Assembly: GCA_021777225.1 (NCBI GenBank)
Contig: JAJYDQ010000026.1
Coordinates: 1-49,224 of the forward strand
Source: Deltaproteobacteria bacterium
GTDB taxonomy: Bacteria > Desulfobacterota > Desulfomonilia > Desulfomonilales > Desulfomonilaceae
Direction of reading: 5' to 3'
DNA length: 49,224 bases
Part shown: in pieces, positions 1 through 49,224 of the stretch
Position numbering within the stretch: the stretch's first letter is position 1
Layout: every line of letters starts with the position of its first letter
Position numbers and translations under genes: made by a program
Notes under the pieces: model-generated
Told to the model about the DNA's origin: nothing
What the model saw: only the letters and a program-made list of their open reading frames with translations
Database searches by the model: none

Positions 1-250
1 ATTTCTCCATCAGAATTTTATCGGAGGCTAGTGATATCAATGAGTTGAAAAAAATCAACGAGCCGCACTATTCGCGCGGATTCAAACATCCGAAAATCGC
101 GAAACTATAGTGAAACATTATGTTAAAAAAATAGGCAAACCCGCAATGTCCTGCTATCATGAGGTTTTGGGATTCCGTACAGGTCTTTAGAGGCCCAATG
201 ACGGAGTCATTTGTATTCTCATAATTGTTCAAGTAACCAGGAGGAATGCG

Positions 251-901
251 ATGCTCGATCAAAATGGACAGCCTTGTCTTGGACACGACAGTCAGTGGAC
301 ACATGATCCCTCTCGACGTATCTGGCTGAAGCAGGCCATTGGCCTGTCCCTCGTCGGAACAGTCGGGCTCGGACTACTCGAGTCCGCCCTAGCAGAACAG
401 CAAAATACTGCGGGTCCAGCCTTCAACGAAGAAGAGGCCAAGAAATTCATGAGCCGCGCTCTCGAATTGGCGCTAAAAGGAGCACAGTCCGGCGCTGGCG
501 GACCCTTTGCAGGCGTTGTAGTCAAGGATGGGAAGATCATTGGCGAGTCCTTCAATAAGGTGCTTGCCAATCAGGACCCCACGGCTCACGGGGAAGTGAT
601 GGCAATCAGAAACGCTTGCAAGACGTTAAAATCCTTCAGTCTTAAAGGCTGCGATTTGTATACTACGGGTGAGCCGTGTCCTATGTGCCTCAGCGCCGCC
701 TATTGGGCGAGGATCGAGCGAGTCTTCTACGGTTTCTCCGTTCAAGACGCCACGGCCATAGACTTCGAGGATGAGTATCAATACAATGAGTTCAAGAAAC
801 CTATAGCTCAACGCAAAATACCAGAAATCCAAATCATGAGACCAGAGGCCTTGGAGCTAACCAAGAAATTTGCACAATCGCCTGACCGTGCAAGATACTG
901 A
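251..901 (+). CDS. Tat-exported guanine deaminase (CDA fold)
   Basis: Cytidine-deaminase-fold enzyme closest in pattern to the small Bacillus-type guanine deaminase, which converts guanine to xanthine and ammonia. Zinc-site motifs are seen: TAHGEVMAIRNACK (His ligand and catalytic Glu; HGE instead of the usual HAE) and EPCPMC (two Cys ligands). The C-terminal part, with FEDEYQYNEFKKP and a terminal Tyr, resembles the guanine-specific tail of that family. The N terminus adds about 50 residues with a twin-arginine motif (SRRIWLK, near residue 23), a hydrophobic stretch and an ALA cleavage site, so export to the periplasm is inferred. The ATG has a strong AGGAGG-type ribosome site. Family call firm; guanine specificity and export are inference. 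Confidence 0.85.
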   Translation: MLDQNGQPCLGHDSQWTHDPSRRIWLKQAIGLSLVGTVGLGLLESALAEQQNTAGPAFNEEEAKKFMSRALELALKGAQSGAGGPFAGVVVKDGKIIGESFNKVLANQDPTAHGEVMAIRNACKTLKSFSLKGCDLYTTGEPCPMCLSAAYWARIERVFYGFSVQDATAIDFEDEYQYNEFKKPIAQRKIPEIQIMRPEALELTKKFAQSPDRARY

Positions 902-1029
902 CCGGCAGAGCCTATGATTTTTTCTGAACAACCTCGTAGTGACTGGCGGTCTTTTCCCGGACAGTGGAAGCCGCCAGCAACTGCCAGGAGGGCCTACCAG
1001 AATACCTGACTCAACCAAAGGAATAGGCA

Positions 1030-2823
1030 TTGAGTCTCAATTACTTATATTACCTGGGAATTACTTCGTGGGTCATACTTTATTGGGGGATTTCTCCTGC
1101 CAGTTGCTTTGAGTTTTCCATGAGAGGAGCCTTCGTCTGGGACTACGTGGCCTACTCGCAGTTGGGATCTCGAGGTTTCTTCGGTACTTATGACATTGAC
1201 ACCGGTACGCCGGGCCAAGGCGGATCTGCATCCGCGAACGGATGGCTCGGCTATCGTATCACCAGTCTTACAAGCTCAAGCACCGACGCCGCAAATTCTA
1301 CGATGATGATGAACGTGGACCCCCGGATAAAAATTAGCGACGCCATCAGCATTCGAGGGAGGTACCACATTGGTACATGGGGATTTAGTGAGAACGTAAG
1401 CGACGTGAGGTATCCTGCTGACCTTTCTCCCAAGCACTGGGACCCCGTAGGAAATTTGACTGCGGGCTCCTGGTACAGCGCAATGACCATTCCTGGTGTG
1501 GGACAACCCTTCTCTCCGGGCTACTGGAACATGCTGTGGGTCACCGCCCAGACTCCGTGGGGAACCATGGTGGTGGGCAAACGACCTTTCATCTTCGGCA
1601 CAGGCTTGATGTTCAATGGAGAGGATAACACTTCCCTCGAAACTATTTTGATTGTGTTGCCAATGGGGCCCATGCGGTTCGGTCTTGGCTGGTATCCATG
1701 GCGTCGCCAAATAGACCAGGGGTACGTTCAACCGACCGGGATCAGCTTCCAGTACTTCAACCCATTGGATAAAAGCAATGGACGGCGTTACGACTTGAAC
1801 GCCTTTTTTACGTATGATTCGGGTAGCCTCAGTTCAGGTATTGTCGCCGAAGCCTATTCGTTTAATGTCGGTCCTGAGGCCGTCAATAGTCCGACGGATA
1901 AAAGTAAATTTCTCCCGCAACAGATGGAAACCGTGTTCGGTGGCGCTTTTTTCAAATATTTTGACGGCGTTTTTTTTGTCAATGCGGAGGCTGATTGGTA
2001 TTACGAGACAGTCTGCTTGCAACCAAACATGAATGGTGATCTAACTCCGGCATTTCCCCCAATAGTGATTCAGGGAGCGCTGACGTACAATCCATACTTG
2101 TTCAGAAAGAGCTATATTGAGCATTGGCGCTATATGGTGGAGTCCGGAACCGTGGTTGGTCCCGCTAAACTATCACTGATTTGGTCATGGATTCCTGGCC
2201 CGGACAGGAGACATGGCATAATCATTGATCGGCAGAACTCCCTTTATAACGACCTGTTAACAAATAGCGGACTCTTTAGGCCGTACAGCATGATCCTGGT
2301 CAATGGATATGGTACTGGCGCAAATTCGGTTTCTACCATCACTAGTAGTGGGTATCTAACCGACGCAAACGCATTCGGAATCAGACTAGATTACGCTGTG
2401 GCGGCAAACTTGAATTTGTTCGCCGCTGGGTTCCATGCGCAAAGGATTTCCCACGGCTATGGATGGGGGTTTATTCAACCAGCTATTCCGCATTCGACGG
2501 ACGCGACAAAAAATACCGGGATTACAACCGGCTTCGTCGAATACATCAGGAAAGGGACTTATGACAGTCCCGCTCCTGCGATACCAGATTTGAATCTCGG
2601 TTATGAATTCGATATGGGGTTTGACTGGAAGCTTCTGGAAGGCTACACACTCACCGGAAATCTTGGGGTCTTTCAGCCCGGAAACTGGTTTAGGTTCGCT
2701 TGTATCGACCGATCCAACCCAGGGTGGAAAAGCCCCAGTCCTCAGAACATGTTCGGGATCAATCCGGACAGGAACATTGACCCTGTTTTCGCCATGGATA
2801 TGACCCTGACCGCCGATTTTTGA
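1030..2823 (+). CDS. Outer-membrane beta-barrel protein, function unknown
   Basis: A 597-residue protein with an N-terminal hydrophobic signal sequence (about residues 4-26) followed by a long stretch rich in Gly, Tyr, Trp and Asn with alternating hydrophobic strands, ending in Phe, the usual signature of an outer-membrane barrel recognised by BamA. I do not recognise a named porin family. The start is TTG, supported by an AAAGGA ribosome site about 8 bases upstream; no better ATG is seen. It lies 128 bases downstream of the exported deaminase on the same strand and could be cotranscribed. It ends 23 bases before the convergent flavin oxidase gene. A porin or large-substrate channel role is inference. 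Confidence 0.7.
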   Translation: MSLNYLYYLGITSWVILYWGISPASCFEFSMRGAFVWDYVAYSQLGSRGFFGTYDIDTGTPGQGGSASANGWLGYRITSLTSSSTDAANSTMMMNVDPRIKISDAISIRGRYHIGTWGFSENVSDVRYPADLSPKHWDPVGNLTAGSWYSAMTIPGVGQPFSPGYWNMLWVTAQTPWGTMVVGKRPFIFGTGLMFNGEDNTSLETILIVLPMGPMRFGLGWYPWRRQIDQGYVQPTGISFQYFNPLDKSNGRRYDLNAFFTYDSGSLSSGIVAEAYSFNVGPEAVNSPTDKSKFLPQQMETVFGGAFFKYFDGVFFVNAEADWYYETVCLQPNMNGDLTPAFPPIVIQGALTYNPYLFRKSYIEHWRYMVESGTVVGPAKLSLIWSWIPGPDRRHGIIIDRQNSLYNDLLTNSGLFRPYSMILVNGYGTGANSVSTITSSGYLTDANAFGIRLDYAVAANLNLFAAGFHAQRISHGYGWGFIQPAIPHSTDATKNTGITTGFVEYIRKGTYDSPAPAIPDLNLGYEFDMGFDWKLLEGYTLTGNLGVFQPGNWFRFACIDRSNPGWKSPSPQNMFGINPDRNIDPVFAMDMTLTADF

Positions 2824-2846
2824 GGACAGCGACGTATTGGCGCTTA

Positions 2847-4412
2847 TTAGGCAAATCCGTCAGTATAATTAAAAAATACTCCATCCGGATCATATTTTTT
2901 CCGCAGTTCCTGGAGCCGTTTCCACTTGGCTTCCGTATATGATTGCTGAGCGATGTTTGGATACGTAACCGTATCGGATTCCCCAACATAATATCCGGCG
3001 ACAAAAGGCTTGAGTAGTTCTAGGCACTTCTTGTGCCATTGAGTGTTGGCGTGGTCATCCTCCGGTTTTGTCCACATAGTCCACGGCCCACCGTAATAAC
3101 GGGCGCTCATTGAGAATGCGGCATCCGGTAGTGGAGCCGGAATGTTTGGACCGGTAAAAATTGCAAACATTATGAGACTTGTGGGTGATGGTGTCTTTAG
3201 GAAATGGTCTTTCACCGAGCCGAATAAATTTTCCAGCTTGGCATTGGAAAAGATCGCTTCAACCTGATTGCGATGATCAGCAGGCCACAAAGCGCCGGAC
3301 GCGTCGAACAGGGCCTCAAAATTACATGGCGCAGCGACTGTTCTGGACAGACATTTCCCAATGATGGGACAATCATCCAGCGGTTTGAGCGACGTCCTGG
3401 CCTCATCCATTGAATTAGCAAAAATTGTCGCTGTTACCATACACACCTTGCCGGAATCCGCCTTGCATTTTTCCGCAATCTCAGGGGGGGCGCTCAACAG
3501 GAACAGACTCAATTCGATGTTCGGGGGCAACTTGCTTGCTATGGATTCGAGCCACTTAGCAACGGCGCCGACCTCTCCGATCGGATAAAAGTAGGAACTG
3601 CAGGCTATCGCTTTGGGCAAATCATAAAGCTTGAGGTGGTAGCGTATTGCAACCCCGAAGAAACCTGGTCCGGCCCCGCGTGCAGCCCAATAGTAATCAG
3701 TGTTTTGATCTTTGTTGGCAGTAATGAGTTCTCCGTCTGGATTAACCACCTCAACTCCCTCGACGCTACCGACTCCAGGTCCCCAGACACCCTGATTCCA
3801 GGACATTCCTCCACAGAGAAGATAACCGCTCAACTTGACAGGTGGACAGTGCCCACTCGGATAGGACAAGTTGAGAGCGTTTAGCTGACGCTGAATCTCT
3901 CGGTTCGAGACAATTGGCTGAACCACTGCCTTACGAGCTTTCGGATCGATGGAAATAACCTGATTGAGGTTCGTCAGATCGATCATCATACCGCCGTTAC
4001 GCATCGAAGGATTACACCAATTGTGTCCTCCACCGCGAACCACGACTTTCATTCTGTTGGATCTTGCATATTTGACCGCTTGGATAACATCCTGTTCATT
4101 CGCCACGCGAACAATTAATTCAGGTCGACGTTTACTATCTCCATACTTGTTCCAAACGTCGAGAGCAACCTTTTCGAAGTCGGCGTCAGTCCTGTTCAAG
4201 ACTTGACCATTGATACCTTTCCGCAACAAAACGGTTGATTCAGGATTACTATGGACTCCCGCTCCTTCAGGCAGTTGCGCACAATGAGAGGCCGTCTGGC
4301 CAACTAATAATGAACCCGCAACAACCAGACCGCTTGCAAGAAAGTGACGGCGGGTTACGTCGGTATCTGTTGACACATGCCGGTTCAGATTGGTTTTGAA
4401 ATTTACCTTCAT
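2847..4412 (-). CDS. Tat-exported FAD-linked oxidase, berberine-bridge type
   Basis: FAD-binding PCMH-type oxidoreductase with a C-terminal BBE domain (521 aa). The twin-arginine signal is clear (TRRHFLASGLVVAGSLL, residues 21-37). The flavin domain has VVVRGGGHNW, whose His normally carries 8-alpha FAD, and SGHCPPVKLSGYLLCGG, whose Cys is placed where bicovalent BBE-like enzymes bind the flavin C6. The BBE segment near the C terminus (KKYDPDGVFFNYTDG) matches the family ending. Such enzymes oxidise alcohols, sugars or alkaloid-like substrates with oxygen or another acceptor; the substrate cannot be read from sequence. Divergent from the inverse-autotransporter-like gene at 4520. An oxygen-type flavin oxidase in an apparent anaerobe suggests transfer or another electron acceptor. 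Confidence 0.8.
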   Translation of the reverse strand: MKVNFKTNLNRHVSTDTDVTRRHFLASGLVVAGSLLVGQTASHCAQLPEGAGVHSNPESTVLLRKGINGQVLNRTDADFEKVALDVWNKYGDSKRRPELIVRVANEQDVIQAVKYARSNRMKVVVRGGGHNWCNPSMRNGGMMIDLTNLNQVISIDPKARKAVVQPIVSNREIQRQLNALNLSYPSGHCPPVKLSGYLLCGGMSWNQGVWGPGVGSVEGVEVVNPDGELITANKDQNTDYYWAARGAGPGFFGVAIRYHLKLYDLPKAIACSSYFYPIGEVGAVAKWLESIASKLPPNIELSLFLLSAPPEIAEKCKADSGKVCMVTATIFANSMDEARTSLKPLDDCPIIGKCLSRTVAAPCNFEALFDASGALWPADHRNQVEAIFSNAKLENLFGSVKDHFLKTPSPTSLIMFAIFTGPNIPAPLPDAAFSMSARYYGGPWTMWTKPEDDHANTQWHKKCLELLKPFVAGYYVGESDTVTYPNIAQQSYTEAKWKRLQELRKKYDPDGVFFNYTDGFA

Positions 4413-4519
4413 GTGTGAAGTCCTCCATGATTTTTCTTCGCGACACTCTACACCATTTTACTTGACAATATCTAATAAAATTATTAGCGTTTATATATCA
4501 AACATAACAGTTTGTTATA
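4413..4519. promoter_or_regulatory. AT-rich divergent promoter region with inverted repeat
   Basis: This 107-base AT-rich spacer separates two divergent genes and must hold both promoters. A TTGACA hexamer sits at 4462-4467 and an inverted repeat with arms CTAATA/TATTAG at 4472-4487 around a 4-base centre. No correctly spaced -10 element is obvious for that TTGACA on the plus strand, so the promoter assignment is weak; the palindrome could be an operator. Confidence 0.35.
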
Positions 4520-5854
4520 ATGAAAAGCTCAAATAAAAAATATATTATAATAATAACCTTATATATTTACCAGGCGCTGGCCCTATGGTCTGGTCACGCT
4601 GCAGCAGGGTCTTCAGGCATCGTAGACAAGTACCGATTCCCCTCGACTGTCGAACTTCCGGCCATAGCTCAACAGTTCGAACAGAAAAGGGATTGGACCA
4701 AACCCGATAAAACTGAACACCATCTCCCCTATTCTTTTAATTATGGTTTACGTATGGCCCTTCCCGCTCCACTCAGGAACAACTTCGACTTTTCCGGAGG
4801 ATTTGACAAATGGACCAACCTACCAATAGTTAAAACGGAATGTTTTGTGCCCGTCAAGGCATGGCCGGACAAAACTATATTTTTCACTCCGCGTATAAAT
4901 CTAACAGGTCGCAACGAGAGTTACTCGTTAGGGGCCGGTGTACGTCAATTGATCACATCCGAGATGATGATAGGTTTCCACACTTTTTACGATTGGAACC
5001 GTCCCAGGCGATCCGACGTTGATTATCTGCGCGAGGCTGGCGTAGGCGTAGAATTTTCAGCGCTGCCGGGTCATTTCTCTGACCTGACCGTGTCTGCTAA
5101 CGCCTATTTCCCCATAAACACCCGCGAAGAAATTAGAAATAATGGGGTCTCTATGGTAAAGGAGAGCCTTCCTGGTGGTGGAGATGCGAGAATCAGCCTC
5201 TTGCTGCCACCTATAATATCATGGCTTGATCTAAGATTGGACGCGTCCGCTCATCGATACGTTGGTCGTAACTCGAATATATCAGGGTACCGCACAGCGC
5301 TTTCCGTCAATTCCCGCGACGGAATGTTTAATATGACTTTAGACCAGGGGGAAGACAGTCGTCTTGGACGCAACTACGGTGTAACTGCGGGCATACGTAT
5401 GGCCTTTGACTGGAATGCGCTCCTTGACGCCAGGAATCCCTTTTCAGCGCCCTATCATTATTCGTCGACCCATCACTACAACCGTAAAATCCGCAACAGT
5501 CTGTTCTCGAAAGTGAATAGGAAATATGATCTGCCAGAGGATCGGTTCGAACAACGAAGCACATTAATGGCCTCGGTTATGGGGGACACCGTTACTTTTA
5601 CCGGTGGCTTCCCCAACCTTCCGTACTCTACTTTGACAGTTCAGGTTTCACAAAGTCCATGGCAGGATTATTCCGAGATCACCACTGACGACAATGGGGC
5701 CTACTATGGGGCCATATCGCTGCCACCCGGTGTGTGCAGACTTCGTGTATTGCATAAGCCTTCCGGTCGGGTCACCGAACCTAAGACAGTGGTCGTTACC
5801 GAACCTGGGATATCCACTGAGTCCAGCCATAGAGAAAGCCTGAATGACCAGTGA
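4520..5854 (+). CDS. Inverse-autotransporter-type barrel protein with short Ig-like tail
   Basis: 444 residues: a signal sequence (about 1-30), then a region matching the inverse autotransporter (intimin/invasin) beta-domain. Recognisable blocks are YSLGAGVRQL, MIGFHTFYDWNRP, VGVEFSALPG, LTVSANAYFP and the closing IRNSLFSKVNRKYDL at the barrel/passenger boundary. After it comes one short module (about residues 350-440, PPGVCRLRVLHKPSGR) resembling a bacterial Ig-like or carboxypeptidase-regulatory fold. Classical members carry long surface-exposed passengers; here only one domain is left, so the role is more likely a minimal adhesin or simply an outer-membrane protein. The ATG lacks an obvious ribosome site. 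Family assignment is from recalled motif patterns. Confidence 0.65.
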   Translation: MKSSNKKYIIIITLYIYQALALWSGHAAAGSSGIVDKYRFPSTVELPAIAQQFEQKRDWTKPDKTEHHLPYSFNYGLRMALPAPLRNNFDFSGGFDKWTNLPIVKTECFVPVKAWPDKTIFFTPRINLTGRNESYSLGAGVRQLITSEMMIGFHTFYDWNRPRRSDVDYLREAGVGVEFSALPGHFSDLTVSANAYFPINTREEIRNNGVSMVKESLPGGGDARISLLLPPIISWLDLRLDASAHRYVGRNSNISGYRTALSVNSRDGMFNMTLDQGEDSRLGRNYGVTAGIRMAFDWNALLDARNPFSAPYHYSSTHHYNRKIRNSLFSKVNRKYDLPEDRFEQRSTLMASVMGDTVTFTGGFPNLPYSTLTVQVSQSPWQDYSEITTDDNGAYYGAISLPPGVCRLRVLHKPSGRVTEPKTVVVTEPGISTESSHRESLNDQ

Positions 5855-5899
5855 TTTCTCCCTAAGCCTGTAACAGCATTTAGTTTAATTGAAAGTAGC

Positions 5900-5919
5900 A
5901 TAGGAAAGGGGTTTCCTAT
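5900..5919. terminator. Short hairpin between convergent genes
   Basis: ATAGGAAA and TTTCCTAT form a perfect 8-bp stem around a GGGG loop (its complement CCCC on the other strand). It lies in the 171-base gap between convergent genes (stops at 5854 and 6026). No U-tract follows on either strand, so a terminator role is only suggestive. Confidence 0.35.
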
Positions 5920-6025
5920 ACAAAGATTCTACGGCTCCGTGTCGCTTGTCGTGAAGGAGACCCTGTTCTCATGCGTTGTGGACCGATTGCTCGTTGAAAC
6001 ATGAATCGGCATGAGACCTCGATCC

Positions 6026-9000
6026 CTACATATTTCTTCGATATTGTCCCCCTGCCTTGTACAGGGTTCGAGTTATCTCGCCCAATGAACACGATTTGAC
6101 CGTTTCCATGAGTTCTTCGAAAACATTGCCTTCGGACTGGGCGACTCGATGGAGTCTTTCCATAGCCTGACCAGACACATCCTTGTTGCGTTCCTTGAAT
6201 TCAGCCAACCTTGCTAGTTGTGACCGTTTTTCGTCTTCCGTCCCTCTGGCCAGTTCTATGCCGCATTGTTCAACATAACTGGCATCTGGATTAAGAAATG
6301 TGTTTACGCCAATAATGGGATAAGCTCCTGTAGACTTCATTTGTTCGTAATAGAGCGATTCATCCTGGATCTTCGTCCTCTGGTATCCTGTTTCCATAGC
6401 GCCCAGGACCCCACCCCGCTGTGATAGGCGGTCGAATTCCGCCAACACCGCTTCTTCAACAAGGTCGGTAAGTTCCTCGAGGATGAAAGACCCCTGGTTT
6501 ATATTGTCCACCCTGGAGATACCCCATTCCTTGTTTATTATCATTTGGATCGCAAGCGCGCGACGGACAGATTCCTCGCTGGGTGTAGTTATGGCCTCGT
6601 CATAGGAATTTGTGTGGAGCGAGTTACAATTGTCATATATGGCTATTAGTGCCTGAAGGGTCGTCCGGATGTCGTTAAACTGAATCTCTTGGGCGTGGAG
6701 TGACCTACCGCTTGTCTGAATATGGTATTTCAGTTTTTGCGAACGTTCATTCCCCAAGTATTTGTCCCGCATGGCAATCGCCCATATCCTACGCGCTACC
6801 CGCCCAATTACACTGTATTCGGGTTCCAGACCATTCGAGAAAAAGAAGCTCAGATTGGGCGCAAAATCATCTATATTCATCCCTCGTGATAGATAATATT
6901 CTACATAAGTGAAACCGTTGGCCAGAGTAAACGCCAGTTGAGTTATGGGATTGGCTCCGGCTTCCGCAATGTGATAACCGGAAATTGAGACTGAATAAAA
7001 GTTTCTAACTTGATTCCGTATGAAATAATCCTGAATGTCCCCCATCAGTCTCAATGAAAAGTCTGTGGAAAAGATACAACTGTTCTGACCCTGGTCCTCC
7101 TTGAGGATATCAGCCTGTACCGTGCCTCTGACGTTCCTGAGGACCTCTGCCTTAGCCTTGGAAACAACCTCCCTGGTTGGATCGGAGCCGGCTTCTTCCT
7201 TTATCTGGTTGAGCTTTTGATCGATAGCCGCATTAAGAAACATGGCCAGCATGATAGGCGCCGGACCGTTTATTGTCATCGAAACCGATGTGTTAGGAGC
7301 GCTAAGGTCAAAACCCGAATAAAGGACCTTAACATCGTCAAGTGTGCATATCGACACTCCTGATGTCCCTATCTTTCCATAAATGTCCGGACGCTCGTCA
7401 GGGTCCTGGCCATACAGAGTGACCGAATCAAACGCTGTCGAGAGTCTTTTGGCGACGCTATCGGCCGAAAGATACTTGAACCTCCTGTTTGTCCTGAAAG
7501 GATCACCTTCTCCAGCGAACATTCGTGTAGGGTCTTCGTCCTGGCGTTTAAAAGGAAATACGCCGGCTGTAAACGGGAACATGCCAGGCAGGTTTTCTTT
7601 CAGGCGCCATTTTAGCAACTGTCCGGGATCTTCATATTTGGGAAGAGCTATTCGAGGCAGCATGGTCCCGCTTAACGTGCGGCTCTTGAGTTTGACAGGC
7701 AACTTCCGGTTTCTGACCGTGAAGACGTAATCATCTCCTGAATAAGCTTCTTTTATGTCTTCCCACTCTCCAACAAGTTTCAACGCGCGAGGGTCAAGCT
7801 TTTTCTCGATTTCCTCCTGAAGTTCCTTAATCTTGGAGAGCCCTTCTGATTCGTCCTTCAACTTCCCAATCCGGAATTCTTTCTCGACACCGTCCAACTG
7901 CCATAGTCGCCTTATCAAATCTTCCTGTTCGGCGCCCCACGCGAAATATCTTCTAACTGTATTTGCAATCTCGGAAAGGTACCCGGATCTCTCGGCAGGG
8001 ATAATGATCGTCCTTGATGAAGGCTTTTTATCAGTCCGACATGTCATGGAAGTTTTCCATCCCACCCCTGTCTTTTTGTTAATGCTGTCAATGATCCCGA
8101 CATATAGTGACGTTACCCCGTCGTCATTGAACCGTGACGCAATGGTCCCGTACACCGGGAGATCATCCAGAGGGACGTCAAACCGGAGCCGGTTGCGTTG
8201 AACTTGCTTCCTGACGTCATGCAACGCGTCTTCTGATCCCTGCCTGTCAAACTTGTTAATGGCCATGATGTCCGCAAAATCGAGCATGTCAATTTTTTCG
8301 AGTTGACTTTGCGCGCCGAATTCCGATGTCATGACGTACAGTGAAACATCGACGAGAGGCACGATAGCAGCGTCTCCCTGACCTATTCCCGCAGTCTCTA
8401 CAATGATAAGATCAAACCCAGCGGCCTTTAGAACTTCGATGGATTCTTCCATATGTATTGGTACTTCCATCCCCTGGCTTCTTGTGGCCATGGATCGGTA
8501 ATAAACCCTGTCCGTATGGATGGAATTCATCCGGATGCGATCGCCCAACAAAGCTCCACCGGTTTTTCTACGAGTCGGGTCAACGGATATTATACCGACC
8601 GTTTTGTCAGGTTGGTCATGCAGGAAGCGAAGTGTTATTTCGTCTGTCAAAGACGACTTTCCAGCGCCACCGGTGCCGGTTATTCCCAAGACCGGGATTT
8701 TGCGGTCAACGAATTTTTCCCGGAGTCGGGACCTCAAGACCGACAACTCACCATTTCCAGCTTCTTTTGCCACCTCAACAGTAGAAATCAGTTTTGCCAT
8801 CGCCTTCCAGTCAGTTGGATTCAATAGGGACAGGTCCCCATCCATGTCGCTATCACCGACTGCAAAATCGGATTGTTCCACAAACTGGTTCATCATGCCC
8901 TGAAGTCCGAATTTACGGCCGTCTTCCGGACTAAAGATCTTTGTCACTCCGTAAGATTCGAGTTCCGCGATTTCTTCAGGGACTATTACTCCGCCCCCTC

Positions 9001-9301
9001 CACCGAATACCTTAATAGCCGAGCAGTCAAATTCTCGCAGAAGATCCACGATATACTTTAAAAATTCCATGTGACCGCCCTGATACGAGCTGACACCGAT
9101 AGCCTGAGCATCCTCCTGAACCGCCGCAGTTACAATCTCGGATACCGATCGATTGTGTCCGAGATGGATTACCTCAGCGCCGGACGCCTGAAGAATGCGG
9201 CGCATGATATTGATCGCGGCGTCATGGCCATCAAAAAGCGAAGCCGCTGTGACTACTCTAATATGATTCCTGGGCTGGTAAGGCGCAGAAGAAGGATTCA
9301 T
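6026..9301 (-). CDS. icmF: Fused B12-dependent acyl-CoA mutase IcmF
   Basis: 1091 residues, the usual length of IcmF, which combines isobutyryl-CoA mutase with its G-protein chaperone. Domains in order: B12-binding domain (about 10-145) with DGHDAAI at 24-30, whose His26 is the expected lower cobalt ligand; MeaB-like GTPase (about 200-420) with P-loop [12 protein letters not shown] at 206-217 and NKFD at 349-352; mutase TIM barrel in the C-terminal half ([18 protein letters not shown]). The reaction is isobutyryl-CoA to n-butyryl-CoA, or a related acyl-CoA; the residues separating isobutyryl-, pivalyl- and isovaleryl-type enzymes were not checked. Start is supported by GGAG six bases upstream. 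Monocistronic as far as seen; cobalamin genes lie at 34-36.7 kb. Confidence 0.92.
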
Positions 9302-9582
9302 GCTGAACTCCGGCCGTAAGATATAGTTATAGGATTACTGTCCGATTTATTCCCAGTTGTTTTCCCATATAAATTTTCCGCTGGATTTGCTGGTCGCGTC
9401 CATTGGACGCTTACTGGAGCCACCCTAACCTCCAATTCGCATTTTGTCGGTAACTAAGGGAAGCCACTTTGAGTCTTAACGCATAATATTCGATAGGACA
9501 GCTAAATTCAACTATTATAGAGCTATTGAAGTATCCGCTTGCGTGGCGCCAGCGCAAATAGAGCTTCGTGATTCAAATTTTA

Positions 9583-10105
9583 TTATCGCGATTTTCTCAG
9601 AGATGTTTTAGAGATGAAGGAGGACGAATGAGATCCAACGACAGTCCTCAAGGATCGGCGCTGATAGGTATACACAAATGCTCTTTGTGCATGCGCCTTG
9701 CGCACGACACGCAGAACCTGTCCCGCCTGCCGTGCAGCGTTGTAAAGATCAACCAGCCCGATCCGGGCGCCATCGCAAACCACAGCGTCGGGTTCCATCC
9801 GACATTTGTCGCGAAGAGCGCCACAATACCCAGCAGCGAAATCCAGGATTCGATCCCGGAGAGATTCGGCCGCCGCATGCACCGCCTTTGCGGCCACAGT
9901 CGTCCCAGTTTGGCCGAACGGCCCGCTATCATAGCCGGTGCAATCGGTGTCAGACTGGATTAAGTTCACGCACGCAGGGGAAGTGCCGAGCACCGTAGCA
10001 ACGATCTGGTGGCGGACCGTGGTTGAACCATTTCCAATTTCCGGCGACCCAATGGTCAGGTGATACTTACCGTCCGCTTCCAGACTGAGACACGCCTCGG
10101 AATGA
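9583..10105 (-). pseudogene. Remnant of molybdenum hydroxylase (xanthine-dehydrogenase type) large subunit
   Basis: Reading the minus strand from about 10105 downward gives an open frame with no start of its own. It carries GSPEIGNGSTTVRHQIVA followed by SDTDCTGYDSGPFGQTGTTV and AAESLRDRILDFAA, unmistakable pieces of the C-terminal half of the molybdopterin-binding subunit of xanthine-dehydrogenase-like enzymes. Homology fades after RVVRKAH (around 9700) and the frame stops at 9583, so the C-terminal end of the protein is also gone. It sits one base out of frame with the FAD-subunit remnant immediately upstream. Seen directly: family motifs and truncation. Inferred: loss by deletion. Confidence 0.8.
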
Positions 10106-10399
10106 TGCCAGCAGAGACCGGCAGCACTGGCGGATCAGGGGCGCCGCCCTCCACTCCGGCGGCGCAGTGAAAGAATAGAGCTGGCTGATCTTGCACGTTG
10201 CTGCAATTGCGAGACCTGGCTCGTGAACTTGGAGCGATGGCCAGCTAAGCCCTTCCAGGTCAATGAGCCGTCGCACGCCAGACTGCGGTTCAGAGAAAAG
10301 CCACGTTCCTCCGGCCAGCCACGCATCCGAGTCGCACCAGTCTGGGATCTCATCCCTGGTCGAGGGACGAGCTACTTCAGAAACCGTGTTGAGATCCAT
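10106..10399 (-). pseudogene. Remnant of molybdenum hydroxylase FAD subunit (N-terminal part)
   Basis: The minus-strand frame starting at ATG 10399 encodes about 98 residues of a CO-dehydrogenase/xanthine-dehydrogenase FAD-binding subunit: DAWLAGGTWLFSEPQSGVRR (flavin phosphate-binding loop), then LAIAATCKISQLY and LIRQCCRSLLASF. The intact subunit is roughly 270-300 residues. Here homology stops at about 10100 and the next bases continue, in another frame, into the molybdenum subunit. The remainder of the FAD subunit, most of the Mo subunit and any iron-sulfur gene between them are missing, which points to a large internal deletion. Confidence 0.8.
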
Positions 10400-10497
10400 G
10401 TTAAACCGCCGTTCTGTTGTATTTGTCGCTCCGCCGCTAATTGGGAGCCGGCGTTGATCAACTGCAAATCATGTTGGATTAGTCACGCTGAATTCGT

Positions 10498-11145
10498 CTA
10501 TCCAGTCACTTGGCGGAACAGGAGGGCCAACCCTGTCAAGAGGACAAGGATCAGGAAAAGTCCACCCACCGACAACGCCCTCTGTTTTTCACCATTTGCC
10601 TTGAGCCAAGTGGTAAGCAGGGAGTTCAGCGCCGGCATCACGGCCCACTGGAGAATGGACACGCTCAGGGCGTTGCTGATCAGCATGGCCAAGGCCAGTC
10701 CCAAGGGCTGCATGTACGGCCCCGGAAAGAGCGTGAGGACCATAACAGTGGGATAGAGGCCGAGAAGCACTGTCAGTGCCATCTTCCAAGACGGCGGAGG
10801 CGTCCGCTCCGAACCTTCAGTGAGGCCAGCGAACCATGAGCCGAAGCCACCCGGTAGCGCTTTCAACTCAAAGTCACCAACCTGCGCCTTCAGTTTCTCC
10901 ACCCACTGCGCCCGAACCGACGAACTCAGCCACCCCTGAAGTGACTTCTCATCATCGAAGTGGATCACCACAACCCACTGGTCCCGCTGGCTGTCGCCTG
11001 GAGAATATACCTCAGCGCCAGTATAGCCGGCAAAGTCCTCGGCGGCCGCATTGACTCCGCTCTGCCACTCCATGAACCAGTCAGCGAGGGCAGCAGGAAC
11101 CTGTTGCACCACAACCGCTGAAGCCTTCGAGATACGCAAGTCCAA
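10498..11145 (-). CDS. ABM-domain protein with C-terminal membrane segments
   Basis: The N-terminal ~95 residues look like an antibiotic-biosynthesis-monooxygenase (dimeric alpha-beta barrel) domain (VPAALADWFMEW, WVVVIHFDDEKSLQGWL). The C-terminal part has at least two hydrophobic helices (MALTVLLGLYPTVMVLTLF and a stretch ending LILVLLTGLALLF). This soluble-plus-membrane arrangement is a known but functionally unassigned family. An upstream in-frame ATG at 11160 overlaps the AGGAGG ribosome site itself; TTG at 11145 lies 6 bases after that site, so I prefer 11145. It lies between the guanine deaminase and the hydroxylase remnants on the same strand, suggesting a former purine-related operon. 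Confidence 0.65.
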   Translation of the reverse strand: MDLRISKASAVVVQQVPAALADWFMEWQSGVNAAAEDFAGYTGAEVYSPGDSQRDQWVVVIHFDDEKSLQGWLSSSVRAQWVEKLKAQVGDFELKALPGGFGSWFAGLTEGSERTPPPSWKMALTVLLGLYPTVMVLTLFPGPYMQPLGLALAMLISNALSVSILQWAVMPALNSLLTTWLKANGEKQRALSVGGLFLILVLLTGLALLFRQVTG

Positions 11146-11225
11146 GTTGGACCTCCTCATGTTAAGCTATTTGAACTCCCACCGCCCGGCATAGTAATGA
11201 GGGAACCACTCAAACCGGCCACGGC

Positions 11226-12647
11226 TTACGCCTGCGCGGCCTCAGCAGCTTTCTTGTAGGCGCGCTTGCCGGCTACCCACGTCTCGTCGATGTTGCGGTC
11301 GTCGCCAATCGTCATGACGCCGAACATTAGCTGGGCTGCCTGCTCAATGGTCTCTGGGCTGGAGCCCTCCACGATGAGCGACTGGTGCCAGCGCATGGCA
11401 AGCTGGCCAGCGTTCCAGTCAACGGCGACGAAGTCGGCCTCCTTGCCCCTGTCGAAGTTACCCAGCATGTCGTCGAGGTACAGGGCATGGGCGCCACCGA
11501 GTGTGGCCAGGTAAAACGCCCGGTAGGGCGACAGTTTGTTGCGTTCAGCCTCGGCGAGGTCTTGCTCACGCGGATTGACGGAACCATCTAGCATGGTGTT
11601 GTTGCACATGCCTACCTTATAGGCCTCCTCGAGCACTCGAACGAGGCTGAACGCGTTGCCACCGCCCATGTCGCAGCCCACAGTGATGCGGACAGGGTGC
11701 TCGGGGTCTGTAGCGCGGCCCAGGCGGAAGAGGCCGCTGCCCAGGAACAGGTTCGACAGCGGGCAGAACGCAATTGCCGCGCCCGCCTTCGAAAAGCGAC
11801 GCAACTCGTCATTGGAGAGCCAAACCCCATGACCAGCAGTGAACTTCGGTCCCAGCAGCCCGTGTTCCTGGTGAACCTGCGTGTAGTCGTCGGAACCGGG
11901 GAAGTAGTAGTGAGCTGTGCGAATCTCGGACGGGTTCTCGGAGATGTGCGTGTTGACCCAGCAGTCGTTGTACTCTTCTTTCAACTGCCGGCAGCGGTCC
12001 ATCATTTCCCCTGTGCAGCCCACAGCGAAGCGCGGCGTGATAGCGTAGAGATTGCGGCCCTTGCGGTGGTAGCGCTCGATCAGCCGCTTGGACTCGCGGT
12101 AGAATTCATCCGGCGTGATGAGGACGTCGTCGGGCGCGAAACGATCGATGCCGGTCAGACCCGCGATCACGCGCATGTCACGCCGAGCCGCCTCGTCGAA
12201 GAACTCCTCCGTCGAGACTGGGCTGCTGGTGGTAAACGCTAGGCATGTCGTCGTACCCCCCGCCAGCAGGGCGTCGAAGAAGTAACGGGCGGCGGTGCGC
12301 GAATACTCCCGGTCGCTATACTTCAGCTCTTCCGGAAAGATCCAGGTTTGCAGCCAATCAAGCAACTGGGCGCCGTACGCCCCGAGGACTCGAACCTGCG
12401 GAAAGTGAATGTGTCCGTCGATGAATCCCGGGAGGATCAGACGGTTTTTTATATGGGTAACCGGAAGATTGGGGTGGCGAAGCGAGACATCGGCAAATGT
12501 GCCAAAATCCTCGATAATTCCATCCTTGACGACGAGCAACCCGTCGCGGATGAAGCGGGCAGCGTCCTGCTCGTGTCCGACGTGCTTCCACGGGTCGTCG
12601 ATGAAATCGAAGAACGTTCCTCGGATAGCGCAGCTAGCACCGGCCAT
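11226..12647 (-). CDS. guaD: Guanine deaminase, amidohydrolase family
   Basis: Zinc amidohydrolase of the GuaD group, catalysing guanine to xanthine. Visible motifs: PGFIDGHIHFPQ (metal-binding HxH), YGAQLLDWLQTWIFP, GGTTTCLAF, NTHISEN, FTAGHGVWL (His ligand), CPLSNLFLGSGLFRL and GCDMGGGNAFSLVRVLEEAY (Asp ligand). Several match known guanine deaminases closely, though RFAVGCT replaces the usual RFAPTCS-like segment, so a related substrate is possible. ATG 12647 is preferred over an upstream TTG at 12665, because AGGAGG lies between them at proper spacing for the ATG. About 473 aa. GC content appears higher than in the flanking genes. Xanthine produced here would have been the substrate of the now broken hydroxylase downstream. 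Confidence 0.85.
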   Translation of the reverse strand: MAGASCAIRGTFFDFIDDPWKHVGHEQDAARFIRDGLLVVKDGIIEDFGTFADVSLRHPNLPVTHIKNRLILPGFIDGHIHFPQVRVLGAYGAQLLDWLQTWIFPEELKYSDREYSRTAARYFFDALLAGGTTTCLAFTTSSPVSTEEFFDEAARRDMRVIAGLTGIDRFAPDDVLITPDEFYRESKRLIERYHRKGRNLYAITPRFAVGCTGEMMDRCRQLKEEYNDCWVNTHISENPSEIRTAHYYFPGSDDYTQVHQEHGLLGPKFTAGHGVWLSNDELRRFSKAGAAIAFCPLSNLFLGSGLFRLGRATDPEHPVRITVGCDMGGGNAFSLVRVLEEAYKVGMCNNTMLDGSVNPREQDLAEAERNKLSPYRAFYLATLGGAHALYLDDMLGNFDRGKEADFVAVDWNAGQLAMRWHQSLIVEGSSPETIEQAAQLMFGVMTIGDDRNIDETWVAGKRAYKKAAEAAQA

Positions 12648-13140
12648 TACTATTCCTCCTCTCAAAAGTTGGTCACGCTGAGAAGCGCTACGTTGTGTGA
12701 CAGATATGGCTGTTGTATAATCGGAAGTTCACCGGCCCCTGACGCATTGAAACAGCACTTTCGGCCGCTATGGACATAGTTTAACCCTTGCTGCACAAAG
12801 AGCACGTTTCGTGCCAACTGTGTCAGACAGGACAATTTTCTTGAAAAGTATAGGCTTAATCAGCCGGTTACGGATAATTACAGAATTTGCCGCGGCCTAA
12901 AAAGCGTTTATAGTAGAAGCGAGACGAACAAAATGTGTCCTAAAAACGGACAATGAAATTCCTGATCCGTGTTTTATCAAGAAGTTAACAATCCTACTGG
13001 TGTCTTGATATCGGTCACTACTATCAATTTTGGTCTAATTTTGGCGCTTCAGCGCATCGAGTTTATCTAGGGTTTTTTCCTATCTTCCTATTTGTCTGAC
13101 GATTGGCGCCTGCCGTTTGAACAAGCGCCAATGCCGCATG
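12648..13140. other. Gene-free spacer upstream of guaD
   Basis: About 490 bases without a supportable gene. It must hold the guaD promoter on the minus strand. A small inverted repeat TGTCC/GGACA (12936-12952) is visible. GC content falls back from the rich guaD region to AT-richer sequence past about 12780. Nothing else recognised. Confidence 0.5.
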
Positions 13141-13380
13141 CTATTTTTGCTTCTGCCGCAAATCAATCCGTCGAATCTTGCCACTTACAGTTTTTGGCAA
13201 CTCTTTTCGGAACTCTATCTCACGGGGATATTTGTATGGCGCAGTGATGGATTTTACAAAGTTCTGAATCTCCGTCACCAGTTTGTCATAGGGCTCGAAA
13301 CCCGGACGCAACACGACAAATGCCTTAACAATTTCCCCTAGAACTGGGTCAGGTTTCGCGACCGAAGAATGATTGATAAT
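13141..13380 (-). pseudogene. C-terminal stub of an AMP-forming acyl-CoA synthetase
   Basis: The minus-strand frame ending with a stop at 13141 encodes about 75 residues typical of the C-terminal end of AMP-binding acyl-CoA ligases: KPDPVLGEIVKAFVVLRPGF, then ITAPYKYPREIEF and ELPKTVSGKIRRIDLR. The last motif includes the catalytic adenylation lysine (SGK). An in-frame stop at 13381-13383 and the adjoining operator of the tetR gene show that the remaining ~450 residues of the enzyme are absent. There is no start codon, so it is a gene fragment. Seen directly: motif series and truncation. The family member (medium-chain, benzoate, acetate) cannot be told. Confidence 0.8.
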
Positions 13381-13393
13381 TTACGTTCCCTAA

Positions 13394-13430
13394 TAAAACG
13401 GACGATTGACTTATTCAGTCGTACGTTTTA
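13394..13430. promoter_or_regulatory. Palindromic TetR operator upstream of the efflux operon
   Basis: A 37-base interrupted palindrome centred at 13412, with outer arms TAAAACG/CGTTTTA and inner ACGA/TCGT and TGA/TCA pairs; 15 of 18 symmetric positions pair. A TTGACT element (13406-13411) lies inside it, so repressor binding would block the promoter. It is about 40 bases before the tetR start, as expected for autoregulation. Binding by this TetR protein is inference. Confidence 0.7.
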
Positions 13431-13469
13431 CTTATAGAAAAATAAAAAGTAATCTTTCGAGGTGTCTGA

Positions 13470-14162
13470 ATGCCACCCAGCTCGTTGTATCCCAAAACCA
13501 GGACGCGACATTCCGTTGCCGATCCACGACAAACCCTTATTGAGGCAGGTCTCGATCTGTTCGCTAGATATAGCTTTGAGGGAACCAGTACGCGGATGCT
13601 TGCGGAGCGGACAAAGGTCAACCTCGCTGCCATTCAGTACTATTTTGGCGGGAAAGCTGGACTGTATCTTGCAGTGGCGGACCATATTGTCGAGCATGTG
13701 AACAGATATCTAGCCCCCAAGCTTGCCGAAATCCAGGAAATTTTAAAACAAGGTCCCTCATCCAAGCAAAGGAGCCTTCGTCTCCTTTGTGAATTGGTGG
13801 AACACGTTGTTGCCCGTTTCGTGGGAATTTCTGAAACTGACAAATGGCTCGGCATTCTTGTCCGTGAGCAATCGCTGCCCACTGAAGCTTTCGATATTTT
13901 TTTCAAGGGATTCCTGGAACCCTTTTATGAAACGCTTTTTGCTCTGGTAACAGACATCCAGGGTTCGGGGCCGGATGATCCTGAGGTCAAAATCCGGGCT
14001 TTCACGATCATGGGGCAGGTTTTCATTTTTCGCATGTCACTGGCTGCCGTCAAACAGACGTTAAATCTCAAGGATTATGGCCAGAAGGACCTGGAGATGA
14101 TTCGAAGCGTTATCCTTGACAATGTGCAAGCGATTTTTGCAGGGCCGGGACAAGATCTTTAA
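13470..14162 (+). CDS. TetR-family repressor, CecR/DUF1956-like
   Basis: 230 residues with an N-terminal helix-turn-helix (residues about 20-65: AGLDLFARYSFEGTSTRML, then KVNLAAIQYYFGGKAGLY) and a C-terminal ligand domain resembling CecR (YbiH)-type regulators. It is the first gene of a tetR-emrB-emrA set and sits just downstream of a palindrome that is a likely self-operator. The ATG is preceded by GAGGTG at good spacing. The expected role is to repress the exporter until a toxic ligand binds; the ligand is unknown. Confidence 0.85.
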   Translation: MPPSSLYPKTRTRHSVADPRQTLIEAGLDLFARYSFEGTSTRMLAERTKVNLAAIQYYFGGKAGLYLAVADHIVEHVNRYLAPKLAEIQEILKQGPSSKQRSLRLLCELVEHVVARFVGISETDKWLGILVREQSLPTEAFDIFFKGFLEPFYETLFALVTDIQGSGPDDPEVKIRAFTIMGQVFIFRMSLAAVKQTLNLKDYGQKDLEMIRSVILDNVQAIFAGPGQDL

Positions 14163-14180
14163 CCTATAAAATTGCCGACG

Positions 14181-15791
14181 ATGAATAGTGACCGAAACAA
14201 CAACAATACGAGCAATGGCGCCACGGAAGGTTCTGTCCAGGAATGGCGCCCAAGCTTCAATCCGTGGCTAATTACTATATCGGTGATGTGCGCTACTTTT
14301 ATGGAAGTGCTCGACACTTCAGTTGCAAACGTCTCTCTTCCCCATATTGCCGGTTCACTGTCCGCATCTACGGACGAAGCTACCTGGGTTCTTACGAGCT
14401 ATCTGATCTCGAATGCCATTGTCCTTCCCTCCACCCATTGGCTGTCTTCTTTCTTTGGCCGAAAACAGTTGCTGATGGGTTGTATCGCCATCTTTACGGC
14501 GTCATCCGCTCTGTGCGGCGCGGCAAGTAGTCTGGGATTGTTGCTGGCGGCTCGCGTAATACAGGGTATAGGTGGCGGTGTTTTGCAGCCCATCGCTCAA
14601 GCGGTATTGCTGGAAAGCTTCCCGAGGGAAAAGCGTGGCCAGGCAATGGCGATTTACGGAATGGGAATTATTGTAGCCCCTATAATTGGTCCCACTCTTG
14701 GTGGATGGATCACCGACAATTATTCGTGGCGGTGGATTTTCTATATAAATGTTCCTGTCGGCGTAGCAGCTGTTTTCATGGTCCGCGCTTTCGTGGAGAA
14801 TCCGCCGTATTTGCAGCGTGGATCCCAACGCTCAATCGATTATATCGGATTTAGCCTGATGGTTTTGTTTCTCGCTACTCTACAGATTGTTCTCGACAAG
14901 GGGCAAGAAGAGGATTGGTTCGCTTCAACCTGGATCACGTGGTTTGCCGCAATATCCGCTATTTCGATGATCCTGTTTGTTATCCAGGAACTCTCGTCCG
15001 ATGATCCAATTGTTGACTTACGCGTTTTGAAAAACAGGAACTTTGCCGTCGGTGTTTTGCTTATGATGGCTGTGGGTGCAGTTTTGTATAGTACCACAGC
15101 TCAGTTGCCTCTATTCTTGCAAACCCTTCTCGGTTACCCCGCCCTGCAGAGCGGTTTGGCTGTAAGCCCAAGGGGCCTCGGATCGATGCTCTCAATGGTA
15201 ATCGTGGGAAGGTTGATAGGAAGAATCAGCAGCCGTTTCTTGATATCGCTTGGGTTCGGATTGCTCTCCCTGTCTGTTTATATCTTGAGTGGACTGACTC
15301 TGGAAATCGCAAAAAGCAATGTCATATGGCCGAACATACTCAATGGATTTGCAATGGGTTTTATATTCGTGCCACTCACGACTTCCACTATGGCAACTTT
15401 AAGAAGAGAACAGATAGGAAACGCGACGGGGATTTACTCATTAATGCGGAATATCGGAGGCAGTATCGGAATTTCAGCCGTAACTACCATGCTGGCCCGT
15501 GGGGCCCAATATCATCAGGCTGTTCTCGTGAATCACATGGGGCCACACGATCCGATGTTCCAACACCGGTTCACTCAAATTCGAGATATGCTTGCCAGAC
15601 TCTCAGATCCGCATCACGCCGCTCAACAGGCATACGGGATTATCTATGGGATCGTGCAGCATCAGGCTATGCTCCTCGCATTTATGGACAATTTTAGGAC
15701 CCTTACGTTGATGAGCCTTTTGTGCATACCACTGGTTTTCATGTTTAGATCGGCAAAAATCGCTGAGGCTTCAGCCGCCACGATTCGTTGA
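14181..15791 (+). CDS. EmrB-type drug exporter, MFS DHA2 family
   Basis: A membrane protein of about 536 residues with some 14 predicted hydrophobic segments. DHA2 motifs are seen: LDTSVANVSLPHIAGSL in the first helix, the GRKQLL loop, ARVIQGIGGGVLQP and the motif-C-like IVAPIIGPTLGGWITDN. Such proteins are proton-driven drug exporters that pair with an EmrA adaptor. ATG 14181 is taken, but an in-frame TTG at 14172 is possible; neither has a convincing ribosome site, so coupling to the tetR stop 18 bases upstream is plausible. The adaptor follows after 92 bases; no TolC-type outer-membrane partner is in the window. Confidence 0.88.
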   Translation: MNSDRNNNNTSNGATEGSVQEWRPSFNPWLITISVMCATFMEVLDTSVANVSLPHIAGSLSASTDEATWVLTSYLISNAIVLPSTHWLSSFFGRKQLLMGCIAIFTASSALCGAASSLGLLLAARVIQGIGGGVLQPIAQAVLLESFPREKRGQAMAIYGMGIIVAPIIGPTLGGWITDNYSWRWIFYINVPVGVAAVFMVRAFVENPPYLQRGSQRSIDYIGFSLMVLFLATLQIVLDKGQEEDWFASTWITWFAAISAISMILFVIQELSSDDPIVDLRVLKNRNFAVGVLLMMAVGAVLYSTTAQLPLFLQTLLGYPALQSGLAVSPRGLGSMLSMVIVGRLIGRISSRFLISLGFGLLSLSVYILSGLTLEIAKSNVIWPNILNGFAMGFIFVPLTTSTMATLRREQIGNATGIYSLMRNIGGSIGISAVTTMLARGAQYHQAVLVNHMGPHDPMFQHRFTQIRDMLARLSDPHHAAQQAYGIIYGIVQHQAMLLAFMDNFRTLTLMSLLCIPLVFMFRSAKIAEASAATIR

Positions 15792-15883
15792 TGGAGAAAG
15801 CCTCTGATGAGACACAGACATTTCGAAAAAAGGAGTAAGCAACCCATCCGTTTCGGTTTGGAGCGCCAGGTACATAAAACGTC

Positions 15884-17071
15884 ATGAATCTATTTCTCAA
15901 TAAATACAAGATCGCATTTATTGCAGCGATGATGTCGATAATCATCGTTGGCTTCGCTTACTGGCTCTGGGCGAGAAACAGAGTTTCCACAGACGACGCT
16001 TACGTGGATGGCCATGTATTTATCGTCACTCCCCGAACCTCTGGATATGTGTCTCAAGTGTACATTGACGATAACCAATCTGTAAAAAGGGGGCAACTTT
16101 TGGTGTCTCTAGATTCTGCAGACTATGACGTAGCGCTGGCTCAAGCCGAGGCCCAATTGTCCGATAGTCGCTCCACATTGGCCTCACTCAAATTGGGAGT
16201 TCCTTTGCAACTCGCTCAAACCGCTGAACAGGTGCGCGGCGCAAAAGCTGGGCTGCAGAGTCTCAACGAAACATTGGAACAGATGAGCCGAGACGAGGAT
16301 GCCGCCGCTCAAGAGGTGAAGCGTCTTGAAGCCCAACACCATCTTGCGGAACTGGATCTGAAGCGCAAGACAGTGCTCAAAAAAGGCGAGGCAATATCCC
16401 AACAGACCATGGATGAGGCAGAAACTAATTACAATTCCGTTCTAGCCCAACTGAGAAACGCTCAAGCAAAACTCGAATCTGTTAAGAAGCAGAGATCGTC
16501 CCAGGCATCAAATATTGAGTTAAAACAAGCAAACATCGCACTTGCAGCAACAGGGGAAAAAGATGCTGAGATTAAATCTCGCCAGGTAGAGGCCCAAAAT
16601 GCAAAAGTACGTCTTGCAGAATCTCAAGTAAAACAGGCGGAACTCAACTTGGGTTATACTAGAATAATGGCGCCTGTTGACGGTTATGTAACTCAAAAGA
16701 ATATTGAACCAAGCCAATTTGTAACGCCGGGCCAAAGATTGCTCGAGATTGTTCCGCTACAGCCTCCGAATGTGTGGATCACGGCCAATTTCAAGGAAAC
16801 GCAACTTACTTACGTCCGCCCCGGCCAACCCGTGGCCATTGAAGTGGACACTTATCCGGGCGTAGTGATCAGGGGTAAAGTAGATTCCATCATGACAGGC
16901 ACGGGATCCGTATTTTCTCTCCTCCCTCCGGAGAACGCCACGGGAAATTTCGTCAAAGTGGTTCAGCGCATACCAGTGAAAATTGTCATTGACGAGTCAA
17001 GTGGGGACCCCCTCCCGACATTACGGCTGGGCATGAGTGTCATTCCTACAATATATGTAGGGAAACAGTAA
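15884..17071 (+). CDS. EmrA/HlyD-type membrane fusion protein
   Basis: 395 residues with one N-terminal membrane anchor (about 10-28), then VSTDDAYVDGHVFIVTPRTS and a biotinyl-lipoyl-like half-motif, a long alpha-helical hairpin rich in Gln, Ala and Glu (about 85-245), and the second lipoyl half with LGYTRIMAPVDGYVTQKNIE. This is the standard layout of the periplasmic adaptor that joins an EmrB exporter to a TolC-type channel. Third gene of the tetR-controlled set. Confidence 0.88.
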   Translation: MNLFLNKYKIAFIAAMMSIIIVGFAYWLWARNRVSTDDAYVDGHVFIVTPRTSGYVSQVYIDDNQSVKRGQLLVSLDSADYDVALAQAEAQLSDSRSTLASLKLGVPLQLAQTAEQVRGAKAGLQSLNETLEQMSRDEDAAAQEVKRLEAQHHLAELDLKRKTVLKKGEAISQQTMDEAETNYNSVLAQLRNAQAKLESVKKQRSSQASNIELKQANIALAATGEKDAEIKSRQVEAQNAKVRLAESQVKQAELNLGYTRIMAPVDGYVTQKNIEPSQFVTPGQRLLEIVPLQPPNVWITANFKETQLTYVRPGQPVAIEVDTYPGVVIRGKVDSIMTGTGSVFSLLPPENATGNFVKVVQRIPVKIVIDESSGDPLPTLRLGMSVIPTIYVGKQ

Positions 17072-17442
17072 ACGCTAAGTCGGCGCAAATAAAAACCAGG
17101 TCAAACAACAAATTCCATGGAATTGCATTTTGTATTTGAACAATCAAAATGAGTTTGAATATTTTGTCCAAAACACACTGACGAGACAAACCTGGAGAAC
17201 CAGAAAACCAACTCCATCTCGCCCATTATCCTGCTACGCTCTTACACCAATTCCCCATTTATAATATCATCGTTTTATTAAAAAATTACGTCATTCTGAC
17301 TATTAACCACTTGATATTTTAGATACATTTACCTATTGACATATCTTTAACATAATGATAATCTTAGCCATTCATTATAGCTTTTTATGCCGTTAACAAT
17401 TTGTTTTGGTATGGCCCGCACAAGGCTTTTTGTGAGTTTGGT
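17072..17442. other. AT-rich spacer with probable promoter
   Basis: About 370 bases without a gene between the efflux operon and the hydrolase. It contains the 14-base perfect palindrome AATTCCATGGAATT (17111-17124) and, near its end, TTGACA at 17336-17341 followed by GATAAT at 17357-17362 (15-base spacing) or TAATCT at 17359-17364 (17-base spacing), a likely promoter for the hydrolase gene. Confidence 0.5.
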
Positions 17443-18321
17443 ATGAAATTCAGTCGAATTACCTTTGTTTCGCTGGTCCTGTTTGTCCTGACCATTTTCG
17501 CCACGCCGGACAACAGTTCCGCATATTACGCACGTGTTCTCATTCCTATAGACAAAGAAAAGACGCTGCCGGGTTACGTTTTCCTCCCTCAACACAAGAT
17601 CCAGGGCCAACTACCCCTTGTGGTCGCTGGGGCGGGGGTTGGCGCGACAAAAATTTACCAGTACCATGACCACTTTCAAAATCTTGCGGATCGCGATTTT
17701 GCCGTAATTTTTATCGATCCTTCAGACTACCCTGAATCGCTCGCTCCCGGACCATGGAACTGGGATCACGGCCTTGGCTACGTGCTCGGGAGTTTCAATC
17801 AGGGATATGTTGGAGCAAAACTCGCGATAGGCAAGGAATTTTACCTGAGGTCTTTTACTGCAGCTATTAATTATATGTGTTGCTGGCCGATCATAGATCA
17901 GGGAAGAATCGCCCTCAGCGGCTTTTCACAGGGCGCAAACGCAGTGCTGACAGTCGCTTGCCGCGACCAACGAGTAAAAGCCGTCATATGGAATTACGGC
18001 GGTTGGCCCTGGATCATGCCTTACGAACCCTACAGATTGCCGCCTGTTGAAATTTTTCATGGGGATGCGGACGACGTATACAATGTTAAATACGCTAAAC
18101 AACTTGCAATGGAACTCAAAACCAGCATGAGACCTTTTGAATTAAACATTTACCCGGGTGAAGGTCATATGTTCAACATACTTTATGACTTGGGTACCGA
18201 AAACAGATATATGAAACCTGCCCTCATCGACGCTTTTGAACGCATGGTCTGTTTCCTGAAAACTTCGCTCGGTGTTCAGGATATCAGTTACCACAGACCG
18301 GGGCGACACACCGCAAGATAG
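17443..18321 (+). CDS. Exported alpha/beta hydrolase, dienelactone-hydrolase-like
   Basis: About 292 residues with a cleavable signal peptide (first ~28 residues). The alpha/beta hydrolase triad is visible: nucleophile elbow SGFSQGANA, acid in FHGDADDVYNV and His in GEGHMFNIL, as in dienelactone hydrolase-like proteins. The substrate is unknown; secreted esterase or lipase-like activity is inferred. ATG 17443 is preferred to the in-frame TTG at 17401, because it directly starts a normal signal peptide. Monocistronic, preceded by its own promoter-like elements and facing the convergent ACT gene. Confidence 0.75.
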   Translation: MKFSRITFVSLVLFVLTIFATPDNSSAYYARVLIPIDKEKTLPGYVFLPQHKIQGQLPLVVAGAGVGATKIYQYHDHFQNLADRDFAVIFIDPSDYPESLAPGPWNWDHGLGYVLGSFNQGYVGAKLAIGKEFYLRSFTAAINYMCCWPIIDQGRIALSGFSQGANAVLTVACRDQRVKAVIWNYGGWPWIMPYEPYRLPPVEIFHGDADDVYNVKYAKQLAMELKTSMRPFELNIYPGEGHMFNILYDLGTENRYMKPALIDAFERMVCFLKTSLGVQDISYHRPGRHTAR

Positions 18322-18331
18322 CTGATGACGC

Positions 18332-18348
18332 TACCTTGAGAGAAGGTA
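18332..18348. terminator. Small hairpin between convergent genes
   Basis: TACCTT and AAGGTA form a 6-bp stem with a GAGAG loop in the 31-base gap between the hydrolase stop and the ACT-protein stop. There is no U-tract, so the terminator role is uncertain. Confidence 0.35.
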
Positions 18349-18352
18349 TAAC

Positions 18353-18793
18353 TCAGTAACCCAGAACCTCTTCGCCCTTAACTTCGATCCAATCTTTTAC
18401 CAGCGCATCGTACGCCTTCGCGTTGTCATCTACGGCCAATGCGAGGAGTGATCTTTTCAGGACAGCGTAAGCGCCTTGTAAATAATACATGTTTTCCAGA
18501 TTAACGCCGGCTCCCTTGAGGGGTTTCAGGATAGCGTTCACTCCCCCTGGATGTTGGGGAACCGTGGCAACCAGCCTGTCTTTAACAGATGTCGGGAAAC
18601 CTGATGATTCGAATATGTTCTGCGTCCGGGCGGGATCACTGGTAATTAAACTCAAATCCCCATGATCACTCGACGACACATTTAGGCTGAATCCCAGGAC
18701 GTAAATTGCGTTTGAGCCCAGCATTTCGAGGATATTTGATAGCGCCCCAGGCTTATTGGGAATCTGAACAGTGACCTCTTTGACCAATTTCAT
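18353..18793 (-). CDS. Double ACT-domain protein
   Basis: 146 residues formed of two ACT-like halves: VTVQIPNKPGALSNILEMLG (residues 8-27) and LVATVPQHPGGVNAILKPLK in the second half. ACT pairs bind amino acids and regulate metabolic enzymes. It is the last gene of the 2-oxoacid oxidoreductase operon, 46 bases after the gamma-subunit gene, so a sensor of branched-chain or aromatic amino acids for that enzyme is a reasonable guess. ATG 18793 with GGAGGT just upstream is preferred to a longer in-frame start at 18868, which would overlap the previous gene. Confidence 0.75.
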   Translation of the reverse strand: MKLVKEVTVQIPNKPGALSNILEMLGSNAIYVLGFSLNVSSSDHGDLSLITSDPARTQNIFESSGFPTSVKDRLVATVPQHPGGVNAILKPLKGAGVNLENMYYLQGAYAVLKRSLLALAVDDNAKAYDALVKDWIEVKGEEVLGY

Positions 18794-18839
18794 AAAGACC
18801 TCCAACGTGTCTAAGCCAACAAATCGTCTCGTAATTAAA

Positions 18840-19385
18840 TTATTTTGAACCTCTAATGAAATCAACACCGACGGTTACGGCTTTCTGATTTATATCCACA
18901 AGTTTCTGTTTCTTTCCTTCAAGAACTGTTTCAATTGCCAAGGAAATTGACTTTCCGGAGACAATGTCTGTCTTTTCCCTAACTGCGCCCAGCATTACCA
19001 TGTTCAATGAACGGTCTGATCCCATTTTGTGGGCAAGGGTATTGGCCGGGACCTTGACGACGTTTATATCTTCACGAGCGGGGGCTTCAGTGATCAGGTC
19101 CGAGTTCAGAAACATGGTCCCGCCGGATTTGACCATATTTTGATATTTGATCATGGAAGGGTAGTTCATCGCGACTACGAACTCGGGAGAGGACGCTATC
19201 GGTGAAGCAATTTCATCGTCTGAAACTACTACCGTGCAGTTCGCTGTCCCACCTCGAACTTCGGCGCCGTAAGCCGGTAGAAAAGTGACATGTTTGTCTT
19301 CTTTCATTCCTGCCACAGCAAGGACATAGCCCATCATGAGGACGCCCTGGCCACCAAATCCTGAGAATATTATCTTAAGCGACAT
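18840..19385 (-). CDS. 2-oxoacid:ferredoxin oxidoreductase gamma subunit
   Basis: 181 residues; the start IIFSGFGGQGVLMMGYVLA and YGAEVRGGTANCTVVVSDDEI are hallmarks of the gamma subunit of KOR/VOR/POR-type enzymes. With alpha, beta and the ferredoxin subunit it oxidises a 2-oxoacid to acyl-CoA and reduces ferredoxin. It overlaps the beta-subunit gene by 11 bases, so translation is probably coupled. Confidence 0.9.
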   Translation of the reverse strand: MSLKIIFSGFGGQGVLMMGYVLAVAGMKEDKHVTFLPAYGAEVRGGTANCTVVVSDDEIASPIASSPEFVVAMNYPSMIKYQNMVKSGGTMFLNSDLITEAPAREDINVVKVPANTLAHKMGSDRSLNMVMLGAVREKTDIVSGKSISLAIETVLEGKKQKLVDINQKAVTVGVDFIRGSK

Positions 19386-20112
19386 CTTTGATTACCTTAA
19401 GCGGGAACATTTTGGTCATGGTTTCGTCCACCCATCGAGCCGCGTCGGTGGGGCTCATCTTCCAATTTGTGGGGCACGGAGACAGGATTTCGACCAGAGC
19501 AAAGCCCTTGTCTTCAAGCTGGGTTTCGAAAGCCTTTTTGATCGCCTTCCTGGTTTTGATTATCCCCTTGGGGTTGGAAACAGTGGTCCTCTCAATATAT
19601 GCGGCGCCTGCGGCCAAACCCAGCATTGCGCTTAGATCAAGTGGGTATCCGTCACGAACCGGCAGCCTTCCGCCAGGTGTAGTAGTGCTTTCCTGTCCGA
19701 CCAGAGTAGTGGGAGCCATCTGACCACCAGTCATCCCGTAAACCGCATTGTTTACGAAAATGGCGGTGATCCTTTCTCCGCGATTGGCGGCATGAATTGT
19801 TTCCGCAGTGCCAATAGCGGCAATATCGCCGTCACCTTGATAAGTGAAAACCACCCGGTTCTTGAGGATTCGTTTGATGCCTGTAGCCACAGCGGCGGCT
19901 CGTCCATGAGGCGCCTCGCACATGTCCACGTCAAAATAGTTGTAAGCCAGCACGGCGCAACCCGCCGGCGGCACGCCTATGGTCCGGTCCCTTATTCCTA
20001 ACTCGTCAATCACTTCCGCGACCAGCCTGTGAATAATACTATGGCCACAGCCTGGACAGTAATGGAAAGGATTGTCCTTCAGAGATTCTGGTCTTGAAAA
20101 TATTTTCTTCAC
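19375..20112 (-). CDS. 2-oxoacid:ferredoxin oxidoreductase beta subunit (TPP-binding)
   Basis: 245 residues. The N-terminal FHYCPGCGHSIIHRL and the thiamine-diphosphate motif GDGDIAAIGTAETIHAANRG followed by NNAVYGMTGGQ identify the catalytic TPP-binding beta subunit. GTG start with GGGAG eight bases upstream. Separated from the alpha gene by 77 bases; all four subunits lie in order delta-alpha-beta-gamma on the minus strand. Confidence 0.9.
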   Translation of the reverse strand: MKKIFSRPESLKDNPFHYCPGCGHSIIHRLVAEVIDELGIRDRTIGVPPAGCAVLAYNYFDVDMCEAPHGRAAAVATGIKRILKNRVVFTYQGDGDIAAIGTAETIHAANRGERITAIFVNNAVYGMTGGQMAPTTLVGQESTTTPGGRLPVRDGYPLDLSAMLGLAAGAAYIERTTVSNPKGIIKTRKAIKKAFETQLEDKGFALVEILSPCPTNWKMSPTDAARWVDETMTKMFPLKVIKDVA

Positions 20113-20189
20113 TTTGCCCGCTCCCTTTCAGGGTCTTGGCTGGAAATGCAATCAGCCCTAAATGAAATTCACGAGAGGATGGCGTGGAA

Positions 20190-21260
20190 TCAATTCCTCT
20201 TTCCGTTATATGCGCTGGACAATATTGCGGCCACTTCTTCCGGTGTCGATACGACACCACCCGGTCTGCCATAGAACGACACTTTGCGTTTTCCCTCTAT
20301 AGCAAGCCGGACATCTTCGACCATCTGTCCCATACTCATTTCAAAAACGAGGAATTCCCGAACATGATTACAAAGCCCTTTCAAGGCCTTAGTTGGATAA
20401 GGCCAAAGAGTCTTGGGACGATAGAGGCCCACTTTCATTCCGGATTGCCTTACCCTGTGTACAGCGCCTTTGGCAATTCGCGCCGCGGTGCCATAGGCAA
20501 CAATGACCAGTTCAGCGTCATCGGTCAGATACATCTCCTGATCGGGGATATCTTCTGAAATCATCTCATACTTCCGGGCTAGCCGCCAATTTAGCTCTTC
20601 CTCCCTTGGAGGATCAAGCCACAGAGAAAGTATTACACGGCTGGCCCGTCCCTTAGACCCATTCACGATCCATTCTTTCCTTGGCAATTTGGCAAGGTCC
20701 ACCGGATCGGGAAACTCTACCGGCTCCATCATCTGACCCATCATCCCGTCCCCGAGTATCATTACCGGGGTCTTGTAGCAGTCAGCCAAGTCAAACGCCC
20801 GCCGCCCCATGTCGGCGATTTCCTGACCATATGCCGGCGCAAGGACAATCACACGGTAGTCGCCGTGTCCACCGCCCCGGGTCGCCTGAAAATAGTCTCC
20901 TTGGGCAGGCGCTATGTTGCCAAGACCCGGCCCGCCACGCATCATGTTAACTATAACGGCGGGGAGTTCCATGGCGGCAAGGTACGATATCCCTTCCTGT
21001 TTCAGACTTATTCCCGGACTGGAAGAGGATGTCATGACCCTCGCACCTGCGGCCGCTGCGCCTATGACCATGTTTATAGAAGCTATCTCGCTCTCCGCTT
21101 GAACAAAAACAGCGTCATCCATCTTGGCAAACTTCGAAGCCATATACTCCGGCAATTCGTTTTGCGGTGTAATGGGATAACCAAAGTACGCTCTGCAACC
21201 AGCTCTTATCGCCGCTTCCCCGAGCACATGGGTGCCGCGCATGAGAGTTTTACCGGACAT
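20190..21260 (-). CDS. vorB: 2-oxoacid:ferredoxin oxidoreductase alpha subunit, VorB-like
   Basis: 356 residues; GYPITPQNELPEYM and SSSPGISLKQEGISYLAAME are pyruvate/2-oxoacid ferredoxin oxidoreductase alpha-subunit motifs. Length and N terminus (MSGKTLMRGTHVLGEAAIRA) match the proteins usually named VorB (branched-chain 2-oxoacid, for example 3-methyl-2-oxobutanoate) rather than the longer KorA, but 2-oxoglutarate or other acids cannot be excluded. The ATG follows GAGGA by seven bases, 12 bases after the ferredoxin gene. Complex assignment is strong, substrate moderate. Confidence 0.87.
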   Translation of the reverse strand: MSGKTLMRGTHVLGEAAIRAGCRAYFGYPITPQNELPEYMASKFAKMDDAVFVQAESEIASINMVIGAAAAGARVMTSSSSPGISLKQEGISYLAAMELPAVIVNMMRGGPGLGNIAPAQGDYFQATRGGGHGDYRVIVLAPAYGQEIADMGRRAFDLADCYKTPVMILGDGMMGQMMEPVEFPDPVDLAKLPRKEWIVNGSKGRASRVILSLWLDPPREEELNWRLARKYEMISEDIPDQEMYLTDDAELVIVAYGTAARIAKGAVHRVRQSGMKVGLYRPKTLWPYPTKALKGLCNHVREFLVFEMSMGQMVEDVRLAIEGKRKVSFYGRPGGVVSTPEEVAAILSSAYNGKRN

Positions 21261-21272
21261 TCTTAGTTCCTC

Positions 21273-21533
21273 TCAGTCAGTTTCATCTTTCGACGTCTTT
21301 TTTTCCTCACGATAAACCTCGATAGCGACGTCCGGGCAAGTGATGGCGCACAAGGCGCACCCCGTGCATTCGATTTTATCGATGTCATCGATATCTTCTT
21401 CGAGGAAAGTCGCGGGATAGTAGCCTTTGGTATTCAACTTTGGAGATATTTCGATTTTTTTCTTAGGGCACACGGTCATACATAAGCCGCAACCCTTGCA
21501 GCGTTCGCGATCAATTCGTATACGGCCTTTCAC
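21273..21533 (-). CDS. 2x[4Fe-4S] ferredoxin subunit of 2-oxoacid oxidoreductase
   Basis: 86 residues with two cluster motifs, CKGCGLCMTVCP and CTGCALCAITCP, separated by about 40 residues as in the delta (KorD/VorC) subunit that carries electrons from the TPP site to free ferredoxin. GTG start with GGAG eight bases upstream. It is the first gene of the five-gene minus-strand operon; the promoter must lie in 21534-21658. Confidence 0.9.
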   Translation of the reverse strand: MKGRIRIDRERCKGCGLCMTVCPKKKIEISPKLNTKGYYPATFLEEDIDDIDKIECTGCALCAITCPDVAIEVYREEKKTSKDETD

Positions 21534-21658
21534 GCTAGTTACTCCGGTTGAGAAAAGTAAAAAAACAGTTTAAATATCCGGTATCGCCCTGTCAATAAAA
21601 AAGCGGCCAACATCAGGTTTGAAACCTTAAAACCATGATACCCATTCAATCCTTCTGG

Positions 21659-22216
21659 TTACCGTTGCCAATCAGCGTCTCGCTCTACAGCAGGGTCGAG
21701 TGTTTTTATCCAATATTCAAGGTCCGTTTTAAAAATTGGGTCACTTGTCAGGCTGATGGACATCCTGAACAAATCAATCGCTGAAGACTTTAGTCCAAAA
21801 TCCAGGAACATAGCCCCAGCCATTACCACAGAAACAGCCCTTTCCGGGACCAACTCGATGGACGCCACATACTTTATCCGTTTACTACTTGGAGTCACCG
21901 CCCGTATAACAGTATCCGAATAAAATGCGTACGCGAACAGCGGCGCGAATTCCACAGCCTTATGCCAATCTGACACCGCCTGATAAACATGGCCGCTCCT
22001 CACAAAAGCTGTCCCGCGGTTCACAAAAGCTTCATATGTGGCAGGCTTACTGGCAAGATATGAACTGAAAAACTTAACGGCGAGTTCATCCTGACCACGA
22101 TCAAGCGCCTGAATCCCTTGAGCGAAATCATCGGCAATTGCGGCCGACTGCCAGGCGATTATCGCGAAACCGACAAGGACTACAATATGAATAACGTTTT
22201 TCAAAGTGTTGGTCAT
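21659..22216 (-). CDS. Exported TPR-repeat protein
   Basis: About 185 residues: a signal sequence (first ~27 residues ending AAIADD), then tetratricopeptide-like helices (FAQGIQALDRGQDELAVKFF, YEAFVNRGTAFVRSGHVYQA, WHKAVEFAPLFAYAFY). TPRs mediate protein contacts; no specific role can be given. ATG 22216 gives a clean signal peptide; an in-frame start at 22240 adds eight residues, and neither has a clear ribosome site. Convergence or operon membership with the VOR genes is not evident (125-base gap). Confidence 0.65.
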   Translation of the reverse strand: MTNTLKNVIHIVVLVGFAIIAWQSAAIADDFAQGIQALDRGQDELAVKFFSSYLASKPATYEAFVNRGTAFVRSGHVYQAVSDWHKAVEFAPLFAYAFYSDTVIRAVTPSSKRIKYVASIELVPERAVSVVMAGAMFLDFGLKSSAIDLFRMSISLTSDPIFKTDLEYWIKTLDPAVERDADWQR

Positions 22217-22348
22217 AATGTATACTTTAACTAAAGTCATGGTTGTCAGTGGTCAGTTTATTCGATTGGTCATCGATTGACAACGTCCGCGTGACTTTCG
22301 AGGGTCTTGTCTCAAGTAGTCCAGGAAGCTTATAAAGGCCGATTTTCG

Positions 22349-22378
22349 TTGACATATTGATGTGAAATATGGTATGGT
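22349..22378 (+). promoter_or_regulatory. Sigma-70 promoter of the aminotransferase transcript
   Basis: TTGACA at 22349-22354 and TATGGT at 22373-22378 with 18-base spacing. It predicts transcription from about 22385, so the message would begin with the structured leader described next. Confidence 0.55.
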
Positions 22379-22384
22379 TAATAA

Positions 22385-22480
22385 CCCTTAGATAAAAAGG
22401 GCTGATGCAAGGTCGAAAGCCCGGCTAAAACTCATCTCAGATTTGGCGCCGGGCTTTCTTTTGTACGCAAAAGCCCGAGG
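22385..22480 (+). promoter_or_regulatory. Multi-hairpin attenuator-like leader
   Basis: Between the promoter and the aminotransferase start five segments can pair in mutually exclusive ways. Segment 1 is CCCTT (22385-22389), segment 2 AAGGGCT (22397-22403), segment 3 GAAAGCCCGGC (22415-22425), segment 4 GCCGGGCTTTC (22448-22458) and segment 5 AAAGCCCG (about 22470-22477), just before the ribosome site. Pairing 3:4 is a perfect 11-bp stem followed by TTTT, an intrinsic-terminator shape inside the leader. Pairings 1:2, 2:3 and 4:5 (8 bp) would compete with it. This is the logic of a riboswitch or attenuator; no known class was matched. Confidence 0.6.
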
Positions 22481-22491
22481 AGGTCTACAAT

Positions 22492-23676
22492 ATGCCGGTA
22501 TCGGTAAAAATCGCGGAATTCATGGAACGTTCTTCATGGATCAGAAAAATGTTTGAACAGGGGACGCTTTTAAAAGGCCTGCATGGGCCTGAGAACGTTT
22601 TTGACTTCAGCCTCGGGAATCCCAATCTTGAACCTTCAGCCTCTGTGAAAAAGGCAATAATAAATGCGGCTTCCGACAAATCCCCCAGTCTGCACGCGTA
22701 TATGCCTAATTCCGGGTTACCCGCTACCAGGGCCGCTGTAGCGCGCAAGATTACTAAGGAAGAAGGCTTTCAAATCGATGAAAAAGCGATAGTAATGACA
22801 GTCGGCGCGGGCGGGGCTTTGAACGTGGCGCTGAAGACCATCCTAAATCCTGGAGACGAGGTCATCATACCAAAGCCATTTTTTGTAGAATATGTTTTCT
22901 ACGTTGACAACCATGGGGGAAAGGCCATCCTTGTCCCCACAATGGCTGATTTCTCGTTGGACATAGCAGCGATCCAGAGCGCTGTAACGTCTTCCACCGC
23001 TGCGGTCCTGATAAATTCGCCCAACAACCCGACAGGTAAAGTATATTCCCAGACCGAAATTGATGAATTAGCGGCCGTGCTCCGCAATAAAGGTTCCGAG
23101 TTCGGACGTTCCATCACTCTTATCTCGGATGAGCCTTACAGGGGGATCATTTACGACGGAATCAAAGTCCCCAGTATTCTGAAAGCCTATACAAACAGTA
23201 TGGTGGTCACGTCTTTTTCGAAAGACCTGTCATTGCCTGGCGAGAGGCTCGGCTACATCGCCATGAACCCTGCCATGGAAAATGCGCAGCAAACTTATGA
23301 CGGCCTTGTGCTTTGTAACCGCATCCTCGGTTTTGTCAATGCGCCTGCTCTTATTCAAAGAGCGGTCCAGACATGCCTGGAGGATATTGTAGACATAGAA
23401 GTTTACAAACGCCGACGGGATCGACTCTATGAAGCCCTTACGGGGTTCGGCTACGATCTCGTTAAACCGGAAGGCGCATTCTATCTGTTCCCTAAATCGC
23501 CAATCAACGACGACGTGGCTTTCGTGAATGTCCTGCAGAAAAAGCTCATCCTGACAGTGCCGGGAACTGGTTTTGGCGGACCTGGATATTTCAGGATTGC
23601 TTACTGTGTCTCGGACGAGACGATAGATGGATCACTAAAAGGGTTTGAAGAAGCCATCAAAGAAGTCAGGAGCTGA
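22492..23676 (+). CDS. PLP-dependent class I/II aminotransferase
   Basis: 394 residues, the normal length for fold-type I aminotransferases. Motifs: SPNNPTGKVYSQTEIDELA (substrate/PLP loop), SDEPYRGIIYDG (Asp and Tyr of the PLP site) and SFSKDLSLPGERLGY, whose Lys forms the Schiff base. The substrate could be aspartate, aromatic or branched-chain amino acids; it cannot be fixed from sequence. The ATG has a strong GAGGAGG site. Expression is probably controlled by the terminator-containing leader. It lies near the VOR operon, which would use the 2-oxoacids such enzymes make. Confidence 0.85.
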   Translation: MPVSVKIAEFMERSSWIRKMFEQGTLLKGLHGPENVFDFSLGNPNLEPSASVKKAIINAASDKSPSLHAYMPNSGLPATRAAVARKITKEEGFQIDEKAIVMTVGAGGALNVALKTILNPGDEVIIPKPFFVEYVFYVDNHGGKAILVPTMADFSLDIAAIQSAVTSSTAAVLINSPNNPTGKVYSQTEIDELAAVLRNKGSEFGRSITLISDEPYRGIIYDGIKVPSILKAYTNSMVVTSFSKDLSLPGERLGYIAMNPAMENAQQTYDGLVLCNRILGFVNAPALIQRAVQTCLEDIVDIEVYKRRRDRLYEALTGFGYDLVKPEGAFYLFPKSPINDDVAFVNVLQKKLILTVPGTGFGGPGYFRIAYCVSDETIDGSLKGFEEAIKEVRS

Positions 23677-23697
23677 CTCGAAACGTCGATGCAATTC

Positions 23698-23739
23698 GAC
23701 CACAAAAAAAGCGGGAAAAGTCCCGCTTTTTTTGTGGTC
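23698..23739. terminator. Bidirectional intrinsic terminator
   Basis: A perfect 19-bp stem (arms 23698-23716 and 23721-23739) with an AAAG loop; the core is GCGGGA/TCCCGC flanked by seven A on one side and seven T on the other, so it works in both directions. It separates the convergent aminotransferase and lipoprotein genes. Confidence 0.92.
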
Positions 23740-23748
23740 TTTCCAAGC

Positions 23749-24552
23749 TTAACGCTTCTTTTCCATTTCGTGGAGTTTTGTTCCAATTTCAAGCAGGGCC
23801 GCTTTCTGAGCTGTGACAATATCCTCAAGTTCCCTGGTTTTCGCAATGAGAGCGCCTATTTCCTTAGAAGCGTCCGCTGGGATAGACTGGGCCTTCGTGG
23901 TAAGGTTTTTTCTTTCGGATTCGACACCGCTCTTGAGTTTGGCCATTCCCTCTTCCAGAGGCTGGAACTTGTCTTTTAGTTCAGCCACTACAGCGTCTTT
24001 GACTTTGGGCAGTGTCTTCTTGACCGCATTGATAAGCTTGGAGTTGTTGTCCAGCAGTTCTTTACGAACTTCGCCGAGCCCTTTGGTTAAATCATCCACA
24101 CGTTTGTTTATCGTATCGATTTGCTTTTTTTCCGCGGCGGTGTCTTTGGTCGCAGCGGTGATCTCTTTGTTTCTGGAGTCATATTTCTTTTTGAGATCAT
24201 TGATACTTGCATCCAGGGCCTTTAGTTTGTCTTTCACGCTTTCCCGCTCTTTTTGCGCTTCCTGCGCCCACTCCCTGAATTCATCGAGTTTACTGTTTAA
24301 CGGGTCGACTTTAGTTTTGATTGTCTGAGAAATTCGATCATTTTGATCTTCCAGTCGTTGGATATCAGCGCTGAAGTCCTTCGCAGGAGCGAATTTGGTC
24401 GAGAATTCCCTCAGATCCTTGTCCTGTTTTTGTATCTTTTTGTCGAGTTCCGCCAGTTTGGTTTTTAATTCCGCGGTATCGTCAGTACAGGCGGAGAACA
24501 GGAAAGCAGCAGGAATAACTAATGTTATCAAAATCTTGGTGAGGATTCTCAC
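23749..24552 (-). CDS. Coiled-coil lipoprotein
   Basis: About 267 residues with an N-terminal lipoprotein signal (LVIPAAFLFSAC, lipobox LFSAC), after which nearly the whole chain is charged heptad-like coiled coil (LKTKLAELDKKIQKQDKDL and similar). It is likely anchored to a membrane and faces the periplasm; no enzymatic domain is seen. The in-frame ATG at 24564 overlaps the GGAGGT ribosome site, so GTG at 24552 four bases after that site is preferred. Confidence 0.75.
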   Translation of the reverse strand: MRILTKILITLVIPAAFLFSACTDDTAELKTKLAELDKKIQKQDKDLREFSTKFAPAKDFSADIQRLEDQNDRISQTIKTKVDPLNSKLDEFREWAQEAQKERESVKDKLKALDASINDLKKKYDSRNKEITAATKDTAAEKKQIDTINKRVDDLTKGLGEVRKELLDNNSKLINAVKKTLPKVKDAVVAELKDKFQPLEEGMAKLKSGVESERKNLTTKAQSIPADASKEIGALIAKTRELEDIVTAQKAALLEIGTKLHEMEKKR

Positions 24553-24730
24553 TGGAACCTCCATGACCGGGATTATTGAGTATAATCATATCAAATTCTA
24601 TATAAAACGCAATGATGAATCAGTTAGCTCGCGTAATTTATCAATTATCGCGTCCCGTTTCCGTGGACGTCTTACCTTGCGCAAAGTTAAACATCCAAAG
24701 AGAAAACGCGCTCTTTCAGTTCGGACTACT

Positions 24731-25384
24731 TCACCAGCCTGCTTTTTCAAACCCATTCAGAGGGCATCCTGAACACTTGGGTTTCCGCCCACAGTAATTT
24801 GATCCTACAGCTACAAATTGCGCGTGAAAATCATTGAAGAGCGCTACATCAGGTTCCAGATTGCGTTCAAACAGTTCTCGAATCTCATCATAGTCTGCTT
24901 TCTCGACAATCATGCCGTGGCGTTCCAGCGCCCGCCTTGTGTAGACATCCACCACAAAGATTGGCTTGTTCGCTGCGTAAAGTATCATGCTGTCCGCTGT
25001 CTCTCTACCTACTCCGTTTATAGAGAGTAACTCGGCCCTCAGATCCTTCACCGAAGCCTCGAACATTTTATCCAGTGAGCCTGCATGAAATTCGACCAAA
25101 TGATTAATAAAATTCTTCAACCGCTTCGACTTGACATTGAAATAACCCGCGGGTTTTATTATCGTAGCAAGTTCATCCAAAGGCGTCTCGTATAATTGGA
25201 AGGGGTCTAGGCGGTGGGCTTCCTTGAGGTTGTTGATAGCCTTTTCGACGTTCTTCCAGGATGTGTTCTGGGTTAATATAGCACCTGCACAAACCTCGAA
25301 AGGGCTGTTGGCGGGCCACCAGTTTCGATGCCCGAATCGCTCGAAAAGCAGATGGTATAAATGTTTCATTGTGGTATCAAGCAC
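24731..25384 (-). CDS. Endonuclease III-like DNA glycosylase, MagIII type
   Basis: HhH-GPD base-excision enzyme, about 217 residues. The helix-hairpin-helix and catalytic Asp are visible: LLSINGVGRETADSMILYAA then VVDVYTRR. The lysine used for lyase activity in Nth (GVGRKTA) is Glu here, and the segment resembles Helicobacter MagIII, a 3-methyladenine glycosylase, so a monofunctional alkyl-base glycosylase is likely. The C-terminal cluster region keeps only three Cys (CGRKPKCSGCPL), one short of a normal [4Fe-4S] loop. GTG 25384 with GGGAG upstream is preferred; TTG 25399 or ATG 25369 are alternatives. Confidence 0.8.
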   Translation of the reverse strand: MLDTTMKHLYHLLFERFGHRNWWPANSPFEVCAGAILTQNTSWKNVEKAINNLKEAHRLDPFQLYETPLDELATIIKPAGYFNVKSKRLKNFINHLVEFHAGSLDKMFEASVKDLRAELLSINGVGRETADSMILYAANKPIFVVDVYTRRALERHGMIVEKADYDEIRELFERNLEPDVALFNDFHAQFVAVGSNYCGRKPKCSGCPLNGFEKAGW

Positions 25385-25606
25385 GCCACTTTCTCCCAAT
25401 GGTAAACGTCATATTGAAATGAGATTGCCTCGTAGCATCAACTTGTAATATGCTTATCCATCGTTTTTTCCAAGTCCTGTTGTCACTACAAAATTATAGG
25501 CTTGGCGAAGGGAGGTCTGTCCCATCACCAATACAGATTTCTCCCTGCGGTCGAAATGACAATCTCGTGCAATTAGTCATAACTTAAATCATTTGGAGCC
25601 GATAAT

Positions 25607-26086
25607 TTGCTGGACTTGCAGATATTAATAATCACGCTGATGCCTCTTTTTTCCGGGGTCACGCCGCAGGAAGTGGCAGGGTCGTCGCCTGCCGTAAACC
25701 TTGTGGGGGTATGTGAGCCCGTCAGCGCGGATTTCATGATCGGTAGGTGGAAGTGGCTCGACCAGTTTTCAAAATGGGGGGTCACCGACAAGGAAAAATC
25801 CCGTGTGACTGTGACCGACAGACCTAAGGCTGTCCTGGATATCAACAGGGACGGCACTTTCAGCATGAGTCATTTGTTTAAACCATCAAAGGGTCGTTGG
25901 GAAATATCTCCAAAGGGGCTTCTGATTTATGATCCAGTGGCAAGCGACCGGGCAGCCCAGCTAATTCCGGTTAGAAAAAGAGACAAGAACAGGATTTGGC
26001 TTTTGCTTCCGTTTGCTCAAGGAGCTGTTGGTATCGGAATGGAGCGAGACGATCCTCCGGATAATACGGACAATGATGCAGAATAA
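25607..26086 (+). CDS. Hypothetical exported protein
   Basis: 159 residues; TTG start with a GGAG site nine bases upstream. A hydrophobic N terminus (LQILIITLMPLFSGV) suggests a signal peptide, followed by a small polar domain (MIGRWKWLDQFSKWGV, RWEISPKGLLIYDP) resembling lipocalin-like or DUF-type proteins that show WKW and RW motifs. I do not recognise the family. Codon pattern and a complete frame support a real gene. Confidence 0.55.
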   Translation: MLDLQILIITLMPLFSGVTPQEVAGSSPAVNLVGVCEPVSADFMIGRWKWLDQFSKWGVTDKEKSRVTVTDRPKAVLDINRDGTFSMSHLFKPSKGRWEISPKGLLIYDPVASDRAAQLIPVRKRDKNRIWLLLPFAQGAVGIGMERDDPPDNTDNDAE

Positions 26087-26121
26087 AAAGCGCCGTTTTT
26101 TAGCGCCTCCTCGAGAAAATT

Positions 26122-26628
26122 CTATGTATCATCAGATCGGTTTGCTTTGTAGTAGGCGTCCTTTTGAATCAGGCGTTCTACAATGTCCCGAATCTCCTCG
26201 TTTTTGATCGCGTGGATACTCCGGGTTGAAACCTCCAGGACCGCCTCGTCCGGAGGAAGAGTAGTTGAGGAGCAACGTGAAGTGGAAATGGCATTATTCA
26301 CGTCGACACTTCGCCAGGCGATTTGCCTGAATTTTATATCTTCAATTTTTGGTACATCTCTTCCGAGTTTTGAATTCAATTTGTCGAGCAGGACCATCTT
26401 GATCGCTGAAAGTTCGTTCATCCAGACTGACGAATCAACAACTACGTAGAGTGTGTCGCCCATGAGTCTTTCCGCACGTGCGTGTCTGGCTACTACGGAA
26501 TCAACAATGTTCGGCCATCGCGACACAATTGACTGACGTGCAAGAGCAGAACTCAAGCCCATCCGTTTCAAAGTCTCAAACAGCACCGAGCCCGCTGGTT
26601 TCGGGTATGATCGTTCCCTTTTTTTCAT
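26122..26628 (-). CDS. DUF721 (DciA-like) protein
   Basis: 168 residues; the N-terminal half (LSSALARQSIVSRWPNIVDS and the segment ERLMGDTLYVVVDSSVWMNE) matches the DUF721 family, which includes DciA, a helicase-loading factor in bacteria without DnaC. The C-terminal ~70 residues are not recognised. No clear ribosome site. It precedes nothing on its strand; mogA-like lies 20 bases upstream, so the genes could share a transcript. A replication role is inferred from the family only. Confidence 0.7.
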   Translation of the reverse strand: MKKRERSYPKPAGSVLFETLKRMGLSSALARQSIVSRWPNIVDSVVARHARAERLMGDTLYVVVDSSVWMNELSAIKMVLLDKLNSKLGRDVPKIEDIKFRQIAWRSVDVNNAISTSRCSSTTLPPDEAVLEVSTRSIHAIKNEEIRDIVERLIQKDAYYKANRSDDT

Positions 26629-26648
26629 GGCCAGCGCTTATACTCCGA

Positions 26649-27140
26649 TTATACTTGGGCACAGTCAGAAGGATCTCCCTGGATTTTTGAGACAGCGTGT
26701 TCGAGCGCCGCCGCTACGGCGTCAAGATTTTCAAGAGCCGCTTTGGGGCTGCCCGGAAGATTTATAATGAGAGACCGCGAACGTACTCCAGCCAGACCTC
26801 GCGAAAGCATCGCATGAGGTGTCTTCAATAGACTGGCGGCACGCATGGCTTCGGGTATTCCCGGTATAAGCCTTGTCACCACAGTTTGAGTAGCCTCAGG
26901 GGTAACATCCCTGGGGGCCAGACCAGTCCCCCCTGTGGTAAGGATTAGGTCAGCCACCTCATTGTCCGACCACTTTATGAGTTGTGCCCTGATGCTACCC
27001 TCGTCATCTGGACAAACAGCGCTCTCAACCACTTTCCACGAGAGTGCGCTCGCCCTTTTGATAAGGGCTGGACCGGAAGCGTCGGGTCTTATCCCTTCCG
27101 ACGACCGGTCACTGACAGTTAGCACCGCCACACGAAGCAT
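26649..27140 (-). CDS. mogA: MogA/MoaB-type molybdopterin adenylyltransferase
   Basis: About 163 residues with MoCF-domain signatures: LTVSDRSSEG near the start, DLILTTGGTGLAPRDVTPEA and IINLPGSPKAA. These enzymes adenylate molybdopterin before metal insertion. ATG 27140 is preferred over an in-frame start at 27155, because alignment with the family begins at MLRVAVLTVSD and GGAG lies upstream. The start overlaps the end of the speD-like gene by about 32 bases, so the two are translationally linked. Confidence 0.85.
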   Translation of the reverse strand: MLRVAVLTVSDRSSEGIRPDASGPALIKRASALSWKVVESAVCPDDEGSIRAQLIKWSDNEVADLILTTGGTGLAPRDVTPEATQTVVTRLIPGIPEAMRAASLLKTPHAMLSRGLAGVRSRSLIINLPGSPKAALENLDAVAAALEHAVSKIQGDPSDCAQV

Positions 27141-27528
27141 GTTCCAAGGCTCCATGACTGGTCACTGCATCAGTAATTTCCCATGGGATCCCTCTTTGGA
27201 AGTCCCTGACCTGCATATCCACAGCTTCAAGTTCCTGTCTGAGATAAACTGCGGCCTTCCAGGGGTCGACTCTCGATCCACATGTGAAAATGTCGATAGC
27301 TGCGTAACCGTATTCCGGCCATGTATGAATTGTTAAATGTGATTCTGCAATAACAACGACCCCGGATACTCCTTGAGGGTTAAAGTTCTGAAAAGCTGTC
27401 TTCAGAACTGTAGCGCCCGCGACTTCCGCCGCCTGAGCCATTATACTCTCTAGGTAGCCCATGTCGTCCAACTTCTGCCTATTACAAGAGCAAAGCTCGA
27501 TCAAGAGATGAATCCCTAAAGCTTTCAT
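27109..27528 (-). CDS. speD: S-adenosylmethionine decarboxylase proenzyme, SpeH type
   Basis: 139 residues, typical for the small bacterial proenzyme. It makes decarboxylated SAM for spermidine synthesis after self-cleavage to a pyruvoyl enzyme. The cleavage site is visible in IAESHLTIHTWPEYGYAAID: Glu62-Ser63, with the conserved His and then the Cys of DIFTCG. ATG 27528 is chosen because GGGGGA lies five bases upstream, and the protein then starts MKALGIHLL like its relatives; the ATG at 27534 touches the ribosome site. No speE is in the window. Confidence 0.9.
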   Translation of the reverse strand: MKALGIHLLIELCSCNRQKLDDMGYLESIMAQAAEVAGATVLKTAFQNFNPQGVSGVVVIAESHLTIHTWPEYGYAAIDIFTCGSRVDPWKAAVYLRQELEAVDMQVRDFQRGIPWEITDAVTSHGALEHASCGGANCQ

Positions 27529-27534
27529 AGTCAT

Positions 27535-27728
27535 CCCCCGTACCGAGTGGACCTAATCGCCTCTCGAAAATTCTACGGATACTATAATACCGCCCCGGCT
27601 ACACTCTTGAAACATAAGGAGTGAGCAGGCGCCAACACTTGAGTTCTCGGCTTTTTCCGGCTCTGAAAACCGGCGCAGCAGCTCAAAAGCCGATTAAGGG
27701 GAACAGATGTTCCTCCAACCCAGTGGGT
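27535..27728 (-). promoter_or_regulatory. Possible structured leader upstream of speD
   Basis: The spacer upstream of speD on the minus strand contains a long-range inverted repeat, TCGGCTTTT (27647-27655) with AAAAGCCGA (27685-27693), enclosing CCGG/CCGG (27657-27660, 27670-27673), and a second repeat GGAAC/GTTCC (27700-27713). These could fold in the speD leader RNA. No known riboswitch class is recognised. Confidence 0.35.
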
Positions 27729-27938
27729 CTAGGACCTCAACCTTACGAGGAGAAGATCTAGGATCTCCCCGCTCAGGTTAATTCCTCCGGCGAACGATGT
27801 TTTTTGTTTTGAAACAAAGGAACTGGAACAGACGACCGCAGAGAGGTGGGCACCTTCGACAACTATCGGAACATATTCTCTTTTTACTAAATTCATCCAG
27901 TCCATCGGGCCGTCCTGTTTTTTGATGTGTAAATACAT
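27729..27938 (-). CDS. Possible small hypothetical protein
   Basis: A 69-codon frame between speD and prsW, with no recognisable motif and no clear ribosome site; an internal ATG pair (MDWMNL) could also start it. It may be non-coding. Listed because it is the only sizeable frame in about 550 bases on this strand. Confidence 0.25.
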   Translation of the reverse strand: MYLHIKKQDGPMDWMNLVKREYVPIVVEGAHLSAVVCSSSFVSKQKTSFAGGINLSGEILDLLLVRLRS

Positions 27939-28080
27939 CTTAAACTACAATTTATGCTGTTTCGTCATATCACTTGTCAAGCAAAAAATGGTCGTTGCAA
28001 TTCTTTTAATCAATCTAGTCATTGGGTCGAGATGGTCAAATAAATGAGGGTCATTTCAGGCCCGCCATGTCAACATTTTT

Positions 28081-29079
28081 TCAGACTTGAGTCTCGCTTT
28101 GGTTAGATAAAGGCCTGAAACGAACGTAGCAACTTGGACATCTTGCGGATCGCGCGGAAACATGATGCCTGCATTTCCAGCAGAATCTGGGAGTTTCCTT
28201 GTCGAGTTCATCCAGTTCAATCCCACACCGTGGACATCTTCTGGCAGATTCAGGGGCAAAAGCCTCGCAACCGGGGCAAATTATCAACAGCGCGTTTCCA
28301 AGATCCAGGTAAGGGGACAGTTTACGCAAGTTGTTGGCCAGCACTACCACTATCCCCAGCATCAGACCCAGAAATGGGACAAGGGTAATTACAGCCTGAC
28401 GAGGGGCAAATACTACAATCATGTTGTACATGCCGTGAAAGAGGGCCGACAAAATGAAGCCTCTTGCGACCGTCGATATTTCACCTGAATGAACAAATCG
28501 GGCCACTCCCAGCGAATAGCCCCAAAACGCTGAGAACAGAAGGTGGGCAGGAGTAGCGTAAAGCAGTCTTGACCATATAATGGAAGGCCCCAGTCTCAAT
28601 ATGTAGACAGCGTTTTCTACCACCACAAAACCCAAGGCCGCAGTGAACGCGTATGTCAGCCCATCTATTGGGGAGCGAAAATCAGATCGCCTGTATGCGC
28701 CAATCCAAACCGCCAAAAGTTTGCAAAACTCTTCCGCTGGGGCAATCATCAGAAAACTGGTCGTCAATGACTCTTCAATCGTCGGCTTGTTTATGGTGGC
28801 GTCCAGAACATGTTCCAACAAAGCCGTTGGGATAGTAAAAGTCGCAGCCCACACGAAGACGCGGAATATACTTTCGAAGGATTGTGTCTCATCCCGATTG
28901 GATATGAAACACCGGGATAGCCACAGGATCCCTGGAGCTACACCAAGCAGGACGTATAAGAATTCTATCGGCACGGTCCTCGTTTGACTTTCTCTGCGTG
29001 ACCGTATATCACGGATTTTGGAAGTCGCCAAGGCGCATCTCTCATATGGAGACCTCAGTTGACGCCCTATGTAGAACAC
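28081..29079 (-). CDS. PrsW-family membrane protease with C-terminal zinc ribbons
   Basis: 332 residues. PrsW signatures are clear: [14 protein letters not shown] (metal-site EExxK), [13 protein letters not shown] and [16 protein letters not shown], spread over several membrane helices; the family cleaves anti-sigma factors or other membrane proteins. The C-terminal ~60 residues form two zinc-ribbon-like units ([19 protein letters not shown] and [18 protein letters not shown]). The start is uncertain: the long frame begins with GTG 29079 and would overlap the divergent ABC gene; GTG 28974, right before the first membrane helix, is an alternative. Substrate unknown. Confidence 0.75.
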
Positions 29080-30075
29080 CTTTCACAAACGTTTAATGCT
29101 TCTGACGAACTCGTTCGTTTGGACCATGTTGTCAAGAACTTCCGTTCTGGTCAAACTTTCTTTCGCGGCAGAACTTTACTGGTAAGAGCTGTAGATGACG
29201 TAGATATGACAATCAACAGGGGGGAAACGCTTGGTCTGGTTGGAGAATCCGGATGCGGAAAAACTACCCTGGGAAAGCTTGTTCTGAGGCTGGAAAGGCC
29301 CAATGCCGGTCGCATTTGGTTTGAAGGCAGGGATATAGCCAAAATGACGGGCCACGAGATGAAGCAGATCAGAAGGAAAATGCAGGTCATTTTCCAGGAC
29401 CCATATTCTTCCCTCAATCCGCGTCGCACTATCAAGAGCGCCATAATGGAGCCTTTGACGATTCACCATATTGGATCTCGCGCAGATAGGGTAAACCGAG
29501 TAGCGGAACTCATGGAAGAAGTCGGTCTACGGCCCGAATTTGCCGAAAGGTATCCTCATGAGTTTTCGGGAGGCCAGCGCCAAAGGATTGGGATAGCTCG
29601 GGCCCTTGCATTAAATCCCAGCCTCATAGTGGCCGATGAACCCGTTTCTGCGCTAGACGTGTCTATCCGTTCCCAAGTCCTCAATCTTATGGAAGATCTG
29701 CAGGCCAAGTACAATCTGACATATCTTTTCGTGTCCCATGACCTTTCAGTCGTTGAGCACATTTCTGATCGTGTGGCTGTTATGTATCTCGGGAAAATTG
29801 TTGAGATCGGTCCAAAGAATGTGATTTACGAAAATACTTTACACCCGTACACGGAAGCCCTTCTGAGCGCGGCGCCGATTCCTGACCCTGAAATCAAACG
29901 GCACAGGATAATCCTGGAGGGAGACGTTCCAAGCCCGATCAATCCTCCGTCAGGCTGTGGATTCCATCCTCGCTGTTGGCTTAGAATACCCGTTTGTTCT
30001 GAACAAGCTCCAGAGTTAAGGGACATGGGATCAGGGCACAGCGCGGCCTGTCACGTCAGGGCCCCTGCCACATAG
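29059..30075 (+). CDS. Peptide ABC transporter ATP-binding protein (DppF/OppF type)
   Basis: 338 residues with a complete ABC ATPase: Walker [12 protein letters not shown]-loop QDPYSSLNP, signature [15 protein letters not shown], Walker [13 protein letters not shown] and switch His in [10 protein letters not shown]. The C-terminal oligopeptide-transporter extension is present ([30 protein letters not shown]). In normal operons it follows DppB, C and D; here none of these neighbours exist, so it is an orphan ATPase or serves a transporter elsewhere. TTG start with GGAG seven bases upstream. Confidence 0.88.
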
Positions 30076-30125
30076 CTTCAACGCCTCAATAATTCATGGG
30101 GTTTCAGCCTTTCCCAAAAACACAT

Positions 30126-30441
30126 TTATCAACAGATGTTTATAACTATCCCCCTCATAACAAAGGGTATTTAGAGTATCCTTTATATTACAACGCGTTA
30201 CGATAACTATTTGATATCATGTAGCTTATTCATCTGTCCAAATTTGCGCGGATTGAGTGATGTTGTCTTGATTGGCGAAATGCTAGAAGTTATCAACAGG
30301 ATTACTCACGAGTTATCAACAACGTCTGTGGACAGACGGTCGCAGGTTAATGGTATTACTTGCAAAACACTCTGAAATGTGGTCTTGATAACTGCCATCG
30401 AGTTTTTCGGGCATTGATAGCGATGAAATATTTTATCAACA
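30126..30441. repeat. Four identical DnaA-box-like nonamers
   Basis: TTATCAACA occurs on the plus strand at 30126-30134, 30290-30298, 30313-30321 and 30433-30441, all in the 381-base AT-rich gap before cdaA; TGTGGACAG (30327-30335) is a further two-mismatch match on the opposite strand. The nonamer differs from the DnaA consensus TTATCCACA at one base. A regulatory or replication-initiation role is possible. No replication gene flanks it. Otherwise no gene is seen in 30076-30456. Confidence 0.5.
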
Positions 30442-30456
30442 TTTCTTGAGGCATAG

Positions 30457-31896
30457 ATGCTGTTCATAAAGGAACTGGTCCTTTCGATAAGTATCATCAA
30501 CCTTATAGATATAGGTTTGATCGCGTTCCTGTTTTATTTTGTCGCGATGTGGTTCAAGGGCACAAGGTCTTTCCAGATCCTTGTTACGCTCATTGGAACG
30601 GGAATATTTTATTTCTTGGCCACCAAGTTGGGTTTAATACTGACTTCTCTTTTGTTTCAGTATGTTTGGGCTGCGATAATAATTGTCCTCGTTATAGTAT
30701 TTCAGCCTGAAATTCGACAAATGCTCGATCGTGCGTCTCCTATAAGGCACTGGAGGAACCGCCAGTATCAAAGCGCTGATTCGGGCGTTGTCGATGAGAT
30801 TGTCAGCGCGGTAACAGAACTGGCCCGCCTAAGGACGGGAGCGCTGCTTGTTTTTCAGCGTCTAGACGGCTTGGATCACCTTATAGTAAAAGGCAAGGAA
30901 TTGGACAGCGCCCTGTCTACTGAGTTGTTACAGGCCATTTTTCAGAAAAATTCGCCTCTCCACGATGGGGCGGCTTTAATATACAGAGATCGAATAAAGG
31001 CTGCAGCGTGCATTCTTCCTTTGTCTCGGGACGAGGATCTCAGTTCTAAATACGGGACTCGACATCGTGCGGCATTAGGGATTTGCGAAAGAACAGACGC
31101 TATTTGCGTCGTGGTCTCTGAAGAACGCGGTGAGGTTTCTCTGGTTGAGGGTTCGGAGATCACTCATTTCAAGCAACGTAGCGAGTTTAGGGCCGCCATT
31201 GAGAAGCGCCTTTCTAACCACAAATCAAATGAGGGCGGTGAACCTTCCCACGACTGGGGCGCTATAATTTGGTCAAATTGGCGCCTGAAACTGCTAGCTT
31301 TGACGACTTCCATTTTCATATGGTTTTTGATAGTTGGTCCGCAGCGTTCTGAAATTGGTATTTCCGTTCCCATACAGTATACTAATCTTCCAGCGTCTAT
31401 GGAGATTGTCGGTCCATGGATGGACAGAATAGATGTTCGCGCAAAAGGATCTGCGTCTGGTTTGGAAAACTTGAATCCCGGCTCGGTCAGGGCGGTCGTG
31501 GACCTTGGCAAGGTGGTTCCCGGTCTCAACTTTTTCAGGCTGACTCCCAATAGCCTTCAGGTACCTCCGGGAATAACAATTTCCCAGATCAGGCCTTCAG
31601 ACCTTCAGCTCAACGTAGACGCCGCATCAGTAAAGGTTTTTAAGGTTGTTCCCACAATAGTGGGAGCGCTACCGGATAGGACTAAAATTGTTGTCTCCCC
31701 CTCTGACGTCAAGATTCGGGCTTCGCAGGGAGACCTTAAAAAACTCACTTCAGTTACCACAGACCCTGTAAATATTTCAGAATTGGCGCTCAAACAGAAA
31801 ATTAAGGTCCCTGTGGTAGTAAAGCCCGAAGGCCTACGGATCGATTCAATCGAGCCTATTCAAGTAACAGTAATTTTTGAGACGGAAAATCCGTGA
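30457..31896 (+). CDS. cdaA: Diadenylate cyclase CdaA fused to YbbR domains
   Basis: 479 residues. N-terminal part: three membrane helices (about 12-80), then a DAC domain (about 85-240) with the catalytic motifs SPLHDGA (DGA at 170-172) and TRHRAA (RHR at 202-204), making c-di-AMP from two ATP. After a linker, a further membrane helix (about 278-293) leads to YbbR-like repeats (GISVPIQYTNLPASMEIVG onward), which in Firmicutes form a separate regulator, CdaR. Fusing enzyme and regulator in one chain places the YbbR part outside the membrane. ATG with GAGG six bases upstream. The next gene overlaps its stop by four bases. Confidence 0.9.
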   Translation: MLFIKELVLSISIINLIDIGLIAFLFYFVAMWFKGTRSFQILVTLIGTGIFYFLATKLGLILTSLLFQYVWAAIIIVLVIVFQPEIRQMLDRASPIRHWRNRQYQSADSGVVDEIVSAVTELARLRTGALLVFQRLDGLDHLIVKGKELDSALSTELLQAIFQKNSPLHDGAALIYRDRIKAAACILPLSRDEDLSSKYGTRHRAALGICERTDAICVVVSEERGEVSLVEGSEITHFKQRSEFRAAIEKRLSNHKSNEGGEPSHDWGAIIWSNWRLKLLALTTSIFIWFLIVGPQRSEIGISVPIQYTNLPASMEIVGPWMDRIDVRAKGSASGLENLNPGSVRAVVDLGKVVPGLNFFRLTPNSLQVPPGITISQIRPSDLQLNVDAASVKVFKVVPTIVGALPDRTKIVVSPSDVKIRASQGDLKKLTSVTTDPVNISELALKQKIKVPVVVKPEGLRIDSIEPIQVTVIFETENP

Positions 31897-33377
31897 AAAA
31901 CAGCGTTACATCATCTACAAGTTTCAGCCCTGACCTGGTTCATCCCTTAAATGCTCTGGTTTCGGCCGCTGCGGACCCACTGAATGCCTTTACGATCGCA
32001 ATCTATCTTAAATCGGCTGTTGACCGCTCATTCCGGTTGATCTCGCACCGAACCTTGAGCAAGCATTTTGTTTTCGATGTTCCGTTATCTTTAGAGCGAA
32101 GCAAGATTGCCGGTTTCTTCAGAAAAGGGTCGATTAGCCACGAGACACACGCCGCTGTATCTCCACTTGCCCTTGAACTCTATACAAGACCTGAGCCCGT
32201 TCTCGCTATGCTTATAGCACCCATTGGAGACCGTGCCTTGCTGGTAGTGGATACAACGGAATCCCCGTCATTTCAGCCGTCCCAGATAAGATTTGTTCAG
32301 GGGCTGGTTTCAGCAATTGAGGGAATCCTTACCCTGGCGACTACGTCTGAAGGAATGGAGACATCAAGGTCAGAGTTTTCCACGATCGCTGAACTGCTCA
32401 ACGAGTATCGCCTTGCAGTTAATATCTCAGATACCTTTTTCGACGGGATGGTGTCATCCCTGGCAAACAAAGCACGGTTCGACGGGGCCCTGGTCGCTAC
32501 GGTATCCACTGCTTCCATGTCGTGCCGCATAAGATCAGTAGCCGGGTTCTCCAAGTCTTTGAACAAAGGGCGCATCATCAAGTTGCGTCCAGGTTGGGCC
32601 AAGTGGTCGATTGAACGCCTTCAATCGGTGATTATGGGGAGCCCAAAGGCTGGCGAGGCCCTTATTCCCATCTTCCACACGGGTGAAGCCCTCGGGTTTC
32701 CTGTTAAGAGCGCTGTTATCATTCCATGGACAAGGGACCATGGGATAGATGGGTTCCTATTGTTAGCCTCCCGCAAGGAAGACCACTCTCTTGAGAACGA
32801 TCGCAAAACATGGGAATTCCTGGGGGCGATCCTAGCAATAGTCCGCCGAAACGTGGTTAATGAAAAGCTGCTTAAAGCAGTGAGACTTTACGACGGCGAA
32901 TCCGGTCTTATGAACGAGAGTTTTTTCAGGGCCCAAACTGGGATTAAATTTATGCAGGCGCTTTCGGAAAGATCTCCCTGTGTCCTGATATTGGTCGAGA
33001 TCGAAAATATTGATTCTATCTATCTGCAACATGACATCTCAAGGATCAAGAGATTCCTGACAATTTTTACCGAACGACTCCTGACCCTTAACAAAAGCGG
33101 TTCTATTGTTGGAAAGTTTCGCACAGGGGGCTTCGGCGCGTTTATGGAGAACGTTCCCATGGAGGATGCGACCAGTATGATTCGAAGGGTAATGGGGTTG
33201 TTCAGTATCGATATTACCCATGTCGACGGGGTAGAGATAAGCCATTCCGTAAGGGTCGGATGGTGTCATTACCCGACTGAATGTTCAACTTTTGAAGACC
33301 TCTGGCGTCAAGCGCTCGCAAGACTAACCAAGAGCAAACCCAATACACAACATTCGCCCGGGTGGTCCAACATGTAG
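31893..33377 (+). CDS. GAF-like and degenerate GGDEF domain protein
   Basis: 494 residues. Two GAF-like regions (about 10-150 and 165-325) precede a GGDEF-like domain (about 330-485) that starts YDGESGLMNESFF, the usual entry to such domains. The catalytic GGDEF is TGGFGAF (411-417), so the metal-binding Asp/Glu are lost and diguanylate synthesis is not expected. It may still bind GTP or a partner. GTG start overlapping the cdaA stop (GTGA), so the two proteins are translationally coupled and probably stoichiometric. A role as c-di-AMP synthase regulator is inference; GAF assignments are by length and secondary-structure impression. Confidence 0.65.
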   Translation: MKNSVTSSTSFSPDLVHPLNALVSAAADPLNAFTIAIYLKSAVDRSFRLISHRTLSKHFVFDVPLSLERSKIAGFFRKGSISHETHAAVSPLALELYTRPEPVLAMLIAPIGDRALLVVDTTESPSFQPSQIRFVQGLVSAIEGILTLATTSEGMETSRSEFSTIAELLNEYRLAVNISDTFFDGMVSSLANKARFDGALVATVSTASMSCRIRSVAGFSKSLNKGRIIKLRPGWAKWSIERLQSVIMGSPKAGEALIPIFHTGEALGFPVKSAVIIPWTRDHGIDGFLLLASRKEDHSLENDRKTWEFLGAILAIVRRNVVNEKLLKAVRLYDGESGLMNESFFRAQTGIKFMQALSERSPCVLILVEIENIDSIYLQHDISRIKRFLTIFTERLLTLNKSGSIVGKFRTGGFGAFMENVPMEDATSMIRRVMGLFSIDITHVDGVEISHSVRVGWCHYPTECSTFEDLWRQALARLTKSKPNTQHSPGWSNM

Positions 33378-33501
33378 ACGGTGAGACGTTAGGACGCGAC
33401 CTTTCGTGTCGACCTTTGTGAGCGCTGTCTCTGTGCTTAATGTTTGAGCTATCTTTCTTATCGTTGGAATCACAACAGGGTCATAGAGAGGACATTTTTC
33501 G

Positions 33502-34224
33502 ATGATCATTATTGATGATCCATGGAAGGAATTACGTAGTTCCTGCTTCGGGAATGTAGAACCGGAAATTATTCTTGAAGCTGTGACTGTACCGTTGAAA
33601 AACCTGAGTCCACATATTGAGAACAGCGAACTGTGGGAGACAATAGAAACCATCCCCGCCTGGTCTGCCGCTATCAGTTACGGAAGCAGGGAAAAGATGG
33701 CTGACGACATGGAACGCAAAAGATCTTTGAACAGAAAACTTATTGGTTTGGGCCATATGACGCCGCTTGAATCACTTCAGTTCAATTTTCGCGTCACCGG
33801 AATTTCCAAGGCATGCGGCGCTCAGATGTCGCGCCACAGAATAGGACAGGGACATGTCAGTTCAAGCAGACGCTTCCAGGCCCAAGGGGCGGCTTTCGTC
33901 TATCCCCTCCTGAGTTACATAACCGAGGAGGCCGACGCAAAAGACGCCCTGATGAAGTTGAGCAGCGCCAATAAAAAAGCTTATGAGATTTATGAAGACC
34001 TGAGGAATTCGAATAAGCTGCGCAAAGAGGACGCCAGGAGGGCAATACCCGTAGCGTCTTCCCAAGAAAGAGTCTGGTGGATTAACGCTCGGGCGCTGCG
34101 TGATTTCCTCCGCTTAAGACTACCCAAAGACGCCGAATGGGAGATTCGCAGAATTGCCGTCATGCTTTATAACCTGGTTTTAGAGGCTACCCCTTCCCTT
34201 TTTGAGGACATGGTCATCAAGTAG
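33502..34224 (+). CDS. thyX: Flavin-dependent thymidylate synthase ThyX
   Basis: 240 residues making dTMP from dUMP with FAD and methylene-tetrahydrofolate. Signatures: GHMTPLESLQFNFRVTGISK, the ThyX motif RHRIGQGHVSSSRRF (RHR-x7-S; the consensus Tyr at the end is Phe) and the C-terminal RALRDFLRLRL plus EWEIRRIA. ATG with GAGAGGA upstream. Its last 58 bases overlap tail-to-tail with the cobK gene on the other strand. Confidence 0.88.
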   Translation: MIIIDDPWKELRSSCFGNVEPEIILEAVTVPLKNLSPHIENSELWETIETIPAWSAAISYGSREKMADDMERKRSLNRKLIGLGHMTPLESLQFNFRVTGISKACGAQMSRHRIGQGHVSSSRRFQAQGAAFVYPLLSYITEEADAKDALMKLSSANKKAYEIYEDLRNSNKLRKEDARRAIPVASSQERVWWINARALRDFLRLRLPKDAEWEIRRIAVMLYNLVLEATPSLFEDMVIK

Positions 34225-34973
34225 TCTTTTAAGGCGTTGACAAGCTCCATTGGTTCGGAGAACGACGGCGTCTCATCGGATGGCGGTCTCTGAACCACTA
34301 CTATTTTACATCTTTGATCCAATGCTGCTTGAATCTTATCCTCCGTTCCACCCCTGGTTCCGCTGTCTTTGGTGACCAGGATCCTAACGCCAAACTCTTT
34401 TATTGCGGCGACGTTGTCCTCATACGAAAAAGGCCCCTGCCCTATTATCCAATTTTCCTCGGGTATTCCCAGACCTTTCAGAATTTTTATCGAATCCTTA
34501 TTGGGGAGTGCCCTCACAATCAATCGGGGTCTATTCCAACGACACATGGAGACATAGGTCGCAAGGTTTCTAATACCGGTGGCCACCAGGATTGTTCCGC
34601 CAAGGGATACAGCTTTACGGGCCGCTTCCTCATGATTTTCAGCGAAGATAATGTTTGGATGCTGTTTGACTACGGTTTTTCTGTTTAACCTGAAGTATCG
34701 GGCTCCGGTTGCCCGTGAGGCCGCTAATGCGTTTCGAGTGACTTCAACTGCGTACGGATGAGTGGCGTCTATTATAACATTTGTGTTGTCTTTGGAAATT
34801 GACTTTCCCATGCCCGCCTGATCAAGTGGCCCCCTTCTTATTACCACCAAAGACGATTCAGGGAGATCCATAGGAGTGTCCGTGGCCATGGAAAAAATCA
34901 TGGGCAATCCTTCATTTACCAGAAGCCTTGCCACTTCAATTGAATCCGAGGTTCCACCGAGGAGCAATATCAT
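34167..34973 (-). CDS. cbiJ: Precorrin-6A reductase CobK/CbiJ
   Basis: 268 residues; MILLLGGTSDSIEVARLLV at the start (NAD(P)H-binding), DATHPYAVEVTRNALAASRA, ILVTKDSGTRGG in the C-terminal half, all typical for the reductase of the corrin macrocycle. It belongs to cobalamin synthesis together with cbiE and cbiB upstream on the same strand. The last ~16 residues (after DYL) look like a read-through extension into the thyX overlap. Confidence 0.88.
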   Translation of the reverse strand: MILLLGGTSDSIEVARLLVNEGLPMIFSMATDTPMDLPESSLVVIRRGPLDQAGMGKSISKDNTNVIIDATHPYAVEVTRNALAASRATGARYFRLNRKTVVKQHPNIIFAENHEEAARKAVSLGGTILVATGIRNLATYVSMCRWNRPRLIVRALPNKDSIKILKGLGIPEENWIIGQGPFSYEDNVAAIKEFGVRILVTKDSGTRGGTEDKIQAALDQRCKIVVVQRPPSDETPSFSEPMELVNALKDYLMTMSSKREGVASKTRL

Positions 34974-35043
34974 GTCCGGTATCCTGAATACTTGACGAAA
35001 CGGGCGCCGGAGAATAAATCAAACCGGTGTAAAGGGCCGCCGG

Positions 35044-35688
35044 TCATTCGAGAAGGCCGTCACCAATCAACAAAACTACTGTTCTGGACCTAACTTGAAG
35101 GTCCTGGAGTTGTGTTTGCTCAACTTCCCTAACCCTTTCGTCGCATAATGTGAGGTCTTCACATACAAATATACGTCGTCTAGCCGGAAAACGCTTCAAG
35201 AATGAGATCACCCATTTCATGGAGTCCGAACGCCCGAGCAATACGGCAATCTTGGATTCTTTAGCCACAGACTGGTCAATCGCATGATCTGGGTCCGACA
35301 CATGAGCGCTAATGATTTTTGCGTCGGCCCAATCAAGACAGATTCTTGCAAAAGCCACATGGACCGAACTGATGCCTGGCACAATTCTGCAATTTTCTCT
35401 ACCGAACCGCTTTAAGACAAGTTTCGCAAGACTAAAGAAACCTGGATCACCGCTTACGAGAACTGTGACTGGTCCCCTGGACCGCAATGATTCAATCTTG
35501 CTCAAACCTGTCTGGAGGTCTGGGCCAAGAGAGAGTCGCTCTCCCACATACCATGGAAACAATTCCATTAACCTGTCATAGCCCACGATGATGGAAGATT
35601 CCTTTACAACGGAAATGGCTTCCTGTGTAAGGTAATTCGCTGATCCTGGGCCGCAGCCGACGATATTGATTTGTGGGACAAGGCACAT
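35044..35688 (-). CDS. cbiE: Precorrin-6Y/cobalt-precorrin methyltransferase CbiE
   Basis: 214 residues with tetrapyrrole SAM-methyltransferase features: INIVGCGPGSANYLTQEAI at the start, VLVSGDPGFFSLAKLVLKRF (SGDPGF) and RIVPGISSVHVAFARIC. It matches CbiE, the C-5 (and with CbiT C-15) methylase of the corrin ring. No CbiT domain is fused and none is adjacent. 70 bases separate it from cbiJ. Confidence 0.88.
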   Translation of the reverse strand: MCLVPQINIVGCGPGSANYLTQEAISVVKESSIIVGYDRLMELFPWYVGERLSLGPDLQTGLSKIESLRSRGPVTVLVSGDPGFFSLAKLVLKRFGRENCRIVPGISSVHVAFARICLDWADAKIISAHVSDPDHAIDQSVAKESKIAVLLGRSDSMKWVISFLKRFPARRRIFVCEDLTLCDERVREVEQTQLQDLQVRSRTVVLLIGDGLLE

Positions 35689-35757
35689 GAGGTCTCTGAT
35701 AAAAAGCTATCGCCCTATTCCAGTCAGGCGGAGCGGAATAAACTTTCAAACAGATTC

Positions 35758-36711
35758 TTAAATCGTTTTCAACAAAAACACCAAGATGGTGAAAGCGATA
35801 AAGGAGATCACTGTAGTGATGTTCATGAGTTTAACGCTTTCCTCAATAAACTGCGGGTCTGGTTCGTTTACGGGATCACCTATAAACGGCTTTTCGTGAA
35901 GGACTCCGCCATAGTAGCTTGGACCACCCAACCTTAGACCCAGTGCGCCAGCGAAAGCAGCCTCAGTGTGGCCGGAATTTGGACTTGCGTGCTTCAAACG
36001 GTCCCTTTTAAGGACCATAAAAGAGCCATGACCTCGCAGACCCGTTATCCACGCGGCGACAGGAACCAAAAGGGACGTGAGTCGGCTCGGAACAAACGCG
36101 GCGACATCGTCCAACCTGGCTGAAGCCCAACCGAAGTGAAGGTAACGCTCATTTTTGTAGCCAAAAGTAGAGTCCAGAGTGCTGATTGCCTTGTAGACCA
36201 TGACCCCGATAGGACCTCCTAGTAACCCGTAGAACAAAGGGGCCGTAACACCGTCAACAGAGTTTTCAGCCACGCTTTCAATGGTTGCCGTTACAGCGGC
36301 TTGCCCGTCCATTGTGTCGGTGTCCCGTCCGCAAATCATGCCCACTCTTTTCCTGGCCAATTCCATGTCGTGTCCATCCAGCGCTTCCTGGACGGATCGG
36401 GCGTGCTTGGCCAGGTCGTGTGCCGCTATCCCGGTGTACATAATGAAAATTGAGATCGCATCCCCGAGTAATGGGTGAAAAATGCTCCCGATTTCTAGGA
36501 GACAGAAGGTCACTCCCCAGGTAGTCCCAATGACTACAAAAGCGGTAAAAGCCCCCGCGACGAGTTCGTTCCCGAAAAGCGCTCTCATTTTTTGTTCTAG
36601 AATCAGAGCGAACACACCTATAAAACGAACTGGGTGTGGCCACCATGTCGGGTCACCTATCAATGCGTCCAGCGACATTGCCACTAGTAGTTGCAGCGGT
36701 ATAGGGATCAT
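35758..36711 (-). CDS. cbiB: Adenosylcobinamide-phosphate synthase CbiB
   Basis: 317 residues, multi-helix membrane protein. CbiB motifs: LDALIGDPTWWPHPVRFIG at the N terminus, GRDTDTMDGQAAVTATIESV and AENSVDGVTAPLFYGLLGGP, and YHFGWASARLDDV-type segment (seen as LHFGWASARLDDVAAFVPSR). It attaches the aminopropanol (phosphate) arm to adenosylcobyric acid. The first gene of the cbiB-cbiE-cbiJ minus-strand group. Confidence 0.88.
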   Translation of the reverse strand: MIPIPLQLLVAMSLDALIGDPTWWPHPVRFIGVFALILEQKMRALFGNELVAGAFTAFVVIGTTWGVTFCLLEIGSIFHPLLGDAISIFIMYTGIAAHDLAKHARSVQEALDGHDMELARKRVGMICGRDTDTMDGQAAVTATIESVAENSVDGVTAPLFYGLLGGPIGVMVYKAISTLDSTFGYKNERYLHFGWASARLDDVAAFVPSRLTSLLVPVAAWITGLRGHGSFMVLKRDRLKHASPNSGHTEAAFAGALGLRLGGPSYYGGVLHEKPFIGDPVNEPDPQFIEESVKLMNITTVISFIAFTILVFLLKTI

Positions 36712-36899
36712 GATTTGAACGCCTTGCAGGTTCCCCTAAAACAGACTTTCTTAAACTGTATCAATTTATTACAGAATATTATTGAGTTCCAGACTTATTA
36801 TTACTCGACTCGAATCACTTTTAGCAATACTATTGCGATCTCGCAGGGGATGGGAAATTTGACGTAAAGCGTTTCCCATTCAAATACAGATGGCGCGTC

Positions 36900-38021
36900 G
36901 TGGAGTTTTACATCCTGGGGAAAACTAACAGCCAACCTAGAATTCAGCGATGGTCTGAAAAACTCACTGTCCATATCGATAGACTTGGAAGGGCTATCGG
37001 GTCTTTTCGGGACCGCGTCGGCTCCGAAATGGCTGTTGACCTTGGAACAACCAATACCAGGATGTACCTTCGTGGCCGGGGAATATTCGTGGATGAACCT
37101 TCCGTGCTCGCCACCGACTCGCTAAACGGCGAACCTCTCTCTGCCGGATCTAACGCAAGGAACCTAATTGGACGGTCTCCTGATTACGTAGCTCTTCACA
37201 AACCTTTATGCGCTGGAGCAATTGCAGACGCTGCACACACCGCTTTAATGCTACGCTATTTGATTGCCGGCGCCCGAAAAGGGAATTTTCCCAGATGGTA
37301 TAGAATGGCTGTCACTGCCCCCAGTTGTGGGACAAGGCTTGAAAGAAGGGCCATCATCGAAGCTGCTACGAAGTCAGGGGCTGCCAAAGTTCTTCTTGTT
37401 CCTACCTTAATCGCAGCAGCGATTGGGGTAGGCTACAAAATCAACTCACCCCGGGCTCGGATGCTGGTACTTCTCGGTGGCGGCGTTTGCGAGGTCGGGA
37501 TAGTAGGTCTGGGACACATTATTTATTCGGACGCGGCGCGTGTCGGCGGAGAAACTATTGATCACGCCATCTATGAATATCTTCTTCATCGTTACAACAT
37601 TCAGATCACTATGGAAATGGCTGAGAAAATCAAAGAAGAACTGGTATATGCTGAGAGTTCGGCCACTCCCCACGAAACTATGCGAGTCACTGGGAGAGAA
37701 GCCAGGAAAGGCGGTTTAAAGAGTATTGAGATGAGACCACCCGAAATTTCCAGGGCAGTCGAGACACCAATAAACTGTATAGTAGATTTGATTCAGGAAG
37801 CACTTGATAATTGCTCCCCCGCGGTTTTGTCAGACCTGGAAAACTTCCCTATTATTCTCTCAGGAGGGTTGTCCCTACTCCATGGGTTACCTGAGCTTAT
37901 AGTAAAAATGACTGGATTCAGGGTCGCTGTGGCTGCAAATCCTTCATATACAACGCTCAAAGGCTGTTCGGCGATTGTTGATGACCCAAAACAGCATATC
38001 TATTGTCTCACGCAGGCTTGA
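36900..38021 (+). CDS. MreB-like actin-family protein, divergent
   Basis: 373 residues with the actin/MreB fold motifs: phosphate-1 VDLGTTNTRMYLRGRGIFVDE (EPSV follows), a connecting segment APSCGTRLERRAIIEAA and GGGVCEVGIVGLGHI (phosphate-2). The phosphate-2 motif reads LVLLGGGVCE rather than VVDIGGGTTE, lacking the Asp, and the end (ANPSYTTLKGCSAIV) keeps only part of the adenosine motif, so ATP handling is probably altered. GTG 36900 gives a 43-residue N-terminal extension; ATG 37029 would start at MAVDLGTT. Divergent from cbiB; no mreC/D next to it. Confidence 0.7.
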   Translation: MEFYILGKTNSQPRIQRWSEKLTVHIDRLGRAIGSFRDRVGSEMAVDLGTTNTRMYLRGRGIFVDEPSVLATDSLNGEPLSAGSNARNLIGRSPDYVALHKPLCAGAIADAAHTALMLRYLIAGARKGNFPRWYRMAVTAPSCGTRLERRAIIEAATKSGAAKVLLVPTLIAAAIGVGYKINSPRARMLVLLGGGVCEVGIVGLGHIIYSDAARVGGETIDHAIYEYLLHRYNIQITMEMAEKIKEELVYAESSATPHETMRVTGREARKGGLKSIEMRPPEISRAVETPINCIVDLIQEALDNCSPAVLSDLENFPIILSGGLSLLHGLPELIVKMTGFRVAVAANPSYTTLKGCSAIVDDPKQHIYCLTQA

Positions 38022-38088
38022 AATTATTTGCCTTTATTTCTATGATTCTTGATAACGCTAATTCTTGACTTTAATATTCAGGGCCAGC

Positions 38089-38559
38089 ATGTCAAAAGAA
38101 AACCTTCATACGCAGATAGACGAGACAGATAAGGCGTTATTGAACGAGGTCCAGTCCGATTTCCCCGTGCAATCTCATCCATACGGCGCCCTTGGCGCAA
38201 GAATCGGCCTATCGGAGGAGGAGGCGCTCGCCAGGATCGCAAAATTAAGAAAAGCAGGCATAATACGACGTATAGGAGCTTCGATAAATTCCAGAAAATT
38301 GGGATTCGTAAGCACCTTGGTCACGGCCCGGGTCCCGGCAGAGCAGTTGGATGATTTTGTCTCCGTAGTGAATTCATTCCCCGGCGTAACCCATAACTAT
38401 CTCAGGAAGCATGATTTTAACGTCTGGTTCACTTTGATAGCTCAATCGGAAGAAGAGAAATTACGGATTATCAATGAAATGTCCTCAAAAACCGGCATTG
38501 AACTTTCTGAATTCCCGGCGAGAAAAATATTTAAGATCCGGGTCGATTTCAAATTTTAG
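38089..38559 (+). CDS. Siroheme decarboxylase subunit (AhbA/AhbB, Lrp/AsnC-like)
   Basis: About 156 residues: an AsnC-type helix-turn-helix region (DKALLNEVQSDFPV, LSEEEALARIAKLRKAG) and a C-terminal RAM-like part with PGVTHNYLRKHDFNVWFTLI, the siroheme-decarboxylase signature. AhbA and AhbB pair to convert siroheme to didecarboxysiroheme in the alternative haem and d1-haem routes; which subunit this is cannot be decided and its partner is not in the window. ATG 38089 is chosen over a TTG at 38065. The Nudix gene starts directly after the stop. Confidence 0.8.
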   Translation: MSKENLHTQIDETDKALLNEVQSDFPVQSHPYGALGARIGLSEEEALARIAKLRKAGIIRRIGASINSRKLGFVSTLVTARVPAEQLDDFVSVVNSFPGVTHNYLRKHDFNVWFTLIAQSEEEKLRIINEMSSKTGIELSEFPARKIFKIRVDFKF

Positions 38560-39093
38560 ATGAAAATGACTGTGGTGGAAAATAGTCTTCAGGCGGTTGA
38601 AGTGCTCGACGTCGTGGATATGGACGACAAAGTGATCGGTCAGGCGACTCGCGGGGAGGTTCATGAAAAGGGCTTACTTCATCGGGCAGTCCATGTTTTC
38701 ATTTTCAACTCGCTGGGAGAAATATATATTCAGAGACGTTCCAGGTTGAAAGACCGTTATCCATTGAAACTTGATTCATCCGCAGCAGGCCATGTAGATA
38801 GCGGGGAAACATACGAAGAGGCCGCGGGACGCGAGCTTATGGAGGAATTAGGTATCATGGCGGATCTCGCCATAATACTCAAGGTTCAACCCTGCCCTGA
38901 AACGGATGATGAGAGTGTTGTACTCTTCGAAGCCCGTTCTGATCAGCCCCCAGCGCCACTCCCCGATGAAATTTATAACGGCGAATTCATTAATCCAGAC
39001 AAGTTATCTGAACTAATGAAGAGCGATCCTGATGATTTCGTTCCAGCGTTCATTCTTTTGTGGGGTCTGTATTTGAACCGAGGGTCCTCATGA
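38560..39093 (+). CDS. Nudix hydrolase, IPP-isomerase-like
   Basis: 177 residues with the Nudix box GHVDSGETYEEAAGRELMEE (GX5EX7REUXEE), preceded by IYIQRRSRLKDRYPLKLDSS as in the isopentenyl-diphosphate isomerase/YfcD-like branch. Hydrolyses a nucleoside diphosphate-linked compound, substrate unknown. It starts immediately after the siroheme decarboxylase stop and its own stop overlaps the dtd start (ATGA), so the three genes form an operon. Confidence 0.8.
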   Translation: MKMTVVENSLQAVEVLDVVDMDDKVIGQATRGEVHEKGLLHRAVHVFIFNSLGEIYIQRRSRLKDRYPLKLDSSAAGHVDSGETYEEAAGRELMEELGIMADLAIILKVQPCPETDDESVVLFEARSDQPPAPLPDEIYNGEFINPDKLSELMKSDPDDFVPAFILLWGLYLNRGSS

Positions 39094-39563
39094 AGGCTGT
39101 AGTCCAGAGAGTCATAAGTTCCTGCGTAGTGGTCGATGACGAACCTGTAGCAACCATCGGGCAAGGTATGTTGATTCTGCTTGGAGCAGCGAAGGATGAC
39201 ACTCAAGCCGAGGTTAATTGGTTGGCCGACAAAGTATCCGGACTAAGGATATTCTCCGACTCAAACGGCAAAATGAATCTTGATATTTCGCAAATCAACG
39301 GCGAGATACTGGTTGTATCGCAATTCACTTTGTATGGAGACTGTCGCAAGGGGAAAAGACCATCCTATTCGTTCGCGGCCACGGCCGAAACGGCTGAAAA
39401 ACTTTACCTGGACTTCATATCAAGACTCAGAAGAACCGGGATACCTGTCCAGCACGGAGTTTTCGGAGCAATGACGCAGGTTGAACTCACAAATGACGGT
39501 CCTGTAACATTGATAGTTGAAACCCCGCAAATCTATCAGCCTCTCAAGCCGGTTAATTCTTAA
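39090..39563 (+). CDS. dtd: D-aminoacyl-tRNA deacylase
   Basis: 157 residues beginning MKAVVQRVISSCVVVDDE, with the conserved VVSQFTLYGDCRKGKRP (catalytic Thr loop) and LTNDGPVTLIVETP (the Gly-cisPro region). It cleaves D-amino acids (and Gly-tRNA-Ala) from mischarged tRNA. ATG 39090 overlaps the Nudix stop; an in-frame start at 39060 would add ten residues not seen in the family. Confidence 0.92.
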   Translation: MKAVVQRVISSCVVVDDEPVATIGQGMLILLGAAKDDTQAEVNWLADKVSGLRIFSDSNGKMNLDISQINGEILVVSQFTLYGDCRKGKRPSYSFAATAETAEKLYLDFISRLRRTGIPVQHGVFGAMTQVELTNDGPVTLIVETPQIYQPLKPVNS

Positions 39564-39639
39564 AATTTACAAAGGGTTCGTCATGAACCGGCAAATCCGC
39601 CGATTTCTTCATGACTGGAACCGGCTGAAGTCCAGCGGA

Positions 39640-40125
39640 TCAGGGAGCGGTTCCTATTCTGACAGGCCAGGATTTTCCATTTAGGACTAGCAAAAATGTT
39701 TGGTTCCTATCGTCGGATACAATCCTTTGCGCAAGATCATAGTAGGCTGGGCGACTAAAGCGGGCGGGAAACCGACCATCCTTAACCATCGAATAAGGAA
39801 TATTTTGGTCGTTAATCCAGAAAGTTTCAGGATTAAAGATTTCCGCATCGGCGTCTTTTAGTTCAAGACCAAGGGACCCATCTCCGTAATCAACAATTCC
39901 CAAGACTACATAAGGGGCGTCTTCAACTTCAACTTTACACACTTCTCTACCAACACGGATACGATAACCACCTTCCGGGCTTATTTCTAAGGATTCCATG
40001 AATTGTCGCCGGACTCCAGCATGGATGATTTCAACTCCATTTTGATACCACCTTCCCTCTTTATCGATGAACAGTCTCAGATGGGGCGTAACGTCAAAAT
40101 ATGGGGAGGAATTCTGCTGATTCAA
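39640..40125 (-). CDS. DUF1285-like protein
   Basis: 161 residues; EGRWYQNGVEIIHAGVRRQF and GYRIRVGREVCKVEVEDAPY resemble the DUF1285 family of small proteins with a ribbon-like fold. Function unknown. TTG start with AAGGAA upstream. Between dtd (convergent) and the lytic transglycosylase on the same strand, 57 bases after the latter. Confidence 0.6.
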   Translation of the reverse strand: MNQQNSSPYFDVTPHLRLFIDKEGRWYQNGVEIIHAGVRRQFMESLEISPEGGYRIRVGREVCKVEVEDAPYVVLGIVDYGDGSLGLELKDADAEIFNPETFWINDQNIPYSMVKDGRFPARFSRPAYYDLAQRIVSDDRNQTFLLVLNGKSWPVRIGTAP

Positions 40126-40182
40126 TAGTTTTTGTTTCCTTGCGCTTATACCGCAAAAAGAACCTGCATGGGCTATCGGCTT

Positions 40183-42336
40183 TTACCAGTATCCAGCAAG
40201 GTCTTTTCGAGCGTATATTTTTGAGTAGGCCGCAAGATTGGTCAATACCTTTTTAACGTAAAGACGTGTCTCGGAATAAGGAATGTTTTCTATAAATTCA
40301 TCCTGTTTCATGCGACCGTTTCTGATAATCCATTGTCGGACCTTGTTGATGTCCGCGTTGTACGCTGCTATTGCCGGCACTACGTTTCCCTTGAACTGAC
40401 GAAGGTTTTCAGCCAGGACTTTTATCCCCACCGAAAGGTTCTTTTTAGGGTCCAGCAGTTCCTGGACTACTTGAGTGTTGGGACTTGCGGTCCTGTTTGT
40501 GACGGCTGACGCAGTCCTCGGAGTAACCTGCATAAGGCCGAGGGCGCCCGCTGGAGATACGGCGTACGCGTCATATCTGCTTTCCTGGCGAACAACCGCC
40601 CAGACAAGAAATGGATCAACCCCGCCTCTGGTTGCATGTTCCGAAGTTTCGGCCATGTGCACGCGAGGATAAGCGAGTTCAACGAATTCTCTGGGAGCGT
40701 CATCAGGAGGATTGTCAACAAAACTGGAGAATCCAGAAACCACTATCTCATGGGCCAACCCGTAGTAGCCCGCCTGTTGGGCCGCTTTGGCCATGAGAAA
40801 AACAATCGGATAAGTGGAGCGAACATTTTTAGCAAGAGCCTGAAGATTGAGCAGGGCAAATTCCGGTAAATCCACATTCATCAGTTTTACGGCGTTCGAA
40901 ACGAGCGGGTTTGATCGAAGCGCAGGCGTTACGCGCAGATCGGGAAAAGGCCTTTTTTGGGCCTGGACATGGAGGGTAACTGGCTGTTTTGCTGAAATAA
41001 GCGTTTTTTGCGCCATGGAACCATAATAATCGTAAAGATAGTTTTCAGACAGATCCCTATAAATAGGTAGCGCCTTATCAAATTTGCCAGCCAATGTGGT
41101 AGCTCTAGCCTCCCAATATTTTGACGCCCTGGCCATATGAGCATCCTTTGACAATTCTCTGATTTCTCTGAAATTAGCAGCAGCTTCGTTGTATTGACGG
41201 GATCTGTACTTTATCCATGCCATCCGCCACATTATTTTTGCTTTGACAGACAGGTCCAGGGTTTCCGAGAGAAGTCGTTTATAGTAAGTAGCCGCACGCG
41301 ATAGGCGGCCTTTCTCGTAATTGAACGCAGCCAGGTTTGCAAGCGCCCTGGTCTTGAAATTAGGGGCGCCATTTTCCAGGATTTTAGAGCAGCAGGATTC
41401 GAACTCCTGGTCCTTGTCAATTCTCCAGTAAACGAGGCTCATCAAGTAAATGGCCTCGACCCTGGTCTCCGGGGAGATTTTTTTGGTAAGGAGTTCCGAA
41501 AGAGTTTTGATCGCTTCACCGTTCTTGCGATCCTTGTAAAGAGAGCGGGCGTATTTAAGCGCAAGCGCGTAGTCTGTCGGCTTTTTGTTCAAAAGGCCAC
41601 GGTAGAGATTGGAGGCCATATCATGACGACCGGCCGCGGACAATTTAGCGGCCCGGGACAGTATCTCAGGCTCTGTGAATTCCGGCTTTCCTATCTTTCC
41701 GTTGAATACCAGTCGGTTGATACGTTCACGAGCTTGGAGGCCTTCGGCTCCAGCTGGGTACATCAGATAAAGTTTGCGATAAAAAACCAGCGCCTTATTG
41801 AAATCTCCTGATCGAGTTTCCATATCTCCCAAACGCAGAATAATTGTCTGTTTTCTCGATTCAGAAGCATTTGGAATAGACTCAAGCAACAACTTCGTCG
41901 CTTCAGGCTTACTCTGGAGATAGACATAATCGGTCAAGTCCTCAAGCGAGGCTTCACGGTATGGGCTACTTGGGTACAATTTCAAAAAATCGCGAACCAG
42001 GGATTCACTCTTTGAAAAAGACCTCTCGCGAGCAAACCCTCTAGCCAACAGCAGATACGAGACTGGGCCGTAGAGACTGTCGCCCATAATGGATTTCCAC
42101 GAATCCTCGGCTTTGGCCGTATTACCTTCGTCCAGCGCCCTTTTTCCCAAAAGAAAGGTATGTTGGGCAGTCTGTTCCGAATCGGACGCCAATGCTGGAC
42201 CAATCCCTAGAGCAATTGAAGCAAACGAAAGGAGGGTAAAAAATAACACGACATGACATATGACGGACAACCCCGACGGACTCGTCAGGGACCTTGTTTT
42301 GGTTCGACGTATTATACGACTGTCTTTGCTGAACAT
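40183..42336 (-). CDS. slt: Soluble lytic murein transglycosylase with TPR region (Slt70-like)
   Basis: About 717 residues. An N-terminal membrane or signal segment (VVLFFTLLSFASIALGIG) leads to a long helical TPR-like superhelix (repeats such as ALVFYRKLYLMYP), and the C-terminal SLT domain has VVRQESRYDAYAVSPAGALGLMQ with the catalytic Glu of RQES. These enzymes cut the MurNAc-GlcNAc bond to give 1,6-anhydro ends. ATG 42336 gives a normal signal and has GAGGG 11 bases upstream; the TTG at 42423 adds 29 residues with no support. Confidence 0.85.
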   Translation of the reverse strand: MFSKDSRIIRRTKTRSLTSPSGLSVICHVVLFFTLLSFASIALGIGPALASDSEQTAQHTFLLGKRALDEGNTAKAEDSWKSIMGDSLYGPVSYLLLARGFARERSFSKSESLVRDFLKLYPSSPYREASLEDLTDYVYLQSKPEATKLLLESIPNASESRKQTIILRLGDMETRSGDFNKALVFYRKLYLMYPAGAEGLQARERINRLVFNGKIGKPEFTEPEILSRAAKLSAAGRHDMASNLYRGLLNKKPTDYALALKYARSLYKDRKNGEAIKTLSELLTKKISPETRVEAIYLMSLVYWRIDKDQEFESCCSKILENGAPNFKTRALANLAAFNYEKGRLSRAATYYKRLLSETLDLSVKAKIMWRMAWIKYRSRQYNEAAANFREIRELSKDAHMARASKYWEARATTLAGKFDKALPIYRDLSENYLYDYYGSMAQKTLISAKQPVTLHVQAQKRPFPDLRVTPALRSNPLVSNAVKLMNVDLPEFALLNLQALAKNVRSTYPIVFLMAKAAQQAGYYGLAHEIVVSGFSSFVDNPPDDAPREFVELAYPRVHMAETSEHATRGGVDPFLVWAVVRQESRYDAYAVSPAGALGLMQVTPRTASAVTNRTASPNTQVVQELLDPKKNLSVGIKVLAENLRQFKGNVVPAIAAYNADINKVRQWIIRNGRMKQDEFIENIPYSETRLYVKKVLTNLAAYSKIYARKDLAGYW

Positions 42337-42616
42337 AATCAGCCGATCCCTCAAATGTTGCGAGATAACCCTTAGCCTATTTTCATGTTCGATCAGAAAA
42401 CAGGGGATAAATGACGTTGTCAAGCTCCAGGTAATTTAGTTACATTTATAACATTATATCATCATTATACTTTCCTGGCAATTGGTTTGCCTGTTGTGCG
42501 AATATTCTCATATAGCTCCAATTAAACCCGCCTAATTGGATAGTCGATCATTCTTTTCAATAATTCAACTGTATGGAGCCAAAATTTGGTTCGTAACAAA
42601 AAATGTCAGAACAATT

Positions 42617-42653
42617 TTGACAAATTGAGTCATTCAACCTACAATTTTGTAGG
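42617..42653 (+). promoter_or_regulatory. nifA-like gene promoter with operator-like inverted repeat
   Basis: A near-consensus sigma-70 promoter, TTGACA at 42617-42622, 17 bases, TACAAT at 42640-42645. A 7-bp inverted repeat CCTACAA/TTGTAGG (42638-42653) covers the -10 element, so a repressor there would block it. A second repeat CAATTT/AAATTG (42612-42627) covers the -35 element. The expected start is about 42652. Confidence 0.65.
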
Positions 42654-42687
42654 TTTGAACTATGTAAACTAGATGAGGGCGCTTTGT

Positions 42688-44250
42688 ATGGAAGTCAGGC
42701 GTAAGGCTCCTGTTGTAAAAAGAGAAGTGCAGGAACTACTTTTGCTTTTTGAAATCAGCCAAATCCTGGACCAGAGCATAGAATTGGCGGATGTAGTTGG
42801 CCCTGTCCTGGAGGCTATTGCCAGGCGTATGGGGATGATGCGTGGTACCATAACCCTGTTGAACCGGCAATCGGGCCAGATAATGATTGAAACCGCACAC
42901 GGTCTGTCTGAAGTTCAGAAGGAGCGCGGAAGATACAGGCCTGGGGAGGGAATAACCGGTCAGGTGGTTAAGACTGGTAGACCTGCGATTGTGCCTCACA
43001 TATCCGATGAACCTCTTTTTCTGGATCGCACTGGAGCGCGCAAACGTTTGAAGAAAAATGACGTCTCTTTCATTTGTGTGCCCATCAAGATCGGGAATGA
43101 GGTTATAGGGGCGTTGAGCGCTGACCGGGTTTTTGAAGAGGGAGTCTCTTTTCAGGAAGACGTCCGGTTACTTGCCATCATAGCCTCGATGATCGCACAG
43201 GCTGTTCGTTTGAGACAGGAAGCTCAGGAGGAGCGGCAGCGTCTCGTGGAAGAGAACACGCGTCTGCAAAGCGAGTTACGGGAAAGGTTCAGGCCTTCTA
43301 ATATTGTAGGCAACTCAAAGGTAATGCGCGCTGTTTACGATTTAATATCCCAAGTTTCGCCCAGTGAGGCTACCGTTTTGGTCAGGGGCGAAAGCGGTAC
43401 CGGCAAGGAACTGGTCGCTCACGCTATCCACTATAACAGTCCGCGCGCGGACAAACCTTTTGTGAAGGTTAATTGTGGGGCGCTTCCCGAGAGTGTCGTT
43501 GAAAGTGAGTTGTTTGGCCACGAACGTGGAGCGTTTACTGGCGCTATAGCTACACGGAAAGGTCGTTTCGAACTGGCTCATGGTGGAACGATCTTCCTTG
43601 ACGAAATTGGGGACTTATCTCCAACTACTCAGATCAAGCTTCTTAGAGTGTTGCAGGAGAAGGAATTTGAGCGTGTAGGAGGATCCACGACTCAAAGGAC
43701 CAACGTCAGAATCATCACGGCTACTAACCGGGACCTGGAGCGTCTCATCACCGAAGCCGTGTTCAGGCACGACCTGTACTACAGGCTAAATGTTTTCCCC
43801 ATACATATTCCACCTCTTAGGGAAAGGAAGACCGACATACCTCTACTAGTAGACTATTTCATTGAAAAGTACAGCAGGGCCAATGATAAACCCGTCCTGA
43901 GGATTTCAACCCCCGCTATTGACATGCTTATGAGTTATCATTGGCCGGGAAATGTGAGGGAGCTTGAAAATTGCATTGAACGAGCGGTTCTACTAAGTTC
44001 TGACCAGGTTATTCATTCTCACAACCTTCCACCGACTTTACAGACCGCAGAAGCCAGCGGCACGGCCCACATGGGAACACTGGACTCCACACTAAACACT
44101 GTAGAAAGGGACTTGATTGTGGACGCACTAAAGGCGGCCCGGGGCAACAAGGCAAGAGCGGCTCGGGCATTGGGGTTGACTGAACGCATTATGGGCCTTC
44201 GGGTTATGAAACATGGAATAGACGCGAAGCGGTTTCGTACCACAATGTAA
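42688..44250 (+). CDS. nifA: NifA-like sigma-54-dependent activator
   Basis: 520 residues in the NifA layout: GAF domain (about 20-180), AAA+ sigma-54 interaction domain with Walker A GESGTGKE, the sigma-54 loop GAFTGA, IFLDEIGDLSPTTQ, and a Fis-type HTH at the C terminus (GNKARAARALGLTERIMGLR). It activates nitrogen-fixation genes in relatives. There is no CxxxxC oxygen-sensing motif in the linker, as in NifA types that depend on NifL or PII control. ATG 42688 with GAGGG eight bases upstream is preferred to the ATG at 42673. Followed by two amt-glnB pairs and glnA. Confidence 0.85.
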   Translation: MEVRRKAPVVKREVQELLLLFEISQILDQSIELADVVGPVLEAIARRMGMMRGTITLLNRQSGQIMIETAHGLSEVQKERGRYRPGEGITGQVVKTGRPAIVPHISDEPLFLDRTGARKRLKKNDVSFICVPIKIGNEVIGALSADRVFEEGVSFQEDVRLLAIIASMIAQAVRLRQEAQEERQRLVEENTRLQSELRERFRPSNIVGNSKVMRAVYDLISQVSPSEATVLVRGESGTGKELVAHAIHYNSPRADKPFVKVNCGALPESVVESELFGHERGAFTGAIATRKGRFELAHGGTIFLDEIGDLSPTTQIKLLRVLQEKEFERVGGSTTQRTNVRIITATNRDLERLITEAVFRHDLYYRLNVFPIHIPPLRERKTDIPLLVDYFIEKYSRANDKPVLRISTPAIDMLMSYHWPGNVRELENCIERAVLLSSDQVIHSHNLPPTLQTAEASGTAHMGTLDSTLNTVERDLIVDALKAARGNKARAARALGLTERIMGLRVMKHGIDAKRFRTTM

Positions 44251-44380
44251 CAGCATCAGAAGAAAAACATACCTTTTTGTAGTTTTACCATACTTCCTTA
44301 TTACCGGGATCGCTATTGACGTTATCTTTAAAGCAACAATTCCAGTAGATTAACTTTTTACATCGTGAATTGTGCGACTT

Positions 44381-44396
44381 TGGCGCCACGTTTGCT
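44381..44396 (+). promoter_or_regulatory. Sigma-54 promoter upstream of first amt
   Basis: TGGCGCC-ACGT-TTGCT: GG and GC are 10 bases apart, as required, and it differs at two bases from the TGGCACG-N4-TTGCT consensus. It lies 94 bases before the amt start. No activator site of TGT-N10-ACA type was found upstream. Confidence 0.75.
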
Positions 44397-44489
44397 TAGA
44401 TGGCAATCAAATTTAGTTTTGAGCGCTCGACAGTGATGACGGAAACGTGGGCTTTAGACAGAACGAAAGATAACGGAGATAGTTGAAAG

Positions 44490-45728
44490 ATGAATCAAGC
44501 GGACAATGCGTGGGTTCTGGCGTCTTCAGCGCTGGTTTTACTTATGACACCGGGTTTGGCTATGTTCTACGGCGGTATGACCAGATCGAAGAACGTTCTA
44601 TCAACCATGATGCACAGCTTCTTTCTAATGGCGATGGCATCAATAATCTGGATGTTTTATGGCTTCAGCCTGGCCTTTGCCCCTGACGCCGTCAGAGGGT
44701 GGTTGGGCGGTTCACATTACTTTTTTCTCAACAATATTGGCGCAGGGTTATTTCCGGACCTAGTAGACCCGTCCAAGACGATGACCATTCCTGGGACCAC
44801 TTTCATGATTTTCCAGTGTATGTTTGCTGTAATAACTCCAGCTTTGATATCCGGCGCCTTTGCGGAAAGAATGAAATTCAGTTCGTTCGTACTATTCATG
44901 TTGTTGTGGATCACTTTTGTGTATTGCCCTATAGCCCACTGGGTCTGGGGTCCCGGAGGCTGGCTATCAGGAATGGGAGCGCTTGATTTCGCAGGTGGGA
45001 CTGTAGTTCACATAAATGCGGCGGCGGCGGCACTGGCTTGCGCCATTGTAATCGGTAAACGTAAAGGCTACGGCCACACTGCAATGATCCCGCATAACCT
45101 CACCCTGACTCTACTGGGGGCGGGTCTGTTGTGGGTAGGTTGGTTCGGTTTCAATGCGGGTAGCGCGCTGGCAGCCAGTGAAGGAGCTGCGATGGCCTTT
45201 GTAGTGACACATATGGCGACTGCCGCAGCGGCGATGTCATGGTTGTTTGCGGAATGGGTCATCAAGGGAAAACCGACTACGCTTGGTCTAGCTTCCGGCG
45301 CAGTCGCCGGCCTGGTAGCGATTACCCCCGCCTCCGGGTTTGTCGGACCTGTGTCTTCCGTAATACTGGGCGCTATAGCTGGTGTACTATGCTACCTTGC
45401 GGTGCTCGCTAAGAGTTCTCTAGGTTATGATGACGCCCTGGACGTAGTGGGCGTACATGGTGTCGGTGGGATCTGGGGCGCTCTCGCCACTGGGCTGTTC
45501 GCTTCCAAGCTCATAAACCCGACTGGGGGTGACGGCCTGTTTTTCGGTAATCCCGGACAGCTTTGGATCCAGTTTGTGGCGGTGGTCGCAACAATAGTCT
45601 ATTCTCTCGTGGTAACCACTATCATCCTTTACATAGTTAAAGCTGTAGTCGGTCTTAAAGTTTCCGAGGAAGAGGAAGTTGTCGGCTGCGACACATCTGA
45701 ACATGGCGAAACCGCCTACAGTATTTAG
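44490..45728 (+). CDS. amt: Ammonium transporter, first copy
   Basis: 412 residues with eleven membrane helices. Amt motifs: LVLLMTPGLAMFYGG, VVHINAAAAALACAIVIGKR (first pore His), VVGVHGVGGIWG (second His of the twin-His pair) and the C-terminal GCDTSEHGETAY tail that contacts the PII protein. It imports ammonium at low external concentration. Good GGAG site. A PII gene follows after about 94 bases, the normal amt-glnK pairing. Confidence 0.95.
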   Translation: MNQADNAWVLASSALVLLMTPGLAMFYGGMTRSKNVLSTMMHSFFLMAMASIIWMFYGFSLAFAPDAVRGWLGGSHYFFLNNIGAGLFPDLVDPSKTMTIPGTTFMIFQCMFAVITPALISGAFAERMKFSSFVLFMLLWITFVYCPIAHWVWGPGGWLSGMGALDFAGGTVVHINAAAAALACAIVIGKRKGYGHTAMIPHNLTLTLLGAGLLWVGWFGFNAGSALAASEGAAMAFVVTHMATAAAAMSWLFAEWVIKGKPTTLGLASGAVAGLVAITPASGFVGPVSSVILGAIAGVLCYLAVLAKSSLGYDDALDVVGVHGVGGIWGALATGLFASKLINPTGGDGLFFGNPGQLWIQFVAVVATIVYSLVVTTIILYIVKAVVGLKVSEEEEVVGCDTSEHGETAYSI

Positions 45729-45810
45729 AGGTTGTGTTCGGTTGGGCCTGCTTTGTTGGATGAAACGACTCAGCAGACCAAAACTTCTATCCGCTTAACT
45801 ATCTCACTGA

Positions 45811-46161
<351 letters not shown>

Positions 46162-46167
46162 TATCAC

Positions 46168-46204
46168 TGAGAGAAAACCCGCCATATGAACGGGCTTTCT
46201 CTCA
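46168..46204 (+). terminator. Hairpin after first glnB
   Basis: TGAGAGAAA/TTTCTCTCA (9 bp) plus CCCG/CGGG (4 bp) with one mismatch form a stem seven bases after the glnB stop. There is no U-tract; a termination or mRNA-protection role is likely. Confidence 0.5.
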
Positions 46205-46346
46205 TAGCTCCATAATTGAAGTTCAATTACCTACATAATTGTAATACTAGAAGGGCTATTATTACCTTTATGTAGGGTTTTTATATATTCTTCAAGGCCT
46301 TGAGATTTAATCTAATTACTGTTGTTCTTTGATATTAGACGGTTAC

Positions 46347-46389
46347 ATGACCGGTCATTAATGATTGCTGTGTTGGCACGTCACTTGCT
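46347..46389 (+). promoter_or_regulatory. Sigma-54 promoter upstream of second amt, with palindrome
   Basis: TGGCACG-TCAC-TTGCT (46374-46389) is a perfect sigma-54 consensus with GG and GC ten bases apart. Directly upstream (46347-46358) is the 12-base perfect palindrome ATGACCGGTCAT, centred near -46. The rest of the 46205-46516 gap holds only AT-rich leader and a GGAGGAGGG ribosome site. Confidence 0.85.
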
Positions 46390-46516
46390 TAAATGCCAAA
46401 ATTGTAGATTCGGCTTACCGTTCCGGATCGACGGTCGGGCCTTTCAAGTGGGTCGAAACACTCGCCGGCGTCCTCCTCTTTAAAGGCTTGAAAAATCTCG
46501 GGAGGAGGGTTGTTTT

Positions 46517-47728
46517 ATGAACGCAGCCGACACGGCTTTTGTCATGATAAGTGCGGCGTTGGTTTTACTTATGACGCCTGGGCTCGCCATATTTTATGGT
46601 GGTTTGACCAGGCCCAAAAATGTGCTTTCAACAATGATGCACAGCTTCTTGCTAATGGGTTTGGGGTCTCTAATCTGGTTGATATATGGTTACAGTTTGT
46701 CTTTTGGGCCGGATGTCGGAGGATTCATAGGAAACCTAGCCCATTTCATGGGGCACGGAGTCGGGTCGGAAATTAAAGAAGGGCTTACTATCCCTCATTC
46801 GGTGTTTTTCGCGTTTCAGGGAATGTTTGTAATCATCACCCCTGCGCTAATTTCCGGAGCATTTGCTGAGAGAATGAAATTTGCTCCGTTTGTAGTTTTT
46901 ACGGTTTTATGGATGACCTTCGTTTACGCCCCTGTCTGTCACTGGATCTGGGGTGGTGGTTGGCTTTCAAAATTGGGAATTCTCGATTTTGCCGGCGGTT
47001 TGGTGGTTCACCTCAATTGCGGGGTCGCTGCGCTGGTTGCAGCCCTGGTGGTCGGCAAAAGAAAAGGATATGGGACAAGGGCGTTCATTCCACATAACCT
47101 GACTCTAACGTTACTGGGGGTAGGTTTGCTATGGTTCGGGTGGTTCGGCTTTAACGCTGGTAGCCGCCTAGCCGCTGACGGAGTGGCTGGAAATGCTTTC
47201 ATCGTAACTCATATGGCTGCGGCGACCGGCTCGATGACATGGATATTCGGCGAATGGATTTTAAAGGGCAAACCTACTACATTAGGTTTAGCTTCAGGAG
47301 CAATAGCCGGTCTAGGATCTATTACCCCCGCATGCGGGTATGTAGGCCTTGACGCGGCCCTGATTATTGGTGGGATAGCGGGAATAATCTGTTACCTGGC
47401 GGTACTTGCAAAAGACAAGCTGGGTTACGATGATTCACTTGATGTCGTTGGCATTCATGGGGTCGGCGGCATTTGGGGGACTTTTTGCACAGGTATTTTT
47501 GCGTCAAAGCTTATTAACCCACAAGGTGGAAATGGTTTATTATTCGGAGACTCCCATCAGTTGCTGGTTCAGGTCATCGGCATTGCGGCTGTATTTGTGT
47601 ATAGCGCTGTAATAACAGCCGTTTTACTTTATGCTGTCAAGGCGGTCATTGGTTTACGAGTAACTGAAGAAGAGGAAGAACTTGGCGTAGACACTAGCGC
47701 TCATGGAGAGGTCGGATATAATCTGTAA
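46517..47728 (+). CDS. amt: Ammonium transporter, second copy
   Basis: 403 residues, close relative of the first Amt: LVLLMTPGLAIFYGGLTRPK, LVVHLNCGVAALVAALVVGK, VVGIHGVGGIWG and the VDTSAHGEVGY tail. Differences are concentrated in the loop after helix 2 (VGGFIGNLAHFMGHG). The first pore His is kept in VVHLN and the second in GIHGVGG. Strong GGAGGAGGG site. Followed after 70 bases by the second PII gene. Confidence 0.95.
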   Translation: MNAADTAFVMISAALVLLMTPGLAIFYGGLTRPKNVLSTMMHSFLLMGLGSLIWLIYGYSLSFGPDVGGFIGNLAHFMGHGVGSEIKEGLTIPHSVFFAFQGMFVIITPALISGAFAERMKFAPFVVFTVLWMTFVYAPVCHWIWGGGWLSKLGILDFAGGLVVHLNCGVAALVAALVVGKRKGYGTRAFIPHNLTLTLLGVGLLWFGWFGFNAGSRLAADGVAGNAFIVTHMAAATGSMTWIFGEWILKGKPTTLGLASGAIAGLGSITPACGYVGLDAALIIGGIAGIICYLAVLAKDKLGYDDSLDVVGIHGVGGIWGTFCTGIFASKLINPQGGNGLLFGDSHQLLVQVIGIAAVFVYSAVITAVLLYAVKAVIGLRVTEEEEELGVDTSAHGEVGYNL

Positions 47729-47780
47729 TACTATTGGATAACCGAGGGCGTGACGAGTTCACATGGTGGAATTGTTCTGA

Positions 47781-48137
<357 letters not shown>

Positions 48138-48177
48138 GACAAGCCTTTACATCACATACACTTCCTTGCGCTGATAT

Positions 48178-48193
48178 TGGTTTTCCGCTTGCG
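48178..48193 (+). promoter_or_regulatory. Weak sigma-54-like element upstream of glnA
   Basis: TGGTTTTCCGCTTGC has GG and GC ten bases apart but departs from TGGCAC in the left half. A transcript from here would pass the 48241 hairpin before glnA. Low confidence. Confidence 0.35.
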
Positions 48194-48240
48194 CTTACGT
48201 TTTGCGCAGGTCTATCAGTCGTGACGAGAACTGGATTCAT

Positions 48241-48271
48241 ACTATGGCGGGCTGCGCCCGTCATAGTTTTT
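48241..48271 (+). terminator. Intrinsic terminator between glnB and glnA
   Basis: ACTATGGCGGGC and GCCCGTCATAGT form a 12-pair stem (one G-U) with a TGC loop, followed by TTTTT. It probably ends the amt-glnB transcript; if the upstream sigma-54-like element is real it would be an attenuator for glnA. Confidence 0.85.
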
Positions 48272-48351
48272 CGGAGTTTTAGATCAACTGATAAACACGG
48301 TCACAGGCTTGGCCGTTTGTTTAGCGTACAGAACAAAAAAAGGAGTAAGGA

Positions 48352-49224
48352 ATGGAACCTAAAGCGGTTTTGGAATTTGCCAAGAAGAACAATGCGGTAA
48401 TGGTGGATTTGAAATTTATGGATTTTCCTGGGATGTGGCAACATTTTAGCGTGCCTATGCACGAACTTGAGGAAGATTCATTTGAAGATGGTTTTGGTTT
48501 TGATGGATCATCCATACGTGGTTGGCAGCCTATCAACGCATCCGACATGCTCGTCATCCCTGACGCTTCGACAGCGGTCATGGACCCTTTTATGGAGCAC
48601 CCCACACTATCTTTGATATGCGACATCGTGGATCCGGTAACCAAGGAAAGATACACTAGAGATCCCAGAAACATAGCGCATAAGGCGGAAGCTTACCTGA
48701 AGTACACCAAAATCGGAGACACCTGCTTTATTGGACCTGAAGCGGAGTTTTTCATTTTCGATGATGTTCGTTACAGCTACGGTTCCAACCATGGCTTCCA
48801 TCAGGTAGATTCTATAGAAGGTGTGTGGAACACAGGTCGTGAGGAAGAACCCAACCTGGGTTACAAACCCAGACACAAAGAGGGCTATTTCCCTGTGTCT
48901 CCGACAGATTCACAACAGGACCTCAGGACCGAAATGGTCCTCACTCTTGAGAGCCTTGGTATAACCATAGAGGCCCAGCACCATGAAGTCGCAACGGCGG
49001 GACAGGCCGAGATCGACATGAAGTTCAAGCCTCTACTGCAGATGGGCGACCAACTGATGTGGTTCAAATATGTTCTGAAGAACGTTGCGAAACGTTACGA
49101 CAAGACCGTAACTTTCATGCCCAAACCGCTATTTGAGGACAATGGGTCGGGCATGCACACCCACATAAGCATCTGGAAGGGCGGAGAACCACTGTTCGCT
49201 GGTGACAAATACGCCGGCATGTCC
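48352..49224 (+). CDS. glnA: Glutamine synthetase type I, N-terminal part (cut by window end)
   Basis: 291 codons of GlnA up to the last base; the gene continues outside. Visible motifs: [41 protein letters not shown] (metal-binding Glu), QAEIDMKF and [18 protein letters not shown] (ATP/metal-binding signature). It makes glutamine from glutamate and ammonia. AGGAGT site before the ATG. Last gene of the nitrogen block, probably PII-regulated. Confidence 0.95.

Follow-up and report, generated by a model that had tools for sequence, protein, structure and literature searches.

A tandem-GAF protein with a degenerate GGDEF domain, encoded in a conserved pair with a fused cdaA-ybbR gene in the Desulfomonilaceae and apparently derived from a family linked to a second MreB

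c-di-AMP is associated with turgor and wall integrity, and in the Firmicutes its synthase, CdaA, is encoded in the cdaA-cdaR-glmM operon, in which a YbbR protein (CdaR) and a third, cytosolic product (GlmM) accompany the cyclase. CdaA is bound and controlled by both CdaR and GlmM, whose genes adjoin cdaA, and RadA, encoded beside disA, binds and inhibits the cyclase DisA (PMC8573169). The meaning of the CdaA-GlmM contact in Firmicutes is still called unclear (PMC10243994), and a functional link between c-di-AMP, MreB and the wall regulator GlmR is known in B. subtilis (PMC13046274). A degenerate GGDEF domain is also already known in c-di-AMP metabolism, from GdpP (PMC10243994), a PAS-degenerate GGDEF-DHH/DHHA1 protein that degrades c-di-AMP with its own DHH/DHHA1 domains.

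The locus described here lies in a 49,224-nucleotide stretch of a deltaproteobacterial genome of the family Desulfomonilaceae (contig JAJYDQ010000026.1), the whole of which is referred to as the window. Its relevant features, all on the plus strand, are the following:

30457..31896, plus strand: cdaA-ybbR fusion, 479 aa, with TIGR00159, DAC and YbbR matches and hydrophobic stretches
30805..31158, plus strand: DAC domain of CdaA (PF02457, E 5.2e-40), DGA and RHR motifs intact
31893..31896, plus strand: four-base overlap GTGA, made of the GAF-protein start (GTG, 31893-31895) and the cdaA-ybbR stop (TGA, 31894-31896)
31893..33377, plus strand: GAF-GAF-pseudo-GGDEF protein, GTG start, 494 aa, no membrane helix
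31935..32348, plus strand: first GAF domain (GAF1), residues about 15-152, placed by the GAF profile in the ortholog of genome G007, the phylum alignment and the model
32415..32867, plus strand: second GAF domain (GAF2), residues about 175-325, placed by the GAF profile in the same ortholog and the model
32886..33344, plus strand: pseudo-GGDEF domain, residues about 332-484 (PF00990, 33 bits; nearest solved structures GGDEF, Z about 20)
33120..33134, plus strand: RTGGF in place of the GGDEF catalytic motif, residues 410-414, from the alignment to 4urs and to orthologs
33502..34224, plus strand: thyX, the next gene on the strand, probably a neighbour outside the module
36900..38021, plus strand: diverged MreB paralogue of the MreB2 clade (PF06723, 281 bits; tree)

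The first gene of the pair had been taken for a c-di-AMP synthase by the initial annotation, and rightly so, since its product matches TIGR00159 (CdaA) with 203.7 bits, above the cut-off of 188.8. What had been overlooked is that the same product also carries YbbR repeats (DAC 134 bits, YbbR 38.7 bits), so that CdaA and CdaR are here a single chain; certain streptococci are known to have such a fusion too (PMC10243994). Hydrophobic stretches at residues 1-90 and 275-295 frame the layout, in which membrane helices are followed by the DAC domain, another membrane helix (275-295) and the YbbR repeats; the DAC domain is predicted to be cytosolic, and the fused YbbR part would be outside. Because the DGA and RHR motifs are intact, CdaA-YbbR should be catalytically competent, and the gene evolves under constraint similar to that on its partner (dN/dS against G003, 0.047). 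The adjacency of cdaA to a YbbR protein that marks the Firmicutes operon is therefore found as a fusion. Unlike in that operon, the third gene here encodes the GAF-GAF-pseudo-GGDEF protein, and glmM is encoded elsewhere, on contig C131. The classic cdaA-cdaR-glmM operon is intact in G193, and the fused cdaA-ybbR genes of other families are followed by other, unrelated genes. CdaA was found in 16 of the 18 family genomes (the two without a DAC match are both draft assemblies) and a 7TMR-HDED protein, a c-di-AMP phosphodiesterase of PgpH type, in all 18, which points to a likely complete c-di-AMP cycle in the family. The c-di-AMP riboswitch RF00379 was not detected in these 18 genomes, nor was any Rfam family in the window.

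The GGDEF and GAF make-up that had been proposed for the second gene holds, although by different routes for the two domain types. The only Pfam match of the window protein is GGDEF (PF00990, 33 bits, cut-off 23.8), with no direct match to GAF; the G007 ortholog matches GAF_2 and GAF at both N-terminal positions, and GAF is also matched in phylum homologs. Two AlphaFold models, from 10 sequences (pLDDT 75) and from 26 (pLDDT 82), give the order GAF, long helix, GAF, long helix, GGDEF, the relative placement of the domains being unreliable (pTM about 0.5). In structure comparison GGDEF domains come nearest (Z about 20, 2.3 A), together with GAF domains, and GAF-GGDEF phytochrome cyclases match the model across most of the chain. 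As modelled, the protein is made of two GAF folds and a GGDEF fold. It shares with the phytochrome-type diguanylate cyclases (5llw, 6et7) the fold order and the long helical linkers, but has neither the catalytic motif nor the chromophore domain. From GdpP it differs in having no enzyme domain and in being linked to synthesis: Pfam finds no DHH/DHHA1 or PAS domain in it and NCBIfam no DHH/DHHA1, nor any equivalog above cut-off. GAF1 is the domain best conserved across the phylum, with Y97, P110, D120 and F127 invariant in 50 sequences. Measured against G003, dN/dS is 0.047 for the whole protein, 0.088 for GAF1, 0.011 for GAF2 and 0.037 for the pseudo-GGDEF domain, and strong purifying selection acts on all three domains. 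Decay of the gene into a pseudogene was also considered; the low dN/dS, together with intact frames in 10 genomes, rules it out.

The four-base overlap with the cdaA stop had been noted from the window itself, and the conservation of the pair had been named as part of the test of the proposed coupling. In a profile search of 18 Desulfomonilaceae genomes, clear orthologs (at least 499 bits) were found in 10, the remaining genomes having only generic GAF/GGDEF proteins (83 bits at most). These orthologs span five genera and are 29-94% identical, and all ten start within an NTGA overlap with the upstream stop, even though their start codons vary (ATG, GTG, TTG). The full cdaA-ybbR gene is visible upstream in eight of them. 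As for the other two, the contig of G002 starts inside the upstream gene, and in G012 the pair is split between two contigs that have 39 YbbR residues in common at their ends, so the two genes are contiguous there as well. Conservation and tight coupling of the pair, beyond chance, are thereby confirmed. Nonetheless, a third of the family genomes (G009, G010, G011, G013, G014, G017) have cdaA-ybbR without the GAF protein, and CdaA therefore does not require it. Directly after the GAF gene, thyX is also found in G001, G003, G004, G006 and G012. Promoter and terminator scans at 29900-34300 gave no more than shuffled sequence, and no homolog of the GAF protein occurs in plasmid records. On the other side of the pair lie two divergent genes (28081-29079, 29059-30075), one for a PrsW-type intramembrane protease with zinc ribbons and one for an oligopeptide ABC ATPase; the former overlaps the start of the latter, and both are also present upstream of cdaA in several relatives.

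Beyond the family, the relatives of this protein have a different neighbour, a link that the initial annotation had missed. Phylum homologs were gathered with a profile of the family's GAF proteins, which matches chiefly over the first GAF domains and reaches E 1e-35 in other families. Outside the window's family none of them lies near cdaA among the 67 genomes searched, so CdaA would not be the original partner of the GAF protein. Instead, mreB is directly downstream, on the same strand, of the tandem-GAF homolog in at least 45 of 63 genomes, the homologs being in many cases GAF-GAF only and in others GAF-GAF-pseudo-GGDEF; no mreB lies beside the homolog, within the stretches examined, in G077, G112, G144 and G266, all of one family. 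This tandem-GAF/second-mreB pair is seen throughout the phylum (L069, L061, L062, L076-L110), Geobacter-like genomes included. We use the name MreB2 for the paralogue in question, which is distinct from the canonical MreB. A tree of 82 MreB proteins (one FastTree run, midpoint root) places the GAF-linked MreBs in one group with those linked to cdaA in the window's family and separates this group from the canonical copies in the same genomes. The split has a support of 0.965 when the canonical side includes one long-branched extra copy and of 0.84 when it does not; the cdaA-linked MreBs are monophyletic (0.951). The GAF proteins of the family likewise form one clade (support 1.0), and that of the window is shown, as judged by sequence comparison, to descend from the mreB2-linked family. 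Two modules would then have been joined in the Desulfomonilaceae, in the order cdaA-ybbR, GAF-GAF-pseudo-GGDEF, mreB2. Another extra MreB of the family (G000:C149:63-1043, L116) is close to the canonical one (DLGTANSLVY) and arose separately, by duplication or acquisition.

E. coli, too, encodes a protein with a degenerate GGDEF domain immediately ahead of mreB: CsrD (YhdA), which has HRSDF for GGDEF. CsrD differs in its GGDEF-EAL architecture, its membrane helices and its lack of GAF domains, is annotated as a regulator of CsrB/CsrC decay and has no c-di-AMP link; the likeness is probably convergent. In the K-12 genome (L177:4545-7833) csrD immediately precedes mreBCD, which makes it an independent example of a dead GGDEF gene next to mreB.

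Which of the two genomic partners does the GAF protein serve in the family? The order cdaA-ybbR, GAF gene, mreB2 is seen in G007. G010, G011, G014 and G017 lack the GAF gene and have mreB2 directly after cdaA-ybbR; in G011 (L045:2653-5123) mreB2 overlaps the cdaA-ybbR stop by four bases, coupling cdaA directly to the actin gene. Conversely, MreB2 was not found in G004 (99% complete), G012 (94%), G001 and G015, where the GAF protein is still behind cdaA. From these natural losses of mreB2 versus the GAF protein it follows that cdaA is the constant partner in the family and MreB2 the ancestral one. The window itself has its MreB2 gene 3.5 kb downstream of the GAF gene, with thyX and cobalamin genes between, and G006 is similar. 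Its ATP site is altered from VDIGGGTTEV to VLLGGGVCEV, at the same place as in the G006 ortholog (SLGGGICEV), and the product of 36900-38021, a fast-evolving third paralogue, is probably no normal ATPase.

The reading that we favour, with a probability of about 0.5, is that the GAF protein is a cytosolic, non-catalytic sensor or adaptor that regulates CdaA and ties c-di-AMP to wall growth. Having no membrane helix, it could reach the cytosolic DAC domain and act on it. Long helices connect the two GAF domains, which would bind either a partner or a small ligand or would sense the state of the wall; the pseudo-GGDEF domain would offer a dimerising or protein-binding surface, and an altered assembly of the DAC domains would raise or lower c-di-AMP. 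The protein has the operon place that GlmM has in the classic operon, and because of this place and of its descent from an MreB2-associated protein, the output would most likely tie c-di-AMP to wall growth of the MreB type. Binding to CdaA, the direction of the effect, the GAF ligand and the link to the wall are all parts that we infer. In favour of a regulator of CdaA are the pair and its overlap in all ten orthologs, the persistence of the association with cdaA after mreB2 loss (G004, G012, G001, G015), the purifying selection on every domain and the location of glmM on another contig; CdaR, GlmM and RadA are precedents of neighbour-encoded cyclase regulators, the DisA-RadA pair having another cyclase and an unrelated partner. 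Against it are the six family genomes with cdaA-ybbR and no GAF protein, and the fact that the protein is never beside cdaA in the other phylum families. Moreover, a translational overlap by itself means co-expression, not contact.

The alternative that survives best, possible but less probable, is that the GAF protein chiefly serves MreB2, as its regulator or scaffold. It would stay beside cdaA on account of shared wall or turgor homeostasis and be co-made with CdaA while having no direct contact with it. The homologs directly upstream of MreB2, with or without a pseudo-GGDEF domain, in at least 45 of 63 genomes agree with this, as do the gene order in G007 and the grouping of the family's MreB2 genes with the GAF-linked ones in one clade (support of the split from canonical MreB 0.84-0.97). 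It fits poorly with G004 and G012, which keep the GAF protein with cdaA and have no mreB2, and with the window's genus, whose MreB2 is 3.5 kb off and badly diverged at the ATP site. It is also possible, though less probable than not, that CdaA, the GAF-pseudo-GGDEF adaptor and MreB2 form one signalling module, in which c-di-AMP synthesis is set by the actin filament or by the state that it is in.

Simple hitch-hiking in the operon, in which a single event put the gene behind cdaA and chance kept it there, with no functional link, appears improbable: a single ancestral joining does explain all family members, which are one clade with support 1.0, but the NTGA overlap is kept across ATG, GTG and TTG starts and down to 29% identity, and persists while the flanking genes differ among genera.

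The remaining alternatives concern the GGDEF domain, for which the initial annotation had left a role as GTP or c-di-GMP receptor; such a receptor would pass its signal to CdaA. Aligned with 4urs, the T. maritima cyclase, the protein has I, D374, Y377 and L378 in place of the substrate-loop residues F, K, N and D. The guanine-contact Asn is an invariant Y377, the second guanine-contact Asp is K386 (K, R or N in orthologs), and the metal Asp is not kept, the variable E369 being at its place. The signature had been given as TGGFGAF, which is indeed present at residues 411-417, but the GGDEF pentapeptide itself aligns with RTGGF (410-414); this position reads (R/M/S)TG(G/C)(F/L) in all orthologs. 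Across the phylum-wide alignment GG[DE]EF is kept in none of the 33 GGDEF-bearing sequences, and an RxxD I-site five residues before the motif exists neither in the window protein (LNKSGSIVGKF there) nor in the orthologs. With D374, Y377, L378, G407, K408, T411 and G412 invariant in the ten orthologs, a new conserved surface has replaced the active site, and a dead GGDEF domain is the rule in this family rather than a sign of decay. That the protein is no normal cyclase, as had been proposed, agrees with the replacement of catalytic, guanine-contact and metal residues in all orthologs, and on these residues the domain is predicted to be catalytically dead. The receptor role does not fare as well. 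The GGDEF fold is retained, c-di-GMP could be supplied by two ordinary GGDEF proteins that the genome encodes elsewhere, and the degenerate GGDEF of GdpP keeps a weak ATPase activity (PMC10243994); but with the binding residues replaced, no RxxD I-site upstream and the motif in no family member, such a receptor is even less probable than hitch-hiking. The last reading, an active cyclase with c-di-GMP or a hybrid dinucleotide as its product, has the fold alone in its favour; the replacements in all orthologs refute it at the level of sequence and leave it a negligible chance.

The arrangement had been presented as one not known to be described, and this stands for the tight pairing with c-di-AMP synthesis, not for the mere presence of a degenerate GGDEF domain in c-di-AMP metabolism, for which GdpP is the precedent. 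In the open-licence literature we found neither cdaA in an operon with mreB nor an arrangement of MreB with GAF domains in Geobacter, and the tandem-GAF/pseudo-GGDEF family, its link to a second MreB and its joining to cdaA-ybbR seem to have no description there. Even in the Firmicutes, which are well studied, it is not settled how c-di-AMP synthesis is matched to the growth of the wall; here, evolution has placed in GlmM's operon position a different, sensor-like protein from an MreB-linked family. The gene pairs, and the genomes that have naturally lost either mreB2 or the GAF protein, provide a simple set that is open to testing, and the homologs point to an uncharacterised, phylum-wide partner of the second MreB. 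For the Desulfomonilaceae, these observations suggest a link between cell shape and c-di-AMP through the GAF protein, apparently undescribed, and if CdaA, the adaptor and MreB2 did act as one module, this would be a physical link between the cell-shape machinery and turgor control of a kind not described so far.
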